A DNA stretch of 28,769 nt from Gemmatimonadota bacterium (GTDB taxonomy: Bacteria > GCA-2686955). Both the position numbers and the translations under genes were made by a program. Shown in pieces: positions 1 to 28,769 of this stretch (position 1 is the stretch's first letter; the number at the start of each line of letters is the position of its first letter). Under the pieces are notes generated by a model. That model saw only the letters and a list, made by a program, of their open reading frames with translations, searched no databases and had not been told where the DNA came from. The DNA lies in NCBI GenBank assembly GCA_002686955.1, contig NYZA01000038.1, positions 1-28,769 on the forward strand. Direction: 5' to 3'.

Positions 1-1
1 C

Positions 2-775
2 CAACCCCTCGTCGCCGACCTCGACGGCGACATAGATCTGGAGATATTCGCCGGAGGCAACCGCCCCTACATCTGGTCTCTCGAGCAGGACGGCTCGAGC
101 GTGGAGGGTTGGCCCTACTACTCCGATCACCAAAACTTCGGCACCGGCGCCCTGGCTGACCTCGACGAAGATGGCGACACCGATATCGTCTTTCAAGACT
201 ACTTCGGCCTGATCCACGTCTTCGACACTCCCGGTGTTTGGGACTACAAGCGGATCGAATGCGGCACATGGCTCTACGACAACTGGCATACCGGCGCTTA
301 CCACAAAGATCTCTACCGGGAAGCCGAATCCGCCAACACGATGATCGGTTTCGAAGCCGTCGCCGATACTTCGGCCTGGGGCCACGGCGCCATCCGCTTC
401 GCGACAGCCGAATCGCGCACCAAGGCGATCACATCGACGACAGAGATCAAAGTGCCCGCCACCCTCTATTATCGTACCGAAGTCCCTGTCTGGGAGGAGT
501 ACAGCCTCTGGGTCCGCATCCGCCGCGATGGCGCTTCGAAGGCCCGCCCCGATCTGGCCATCGAGATCGACGGCGACAAACGCGTCGGCGGCGGCCACCG
601 CGTCGCCGGCTCTCCGGGCCCGTGGGTGTGGTTCGAGATGGGGCGTCTGCCGCTGAAGGCGGGTGTGCATGATATCCGTGTGCGCGCACCGAAGCTCCCG
701 ATCGTGATCGACCGCTGGCTGCTCACGACGCGGACCCGTTTTCCGTTGCTCGCCGAGCGGCCGCATGCTTGGTGA
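2..775 (+). CDS. FG-GAP/VCBS-repeat protein, C-terminal part (5' end outside window)
   Basis: The reading frame is open from the window edge to the TGA at 773-775, so this is the 3' part of a longer gene. Two calcium-loop motifs of the FG-GAP/VCBS type are visible near the start: ADLDGDIDLEIF at about bases 17-52 and ADLDEDGDTDIVFQ at about 155-196. In known families such repeats form beta-propeller blades of secreted or surface proteins. After them comes a module of roughly 150 residues containing EAESA near its start and YSLWVRIRRDG, WVWFEMG and LKAGVHDIRV further on. This spacing of EAE, aromatic and AGxHxI elements resembles carbohydrate-binding (CBM6/35-like) beta-sandwiches, which is inference from pattern only. 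No sorting tail is visible at the C-terminus. The protein is probably exported, but the signal peptide would lie outside the window. The next clear feature is the remnant zone starting at about 836. Confidence 0.75.
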   Translation, partial: QPLVADLDGDIDLEIFAGGNRPYIWSLEQDGSSVEGWPYYSDHQNFGTGALADLDEDGDTDIVFQDYFGLIHVFDTPGVWDYKRIECGTWLYDNWHTGAYHKDLYREAESANTMIGFEAVADTSAWGHGAIRFATAESRTKAITSTTEIKVPATLYYRTEVPVWEEYSLWVRIRRDGASKARPDLAIEIDGDKRVGGGHRVAGSPGPWVWFEMGRLPLKAGVHDIRVRAPKLPIVIDRWLLTTRTRFPLLAERPHAW

Positions 776-835
776 TGGTCTGGCGGCTGGTCACCTGATG
801 TCCAGTGGGGCATAATCGACAGCCCGGACAAGCAG

Positions 836-1167
836 ATGACCAACCCGCCAGCCTTCCCCTCTGTCGACGACGCGCTCCTGAGTGAGGCCGTCAGAAGGTC
901 GCGTGCTCTATTCCCGGGCCGACTCGAGTGGGTGATGCGCGTTCGCTGGCGGAAGGTTGGCTGGAAAAGGCCGAATCCGATCTCGTCTGCGCGCGTACGA
1001 TGGCTGCGACGAAGGGACCGTACGACACTGCTTGCTTTCATGCTCAGCAAGCGGTCGAAAAGCTCCTGAAGGCATGGCTGACGCCGGCGGAGCAGCCGAT
1101 TCTCCGGACCCACGATGTGGAAGAGCTGGCGGATCTCTGCACCGCCCACGGTCTCGATCCCGAAGCT
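836..1167 (+). pseudogene. Remnant of a nucleotidyltransferase/HEPN (MntA/HepT-like) pair
   Basis: Two coding pieces in different frames lie end to end. From ATG 836 about 30 codons (MTNPPAFPSVDDALLSEAVR and onward) resemble the first helix of MNT-type nucleotidyltransferases, but the GSxxxG catalytic motif and everything after it are missing. From about 928, in another frame, comes a recognisable HEPN core: WLEKAESDLVCAR, then TACFHAQQAVEKLLKAWL, then THDVEELADLC. It stops matching at about 1167, before any C-terminal RX4-6H RNase motif. The same frame continues only through sequence that is antisense to the glycoside hydrolase remnant. In intact systems the MNT antitoxin AMPylates the HEPN RNase toxin. 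Here an internal deletion, a frame change and a truncation suggest neither protein is functional. The HEPN assignment is fairly firm; the MNT assignment rests on a short stretch and is weak. Confidence 0.5.
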
Positions 1168-2131
1168 GCCGCGCACCCGGCGAGTCTCCACGGGGGCCTG
1201 ACCGAGATGCACGAGCCGCCCATCTGCAATCTCCTGCCCGCGGTTCCGTTCCTCCGAAACTACCGCGACCAAAATGCGCATCGATCGGGAGAGCGGGGCG
1301 TCGTCGAGGCTCACCGCCAGCAGGGCGCAGTCGACATCGACCTCGGCCCGGAGCGCGCCCGCGCGCAGCTTTCGCCCGCCGATCGCTCCGATCAGACCGG
1401 CGGCTCTCGGCGCCGCGATCTCGACATGTCCCACGCCCCCCTCCTCATCGATGCGCCACCGAATCTGACAGGTATCGGTCGCCGGCTCGCCGCGAGCGTC
1501 GGCCGAGAGAAGTGTGTCGTCACCCCCCTCGAACGAGCGCTCCACCCTGCGGAGTAGGCCGATCTCCCACGGAACCTGCTTGCCCCACCAGAAGTGCATC
1601 ATGCCGTCCCAATCGTGATAGTCGGCGTATGCCGCCGCTATCGGGATCAGCTCGTAGCTGTGCCGGTCAGGCCAACAGTGATTCCATTCGCTCACCGTCA
1701 TCGGCTTCCCCGCCACCTTGCTGAGCGCCCATCGTGGAATCGGCGAGGTCGGCGCATAGCCGAAGCCCGGCTCGTGACGCGTCGCGTTCGCGATCATGCT
1801 CGCTTCCGGCTCGATCCGTTGATTCCTCCCCTTGCCGGTCGGCGGATTCCAGTAGCCGTGCGCGTCGACATAGTCCATCCGGGCCTGCGCCCAGAGACCG
1901 GGCAGCACATCGTAGGGATGCGTGCCGGTGATCGGGACCTTCACGCCGATGGCACGCAGATGGTCCGCCAGGCGACTGTGCGCGCGAAGGTGGATGGGAA
2001 CGCTGCTGGGCACGATACGCTGCCGAAGCTCCGGCGGTCAGGCCCGAGGCATCGATGTGGGGCGCGCCGAGCCCCGTCGCATTTCCAGCAAGCAGGGCGG
2101 GAACTTCGAGAGACGCGGAGCCGCTGGGCAT
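1168..2131 (-). pseudogene. Glycoside hydrolase remnant (TIM-barrel end plus C-terminal beta domain)
   Basis: On the - strand, bases 2013 down to 1168 encode a convincing fragment of a (beta/alpha)8 glycoside hydrolase. It has VKVPITGTHPYDVLPGLWAQ, MDYVDAHGYWNPP, then PMTVSEWNHCWPD, then AAAYADYHDWDGMMHFWWG, followed by about 130 residues of a C-terminal beta domain. The Glu of SEWN sits where clan-A enzymes carry the nucleophile; the acid/base region upstream is missing. The likely continuation upstream (about 2131-2010) is in a different frame and is barely recognisable, so the 5' part looks frameshifted and decayed. The - strand frame stays open to 469, but after about 1168 it only mirrors the + strand HEPN fragment and the VCBS gene. 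I therefore call a truncated pseudogene rather than a 514-residue protein. The substrate cannot be told. Confidence 0.55.
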
Positions 2132-2231
2132 GCCTGGCCGGGTAGAACGGATCTTCGCCCGCCAGTGCGCAGTCCCCCGGGGGGATTCTTACTCATACCG
2201 AAACCTCGGCCCTTGGCCGGGATCCGCCACC

Positions 2232-2260
2232 TTGACGCTCCAAAGCGCGATAGCTAGGTT
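2232..2260 (+). promoter_or_regulatory. Putative sigma-70 promoter of the AGCS transporter gene
   Basis: TTGACG at 2232-2237 and TAGGTT at 2255-2260 are separated by 17 bases, a good fit to a vegetative promoter, and lie about 50 bases upstream of the transporter start. The stretch between the decayed hydrolase (ending near 2131-2190) and 2303 holds nothing else I can recognise. Confidence 0.4.
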
Positions 2261-2311
2261 CGTCCCGCCGCGGTCCGGCATAGCCCTTCCCCTACTTTCC
2301 TGGTGCGCAGC

Positions 2312-3937
2312 ATGTATCGATCTCTCCCCATCCTCTCGCTCATCGCGGCGCTGATCGTCCTTCCCACGAACGCCGCCGGGCAGCCGCCCGCGCCGGAGGA
2401 GCCCCAGGCGGTCTCCCTCACAGAGCGGATCGACGGGGTTTTCGCGATCGGAGTCCACGCGCTCGATGCCGTTCTCTTCTGGTCGCCGGTCGAGGTGGTC
2501 CAAACGCAAGATGGGGAGCGGCTGCGCGTGCTGGGCTTGCCATCCGACCTCGTGCCGGTCGACTCGGCCACCGGTGCTCCCGCCGCTCAGGGCGTGCCCC
2601 TCGTCGTGCTGGTTCTGCTCCTCGGCGCGCTGGGCTTCACCCTCTACAACCGCTTCATCAATGTCAGGGCCTTCGGCCACTCGCTCCGCGTCATCCGGGG
2701 CGACTACGACAACCCGAGCGACAAGGGGGAGATCAGCCATTTCCAGGCGCTGACCTCGGCGCTCAGCGCGACAGTTGGGTTGGGCAATATCGCCGGCGTC
2801 GCGATCGCGGTCGGCACGGGCGGGCCCGGGGCGGTCTTCTGGATGCTCCTGGCCGCTTCGCTCGGTATGACCTCGAAGTTCGTGGAGTGCAGCCTGGCCC
2901 AGTTCTACCGGCGTTTCGATCCCGACGGGACGGTGCACGGCGGACCTATGTACTACATCTCGATCGGTCTTCGCGAGAGAGGGTGGCCGACCTTGGGGCG
3001 GATCACGGCGCTAGTCTTCGCCGTTTTCTGCATCGGCGGATCGCTCGGCGGCGGCAATATGTTCCAGGCGAACCAGGCGGGACAGCAGATCGCCGACGAG
3101 ATCCCCTTCCTCGGCAGCGGCCTGGGTCCCCACATGGTCGGCATCGGCCTGGCCCTGCTCGTCGGCATGGTGATCATCGGGGGCATCCGCCGGATCGGCG
3201 AGGTGACATCGAAGGTGGTGCCTTTCATGTGCGCGGGCTACGTGCTCGCCGGTCTCTATATCGTCTTCGCGAATATCGGCCAGGTGCCTTCGGTCGTGGC
3301 GACGATCTTCTCCGAGGCGTTCAGCTTCGACGCCGGCTTCGGGGGATTCCTCGGAATCATGGTCACCGGCATTCGCCGCGCGGTCTTCTCGAACGAGGCG
3401 GGTGTTGGCTCGGCGGCGATCGCCCACTCGGCGGCGCGCACCGAGTGGCCGATCCGCGAAGGGGTGGTCGCGTCGATCGGTCCCTTCATCGACACGATTC
3501 TGATCTGCCTCATGACCGCGATGGTCGTGATCGTCACCGGCGCGCACGAGAGCCCGGACGCCGGGAGCGGTGTCTCGATGACGAGTTGGGCCTTCGCCTC
3601 GGTCTTCCCGTGGTTCCCGAAGCTGCTCACGGTGGCGGTGGTGCTTTTCGCATACAGCACGATGATCAGTTGGAGCTACTACGGAGAGAAGGCGACCGCC
3701 TATCTCTTCGGCCATGGCCGCGGGGTTCAGCTGGCCTACCGCGTGCTCTTCCTTTTTTTCGTCTATCTCGGTGCGGTCACTAGCCTCGACAATGTGCTCG
3801 ATTTCTCCGATCTGATGATCCTCTCGATGGCCTTTCCGAACATTGTGGGGATGCTCATCCTGGCTCCGATGGTGCTTCGGCGCAGCGATGAGTACATGGC
3901 GAAGCTCCGCGCGGGAGAGTTCAAGGTCTACCGGTAG
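2312..3937 (+). CDS. Sodium:alanine/glycine symporter (AGCS family)
   Basis: This is a multispanning inner-membrane carrier of the alanine/glycine:cation symporter family, which imports small neutral amino acids with Na+ or H+. Diagnostic stretches are ALSATVGLGNIAGVAIAVG, GGPGAVFWMLLAASLGM, FVECSLAQFYR, DGTVHGGPMYYI and the central FSNEAGVGSAAIAHSAA. Length is 541 residues, slightly more than the usual 450-500. The extra N-terminus (MYRSLPILSLIAALIVLP, then TNAAG) looks like a cleavable signal peptide, followed by about 70 residues before the first family helix; N-terminal extensions of this kind occur in some AGCS members. The ATG at 2312 is preferred over the in-frame GTG at 2303; neither has a clear Shine-Dalgarno. 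The stop overlaps the next gene's GTG by one base (TAGTG). Substrate specificity cannot be read from sequence. Confidence 0.93.
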   Translation: MYRSLPILSLIAALIVLPTNAAGQPPAPEEPQAVSLTERIDGVFAIGVHALDAVLFWSPVEVVQTQDGERLRVLGLPSDLVPVDSATGAPAAQGVPLVVLVLLLGALGFTLYNRFINVRAFGHSLRVIRGDYDNPSDKGEISHFQALTSALSATVGLGNIAGVAIAVGTGGPGAVFWMLLAASLGMTSKFVECSLAQFYRRFDPDGTVHGGPMYYISIGLRERGWPTLGRITALVFAVFCIGGSLGGGNMFQANQAGQQIADEIPFLGSGLGPHMVGIGLALLVGMVIIGGIRRIGEVTSKVVPFMCAGYVLAGLYIVFANIGQVPSVVATIFSEAFSFDAGFGGFLGIMVTGIRRAVFSNEAGVGSAAIAHSAARTEWPIREGVVASIGPFIDTILICLMTAMVVIVTGAHESPDAGSGVSMTSWAFASVFPWFPKLLTVAVVLFAYSTMISWSYYGEKATAYLFGHGRGVQLAYRVLFLFFVYLGAVTSLDNVLDFSDLMILSMAFPNIVGMLILAPMVLRRSDEYMAKLRAGEFKVYR

Positions 3938-4839
3938 TGGCGGACTCGTTGCGGGCGCTCGCCCGTGCCCCTGGAATGGCGATCTCGGCTTCGATGGCCC
4001 TCGTGGCGCTGCCGTGGACGGTCGCGGCCGGGGCGATGATCTGGTTCTGGGGAGGATGGGGAGTAGCTCCGGCGACCGCGGTGCAGGCATGCGGTGGAAT
4101 CGGTGTCGCCCGAATCGCCTACGAACGCGCGCGACTCAATCCTTTCTACACATGGCGGGACGGGTTCCGCTTTGCATGGTCTCGCGCGCCGCGCCTGCTC
4201 TTCGTCCTCTGCCTTAGCGCCTCGGCCCTGGGGCTCGCGTGGTGGAGTGGCGCAACAATCGGACGGATCTGGAGCTGGGCTCCTCCGGCCGCCGGATGGG
4301 TGCTGGGACCGGCTCTTTTCGTGGCGGGGGCGATCGTGGTCGGGGGCGGCGTGGTGCTGGCGCTCGCGCTGATCTGGGGACCGGCGATCGTGGCCAGCAC
4401 CGACGAGGAGGCGCTGGAAGTGTTGGCGCAGACTGTCGGCATGGCCCGCCGACTGGTGGGCGTCGCCGGTTGCCTGGAGACGGTCTTCATCGCCCTTCTC
4501 GTGGCCGCGGTCGATCTGATCCTGCTCGTGGTGGCGATCGATCTCTGGGCGGATTGGACCCTACTCAGCCGGGTGCTCTCCGCCTGGCGGGAGGCGGAGA
4601 TCGCGGGCCTCGACCGGGGGACGGCCGGCTCGACCTTGCCTCTGTTCGCGTCGGGAGGTGCCCTGGCCCTCCTGCACGCTCAACTCGCGCTACACTGCGC
4701 GGGAGTTCTGCGATACGTGCATGCCCGCGGGAAGATCGACGGTCACGACCTGCTGGCGCGAGACGATCGAGCGGAGGGGCGGCTTTCCGGTCGCGTCGAC
4801 CCCCGGATTGAAGTGCGCCACGCGGCGGAGCCGTCATAG
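3937..4839 (+). CDS. Unknown multispanning membrane protein
   Basis: I do not recognise the family. The GTG start at 3937 overlaps the symporter stop by one base, so translation is probably coupled and the two genes are likely co-transcribed. The 300-residue product has about six hydrophobic segments (roughly residues 16-38, 42-60, 86-105, 122-150, 178-202 and 233-256). A short positively charged link with ARLNPFYTWRDGFRFAW lies between the second and third, and the last 40 residues are polar and charged. There is no signal peptide and no catalytic motif. An in-frame ATG at 3976 is an alternative start but would remove the first part of helix 1. The coupling suggests a membrane accessory to the transporter or simple operon packing; no function is implied. 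Confidence 0.65.
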   Translation: MADSLRALARAPGMAISASMALVALPWTVAAGAMIWFWGGWGVAPATAVQACGGIGVARIAYERARLNPFYTWRDGFRFAWSRAPRLLFVLCLSASALGLAWWSGATIGRIWSWAPPAAGWVLGPALFVAGAIVVGGGVVLALALIWGPAIVASTDEEALEVLAQTVGMARRLVGVAGCLETVFIALLVAAVDLILLVVAIDLWADWTLLSRVLSAWREAEIAGLDRGTAGSTLPLFASGGALALLHAQLALHCAGVLRYVHARGKIDGHDLLARDDRAEGRLSGRVDPRIEVRHAAEPS

Positions 4840-4888
4840 TAGATACTCCCGCCGAAGCGACTGATTTCCAACGAGAACCGAACGAGCC

Positions 4889-6685
4889 ATGGCCGTCCAC
4901 CGCATCCGCAATTTCTGCATCATCGCGCATATCGATCACGGCAAGTCCACCTTGGCCGATCGCCTGCTGGAGCTGGCCGGAACGCTAACCGAGCGGACGA
5001 TGCGTTCCCAGGTTCTCGATGATATGGACCTTGAGCGGGAGCGGGGGATCACGATAAAGGCCCATCCGATCCGTCTCGCCTACTCCGCAGCCGACGGCGA
5101 AGAGTACCTGCTCACACTGATCGACACACCGGGCCACGTCGACTTCACCTACGAAGTCTCACGATCGCTACGGGCCTGCGAAGGGGCGATTCTGGTGGTC
5201 GACGCCAGCCAGGGCATCGAGGCACTGACGCTATCGAACCTCTATCTCGCGATGGAGAGCGAGCTCGAGATCGTTCCGGTCCTCAACAAGATCGACCTGC
5301 CCAGCGCCGACGTCGAAGGGATGACCACCCAGATCTCGGAGCTGATCGGCTGCGATCGGAGCGAAGTGCTTCCGGTGAGCGCCAAGACCGGAGACGGCTG
5401 CGACCAGGTTCTCGAGGCGGTCGTGCGCCAGATTCCACCACCCGCGGGCGATCCCGAAAAACCGTTCCGCGCTCTCGTCTTCGATTCCGAATACAACTCC
5501 TATCGTGGCGCGGTCTCGTACCTGAAGGTGGTCGACGGCGCCATTCGAGGGGGAGATCGCTTCAAGTTCGCCAGCCGCGAGACCTGCTTCGCGGCGGAAG
5601 AAGTGGGCTACTTTCGCCTCGAAATGGAGAAGACCCCGATCCTCAGCGCTGGAGAGGTCGGTTACGTGCTGGGAGGGATCAAAAACATCCGCGAAGTGCT
5701 GGTGGGCGACACCCTGATCGATCCTGAGGACCCTTCCGATCCGCTCCCCGGGTATCGGCCGAGCAAGTCGATGGTCTTCAGCGGGATCTACCCCTCCGAC
5801 GCGGACCGTTACGCCGATCTGAGGGACGCACTCGAACGTCTGCAACTCAACGACGCGAGCTTGACCTTCGAGCCGGAAACGAGCGAGGCGCTGGGCTTCG
5901 GCTTTCGTTGCGGGTTTCTCGGCCTTTTGCACATGGAGATCATCCAAGAAAGGATCGACCGGGAGCACAACCTGGAGATCGTCACGACGATGCCGAGCGT
6001 GCTCTATCGCGCGATCCTGAACAGCGGCGAGGAACGCTTCATCGACAACCCCGCCCATTTGCCGGAGCCGAAGCATCTGGACCACCTCGAGGAACCGCTG
6101 GTTCGCTCCACCGTGATCGTGCCGACGGAATATATCGGTGCGATCATGAAGCTGATGCAGGAGCGGCGGGGAATCCACCGTTCTCTCGGCTATCTCGATC
6201 CCACCCGCGCGGAGCTGCACTATGATCTGCCGCTCGCCGAGATCGTCTTCGATTTCTACGATCGATTGAAGTCGGTCAGCCGTGGTTATGCCTCGTTCGA
6301 CTACGATTTTCTCGAGTACCGCGAAGCCGAGCTGGTGAGGCTCGATATGCTGCTCAATGGCGACCTAGTCGACGCGCTCTCGATGGTGATTCACAACAAG
6401 AAGGCGCACGATTGGGGCCGAAAGGTGGCCAGCAAGCTCAAGAAACTGATACCGAGGCAGATGTACGAGGTTGTGATTCAGGCGGCAATCGGCAGCCGGG
6501 TCATCTCGCGGGCCGTGATCAAGCCCCTCAGAAAGAACGTCACTGCGAAATGCTATGGGGGAGACATCTCGCGCAAGAGAAAGCTCCTCGAGCGGCAAAA
6601 AGAGGGAAAGAAGCGAATGAAGCAGGTCGGCAAGATCGAGATTCCACAGGAAGCGTTCCACGCGGTCCTACAGGTTGAAGACTGA
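4889..6685 (+). CDS. lepA: Elongation factor 4 (LepA), ribosome-associated GTPase
   Basis: LepA is a cytosolic translational GTPase acting on the ribosome, linked to back-translocation and to 30S biogenesis. The 598 residues match the family's usual length of about 600. The G-domain motifs are complete: G1 AHIDHGKST at 13-21, G2 within RERGITIK, G3 DTPGH at 79-83, G4 NKID at 133-136 and G5 SAK at 164-166. The EF-G-like domains and the LepA-specific C-terminal domain follow, including PRQMYEVVIQAAIGSRVISR and the lysine/arginine-rich GGDISRKRKLLERQKEGKKR. The ATG at 4889 is preceded by only a weak GA-rich stretch. It is the first gene of the lepA-lepB-hemW-grpE-dnaJ-rsmE block; the 49-base gap upstream contains no terminator that I can see. 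Confidence 0.98.
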   Translation: MAVHRIRNFCIIAHIDHGKSTLADRLLELAGTLTERTMRSQVLDDMDLERERGITIKAHPIRLAYSAADGEEYLLTLIDTPGHVDFTYEVSRSLRACEGAILVVDASQGIEALTLSNLYLAMESELEIVPVLNKIDLPSADVEGMTTQISELIGCDRSEVLPVSAKTGDGCDQVLEAVVRQIPPPAGDPEKPFRALVFDSEYNSYRGAVSYLKVVDGAIRGGDRFKFASRETCFAAEEVGYFRLEMEKTPILSAGEVGYVLGGIKNIREVLVGDTLIDPEDPSDPLPGYRPSKSMVFSGIYPSDADRYADLRDALERLQLNDASLTFEPETSEALGFGFRCGFLGLLHMEIIQERIDREHNLEIVTTMPSVLYRAILNSGEERFIDNPAHLPEPKHLDHLEEPLVRSTVIVPTEYIGAIMKLMQERRGIHRSLGYLDPTRAELHYDLPLAEIVFDFYDRLKSVSRGYASFDYDFLEYREAELVRLDMLLNGDLVDALSMVIHNKKAHDWGRKVASKLKKLIPRQMYEVVIQAAIGSRVISRAVIKPLRKNVTAKCYGGDISRKRKLLERQKEGKKRMKQVGKIEIPQEAFHAVLQVED

Positions 6686-6722
6686 TGGCCGAAGAGTTGT
6701 TGCCGACAATCGGAGTCGTTGA

Positions 6723-7703
6723 GTGAGGCCGACGGCGGAGGAGCTCCTGGATGCGGCGGATCGAGCGATCCAGCGCGCACGTCGCCGCGGCGCTCGCGAG
6801 CAGATGCTCGCGGCCATCAACAGCGCGCGCGCCGAGGTCGAGAACAAGGGAGTCGAGGGTTGGGCCGGGCGCCGGAGGACGAAGAGATTGGCGCGGCTCG
6901 TGGCCAGGGCCGAAGCCGGACCACGCGGCTTCTGGCGGGAGTGGGGGCGTCCCCTCTCTTATGGGGTGGCGATCGCGCTCTGTATTCGAGTCTTCGTAAT
7001 CGAGGCGTTTCAGATTCCGTCCGGATCGATGGAAGAGACGCTATTGGTGGGCGACTATCTCCTGGTCAACAAGATCACCTACGGTCCCAGGACACCGGAG
7101 AGGATCACTTTCTACAGAAGTCAGCTTACCCGAGAAGGATGGCGCGTCGGCCATACTCCCGGCGAAGATCCGCTCATCGATATCCATCTTCCATCGATAC
7201 ATCTGCCGGGAATACGGCGGCCAGTGGCGGGGGATATCATCGTGTTCGCGAACCCTCACGACACTTCCACGAATTACATCAAGAGATGTGTCGCTATTGA
7301 GGGACAGACAGTCGAGATCAGAGATAAGAAGCTATTTGTTGATGGTGTGCCTCGTGAAGAGTCGTTCGTGCAGGCGGGGATCGAAGGGCGGATCCGGGAG
7401 CCGGGCACGAGAGATCCCAATCCGATCGATCGTCGAAGCATGGAGGAGAGCTGGGGACATCTGATGCGTCACCGTGCGTGGAATCGCGACAATTTCGGGC
7501 CGGTGACCGTTCCACAGGGGCATCTCTTCATGTTGGGCGACAATCGTGACCATTCGTTGGATGGACGCTATTGGGGCTTCCTCGACGAGGGCTTGATTCG
7601 CGGCAAAGCTTCTCTGATTTACTTTTCCTGGAATCGAGAAATACCCATCCGGCGGATCTTCGGCGCAGTGCGTTGGGGACGACTCGCCCGGTCGATTCGA
7701 TGA
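6723..7703 (+). CDS. lepB: Signal peptidase I
   Basis: Type I leader peptidase cleaves signal peptides from exported preproteins at the outer face of the inner membrane, using a Ser/Lys dyad. One membrane segment (about 78-96) precedes the catalytic box IPSGSMEETL with Ser102. The lysine box follows at NYIKRCVAIEGQ with Lys187, then GDNRDHSLDGRYWG at about 272-285. The 326-residue chain has a 75-residue charged cytoplasmic N-terminus and an insertion of roughly 45 residues (about 125-168, containing LIDIHLPSIHLPG) between the serine and lysine boxes, plus another insertion near 215-250, as in longer Gram-negative-type enzymes. The GTG start at 6723 is supported by GGAG at 6712-6715 with 7-base spacing. 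The stop overlaps the hemW ATG by four bases (ATGA). Placement between lepA and hemW is uncommon; lepA-lepB adjacency is common in Proteobacteria. Confidence 0.96.
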   Translation: MRPTAEELLDAADRAIQRARRRGAREQMLAAINSARAEVENKGVEGWAGRRRTKRLARLVARAEAGPRGFWREWGRPLSYGVAIALCIRVFVIEAFQIPSGSMEETLLVGDYLLVNKITYGPRTPERITFYRSQLTREGWRVGHTPGEDPLIDIHLPSIHLPGIRRPVAGDIIVFANPHDTSTNYIKRCVAIEGQTVEIRDKKLFVDGVPREESFVQAGIEGRIREPGTRDPNPIDRRSMEESWGHLMRHRAWNRDNFGPVTVPQGHLFMLGDNRDHSLDGRYWGFLDEGLIRGKASLIYFSWNREIPIRRIFGAVRWGRLARSIR

Positions 7704-8872
7704 GCGCCGAGGCGCCGGAGCGCACGGGGACCGGGCTGTACATTCACGCTCCCTTCTGCCGGAAGATCTGCCCCTATTGTGACTTCACCGTCTTCGAGCC
7801 GAAGACGGGACAGGGAAAGCGCTTCGGCGCGCGACTCGTCGAGAGGATCGAAGAGGAAGGGCGGACGGGGCGTTTCGGGGGACGGGATTTTGATTCGGTC
7901 TACTTCGGTGGGGGCACCCCTTCTCTGCTGGCGCCGCGGGTGATCGGGGAGGCGATCGGGGCGGCGAAGCGAGCATTTGGTGTGCGGCCGGGGGTCGAGA
8001 TCACGCTCGAGGCGAATCCGGAATCGGTGAACGAGAGGCGGATCGGGGAGTGGCTCGAGGCGGGGGTGAACCGCGTGTCGGTCGGCGTTCAGGCGCTCGA
8101 TCGGGAGTCGCTGAAATGGCTGGGACGAACCCACGATTCCGGCCAGGGAAGCGCTGCTCTGAGGTCGCTGGTCCGTGCGGGCGTACCCCGGGTCTGCGCC
8201 GATCTGATTGCCGGCGTGCCGGGGCAGAGCGAAGAGGCCTGGACAAGGGCGGTGCGAACCGTGATCGACGAGGGCGCGACGCACCTGTCGATCTACTGCT
8301 TGACGGTTCACACGGGCACGCCGCTCGGCGACCGGGTGTCGGACGGCGAGATCGAGATCGACGAGGAGGAGCAGAGCGATCGCTATCTGCAAGGTGCCCG
8401 AATCGCCGAAAGCCGCGGGCTCGAACGGTACGAGGTTTCGAGCTTCTCATCGCCCGAGCACCGCAGCCGCCACAACGCGACCTATTGGAAGGGCGGAGAC
8501 TGGCTGGGGCTGGGGCCCGGTGCCTGCTCGCACCGCGACGGAGTGAGATGGAAGGAGTCCCCTCGCCTGGTCGATCATCTGCGAGATGGGCCGGTACCGG
8601 CGGAGGTCGAAGTTCTGTCGGTGGGTCAGCGACAGCTGGAGGCGATCATGCTGGGGCTTCGGTTGAGCGAAGGGATCGACGCGGAGCGATTCGAGTCGCT
8701 CGGGGGCGGCACGCTGGAGCGGATCGCGCCGCGAGCATTGGAGGAGTTGGTCGGGTATGGGATCGTTCAGCGGATCGGCACCGGCGCGCGAAGATGGAGG
8801 CTCCATCCGGATCGAACTCTGCTGGCGGACGCCGTCGCGGAACTGTTCGCGCGAGAAATCCCCTTGGCTTGA
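7700..8872 (+). CDS. hemW: Radical SAM heme chaperone HemW (coproporphyrinogen oxidase-like)
   Basis: This is a radical SAM protein of the HemN/HemW group. Cys20, Cys24 and Cys27 in PFCRKICPYCDF form the CX3CX2C [4Fe-4S] site, followed by YFGGGTPS (about 68-75), the TLEANPES motif, and NRVSVGVQALD. The 390-residue length and the lack of HemN's extra N-terminal region fit HemW, which binds heme and delivers it to respiratory enzymes; coproporphyrinogen oxidase activity is not expected. The start at ATG 7700 overlaps the lepB stop by four bases. The frame remains open upstream inside lepB, but that part is not conserved. It sits directly upstream of grpE, as in the Gram-positive lepA-hemW-hrcA-grpE order, but without hrcA. 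Confidence 0.94.
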   Translation: MSAEAPERTGTGLYIHAPFCRKICPYCDFTVFEPKTGQGKRFGARLVERIEEEGRTGRFGGRDFDSVYFGGGTPSLLAPRVIGEAIGAAKRAFGVRPGVEITLEANPESVNERRIGEWLEAGVNRVSVGVQALDRESLKWLGRTHDSGQGSAALRSLVRAGVPRVCADLIAGVPGQSEEAWTRAVRTVIDEGATHLSIYCLTVHTGTPLGDRVSDGEIEIDEEEQSDRYLQGARIAESRGLERYEVSSFSSPEHRSRHNATYWKGGDWLGLGPGACSHRDGVRWKESPRLVDHLRDGPVPAEVEVLSVGQRQLEAIMLGLRLSEGIDAERFESLGGGTLERIAPRALEELVGYGIVQRIGTGARRWRLHPDRTLLADAVAELFAREIPLA

Positions 8873-8876
8873 TAGC

Positions 8877-8899
8877 CGCAAGTCCATGTCAGACTTGCG
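8877..8899. promoter_or_regulatory. Perfect 8-bp inverted repeat just after hemW
   Basis: CGCAAGTC at 8877-8884 and GACTTGCG at 8892-8899 are perfectly complementary around a 7-base loop, starting five bases after the hemW stop. No T run follows, so it is not a classical intrinsic terminator. It could be a weak terminator, an RNA-stabilising hairpin or a protein-binding palindrome in front of grpE. Confidence 0.5.
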
Positions 8900-8909
8900 C
8901 TCGCGCGGC

Positions 8910-8939
8910 TTGACCATTGGCCGGGCGCAATGGTACTTT
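8910..8939 (+). promoter_or_regulatory. Putative grpE-dnaJ promoter with an internal palindrome
   Basis: TTGACC at 8910-8915 and TACTTT at 8934-8939 form a possible sigma-70 promoter with an 18-base spacer. Within it, ACCATTG (8913-8919) and CAATGGT (8928-8934) are a perfect 7-bp inverted repeat separated by 8 bases, touching both hexamers. That arrangement is typical of repressor operators. It does not match CIRCE, the HrcA site. The promoter and operator roles are inference. Confidence 0.4.
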
Positions 8940-9001
8940 ACCCGTTTCCTCTGAGCACGCCAGCGTCGGGCGGAGACTCCGAACCAGTGAGCGAAGGAAC
9001 G

Positions 9002-9769
9002 ATGCCCCAAGATACCGACTCGAAAGCCCCTGCCGATCCCCAGGCCGCCGAGGCTCGGAACGTCGACACCGAAGACGCCGCCCCGAGCCCGGATTCGGCA
9101 ACGTCCACCGATGCGGCCGCGGTGGAAGAAGGCGAGGCAGGAAGGGCCGAGCCCGAATCGGTGCCCAAGAAGGAGCCCAAGTCGACCGGTCGAGGTGGCA
9201 AGAAGGTGGCGGCCTTGAAGGCACGAATCAAGGAGCTAGAAGCCGAGAAGGAGAGGCTCGAGGCCGCCGAGGCGCATGCGCGGGAGCGATGGATGCGAAG
9301 CGCCGCGGAGTTCGAGAACTTCCGTAGGCGCACGATGAAGGAGAAGGCGGAGCTGATTCGCGGTGCCGCGGAAGGGGTCGCGACCAAGCTCCTCGACGTC
9401 ATGGACGCGCTATTCGCCGCTCGGATCGCGTCGGAGAATGGAGCGGGGCAGGCCGCCGCCGATCGGCTCCGCGAAGGGATCGGCCTGATCTCGGCGAAGC
9501 TCGAAGGCGTGCTCGAGAGCGAGGGGGTGCGGGCGATCGAGACGGAGATCGGAGCGGATTTCGATCCCCATGTGCACGAGGCCCTCGCCCAGGTCCCCTC
9601 CGACGAGCTCCCCGCCCACGCGATCCACAGCGTGGTCCAACGCGGCTACCTTCTCGGAGAAAAAGTGTTGCGACCCGCCCGAGTGACCGTCGTAGCGGAG
9701 CCGGAACCCGCCGAAGCGCCGGCCGAGAGCGCGGACGAAGGAGACGACAACGGAAACGGGGCGGACTAG
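9002..9769 (+). CDS. grpE: Nucleotide exchange factor GrpE
   Basis: GrpE releases ADP from DnaK in the Hsp70 cycle. The first 65 or so residues are an acidic, Ala/Pro/Glu/Ser-rich, probably disordered tail. A long coiled-coil helix (about 68-125, with [20 protein letters not shown]) follows, then the beta-wing with [20 protein letters not shown] and the terminal [21 protein letters not shown] second acidic tail of about 25 residues ends the protein. At 255 residues it is longer than E. coli GrpE (197), mainly because of the two tails. ATG 9002 is chosen because GAAGGA lies just upstream at 8993-8998; the frame is open further upstream but that part overlaps the putative promoter. The stop overlaps dnaJ's GTG by one base. 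No dnaK and no hrcA are present in this window. Confidence 0.95.
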
Positions 9770-10929
9770 TGCCGAGAGACTACTACGAGGTTTTGGACGT
9801 CGATCGCTCCGCCGATGCCGGCGGCATCAAGCGGGCCTATCGCAAGCTGGCGCTCGAGAATCACCCCGACCGGAATCCGGGCGACAAGAAGGCCGAAGAC
9901 CGTTTCAAGGAGGCGACGCAAGCCTACGAGGTGCTCTCCGATGATGCGAAACGGCAACGCTACGATCGATTCGGCCATGCCGGTGTCGATCCGAACGCCG
10001 GTGGGTTCGGCGGATTCAGCGCGGGAGGATTCGATCTTTCCGATGCCCTGCGTCGCTTCATGGAGGATTTCGGGGGAGGAGGAGGATTGGGAGATATCTT
10101 CGGTGCCGGAATGGGGCAGCGCGGCGCCGGTCCCAGGATCAGAAAGGGAGCCGATCTTCAGATCAAGCTCAAGCTGACCCTCGAAGAGATCGCGAAGGGC
10201 GTTCCGAAGAAGATCAAGGTCGCCCGGCTCGATCCCTGTTCGGAGTGCAATGGAACAGGGTCGAGGGCGGGAACGGAGCCGATGATCTGCGCCACCTGCA
10301 AGGGCCAGGGTGAGGTGCGCCAAGTGCAGCGCACGGTCTTCGGGCAGTTCGTAAACGTCGGGCGCTGTCCCGCCTGCCGCGGCGAAGGGCGTGTAGTCTC
10401 CGATCCCTGCACCTCTTGCCACGGTGAGGGACATGCGCGGGTCCGCACGACGATCAACGTGAAGATCCCGGCAGGGGTCGAGGCAGGGAACTACATCCCG
10501 CTTTCCGGCCAGGGGAACATCGGTCCCAAGGGCGGTCCCCGCGGCGACCTCTTCGTCATCATCCAGGAGGAGGAGCACAGACGTTTCGAACGCCGCGGGG
10601 AGCACCTCGTGCTAGATCTTCCGATCACCTTCTCGCAGGCCGCGCTTGGTGATCAGGTCGAGGTCCCCACGCTCGATGGAACGGTGCGATTGGCCGTTCC
10701 CCCGGGGATCCCCTCGGGGAAGGTGCTCCGAGTTCGCGGAAAGGGGATGCCGCGCATCGACGATTACGGCACCGGCGATCTGCTAGTGCGCGTGGCGGTA
10801 TGGACACCCCAGAAGCTCACCAAGGCGGAACGAGCTCTCTTTCAGGAGCTCGCGCAATGCGACGGAATCAAGCCTCCGGAGCCGGGCAGGGGCTTCTTCG
10901 AGCGGGTTCGTGACGCATTCCGTGGATAG
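9769..10929 (+). CDS. dnaJ: Chaperone DnaJ (Hsp40, class I)
   Basis: DnaJ delivers unfolded clients to DnaK and stimulates its ATPase. The complete class I architecture is present: the J domain with HPD at 32-34, a Gly/Phe-rich linker (about 72-125), and four CXXCXGXG zinc motifs (C157SECNGTG, C174ATCKGQG, C200PACRGEG, C214TSCHGEG). The two beta-barrel substrate domains follow, with [19 protein letters not shown] and [19 protein letters not shown]. Length is 386 residues, close to E. coli's 376. The GTG start at 9769 is fixed by the domain start and overlaps grpE's TAG, so the two chaperones are probably made in a coupled way. The usual gene between them, dnaK, is absent. Confidence 0.97.
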
Positions 10930-10941
10930 AGCAGTCAAGAG

Positions 10942-11631
10942 TTGATCCGCGCCTTCGTCCCCGCGATCCCGAATCCGGGAGAGTCGCTTCTCCTCGATCG
11001 GGAAGAGCGCCGGCACGCGCGATCGGCCAGACGGAGCCGCGATGGCGATCCGATCGAGCTTCTCGATGGAGCCGGCCGAGTGGCGTTGGCCCACCTCGAG
11101 GATGACGCGTCGAGGGCACGAATCGAGGCGATCGAAGACGCACTTCCTCCTCCCGATATCGCTCTGGCGGTCGCCGTGGCGCGCGGCGAGCGCTTCGATT
11201 CGCTCGTGGAGAAAGGGACCGAGCTCGGAATCGCATCGATCGAGCCGATCGTCTGCGCCCGCTCGATTCCCCTGAGGGGTCGATCGCGCTTGGAGCGCTG
11301 GCGGCGCGTATCGGTGGCCGCGGCGAAACAGAGCCGTCAGCCCTGGCTACCCCGAATCGCCGCCCCGGCACCCCTGGGTTCGGTGATCGGTGACGGCCGC
11401 CTCCTGATCGCACTCGATCCCGAGGGGGAAAAGGTGCCGATTCCGGAGGTCCTCGCTCTCCCTCCGCTCCGCCTGGTCATAGGTCCCGAAGGCGGCTTCG
11501 ACGATTCCGAGCGGGCGCTCTTCGCCGCCTCGGGCGCCCGGATGGTATCGTTGCCGACCGCGATCTTGCGGGTCGAGACCGCTGCCCTGGTCGCCGCGGT
11601 TCTGGCCCTGCACGCTCTCGGTCGAGCCTGA
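10942..11631 (+). CDS. rsmE: 16S rRNA m3U1498 methyltransferase RsmE
   Basis: RsmE is a SPOUT-class methyltransferase that methylates N3 of U1498 in 16S rRNA of assembled 30S subunits. Visible elements are an N-terminal PUA-like part (IRAFVPAI, then DREERRHARSARR), EKGTELGIASIEPI, the AAAKQSRQPWLP stretch, the knot motif LVIGPEGGFDDSE and LPTAILRVETAAL near the end. The last is normally LGxRILRTETA, so the substrate-side loop differs slightly. The 229 residues are near the family norm of about 240. TTG at 10942 is the likely start, 12 bases after dnaJ, and begins with the typical IRxF motif. The prmA gene that often sits between dnaJ and rsmE is missing. Confidence 0.93.
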   Translation: MIRAFVPAIPNPGESLLLDREERRHARSARRSRDGDPIELLDGAGRVALAHLEDDASRARIEAIEDALPPPDIALAVAVARGERFDSLVEKGTELGIASIEPIVCARSIPLRGRSRLERWRRVSVAAAKQSRQPWLPRIAAPAPLGSVIGDGRLLIALDPEGEKVPIPEVLALPPLRLVIGPEGGFDDSERALFAASGARMVSLPTAILRVETAALVAAVLALHALGRA

Positions 11632-11664
11632 TGCGCCCCGTCGAAGATCGAAAGGACACAAGAA

Positions 11665-12006
11665 ATGTCGGACTGCCTCTTCTGCTCGATTGCCAAGGGT
11701 GACATCCCGGCCGACATCGTTATGGAGACTCCCGACGCGGTCGCCTTCCGAGACATCGCTCCCGAGGCCCCCACGCACATTCTCGTCATCCCGCGCGAAC
11801 ACGTAGAAAGCGTCGCCCGGGCCGGCGCCGATCGGAACGATGCGATGCTCGGTTCGTTGATGCGCGCGGCGACCGACCTTGCCGTCCAAGAAGGGATCGA
11901 GTCGTACCGCATCGTCACCAATGTGGGAGAGGACGCCGGCCAGAGCGTTTTCCATCTTCATCTTCATCTGCTCGGTGGACGAGCGATGAGTTGGCCGCCG
12001 GGTTGA
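11665..12006 (+). CDS. HIT-family nucleotide phosphoramidase (HinT-like)
   Basis: This is a histidine-triad hydrolase of the HinT/PKCI group, which cleaves purine nucleoside phosphoramidates such as AMP-lysine. The HXHXHXX signature is in SVFHLHLHLLGGR (His97, His99, His101). CLFCSIAKGDIPADIV at the start, FRDIAPEAPTHILVIPREH in the middle and the Trp-Pro C-terminus are typical. At 113 residues it is the standard size. The ATG at 11665 is preceded by AAAGGA at about 11651. It follows rsmE by 33 bases and may be part of that transcript. Its physiological substrate cannot be inferred here. Confidence 0.95.
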   Translation: MSDCLFCSIAKGDIPADIVMETPDAVAFRDIAPEAPTHILVIPREHVESVARAGADRNDAMLGSLMRAATDLAVQEGIESYRIVTNVGEDAGQSVFHLHLHLLGGRAMSWPPG

Positions 12007-12105
12007 GGATGAAGATTATTCAGCGCGCCGTCCTCTGTCCCGTGATAGACTGATCGTCGCTATCGATCTGTAATACCTACATTTCAGAAAGGATGGGCCT
12101 GCCCC

Positions 12106-12303
12106 ATGCCCGTGATCCGGGTCAAAGACAACGAGCCCTTCGAGAAGGCTCTGAGACGATTCAACAAGACCTGCCAGAAAGAGGGAATCCTCTTCGAGGT
12201 CAAGAGGAAGTCCCGTTTCGAGAAGCCGAGCGAGCGGAAGAAGCGCAAAATGGCCGCGGCCAGGAAAAAGGCCCGCAAAGCGGAGCGCATGCTCGTTTCG
12301 TAG
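12106..12303 (+). CDS. rpsU: 30S ribosomal protein S21
   Basis: S21 is a small basic protein of the 30S head-platform region, needed in E. coli for initiation. The 65-residue chain starts PVIRVKDNEPFEKALRRFNK and ends in the usual lysine/arginine-rich tail (ERKKRKMAAARKKARKAE). GAAAGGA at about 12086-12092 precedes it with slightly long spacing. An overlapping ATG at 12093 in another frame is closer to that site but gives a protein with no resemblance to anything. A weak TAGACT (12046-12051) and TAATAC (12071-12076) pair could be a promoter, but the 19-base spacing is poor. It heads a rpsU-mutS2-dnaG-rpoD arrangement related to the classical macromolecular synthesis operon. Confidence 0.96.
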   Translation: MPVIRVKDNEPFEKALRRFNKTCQKEGILFEVKRKSRFEKPSERKKRKMAAARKKARKAERMLVS

Positions 12304-12344
12304 CTCTCGATCCAGACTTCCAGAACGCGCTGAAATTCACCAGA

Positions 12345-12382
12345 AGCCGGCTGGCGACGTAAGATCGTCGCAGCTGGCTTTT
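12345..12382 (+). terminator. Intrinsic terminator/attenuator between rpsU and mutS2
   Basis: AGCCGGCTGGCGACG (12345-12359) pairs with CGTCGCAGCTGGCT (12366-12379), with one mismatch and one bulged G, around the loop TAAGAT. The stem ends in TTTT (12379-12382). The short T run suggests partial rather than complete termination. In the E. coli rpsU-dnaG-rpoD operon a terminator in the same position after rpsU makes S21 much more abundant than primase; the same role is inferred here. Confidence 0.65.
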
Positions 12383-12414
12383 GCGATGTACATGACGAGC
12401 GCGCGGACAAGGGA

Positions 12415-14802
12415 ATGAACGAGCTGACCCTCGAGAAGCTGGCCTTCCGCGACGTGATCGAGCTGATCGCCGGGCAGGCCCAATCGGAGCTCGGCGTCGA
12501 GCGCGTGCGCGCCCTCGTCCCGAGCACGGACCCCGATTGGGTGCGCCATGAACACGCGGTGGCGTTCGAGGCGATGCGGGCGCTCGACGAGGGGACACCG
12601 ATTTCGTTGTCGGGTGCGATCGATATTCGGCCCTCGCTGAAATACGCGGCACGTCCCGGCACCCATCTCGAAGCAGAATCGCTCTCGTCGATCGCGGCGA
12701 CTTGCGGGGTGGCGGAGGGTGCTCGCGCCTCCATCGCGGATGGCGCGGAGCTGCCGCTCCTGTTCGCGATCGTCAATCCGATCTCGATCCCGGGCGGGCT
12801 GGCGGCGGCGATCGAGAGCGCGATCGGCCCGGGCGGTGAGATCCTCGATGCCGCTTCGCCGGAGCTCAAGCGGATTCGGCGCGCCCGAAACGATCTGGAG
12901 CGGCGGGCTCGCGACGAGCTCGACCGCATCGTGAAAGGTCTGGGGGACAAGGGACACCTTCAGGACTCGCTCTACACCCTCCGGGATGGTCGATTCGTGG
13001 TCCCGGTTCGGGCCGACCGCCGCCGCCAAGTCCGGGGGATCGTCCACGATCGTTCCGCCAGCGGCGAGACCTACTTCATCGAACCGGCCCGCCTGGTCGA
13101 GCTCGGGAACAGCCTTCGCGATCTGGAGGCCCAGGAGCGCGCCGAGATCGTTCGCATACTGACGCAGCTCACCGACCGGGTGAGGGGAGGGATCGGGGAG
13201 CTTTCCGATGCTCTCGACCGGATCGGCCGTGTCGACGAAGTGTTCGCGCGGGCGCGCTTCGGCAGGGCGCACGATGGCATCCGACCGAAGATCGGTCCGC
13301 CGAAAGGCTCGCTGCGAATCGTGGACGGGCGGCATCCTCTTCTGGAGCGGTCGCTGGGACACGAGCGGATCGTGCCCCTCGATCTGGAGATCGGTGGCCC
13401 CTCATGCGCCGTGTTGATCACCGGACCGAACACCGGCGGCAAGACCGTCGCCTTGAAGACGGTCGGGCTGCTGGTTCTTCTCTCCCAGTCCGGGGTTCCC
13501 GTCCCGGCGTCGGAGGGCACTTCGCTCCCGGTGCTCGGCCACGTTTACACCGACATCGGCGATGGACAATCGCTGGAAGCGAACCTCTCCACATTCAGTG
13601 CCCACGTCGCGAACCTCGCCACGATCTGCGCGGAGGCGGAATCCGGTTCGCTCGTCCTTCTCGACGAGCTCGGAACCGGCACCGATCCCGACGAGGGGGC
13701 CGCTCTCGCGGCGTCGGTGGTGGAGCATCTGGCCGACGCGGGCGCCCGGGTATTGGCCACAACCCATCTGGGCCAGCTCAAGCTTCTGGCCGCCGCCCAC
13801 GAGGGGGTCGAGAATGCGGCGATGGAGTTCTCGAAGGAGAAGCTCGCCCCCACCTACCGGCTCCGTCAGGGGATCCCGGGCCATTCCTATGGGATCGAGA
13901 TCGCCCGCCGCCTGGGGCTGCCCTCCGGCGTGATCGAGAGCGCGGAGAATCGACGGGGTCGGGCCGAGACCGATATCACCGCCATGACCGCCGAGATCGA
14001 GGAGCGCTTGCGTAGAGCCGAAGAACGCGAATCGGAAGCGAGTGCCCTACTGGCTCGAGCCGATCGCACCTTCGCCGATGCCGCGGAGCTACACGAGGAG
14101 GTCGAGGCCCGCGAGGCGGAGCTGCGCAAGGATCTCGCCTCGAAGGTCGACAGCATGGCCCGGGACGCTCGCCGAGAGCTCGAGCGATCGGTTCAGGAGC
14201 TTCGTGAGGGCGGAGCGGACAGAGCTGCGATCAAGCGCGGCCGGGCTGCGATCGAAAAGGTGCGGGCGAGTCACTCGAGAGAGGCGGATTCTCCGAAGAA
14301 GGGGCCTCGGAAAGAGCGAGCTCGGAGCGCGGAGCCCCACGCCGGCCACCAGCCTCTGGCGCCCGGAGACAACGTGAAGGTGCCCGATTTCGGTTTCGGG
14401 GGTGTCATCGAATCGATCAAAGGGGGCCGTGCGCGAATCCGCAAGGGTGCGCTCTCGATGGAGGTCGAGCTACGCAAGCTGCGGCGCGCCGACGCCCCCA
14501 CGGCCAAAGGGGGCTGGGAACGCGCCGGAGCCGGCGCCGAAGGGCCCCCATCGTGGAGGCTCGATCTGCGGGGGCAAAGGGTGGAAGAGGCGGAAGAGGC
14601 GCTCGATCGTTTCCTCGATGCATCGATCCTGGAGGGGATCGAGAACCTGGAGATCATCCATGGAAAAGGGACGGGAGCGCTGAGAAAACGGGTGCAAGAG
14701 ATCTTGAAGCTCGACCCGCGGGTGGCGAGCTCGAGACTCGGCGGGTGGAACGAAGGGGGAGGTGGTGCGACGATCGCCACCCTTCGCGGGAGCCGGTCTT
14801 GA
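12415..14802 (+). CDS. mutS2: MutS2 ATPase with C-terminal Smr domain
   Basis: MutS2 is a MutS-related ATPase without the mismatch-recognition domains. In some bacteria it suppresses recombination, and in B. subtilis it acts on collided ribosomes. The core and clamp regions lead to the Walker A GPNTGGKT at 337-344, then the Walker B region LVLLDELGTGTDPDEG and ATTHLGQLK. A long charged coiled coil (about 520-640) follows, then a KOW-like segment (PGDNVKVPDFGFGGVIESIK). The Smr domain ends the protein, with LDLRG at 716-720 and HGKG at 749-752. The second Smr residue set is intact (LDLR rather than the LDxH nuclease form), so endonuclease activity is uncertain. Length is 795 residues, usual for the family. 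The start at ATG 12415 has AAGGGA directly upstream. A position between rpsU and dnaG is unusual. Confidence 0.96.
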   Translation: MNELTLEKLAFRDVIELIAGQAQSELGVERVRALVPSTDPDWVRHEHAVAFEAMRALDEGTPISLSGAIDIRPSLKYAARPGTHLEAESLSSIAATCGVAEGARASIADGAELPLLFAIVNPISIPGGLAAAIESAIGPGGEILDAASPELKRIRRARNDLERRARDELDRIVKGLGDKGHLQDSLYTLRDGRFVVPVRADRRRQVRGIVHDRSASGETYFIEPARLVELGNSLRDLEAQERAEIVRILTQLTDRVRGGIGELSDALDRIGRVDEVFARARFGRAHDGIRPKIGPPKGSLRIVDGRHPLLERSLGHERIVPLDLEIGGPSCAVLITGPNTGGKTVALKTVGLLVLLSQSGVPVPASEGTSLPVLGHVYTDIGDGQSLEANLSTFSAHVANLATICAEAESGSLVLLDELGTGTDPDEGAALAASVVEHLADAGARVLATTHLGQLKLLAAAHEGVENAAMEFSKEKLAPTYRLRQGIPGHSYGIEIARRLGLPSGVIESAENRRGRAETDITAMTAEIEERLRRAEERESEASALLARADRTFADAAELHEEVEAREAELRKDLASKVDSMARDARRELERSVQELREGGADRAAIKRGRAAIEKVRASHSREADSPKKGPRKERARSAEPHAGHQPLAPGDNVKVPDFGFGGVIESIKGGRARIRKGALSMEVELRKLRRADAPTAKGGWERAGAGAEGPPSWRLDLRGQRVEEAEEALDRFLDASILEGIENLEIIHGKGTGALRKRVQEILKLDPRVASSRLGGWNEGGGGATIATLRGSRS

Positions 14803-14818
14803 AGCCGAAACCACGACG

Positions 14819-16555
14819 ATGCGCATAGCCGACGAGACCGTAGAGCAGGTCCGCGCGGCGACCGACATCGTCTCGCTGGTCGGCGAGGCGGTATCGCTCC
14901 GGCGATCCGGCCGGAACCACATGGGACTCTGCCCCTTCCATCAGGAGCGAACGCCCTCCTTCTCCGTGAACCCCGAAAGGGGGATCTTCCACTGCTTTGG
15001 ATGTGGGAAGGGGGGAGATGTCTTCTCGTTCGTCATGGAAACCCAGGGGGTGGGCTTTCTCGATGCCGTGAGGATCCTGGCGGAGCGATCGGGCATCGAG
15101 ATCGAGCGGAGCGAAGGGCAGAGTCACGCCGAGGCCCTCTACCGTATGAACGCCTTCGCGGCCCGCTTCTATCAAGAGGTCTTGATGCAGCGATCCGAGG
15201 GCGCGGTCGCCCGGAGATACGCGCAGGCGCGAGGGATTTCGCCCGATCAGGCGAAGCATTTCGGCCTCGGCTTCGCCCCCGACGCCTGGGACGCTCTGGG
15301 CCGGCGTGCCGCTTCAGATGGCTTTTCCCAGGATCTGCTGAAAACGGGTGGTCTTTCACTTGACAACCGCAACCGTCCAGGTCAGCATGATCGTTTTCGC
15401 AATCGTCTCATCTTCCCGATTCGGGCGGCAACCGGCCGCGTGGTTGCTTTCGGTGGACGGAGCCTCGGCGACGACGAGGGTCCGAAGTACATCAACTCCC
15501 CCGAGACTCCCGTCTATCGGAAAGGTGACCACCTTTTTGGTCTCTCCGAAGCGCGAGAAGAGATCCGGAGGGCGCGATCGGTGGTGGTGGTCGAAGGCTA
15601 CACCGACTGTCTGGCGATGCACCGTGCCGGCGCCGCAAACACCGTGGCGGCACTGGGTACGGCCTTCACACCCAGGCAGGCGGAGCTACTGCGAAGGTAT
15701 GCCGATGACGTGATTCTGGTGTTCGACGCCGATGCCGCGGGGCAGGCGGCGGCGCTCCGCGGGATGGGGATTCTGCTGGCGCAGGGGCTGCAAGTCAAGA
15801 CAGCGGTCCTCCCGGCGGGGAACGATCCAGACTCCCTCCTAGCCGAGGGGGGAGCCGGCGCCATCACCGAAGCGATCTCGCGCCCCGTCGACGCCGTGGA
15901 ACACCATCTGGAAGAGCTGGTCGGGCGCGCGCGCGATGCGGGACCGGCGGCTCGAGTCAAGAGCGTCGCACCCCTGATCGAAGCCCTTCAGCCGATCGCG
16001 GATTCAGCTTTGCGAGATGCCTACCTGGCCGAGATCGCCAATCGGATCCGGATCGACCCGGGAGCCTTGCATCGAAAGGCCCCCAGGCGAACCATGAGAG
16101 AAGAGCAGGAACATCGCGGGCAGGGAGAAGAGCCTCCGCGGCTGGACGCTTGCTCCAGGGAGCTCTTGCGGCTCGCCCTATCGGATCTCGCGGGCAAGAC
16201 CTTCGCGAGAATCGATGCGGCGCGGATCGCCGATGGAGATGTTCGCGAGATCTACACGATTCTGGCCAAGGAGTACGAGGAATCGGGCGAGGTGCGGCTC
16301 GGACGGGTGCTCGATCAGATCCCGAGCGAACCGCTCCGAACCGTTCTGACCGGCATCGCGACCAGCGCCGAGACCGAAGCGACCGATCTCGACACCCTCT
16401 TGGAAGACGTGGTCCAGGAGATCGAAGAGACAGTAGGTGCCCAGCGCCGCTGGGAGCTGAATCGGCGGCTCGATCAGGAGGACGACCCGGATCGACGAAA
16501 GGAGATTGTTCTCGAACTCACTAAGCTGTTGCGGAAAAAGCAACGGCGGATTTGA
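14819..16555 (+). CDS. dnaG: DNA primase DnaG
   Basis: Primase makes the RNA primers for lagging-strand synthesis at the replication fork. The N-terminal CHC2 zinc ribbon has Cys38, His41, Cys59 and Cys62 in LCPFHQERTPSFSV and FHCFGCGKGGD. The Toprim core has VVEGYTDCLAMHRAG with Glu259 and FDADAAGQAAALRG with Asp303 and Asp305. The last 130 or so residues are an alpha-helical DnaB-interacting domain. At 578 residues it matches E. coli DnaG (581). ATG 14819 is chosen because the family begins here; the open frame upstream to 14762 overlaps the mutS2 end. Spacing to mutS2 is 16 bases, so the two are probably co-transcribed, although only a weak ribosome-binding site is visible. A likely rpoD promoter overlaps the stop. 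Confidence 0.97.
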   Translation: MRIADETVEQVRAATDIVSLVGEAVSLRRSGRNHMGLCPFHQERTPSFSVNPERGIFHCFGCGKGGDVFSFVMETQGVGFLDAVRILAERSGIEIERSEGQSHAEALYRMNAFAARFYQEVLMQRSEGAVARRYAQARGISPDQAKHFGLGFAPDAWDALGRRAASDGFSQDLLKTGGLSLDNRNRPGQHDRFRNRLIFPIRAATGRVVAFGGRSLGDDEGPKYINSPETPVYRKGDHLFGLSEAREEIRRARSVVVVEGYTDCLAMHRAGAANTVAALGTAFTPRQAELLRRYADDVILVFDADAAGQAAALRGMGILLAQGLQVKTAVLPAGNDPDSLLAEGGAGAITEAISRPVDAVEHHLEELVGRARDAGPAARVKSVAPLIEALQPIADSALRDAYLAEIANRIRIDPGALHRKAPRRTMREEQEHRGQGEEPPRLDACSRELLRLALSDLAGKTFARIDAARIADGDVREIYTILAKEYEESGEVRLGRVLDQIPSEPLRTVLTGIATSAETEATDLDTLLEDVVQEIEETVGAQRRWELNRRLDQEDDPDRRKEIVLELTKLLRKKQRRI

Positions 16556-16581
16556 CTTCACCCATGGCTTTGGCCTAATGG
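16552..16581 (+). promoter_or_regulatory. Putative rpoD promoter overlapping the dnaG stop
   Basis: TTGACT at 16552-16557, which includes the dnaG TGA, and TAATGG at 16576-16581 have an 18-base spacer. Transcription would start near 16588, giving a leader of about 150 bases before the rpoD ATG. Internal promoters at this point are known in other rpsU-dnaG-rpoD operons. This is a prediction from sequence. Confidence 0.45.
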
Positions 16582-16598
16582 TGTAGAAATATGCGCGT

Positions 16599-16728
16599 CC
16601 GCGCCATTCGCTCACGGCGATGGTGCGGGTAAGAGGATGATCGGCAAGGGAATCTGCATCGCGCCGATCGGACGAGCGTCCTTTGGGCGCTCCTGTTGCC
16701 GCGGTGGGTCTTTGGGCCCTCCCGCGGC
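16599..16728 (+). ncRNA. Structured rpoD leader with four consecutive stem-loops
   Basis: Four hairpins follow one another in the untranslated leader. H1 pairs CCGCGCCATTCG (16599-16610) with CGATGGTGCGG (16618-16628), with one bulge and one G-T pair. H2 pairs GATCGGC (16639-16645) with GCCGATC (16663-16669). H3 pairs GAGCGTCC (16674-16681) with GGGCGCTC (16685-16692) around a TTT loop. H4 pairs GCCGCGG (16698-16704) with CCGCGGC (16722-16728), with an inner GGG/CCC. H4 ends directly at the G-rich Shine-Dalgarno of rpoD. H3 and H4 share the element CTTTGGGC followed by CTCC. No known riboswitch consensus is recognised, and no T tract follows any stem. Confidence 0.5.
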
Positions 16729-16737
16729 GGGGGAACC

Positions 16738-18447
16738 ATGAGCAGAGCACTGTTGCAGAAGAAGATCGAGCTCCTGAAGCGGGTATCCGACTACCGCGGC
16801 GAGGTCACCAACGGCGTCCTCGATCGTGACGTTCGTGGCGGTTCCATCACCGCCAACGAAGCGGATCGGCTCGTACTCTCGGTCAAAGCCAGGACATTCG
16901 GGTACGTGGATTCCCGCGACGACCTGCTTGGCGGCCGCGACGAGGCGGAGCTGCGTCGTGTACTCGACAGCTCGTCGAAGCTGATGAAGTTCGACGATCC
17001 GGTCCGGATGTACCTGCGCGAAATGGGCAAGGTGCCCCTCTTGGACCGCGAGGGAGAGGTGAGGATCGCCCGCCGAATCGAAGATGGGCAGAAGAGCATC
17101 AATGCCAATCTGCTCCGATTTGATCTGGTTCTCGACGAATTCCTGGCCGCTTTCGCTCGGCTCGAGTCCGGTGAGGTACGGCTCGAGGAGATCATCCAGG
17201 TCGACACGGCGGCGGTTCCGGGCTCCACGGCGAAGCAGGATCATGAGCTTCTCACCGAAGTTCGAGACAACATGGTCGAGCTGCGCGAGGAGCTCCACGA
17301 GCATTACGCGGGTCTCGATGATCCGTCCCGCTCCGCGGCCGAAAAGAAAGCGATCCGGAAGCGGATCGAGACGCGGCGACGCCGCATCGGGGCGGAGATC
17401 ACACGCGTGAATCTGAAGGCCACGCATGTCGCCCATCTCCGGCGCCACCTTTTGGGGGCAGATGAGGAGCTGCGGAAGAAGGAAGAGGCGATCGCGATCG
17501 AGCTATCCCGTCTCGGTGTCTCCTACGATCAACTGCAGAACCTCACCCGCAACATCACGAAGGGAAAACCGACCCGGCACAACGAAAAAAACGTGCTCGC
17601 GACCGCAAAGGCGGTTCAGGAGCACAAGGATCACATAGCGACGGTCGAGCAGGCGAACCACATCACCAAAGAAGCGTTGCGACGCGGAATCGATCGCATT
17701 CTCGAGCACGAGGCGGCCAAGAAGCAGGCGAAGACCGAGATGGTCGAGGCCAACGTCCGCTTGGTGATCTCGATCGCGAAGCGCTACACGAACCGTGGCC
17801 TGGAATTCCTCGATCTGATCCAGGAGGGGAATTCCGGTCTGATGCGCGCGGTCGACAAATTCGACTACAAGAAGGGCTACAAGTTTTCGACCTACGCGAC
17901 CTGGTGGATCCGCCAAGCGATCACACGCGCGATCGCCGACCAGGCGAGGACCATCCGCGTGCCGGTGCACATGATCGAGGCGATCAACAAGGTGGTGAAG
18001 GCCTCGCGCCGTCTGCTCCAGGAGTACGGCCGGGAGCCCACTCCGATCGAGATCGCCAACCGTCTCAATCTGCCCGTGGAGAAGGTGAAGAGTGTGCTCA
18101 AGGTGGCGCAGGATCCGATCTCTCTCGACCGTCCGATCGGGGAGGACGAGGACTCCTACATCGGTGATTTCATCGAAGACACCAAAGTGGTCTCGCCCGC
18201 GCAATCTTCCGCCTTCTCGATGCTCCAAGATCAGATGGGCTCGGTCCTCTCGACCCTGACCCAGCGCGAGGAAAGGGTGATCCGCCTCCGTTTCGGTCTG
18301 GGCGACGGATGCCCCCGCACACTCGAAGAGGTCGGCAACATCTTCAACGTGACCCGCGAGCGGGTGCGTCAGATCGAGGCGAAGGCGCTGCGCAAGCTCC
18401 GCCCCCCCTCGCGTAGCCGCAAGCTGCACGGTTTCGTCGATCTTTGA
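16738..18447 (+). CDS. rpoD: Primary RNA polymerase sigma factor (sigma-70, RpoD)
   Basis: This is the housekeeping sigma factor. Region 1.1 is present in reduced form (residues about 1-75), and region 1.2 has [20 protein letters not shown] non-conserved region of about 200 charged residues (about 130-330) follows. Region 2 starts near residue 334 with [16 protein letters not shown] and includes [20 protein letters not shown]. Region 3 has [12 protein letters not shown], and region 4.2 has [20 protein letters not shown]. Two conserved positions differ from the usual sequence: NSGLMRAV instead of NIGLM in region 2.2, and LRPPSRSR instead of LRHPSRS near the end. The ATG at 16738 is preferred over the upstream in-frame start because GGGGGGAA sits just before it and the family starts here. 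Length is 569 residues. It is convergent with recQ, with only 22 bases between them and no obvious terminator. Confidence 0.97.
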
Positions 18448-18469
18448 TCAATCCAGAAGCCACACCCCA

Positions 18470-20365
18470 CTAGCCCGAAGCAACCACGGCCAACAGCCCC
18501 TCACCGTACTGCTCGAACTTCTTCTCGCCGATTCCGTGCACGAGCAACATCTCGTCTCGGTCCGCTGGCCGCGCCCGGGCCAGCTCGCGCAGAGTGCGAT
18601 CACTGGCGACGACGAAGGGGGGCACCGCCTGACCTCTCGCGGTCTCGAGTCGATGCGCCCGGAGCCGCTCGAATAGCCTCAGCTCCGCCTCGTCGAGCTC
18701 GACCAGGGGCTGCCGCTGCCTTTTCTTCGTCGCAGGGGCGGTCGCTTTTCGCGTTACGGGCGCCGGCCGGGCAACTCTCTTCTCGGGCGGCAGCAGGAGC
18801 CGCGCCGGCATGCGCCCGTACATCACCTCGCTCCCTTCACGCGTCAAGACCGCGAGTGGCCGATCCCCCCCGGTGAAGCTCACCCAGCCGGCCGTCACGC
18901 ATCGCCGCAGGAGACTCACGATCCAGGCGGGCGTGCGATCCGCCATCACCCCAAATGTGCTGACCCGCTCGAGACCGCCCCGCAGCAAACGCTGGTCGGA
19001 GTCGCCATGCAGCAGCTTGGCCGCCAGGCCGAGACCGAAGCGCCGGTGCACCCGCGCGACTCCGCAAAGCGCCTTGCGGGCCATCTCCGCTGAGCTCTCC
19101 GCGTCGGCATCCGATCCCTCGAAGGTCTCACAAACATCGCAGCGCCCGCAGCCCTCGAGCTCGTCCCCATCGGCCCCGAAATAGCGCAAGATAGCGTCGT
19201 GCCGGCAGCTCCCGCCCTCGGCCCAGCGCATCAGCTCGAGGAACATATTCCATTTGTGCTCCACGATTCCGGAATCGGGCTCTCGCCCGTCGACATCGGC
19301 CTCGATCAGCCGCCTTCGCAGAGGCAGATCCTGGTTCGATGTGAGCAGCAACCCCCACGCATCGCTCCCGTCCCGCCCCGCGCGTCCCACCTCTTGGTAG
19401 TACGACTCGATCGAGCCGGGCGGCGCCAGATGGGCCACCGCCCGCACATCGCCCCGATCGATCCCCATGCCGAAAGCGTTCGTGGCGACGACGACCTCGA
19501 GCCCCCCGGCCGAAAACGAGGTCTGGCAGCGGTCGCGGCCCTCGGCCGGAAGCCCGGCGTGGTAGCAGTCGCAGCTCCATCCCTCGGCACGCAACCGCTC
19601 CGCCTCGGCCTCCGCCAACTTCCGCGTCGGCGAGTACACGATCGCGGCACCCCTCCCGCCCCCCGGAGCCCCGAGCGCCTCCGCCAGCAGCCCGTCCACC
19701 CGCCTTCTCCGCTCCGCCGCCCCCGCGACCTCCGCCGCCCGCAGAATCAGATTCGGCCTCGCGAATCCCCTCACGATCTGCGGTGTCTCGGCGCCCAAGC
19801 CCAGTCGGGCCAGAATCTCATCGCGAACGATCGGGGTCGCCGTCGCCGTGCAGGCCAGAACCCGCGCTTTCGGCAAGTCGCGAATCAGCTCACCGATCTG
19901 CAAATACTCCGGCCGAAAATCGTGCCCCCACTCGCTGATGCAGTGCGCCTCGTCGATCGCCACCAAAGGGCAGTCCAGCCGCCTGATCCGCCGCCGGAAC
20001 CCATTGAGAGCCAGCCGTTCCGGCGCGACATAGACCAGCTTGAACTCGCCCCGCTCCATCGCGTCGATCCGGCGGAACATCTCGTCCTTTCCCAGCGTCG
20101 ACGCAAGAAAGGTGGCGGCGATCCCCCTGCGCCCGAGCGCCTCGACCTGGTCCTGCATCAGAGCAATCAGCGGCGAGACCACCAGCGTCGTGCCCGGCAG
20201 CATCACCGCCGGAAGCTGATAGCTCAGGCTCTTGCCACCCCCGGTCGGTGCCACCAGCAGGAGCCTCCCGGTACTCAGAAGTGTCTCGATCGCCTCCTTC
20301 TGCCCGGGGCGAAAGCTCGAAAAACCGATGCGGCGCAATCCGCTATCGATCGTGTCGGTCGGCAA
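18470..20365 (-). CDS. recQ: ATP-dependent DNA helicase RecQ
   Basis: RecQ is a 3'-5' superfamily 2 helicase in recombination and fork repair. Motif 0 lies near FRPGQKEAIE, Walker A is APTGGGKS (39-46), DEAH is at 138-141 and the aromatic-rich loop reads HCISEWGHDFRPEY. Helicase motifs V and VI appear as ATNAFGMGIDRGDVR and QEVGRAGRDG. The zinc site cysteines are in SCRHDAILRYF and CGRCDVC. A winged helix follows, then a charged linker, and an HRDC domain forms the last 85 residues. The - strand frame stays open to 20818, but family similarity begins at IDSGLRRIGFSSFRPGQ. The TTG at 20365 with GGAGAGGAG about nine bases before it gives a 631-residue protein, close to E. coli RecQ (609). No clear promoter is seen in the 128 bases between it and the CBS gene, so they may share a transcript. 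Confidence 0.95.
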   Translation of the reverse strand: MPTDTIDSGLRRIGFSSFRPGQKEAIETLLSTGRLLLVAPTGGGKSLSYQLPAVMLPGTTLVVSPLIALMQDQVEALGRRGIAATFLASTLGKDEMFRRIDAMERGEFKLVYVAPERLALNGFRRRIRRLDCPLVAIDEAHCISEWGHDFRPEYLQIGELIRDLPKARVLACTATATPIVRDEILARLGLGAETPQIVRGFARPNLILRAAEVAGAAERRRRVDGLLAEALGAPGGGRGAAIVYSPTRKLAEAEAERLRAEGWSCDCYHAGLPAEGRDRCQTSFSAGGLEVVVATNAFGMGIDRGDVRAVAHLAPPGSIESYYQEVGRAGRDGSDAWGLLLTSNQDLPLRRRLIEADVDGREPDSGIVEHKWNMFLELMRWAEGGSCRHDAILRYFGADGDELEGCGRCDVCETFEGSDADAESSAEMARKALCGVARVHRRFGLGLAAKLLHGDSDQRLLRGGLERVSTFGVMADRTPAWIVSLLRRCVTAGWVSFTGGDRPLAVLTREGSEVMYGRMPARLLLPPEKRVARPAPVTRKATAPATKKRQRQPLVELDEAELRLFERLRAHRLETARGQAVPPFVVASDRTLRELARARPADRDEMLLVHGIGEKKFEQYGEGLLAVVASG

Positions 20366-20493
20366 GCGCGGCGCTCCTCTCCAGGTCCGGCTTTCTCGGT
20401 GGTTGCTTCGATCGGAACGAAGAGCATCGCCCGGCGGAGCGCCCGCGTCACCTATCAAGATTCGACGTACCGGGTCTGTTCTTGCCCTGCGGT

Positions 20494-20988
20494 TCAGCCC
20501 GCCCCCACCTCCGCCAGCCCAGCGATCGCGCGCAGAAACTCCATCGTGGAGATGATCCCGACGAAAGTCCCGGAGGAGTCGACGACGAGCACCCGATGAA
20601 TCCCCACCCGGGTCATCGTTCGGGCTACCTCTGGCAGACGCATATCGGAGGGCACCGCATGCACGAGAGGCGTCATCAGATCTTCGGCCACGGTCGTGTC
20701 GTCTTCGGGGATCGTGACCCGATAGCGATCGTCGTCGTCCTGCGTCTTGTACCACTCCTCGCGGTGCTCTCGGCTCAGAGATGGCCCTTCGCTCAGATGG
20801 GCGACCAGATCGCGCCACGACACGATCCCGACCACCTGGCCCGATTCGGCGATGACCGGCATGCCGGAGATGTTGGCGTCGACCAACACCCGTTCGACCT
20901 CGGCGATCGAGTCTTTCGCGTCGACCGCGACGATTTCAGGATGCATCATGTCGGCGGCGGTAAGTTCCACCAATTCGTTCTGTGTCAC
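20494..20988 (-). CDS. Two-CBS-domain protein
   Basis: The product is a stand-alone CBS pair (Bateman module), a fold that usually binds adenine nucleotides and senses energy or redox state. CBS1 spans about 11-63 (AADMMHPEIVAVDAKDSIAE and then SGMPVIAESGQVVGIVSWRDL). CBS2 spans about 102-157 (EDLMTPLVHAVPSDMRLPEV and then HRVLVVDSSGTFVGIISTMEF). A charged, aspartate-rich linker (KTQDDDDRYRV) lies between them. The GTG at 20988 is preferred because GAGGAG lies eight bases upstream; the open frame extends to 21102 without family similarity. At 164 residues no effector domain is attached, so the partner is unknown. The gene lies upstream of recQ on the same strand and is divergent from the nfeD remnant. 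Confidence 0.85.
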   Translation of the reverse strand: MTQNELVELTAADMMHPEIVAVDAKDSIAEVERVLVDANISGMPVIAESGQVVGIVSWRDLVAHLSEGPSLSREHREEWYKTQDDDDRYRVTIPEDDTTVAEDLMTPLVHAVPSDMRLPEVARTMTRVGIHRVLVVDSSGTFVGIISTMEFLRAIAGLAEVGAG

Positions 20989-21166
20989 GTGAAGATCTCC
21001 TCGCGGAGGATGGACGTCTCGCGATCCCGGGGAGCGTGCGCCCCGTTGCGGCTCCAATGATAGCGAATCGGACATGTGGAGGCTCGCGCGGATGTGCCGC
21101 AACGAATGGCCTCTCGATGCGGTGTGTAGTAAAGCCAGGCAGAACCCTCAAATGGAGGACGCGACC

Positions 21167-21627
21167 GTGTTCGATCTCGCATTGCTCTGGTTCGTCGTTG
21201 GCCTGGCGCTCGCGCTTGCCGAAATGGCCGCTCCCGGTGTCATTCTGATCTTCTTCGGCCTCGGTGCCTGGGTCGTCGCGCTGACGACATGGATCGGATT
21301 GACTCCCGGGCTCCAGTCCCAACTCTTGTTGTTCGCGGTCGCGCCTCGACTGCATCTCTCGTGGGCTTGCGCCGGTCGATCAAGGGCCGTTTCCACGGCC
21401 ATGTGAGCGACGTCCAGAATCCCTCGTTAAACCTCGATGAGCTTACGGGGCGCCCGGTGCGAGTTCTGGACGATGTGGGACCGGATCGGGTCGATGGGAG
21501 CGTCGAGTTCAAAGGAGCCACCTGCAGTGCCCGGTCCGCCGAATCGATCGGTCGTGGCGAAGGGGCCGTCATCGAAAGTGTCGATGGCCTCGTGTCGGTC
21601 ATCAAAAAGAAGGAGGAAACACCATGA
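21167..21627 (+). pseudogene. nfeD: NfeD-family membrane protein, frameshifted
   Basis: NfeD proteins are small membrane proteins with a C-terminal OB fold that pair with SPFH/flotillin proteins. The GTG at 21167 has GGAGG at 21154-21158 with eight-base spacing. The first 59 codons encode the membrane part (ALLWFVVGLALALAEMAAPG, VILIFFGLGAWVVALTTW). The frame must then shift by -1 at about 21343-21344 to recover ASLVGLRRSIKGRF, LTGRPVRVLDD, DGSVEFKGATCSARSAE and GAVIESVDGLVSVIKKK, which is the OB-fold half. Without the shift, translation ends at 21406. No slippery heptamer is visible, so a one-base loss or a sequencing/assembly error is likelier than programmed frameshifting. Everything else looks intact, which favours a recent event. 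Confidence 0.75.
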
Positions 21628-21746
21628 GCGCCGGAACGATCGTATCGATCGGCATAGCGGTCCTGGTCGTGATCACAGTCATGAAGACCGCCGGCGCCAG
21701 AGAACTAGTCGCGACGAACGAGAGTACATCCCAGGGGGATGACTGA
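21624..21746 (+). pseudogene. 40-codon remnant, possibly the N-terminus of an SPFH (slipin/FloA) gene
   Basis: The ATG at 21624 overlaps the nfeD stop by four bases and is preceded by the strong site AAGGAGG, so a coupled second gene clearly begins here. The product MSAGTIVSIGIAVLVVITVM plus 20 polar residues ends at TGA 21744-21746. In other genomes nfeD is followed by an SPFH-domain gene whose protein opens with exactly such a membrane anchor. Only the anchor is left, so I infer a large 3' deletion. It could alternatively be a genuine small membrane protein; the polar tail shows no conserved pattern. Confidence 0.5.
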
Positions 21747-21772
21747 GTACTGGCGGGCCGGCCTCCGCGTTT

Positions 21773-21799
21773 CGGAGCCAGGCTGGCCCCCTGGCTCCG
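21773..21799. repeat. Perfect 10-bp inverted repeat in the 265-base gap before the Nudix gene
   Basis: CGGAGCCAGG (21773-21782) and CCTGGCTCCG (21790-21799) are perfectly complementary around the loop CTGGCCC, a very stable hairpin. No T run follows. It lies 26 bases downstream of the truncated gene and could be a terminator left from the deleted gene or a REP-like element. The rest of the gap (21747-22011) contains no gene or promoter I can support. Confidence 0.55.
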
Positions 21800-22011
21800 C
21801 CTCCCCGAACGCGACGCCCTGTTCAGCCGCGAGTCGATGCAGCCGAGCGACCAGCGCCCCACTTTGCTTGCGAGCTCCGTTCTCTTTCTTGGGTGCGAAT
21901 AGCGGGATGGCTGGGAAGCGCGCCGAGACGGCCTCCCATCGAACATTTCATCCGCGGTGCGAGGCCCAACAAAGCGGTTTACACTTGGCAGATCAAAGTA
22001 AGAGAGGCCCG

Positions 22012-22458
22012 ATGGCTCCGCCAAAAGAGAACAGAAAGATCCACTTCCAGGTCGGTGCGATCCCTTACCGCTGGCTGGCGGGAGAGCTCCAGATCCTGCT
22101 GATCACTACCCGAAAGAAGCGGCGCTGGATCGTGCCGAAGGGGCTGATCGATCCGGGGCTAGGGGCGCGCGACGCCGCCCGCAAGGAGGCCTGGGAAGAA
22201 GCCGGTATCGTGGGCGAAGTCGCCGCGATCTCCTGTGGTGTCTATGAGTACAAGAAGTGGGGCGGTCTCTGCCGGGTCGAGCTCTTTCCGCTCGCGGTGC
22301 GAGAAGAGGCGCGAGATTGGCCCGAATGCGATGAACGCGCGCGGGTTTGGCTCGCCGCGGCGGAGGCCGAGAGCAAGGTGCACCGGCCGGGGTTGGCGGC
22401 CGTGATCGGAGCGTTTCGGCGCACGATGGAAGGTGTTGCGAAGCGAGAGGTCGGGTGA
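22012..22458 (+). CDS. Nudix hydrolase (diphosphoinositol polyphosphate phosphohydrolase-like)
   Basis: Nudix enzymes cleave nucleoside diphosphate-linked compounds and inorganic or organic polyphosphates. The Nudix box lies at 44-66, starting GLIDPGLGARDAARKEA and ending WEEAGI. The metal-binding KEAWEE core is intact, but the first Glu of the GX5E part is Leu50 and the REU Arg is Lys58. This variant pattern with WIVPKGLIDPG before it is shared by a bacterial subgroup near the DIPP/MTH3 type. The 148-residue size is standard. ATG 22012 has AGAGAGG just upstream. The stop is four bases before the next gene's ATG, so the two form an operon. The substrate is unknown. Confidence 0.9.
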   Translation: MAPPKENRKIHFQVGAIPYRWLAGELQILLITTRKKRRWIVPKGLIDPGLGARDAARKEAWEEAGIVGEVAAISCGVYEYKKWGGLCRVELFPLAVREEARDWPECDERARVWLAAAEAESKVHRPGLAAVIGAFRRTMEGVAKREVG

Positions 22459-22462
22459 GTCG

Positions 22463-23479
22463 ATGCGCGTGGTTCAGCTCGATCGCGCGTTCGGGCTCGA
22501 GAACCTGGCGATCGCCGAGCGACCGGAACCTACCGCCGGCCCTGACGAACTCGTTTTGAGGATAGAGGCGGCCTCGCTGAACTACCGCGACCTGCTGATG
22601 GTTCGGGGCCGCTACAACCCGCGGCAAGCTCTGCCATTGATCCCCTGTTCCGACGGAGTGGGAGAGGTGGTCGATGTGGGGGGAGCGGTCGCCGGAATCG
22701 AGATGGGGGACCGCGTTGCGCCGATCTTCGCGCAGTCCTGGCAGCACGGCACCCCCGGCGCGAAGGAGCTTCATTCGACACTCGGCGGCCCGCTCGACGG
22801 CGTTCTAGCCGAGCTGGTCGCGGTGCCCGCGGCGAGCGTGGTGGGGGTGCCGGAGCATCTGAGCGATGTCGAAGCGGCCACCCTCCCCTGCGCGGCGCTC
22901 ACGGCCTGGAGCGCATTGGTGACCCATGGGCGCGTGGGGCCGGGAGACGCGGTCCTCACTCTCGGTACGGGCGGGGTCTCGCTCTTCGCGCTTCAGTTCG
23001 CCAAGCTGCTCGGCGCCCGCGTGGCGATCACCTCTTCGAGCGAAGAGAAGCTCGCGCGGGCGATAGAGCTCGGAGCGGATCGCGGAATCCATGTGCCGAG
23101 CGAGCCGCGCTGGGGTCGGTTGGCCCGGGGTTGGGCGGGGGGCGAGGGTGTCGACCACGTGATCGAGGTGGGGGGCGCCGGCACGCTCTCCCAGTCCCTC
23201 TCCGCCGTGCGACCTGGGGGCACGATCAGCCTGATCGGTGTGCTGGCGGGGGGGAAGGAAGAGCTGAATCTGCTGCCGATCCTGATGCGCAACGTGCGTG
23301 TTCAGGGGGTTTTCGTGGGGAGCCGCGCCGCTTTCGCGGCGATGAATCGGGCGATCGCCGCGCACCGGCTGCGGCCGGTCATCGACCGAGTGTTCCCCTT
23401 GGAGGCGGTGAGAGACGCCATGGAGCGGATGGCCCTCGGACGCCATTTCGGCAAGATCGCGATCGAGCTTTCTCGCTGA
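22463..23479 (+). CDS. Zinc-free MDR-family NAD(P)H:quinone/alcohol oxidoreductase
   Basis: This is a medium-chain dehydrogenase/reductase. The GroES-like half has AASLNYRDLLMVRGRYNP and CSDGVGEVVDVG. The Rossmann half has VLTLGTGGVSLFALQFAKLLGARVAITSSSEEK and, later, PGGTISLIGVLAGG. The four structural-zinc cysteines and the catalytic Cys/His ligands of alcohol dehydrogenases are absent, so this is the quinone oxidoreductase-like branch, which reduces quinones or activated alkenes with NAD(P)H. Length is 338 residues, as usual. ATG 22463 follows the Nudix stop by four bases. The exact substrate cannot be deduced, and a role linked to the Nudix enzyme is not implied. Confidence 0.88.
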   Translation: MRVVQLDRAFGLENLAIAERPEPTAGPDELVLRIEAASLNYRDLLMVRGRYNPRQALPLIPCSDGVGEVVDVGGAVAGIEMGDRVAPIFAQSWQHGTPGAKELHSTLGGPLDGVLAELVAVPAASVVGVPEHLSDVEAATLPCAALTAWSALVTHGRVGPGDAVLTLGTGGVSLFALQFAKLLGARVAITSSSEEKLARAIELGADRGIHVPSEPRWGRLARGWAGGEGVDHVIEVGGAGTLSQSLSAVRPGGTISLIGVLAGGKEELNLLPILMRNVRVQGVFVGSRAAFAAMNRAIAAHRLRPVIDRVFPLEAVRDAMERMALGRHFGKIAIELSR

Positions 23480-23530
23480 GCCGATCTGCTAATCTGGACC
23501 GTTCCCTCGAAACCCAGATCCGAGCCGGAT

Positions 23531-24862
23531 ATGTCCCCTCCACGCAAGAAGCTCTTCGTTCTCGATACCAACGTCATCCTCCACGACGCCGGCTGCATGC
23601 GCAAGTTCGCCGAACACGACGTCGCCATACCGATCGTGGTGCTGGAGGAGCTGGACCGATTCAAGCGTGGGAACGAGCAGATCAATGCCCAGGCCAGGCA
23701 TTTCCTCAGAGAGCTCGACGGTCTCACCGGGGAGGTTGTCTTCGACGAGGGCGCCAAGTTGGGCGATGGACTGGGACGGGTGAGGGTGCTGGTCAACCCC
23801 ACCTGGGATCCCGCGGTGCGCGAGGTCTTTCAAGCCGACACTCCGGATCATCGCATCCTGAACACCGCCATCAAGTTGAGGGGCGAGGAGGAGTACGAAA
23901 GCGTCATTGTCGTCTCCAAGGACACCAATCTGCGGATGAAGGCGAAGTCGCTCGGCATCCCCGCTCACGACTACACGAGCGACAAGGTTGAGAGCCTCGA
24001 CAAGGTCTACTCCGGCCGGCGGGTCGTCGAAAAGGTCGACAGCGCGCTGATCGATCGTTTGCACACCGCTCCCCACCAGATCCCGTTCGATGAGGTGGAT
24101 CTGGTCGACGATCCGGTTCCGAACGAAAACTACATCGTTCGAACCGGTTCCAAATCGGTGCTCGCGACCTTCGATCCCTTCGAGCGCCTCTTCGAGCGGG
24201 TGGAGCGCTGCACCGCCTACGGCATTCACTCCCGAAACGCAGAGCAAGCTTTCGCGCTGCACGCCATTCTCGACAACCGGCTCCAGCTCGTGACCCTCAC
24301 CGGCAAGGCGGGGACCGGAAAGACGCTGCTCGCTCTAGCGGGCGCTCTCGAACGGCGTTCGGTGTTCAGGCAGATCTTCCTCGCGCGGCCGATCGTTCCA
24401 CTCAGCAACAGAGATATCGGCTTTCTTCCCGGCGACGAGCAATCGAAGATCGGTCCTTACATGGCGCCGCTTTTCGACAATCTCACCGTCATCAAGCACC
24501 AGTTCATGCCGCAAGACGACCGATACAGCGCTATCGATACGATGCTGGAATCGAACAAGTTGGTGATTACGCCCCTCGCGTACATTCGTGGGCGATCATT
24601 CCAAAAAGTGTGTTTCATCGTCGACGAGGCGCAGAATCTGACGCCGCACGAAGTCAAGACGATCATTACGAGGGCGGGCGAAGGGGCGAAGATCATTCTG
24701 ACGGGCGATATCGAGCAGATCGACCAGCCCTATCTCGACAGTCTCTCGAACGGCGTGACCTACGTCATCAACAGAATGAAGGGGCAGCATATGTATGCTC
24801 ATGTCACGCTAACCAAGGGGGAACGATCTCCCTTGGCCGAGCTGGCGAGCAATCTGCTCTAG
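23531..24862 (+). CDS. PIN-PhoH family ATPase/ribonuclease
   Basis: This is a two-domain PhoH2-type protein. The N-terminal PIN RNase domain (about 7-150) starts [15 protein letters not shown] with Asp12, carries an acidic [10 protein letters not shown] and ends with [18 protein letters not shown]. The C-terminal PhoH ATPase (about 240-443) has Walker A GKAGTGKT at 258-265, [17 protein letters not shown] and Walker [21 protein letters not shown]. In mycobacteria PhoH2 unwinds and cleaves RNA; a function in RNA turnover is therefore likely. Length is 443 residues, usual for the fused form. The ATG is at 23531 with no strong ribosome-binding site. In Bacillus, phoH lies in the same neighbourhood as rpsU, nfeD and dnaG, although that gene lacks the PIN domain. 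Confidence 0.94.
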
Positions 24863-24874
24863 GCACTTTCGATA

Positions 24875-26296
24875 ATGTCTTGCATACGATTCCATCTGAA
24901 CGGGAAGACCGTCGAAGAGAGCCGGGCCCGTCCTTCGATCACGCTGCTGGATTATCTTCGCGTTCATCTGGGACTGTACGGTACGAAGGAGGGGTGCGCC
25001 GAAGGGGATTGCGGCGCGTGCACCGTCGTGATCGGCGACCCCGGAGCACCCGGTGGCCCAGTGTATCGGGCCGTCAACTCCTGTCTCTTGCTTCTGGGTG
25101 AGGCGCATGGGCGACATGTGATCACCGTCGAAGGCCTGGCCGAAGGCGAAGTGTTGCATCCAGTTCAGGAGGCCCTTGTTCGACACGGAGGATCGCAGTG
25201 CGGCTACTGCACCCCCGGAGTCGTGATGTCGCTTTTCGAGGCGGCGCACCGTGCCGATTTCGACCGGCCCTGGAAGCTCGCCGACCAGATCAGCGGCAAT
25301 CTCTGTCGCTGCACCGGCTATGGCCCGATTCGCGACGCGGCGAAAGAGGTCGCGGGCTGCCAGCCGCCGGACCGCTATGCGGTTTTGCTGAGCGACGGGC
25401 CCGCGGGACCCGGAGAGTCCTTTCGCTACACGGGGGAAGGACAGGAGTTCGTTCGTCCCCGGAGGTTGGAAGATCTCTGGGATGCGCTCGATTCCGATGC
25501 GCGGTGCGCGGTCGCGGGGGGTACGACCGATCTGGTTCTCGATGCCAAACAGCCCGCGAGGACGATCGGACGTCTGGTGAGCCTGAGCGGAATCGAAGAG
25601 CTGCGCGGAGTCGAAAAGGGGGAGCGGAGGTGGAGCATCGGAGCGATGACGCCCTTGGCCGAGCTCGAAGAGGCGGCTGAGGAGGGGTTGCCGATGTTGG
25701 CGAGTATGCTTCGGTACTTCGGCAGCCGCCAGATCAAGAACTTGGGGACGGTGGGCGGGAATCTCTGCACCGCTTCGCCGGTGGGCGATCTTGCTCCCTG
25801 CTTTCTGGCGTTGGGCGCCAGCGTCATTTTGGCATCGCGGGGCGGAAGGCGGGAGATTTCGATCGACCGGTTCTTCACCGGCTACCGCGAAACCGCCCTT
25901 CAGCCACGAGAGATCGTCGCTTCGGTCGCGGTGCCGGTTCCGAGAGAGAATGAGATCGGCGCAGCCTTCAAGGTATGCAAGAGGCGGGAGCTCGATATCG
26001 CGACGGTTTCGGCGGCCTTCTTGATCGAGCTTGGCAATGAAGGGAAGATCTCCGGAGCCCGCATCGCATTCGGGGGGATGGCGGCGACACCCTCCCGCGC
26101 CCCTTCGGTGGAAGCGACGCTTCTCGGCTCGGAGCCTTCGAGCGCCTCCTTCGCCGCGGCCGCGGCCGCGATCGACTCCGACTTCGAACCGATCGGCGAT
26201 CACCGCGGCTCCGCCTCGTATCGCGGCGCTCTGGCGCGGAACCTGGTCTTGGAGTTCGGAGATTCGATCGAGATGAGGGGGGGCGAAGCGAAATGA
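24875..26296 (+). CDS. xdhA: Xanthine dehydrogenase small subunit (2x[2Fe-2S] and FAD)
   Basis: This subunit carries electrons from the molybdenum centre to NAD+ through two iron-sulfur clusters and FAD. The plant-type [2Fe-2S] site is Cys41, Cys46, Cys49 and Cys70 in EGCAEGDCGACTVV and NSC. The second cluster uses Cys109, Cys112, Cys144 and Cys146 in GSQCGYCTPG and GNLCRCTGYGPI. The FAD domain (about 185-360) has VAGGTTDLVLD and LGTVGGNLCTASPVGD, and a CO-dehydrogenase-flavoprotein-like C-terminal domain completes the 473 residues. The fused Fe-S/FAD layout is that of Rhodobacter-type XdhA. The start ATG 24875 lies 12 bases after phoH with no visible ribosome-binding site, so the two may be coupled. 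The stop overlaps the large-subunit ATG by four bases. Confidence 0.95.
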   Translation: MSCIRFHLNGKTVEESRARPSITLLDYLRVHLGLYGTKEGCAEGDCGACTVVIGDPGAPGGPVYRAVNSCLLLLGEAHGRHVITVEGLAEGEVLHPVQEALVRHGGSQCGYCTPGVVMSLFEAAHRADFDRPWKLADQISGNLCRCTGYGPIRDAAKEVAGCQPPDRYAVLLSDGPAGPGESFRYTGEGQEFVRPRRLEDLWDALDSDARCAVAGGTTDLVLDAKQPARTIGRLVSLSGIEELRGVEKGERRWSIGAMTPLAELEEAAEEGLPMLASMLRYFGSRQIKNLGTVGGNLCTASPVGDLAPCFLALGASVILASRGGRREISIDRFFTGYRETALQPREIVASVAVPVPRENEIGAAFKVCKRRELDIATVSAAFLIELGNEGKISGARIAFGGMAATPSRAPSVEATLLGSEPSSASFAAAAAAIDSDFEPIGDHRGSASYRGALARNLVLEFGDSIEMRGGEAK

Positions 26297-28596
26297 GGCC
26301 GACGACACCGCTCCACCGCCCCCATCCCCACGAGAGCGCGCGGCTCCACGTCACGGGAGGGGCGCTCTACGTCGACGAGCTTCCCGAGGCGCGCAACGCC
26401 CGGATCGGGCTGATCGTTCCCGCCGGTGTCGCCCACGGTCGAGTCGTTCGAATCGAGCGCTCACGGGCCGAGTCGGCCCCGGGAATCGATGCGGTGCTTC
26501 TCGCCTCCGACATACCGGGTGAGGCGCTGATCGGTCCGATCGCTCACGACGAGCCGGTCCTCGCCGGCGACGAGGTCCGCTACGCCGGCCAGCCGATTGC
26601 GTTGATCGTGGGCGAGTCGCTCGAGGCCTGCCGAGATGCCGCGGGGCTGATGCGATTCGAGATCGAGGAGCTCCCGGCGACATTGAGCATCGCCGCCGCA
26701 ATCGCCGAAGAGAGCTTCTTCGGTGATCCCCACATCATCCGGCGCGGTGATGTCGAAGCCGCCCTCGAGAGCGCCCAAACGCGGGTCGAGGGCGAGCTCT
26801 CGACTCCCGCCCAGGATCATTTCTATCTCGAGACCCAGGCCGCGCTCGCTCTGCCCCTCGAGGCGGGGGGTTGGCAGATCTTCAGCTCCTCCCAGAATCC
26901 CACGGAGGTGCAGCAATTGGTGGCCCGCACCCTCGGCGTCGGTAGGCATCGGGTCGTCTGCGATGTCCCCCGGATGGGGGGTGCTTTCGGCGGAAAGGAG
27001 TCGCAGGGCGCCCTCTTCGCCTGCCTGGCCGCGATCGGCGCCGCCCGAATCGGCCGGCCCGTGAAGTTGCGCCTGACCCGCCGCGAGGATATGGCGATGA
27101 CCGGCCCTCGGCATCCTTTCTGGTCAACCTACGAGGCCGGATTCGATCGCGATGGCCTCATCCAGGCGTTCAAAGTGGCGACCTACGCCGACGGCGGATT
27201 CTCGCTCGATCTCTCCCCCGCGATCCTGAGCCGCGCCCTCTTTCATCTCGACAACAGCTACTACATCCCCACTCTCCGCTTCGAAGGCCGCATCTGCCGC
27301 ACCCACAAACCCTCGACGACCGCATTCCGCGGCTTCGGCGGCCCACAGGGGATGGCCGTCATCGAAGACGCCATCAATCGCTTCGCGGAGCGCACCGGCC
27401 GCGATCCCACCAGCGTGCGCGTCCGGAACTTCTACGGCGAAGCCCCCCGAGACCGCGCTCCCTACCACCAGCGCATCCCGGAGCCGCGCCTTTCGAGGAT
27501 CCACTCGGAGCTCAGCGCCGACGCCGAGGTGGAGAGCCGGGCAAGTGAGATCGCCGTCTTCAACGCCGGCTCTCTCCACGTGAAGCGTGCGCTCGCCTTC
27601 CAGCCGGTGAAATTCGGCATCGCCTTCACCAATCGCATCCTCAACCAGGCCGGCGCGCTGGTGCATGTCTATCGCGACGGCACGGTCCAGGTCAATCACG
27701 GCGGGACCGAGATGGGGCAAGGTCTGCACACCAAGATGCAGGTTGTCTGCGCCGATGAGCTGGGAATCCCGCTCGATAATGTGCGGGTGATGCGCACCTC
27801 TACCGGCAAGGTGCCGAACACGACACCCACCGCGGCCTCGAGCGGATCGGATCTGAACGGCCAGGCGATCGCCGACGCCTGCGCGAAGCTGCGGGCTCGT
27901 CTGGGTCCGGTCGCCGCCGGCATGATGGGGCGCGCCTGCGACGAGGATCTGTGCTTCGAAGGCGACCGGATCGCGACGACCGACGCCGAGAGGTCGGTCC
28001 CCTTCCACGAAGTGGCGATGCAGGCGTGGCTCGAGCGGGTTTCCCTCTCCGCCACCGGCTACTACGCCACACCGGGGATCTCTTACGACATTGAGGCCGG
28101 ACGCGGTTGTCCCTTCTTCTACTTCGCTTACGGCGGCGCCTTCGTGGAGGTCGCGCTCGATGGACGAACCGGCCGCCACCGGCTGCTGCGCGTCGACATC
28201 TTGCACGACGTGGGCAACTCACTGGTTCCCAGCATCGATCGGGGCCAGATCGAGGGCGGATTCCTGCAAGGTGTCGGTTGGCTCACCTGCGAAGAGCGGA
28301 TCGAGAGCCCCGACGGCCGCGTCGTCACCCTCGGCCCCTCTACATACAAGATTCCAGCGGCTGGAGACGCTCCGCGGGAGCTGCGGATCCGCCTGCTCGA
28401 CCGAGCCGGCGAGTCCCGGACGATCGGCGGGTCCAAAGCGGTCGGTGAGCCCCCCTTCATGCTGGCGCTGGGCGTGGTCACCGCGCTACGCCAGGCGGTC
28501 GCGGCCTTTGATGGAAGGACCGCAAGCGAAGTTGAGCTCCGTCTTCCCGCGACTCCGGAGTCCCTTCTTCGAGCGATCGAGACGCGAGCCGGCTGA
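26293..28596 (+). CDS. xdhB: Xanthine dehydrogenase large, molybdopterin-binding subunit
   Basis: The large subunit binds the molybdenum cofactor and hydroxylates hypoxanthine to xanthine and xanthine to urate. Glu236 in GGAFGGKES, Arg314 in ILSRALFHLDN and Arg346 in FRGFGGPQG match by motif and spacing the purine-binding Glu802, Arg880 and Arg912 of bovine XDH. The catalytic Glu719 is in SKAVGEPPF. The GTEMGQGLHTK and TAASSGSDLNGQA cofactor motifs are also present. The Glu and Arg pair separates XDH from aldehyde oxidases, so substrate assignment is fairly secure. Length is 767 residues, as in Rhodobacter XdhB. The XdhC maturation factor and other purine catabolism genes are not in the window. 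The ATG overlaps the xdhA stop by four bases. Confidence 0.96.
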   Translation: MRPTTPLHRPHPHESARLHVTGGALYVDELPEARNARIGLIVPAGVAHGRVVRIERSRAESAPGIDAVLLASDIPGEALIGPIAHDEPVLAGDEVRYAGQPIALIVGESLEACRDAAGLMRFEIEELPATLSIAAAIAEESFFGDPHIIRRGDVEAALESAQTRVEGELSTPAQDHFYLETQAALALPLEAGGWQIFSSSQNPTEVQQLVARTLGVGRHRVVCDVPRMGGAFGGKESQGALFACLAAIGAARIGRPVKLRLTRREDMAMTGPRHPFWSTYEAGFDRDGLIQAFKVATYADGGFSLDLSPAILSRALFHLDNSYYIPTLRFEGRICRTHKPSTTAFRGFGGPQGMAVIEDAINRFAERTGRDPTSVRVRNFYGEAPRDRAPYHQRIPEPRLSRIHSELSADAEVESRASEIAVFNAGSLHVKRALAFQPVKFGIAFTNRILNQAGALVHVYRDGTVQVNHGGTEMGQGLHTKMQVVCADELGIPLDNVRVMRTSTGKVPNTTPTAASSGSDLNGQAIADACAKLRARLGPVAAGMMGRACDEDLCFEGDRIATTDAERSVPFHEVAMQAWLERVSLSATGYYATPGISYDIEAGRGCPFFYFAYGGAFVEVALDGRTGRHRLLRVDILHDVGNSLVPSIDRGQIEGGFLQGVGWLTCEERIESPDGRVVTLGPSTYKIPAAGDAPRELRIRLLDRAGESRTIGGSKAVGEPPFMLALGVVTALRQAVAAFDGRTASEVELRLPATPESLLRAIETRAG

Positions 28597-28635
28597 CATC
28601 GGTCCCTGGTTTCGCTACGATCCTTCGCGACTAGG

Positions 28636-28769
28636 AGCCTGTTGCGCATAGGCTTTCGAGCCCAGTGTTCGAGTTCGTTTCGAGATCGAGGAGCTGGGTC
28701 CGCGGGAAGGCTGGTTGCCTTTCAAGGACTTAGCGACGCAGAGATCGGAACGAAGACGGATGCTGGGCG
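28636..28769. other. Noncoding window end, possible tip of an insertion sequence
   Basis: After the xdhB stop there is no convincing reading frame to the window edge. From about 28636 the sequence GAGCCTGTTGCGCATAGG recalls the terminal inverted repeats of several DDE-transposase insertion sequences, followed by three TTCGAG elements (28655, 28668, 28679). No transposase or second end is visible, so this is a tentative reading; it may simply be the leader of the next gene. Confidence 0.25.

Follow-up and report, generated by a model that had tools for sequence, protein, structure and literature searches.

The window analysed here, a 28,769-nucleotide stretch of a Gemmatimonadota genome (contig NYZA01000038.1), carries four genes on the plus strand that lead up to the primary sigma factor. 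The first is rpsU (12106–12303), which encodes ribosomal protein S21 (Pfam PF01165, E-value 7.4e-20; 88% identical in the relative described below) and opens the macromolecular-synthesis operon. Then come mutS2 (12415–14802), with MutS_V and Smr domains, the primase gene dnaG (14762–16555, assigned by Pfam) and rpoD (16738–18447), whose product has sigma-70 regions 1.2, 2, 3 and 4. The true start of dnaG is probably 14819, as judged from an ATG kept in the relative and a tblastn alignment that begins at residue 19. The relative is JALXCG010000176.1 (Gemmatimonadetes bacterium), and all comparison within the phylum rests on two genomes, the window's included. Both have the order rpsU-mutS2-dnaG-rpoD, with mutS2 sitting between rpsU and dnaG, and rpsU, dnaG and rpoD are linked in the order that defines the macromolecular-synthesis operon. 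A literature search yielded no paper on this gene combination. Upstream of the operon, on the same strand, positions 8930–12006 hold grpE, dnaJ, an RsmE-like RNA methyltransferase gene and a HIT protein gene; this group comes after lepA and a HemN-like gene, so that a chaperone cluster adjoins the sigma-factor operon.

The spacer between dnaG and rpoD measures 182 nt in the window and 219 nt in the relative. An earlier note on this DNA had described four consecutive hairpins that fill most of it, and this description is accurate for three of them. H1 (16599–16628, 13 bp, z −5.0), H3 (16674–16692, 8 bp with a UUU loop, z −4.6) and H4 (16698–16728, z about −4.2), all on the plus strand, are each strong. 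H2 (approximately 16639–16670, same strand), in which GATCGGC pairs with GCCGATC across a large loop, is weak, with a z of −1.2 and 36/300 shuffles equal to it. The last stem does reach the rpoD Shine-Dalgarno sequence, as the note had said: H4 ends at C16728, and GGGGGAA (16729–16735) starts at the next position. The letters of this sequence are identical in the relative, as is the ATG start codon of rpoD, and in the folding model weak extensions of H4 pair part of it.

Folding of the wider region 16582–16745, which the note had proposed, gave −83 kcal/mol, more stable than any of 200 shuffles (z −3.74). The hairpin run itself (16599–16728) has a z of −3.84, with 1/500 shuffles as good, and its energy lies below that of all 382 same-length stretches sampled from both strands of the window; for 130-base stretches of either strand the mean z is near 0. 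Across tests, the z of the leader fold ranged from −3.1 to −3.8 against shuffled sequence. The spacer between these cistrons thus holds the stable stem-loop looked for in spacers of selective RNA processing and stabilisation. Elsewhere in the window, two 130-base stretches also reach a folding z of about −5, at 26701–26830 (plus strand, inside a molybdopterin dehydrogenase gene) and 751–880 (minus strand); no inverted repeat of at least 12 bases was found in either.

Several further features proposed for the leader fared less well. The CTTTGGGC element repeated in H3 and H4 had been read as a duplication, but a repeat of an 8-mer or longer occurs in 119/500 shuffles (24%), and the element is absent from the relative. 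A likely promoter had been placed at the dnaG stop, where our scan found no sigma-70-like site; however, the relative has in common with the window a plus-strand block at 16552–16590, comprising TTGACT, which spans the dnaG stop, and CCTAnTGnTGTAnAA farther downstream (ungapped identity 23/44, concentrated in two blocks). A promoter within this block, which contains no consensus sigma-70 site, is possible but unproven. The note's statement that the leader belongs to no known riboswitch or ribosomal leader class holds, as Rfam covariance models gave no match to it either at the gathering threshold or at E-values up to 5. Two other candidates were rejected. A dispersed repeat of REP or MITE type is contradicted by H4 being single-copy in the genome at 0–3 mismatches and by the lack of any near-exact copy of H3; a short leader reading frame (ATG at 16591, MRVRAIRSRRWCG) meets indels in the relative, which has no matching start or stop.

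Comparison with the relative singles out H4. The two spacers align with a score of 75.8, against 21.6 ± 9.2 for shuffles, and by eye the conservation falls mostly in three places: just after the dnaG stop, at and near H1, and in the stretch that runs from H4 past the Shine-Dalgarno sequence to the start codon. In a MAFFT alignment made from sequence only, H4 retains every one of its 12 pairs in register in the relative, six of them invariant, five changed on one side and one changed on both (G-C to C-G); when the partners are shifted by 1–3 columns, pairing falls to 42–68%. Shuffling the 3′ letters of the stem (238/500) is powerless with two sequences, so we instead adopted a substitution null, in which the seven observed substitutions (five transitions and two transversions) were placed at random stem positions. 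All 12 pairs survive in 0.3–0.5% of such trials (P 0.003–0.005), a value that assumes the seven changes to be independent and unselected and that, with two genomes, cannot establish family-wide covariation. Among the five one-sided differences, four appear as G-U or U-G in the relative and one as U-G in the window. Such pairs form on the sense RNA only, so the sense fold of H4 in the relative (−22.5) is stronger than the antisense fold (−11.4). This preference points to the mRNA, not a DNA palindrome, as the target of selection, and the constraint on H4 looks like one that acts at the RNA level.

The rest of the leader is less constant. H1 has a counterpart of approximately 13 pairs at the corresponding place in the relative, in a shifted register (z −2.3) and less stable, at −10.1 to −10.6 kcal/mol compared to about −20 to −21.6 in the window; we count conservation of H1 as probable. 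H2 and H3 have no conserved equivalents there. Between H1 and H4 the relative forms a different strong hairpin, GCAGCGGCGGC-GUU-GCCGCCGUUGU (z −4.6), and its entire leader is no more stable than shuffles (z −0.7). As neither H2 and H3 nor the overall stability is conserved, the series of four hairpins is specific to the window genome; the two leaders share H4, probably also H1, and a middle part with some structure. The note had proposed stem conservation among relatives as a test, and in this one relative H4 is conserved, H1 weakly so, and H2 and H3 are not. We also see that in the relative (L079, around 6195–6225) an AACAAUG that includes the rpoD start codon is perfectly complementary to a CAUUGUU within the coding region; this hairpin was rejected as a common element, having two mismatches in the window.

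It could be argued that the hairpins arose by chance in a GC-rich spacer, and that H4 was kept through sequence constraint close to the Shine-Dalgarno sequence, plus luck. The lack of conservation of H2, H3 and overall stability agrees with this, as does the small sample of two genomes, and hairpins that abut the Shine-Dalgarno sequence as strongly as H4 are not very rare in shuffles (14/150 for the window and 5/150 for the relative). We nevertheless consider non-functional structure somewhat unlikely, given the z of −3.8 for the hairpin run, the preservation of pairing by all seven H4 stem substitutions and the sense-strand preference. Selection on a structured rpoD leader is supported by the comparison for H4, and weakly for H1.

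Structure is also present at the start of the operon. The spacer between rpsU and mutS2 contains a strong plus-strand hairpin (12341–12383; MFE −30.7, z −5.5) whose 3′ arm ends in a short U run (UUUU), and the corresponding spacer of the relative is likewise structured (z −3.0). In E. coli, terminator T1 is located after rpsU, the place that this hairpin occupies in the window, although a terminator scan made no plus-strand call on it. Studies of promotion and termination in the macromolecular-synthesis operon are listed in PMC2824700. In the other phyla sampled, dnaG and rpoD mostly lie close together or overlap, at about −13 to +9 nt with one case at about +68 nt, distances that are approximate because starts were inferred where the RpoD N-terminus aligned. 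As the two genes so often abut or overlap, a long spacer is not a default. Among distant leaders, folding covered two loci only, one from Gemmatimonadales with a long spacer (L053) and one from Krumholzibacteriia with a short one (L033), and neither gave an obviously H4-like hairpin; a scan of viral contigs for the conserved Shine-Dalgarno block gave no match.

Hairpins between operon genes commonly tune gene output, and the operon context here suggests that gene dosage is under ordinary intercistronic control. Tentatively, we favour an interpretation of the leader as an intercistronic mRNA element, combining a processing or stability boundary with a hairpin against the Shine-Dalgarno sequence that together uncouple rpoD output from that of dnaG. 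This draws on the z of the leader fold, the conservation and sense preference of H4, the operon order, the second structured spacer, the long dnaG-rpoD spacer and the precedent for processing; the points against it are the sample of two genomes, the unconserved H2 and H3, the z of −0.7 for the relative's leader and the Shine-Dalgarno hairpins that shuffles produce. The polycistronic transcript would be cut or trimmed within the dnaG-rpoD spacer, and the leader hairpins would then protect the rpoD mRNA at its 5′ end. H4 may keep the ribosome-binding site just beside a stable stem, with the Shine-Dalgarno sequence outside the conserved part, and H2 and H3 could be a genus-specific reinforcement of the same barrier. 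The yield of rpoD would in this way be set independently of dnaG; most likely, on our analysis, the hairpin run tunes the amount of sigma factor made from the common operon.

In a rival reading, H4 or the hairpin run is a cis-regulatory operator: the sigma factor itself, S21, another RNA-binding protein or a ligand would bind it and so control rpoD translation by opening or closing the Shine-Dalgarno sequence, for which the exact placement of the conserved H4 and the partial pairing of that sequence by weak extensions in the window model would be suitable. However, the H4 loop and upper-stem letters differ between the two genomes (UUUG vs AUGG), the extension that pairs the Shine-Dalgarno sequence is not common to both, no Rfam class applies and the literature search yielded no precedent, so we regard such an operator as unlikely. 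Modelled accessibility of the Shine-Dalgarno sequence itself differs between window and relative and varies with the flanks included. The more specific proposal of the earlier note, an autoregulatory or stress-responsive leader, finds no support in the analysis: no known operator is seen, the modelled H4 stem shows no thermometer-like melting up to 80 °C, and two of the four hairpins and the putative duplication are absent from the relative. A lineage-specific cis-regulatory RNA whose hairpin at the Shine-Dalgarno sequence feeds the level of the primary sigma factor back on its own translation is accordingly quite improbable.

Attenuation, with polymerase pausing or transcript termination at the hairpins of the dnaG-rpoD spacer, seems very improbable: H3 and H4 are strong, compact, GC-rich stems and a hairpin does stand after rpsU in place of E. 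coli T1, but none of the leader hairpins is followed by a U run or forms a terminator-like site, and the ensemble, whose minimum-energy and centroid structures agree, shows no sign of a competing antiterminator fold. An RNA thermometer controlling rpoD is scarcely credible despite the hairpin at its Shine-Dalgarno sequence, because model heating to 80 °C leaves the main H4 stem intact and opens, by 70 °C, only the weak extension close to the Shine-Dalgarno sequence, which itself lies outside the conserved stem.

The intercistronic element that we favour is ordinary in kind and new as an instance, and the general picture would stay unchanged by it. The cell's requirements for primase, S21 and the primary sigma factor differ widely in amount, although a single operon often encodes all three. 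In E. coli rpsU-dnaG-rpoD, a terminator follows rpsU and decay of the dnaG mRNA is initiated by RNase E. That operon resembles the window in gene order, in the structured spacer after rpsU and in having a spacer before rpoD; it differs in that the window has mutS2 between rpsU and dnaG and a long hairpin run directly before rpoD. Stem-loops in operon spacers determine how the mRNAs on either side are processed and how stable they are, and the E. coli operon is listed among those processed (PMC10311766), whereas for the window we infer processing from sequence and folding. The cip-cel operon of Ruminiclostridium cellulolyticum (PMC10311766) offers a further parallel, with consecutive stable stem-loops between genes needed in unequal amounts, although its genes and phylum differ from those of the window, where spacer cleavage is again a prediction. 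Finally, sigA, the primary sigma gene in Gram-positive macromolecular-synthesis operons, also has its own level apart from dnaG, there by means of extra promoters (PMC2824700). In the window we found RNA structure and no consensus promoter, and a conserved hairpin at the ribosome-binding site of rpoD would mean that this uncultured phylum meets the unequal demand by structuring the spacer instead of adding visible promoters.
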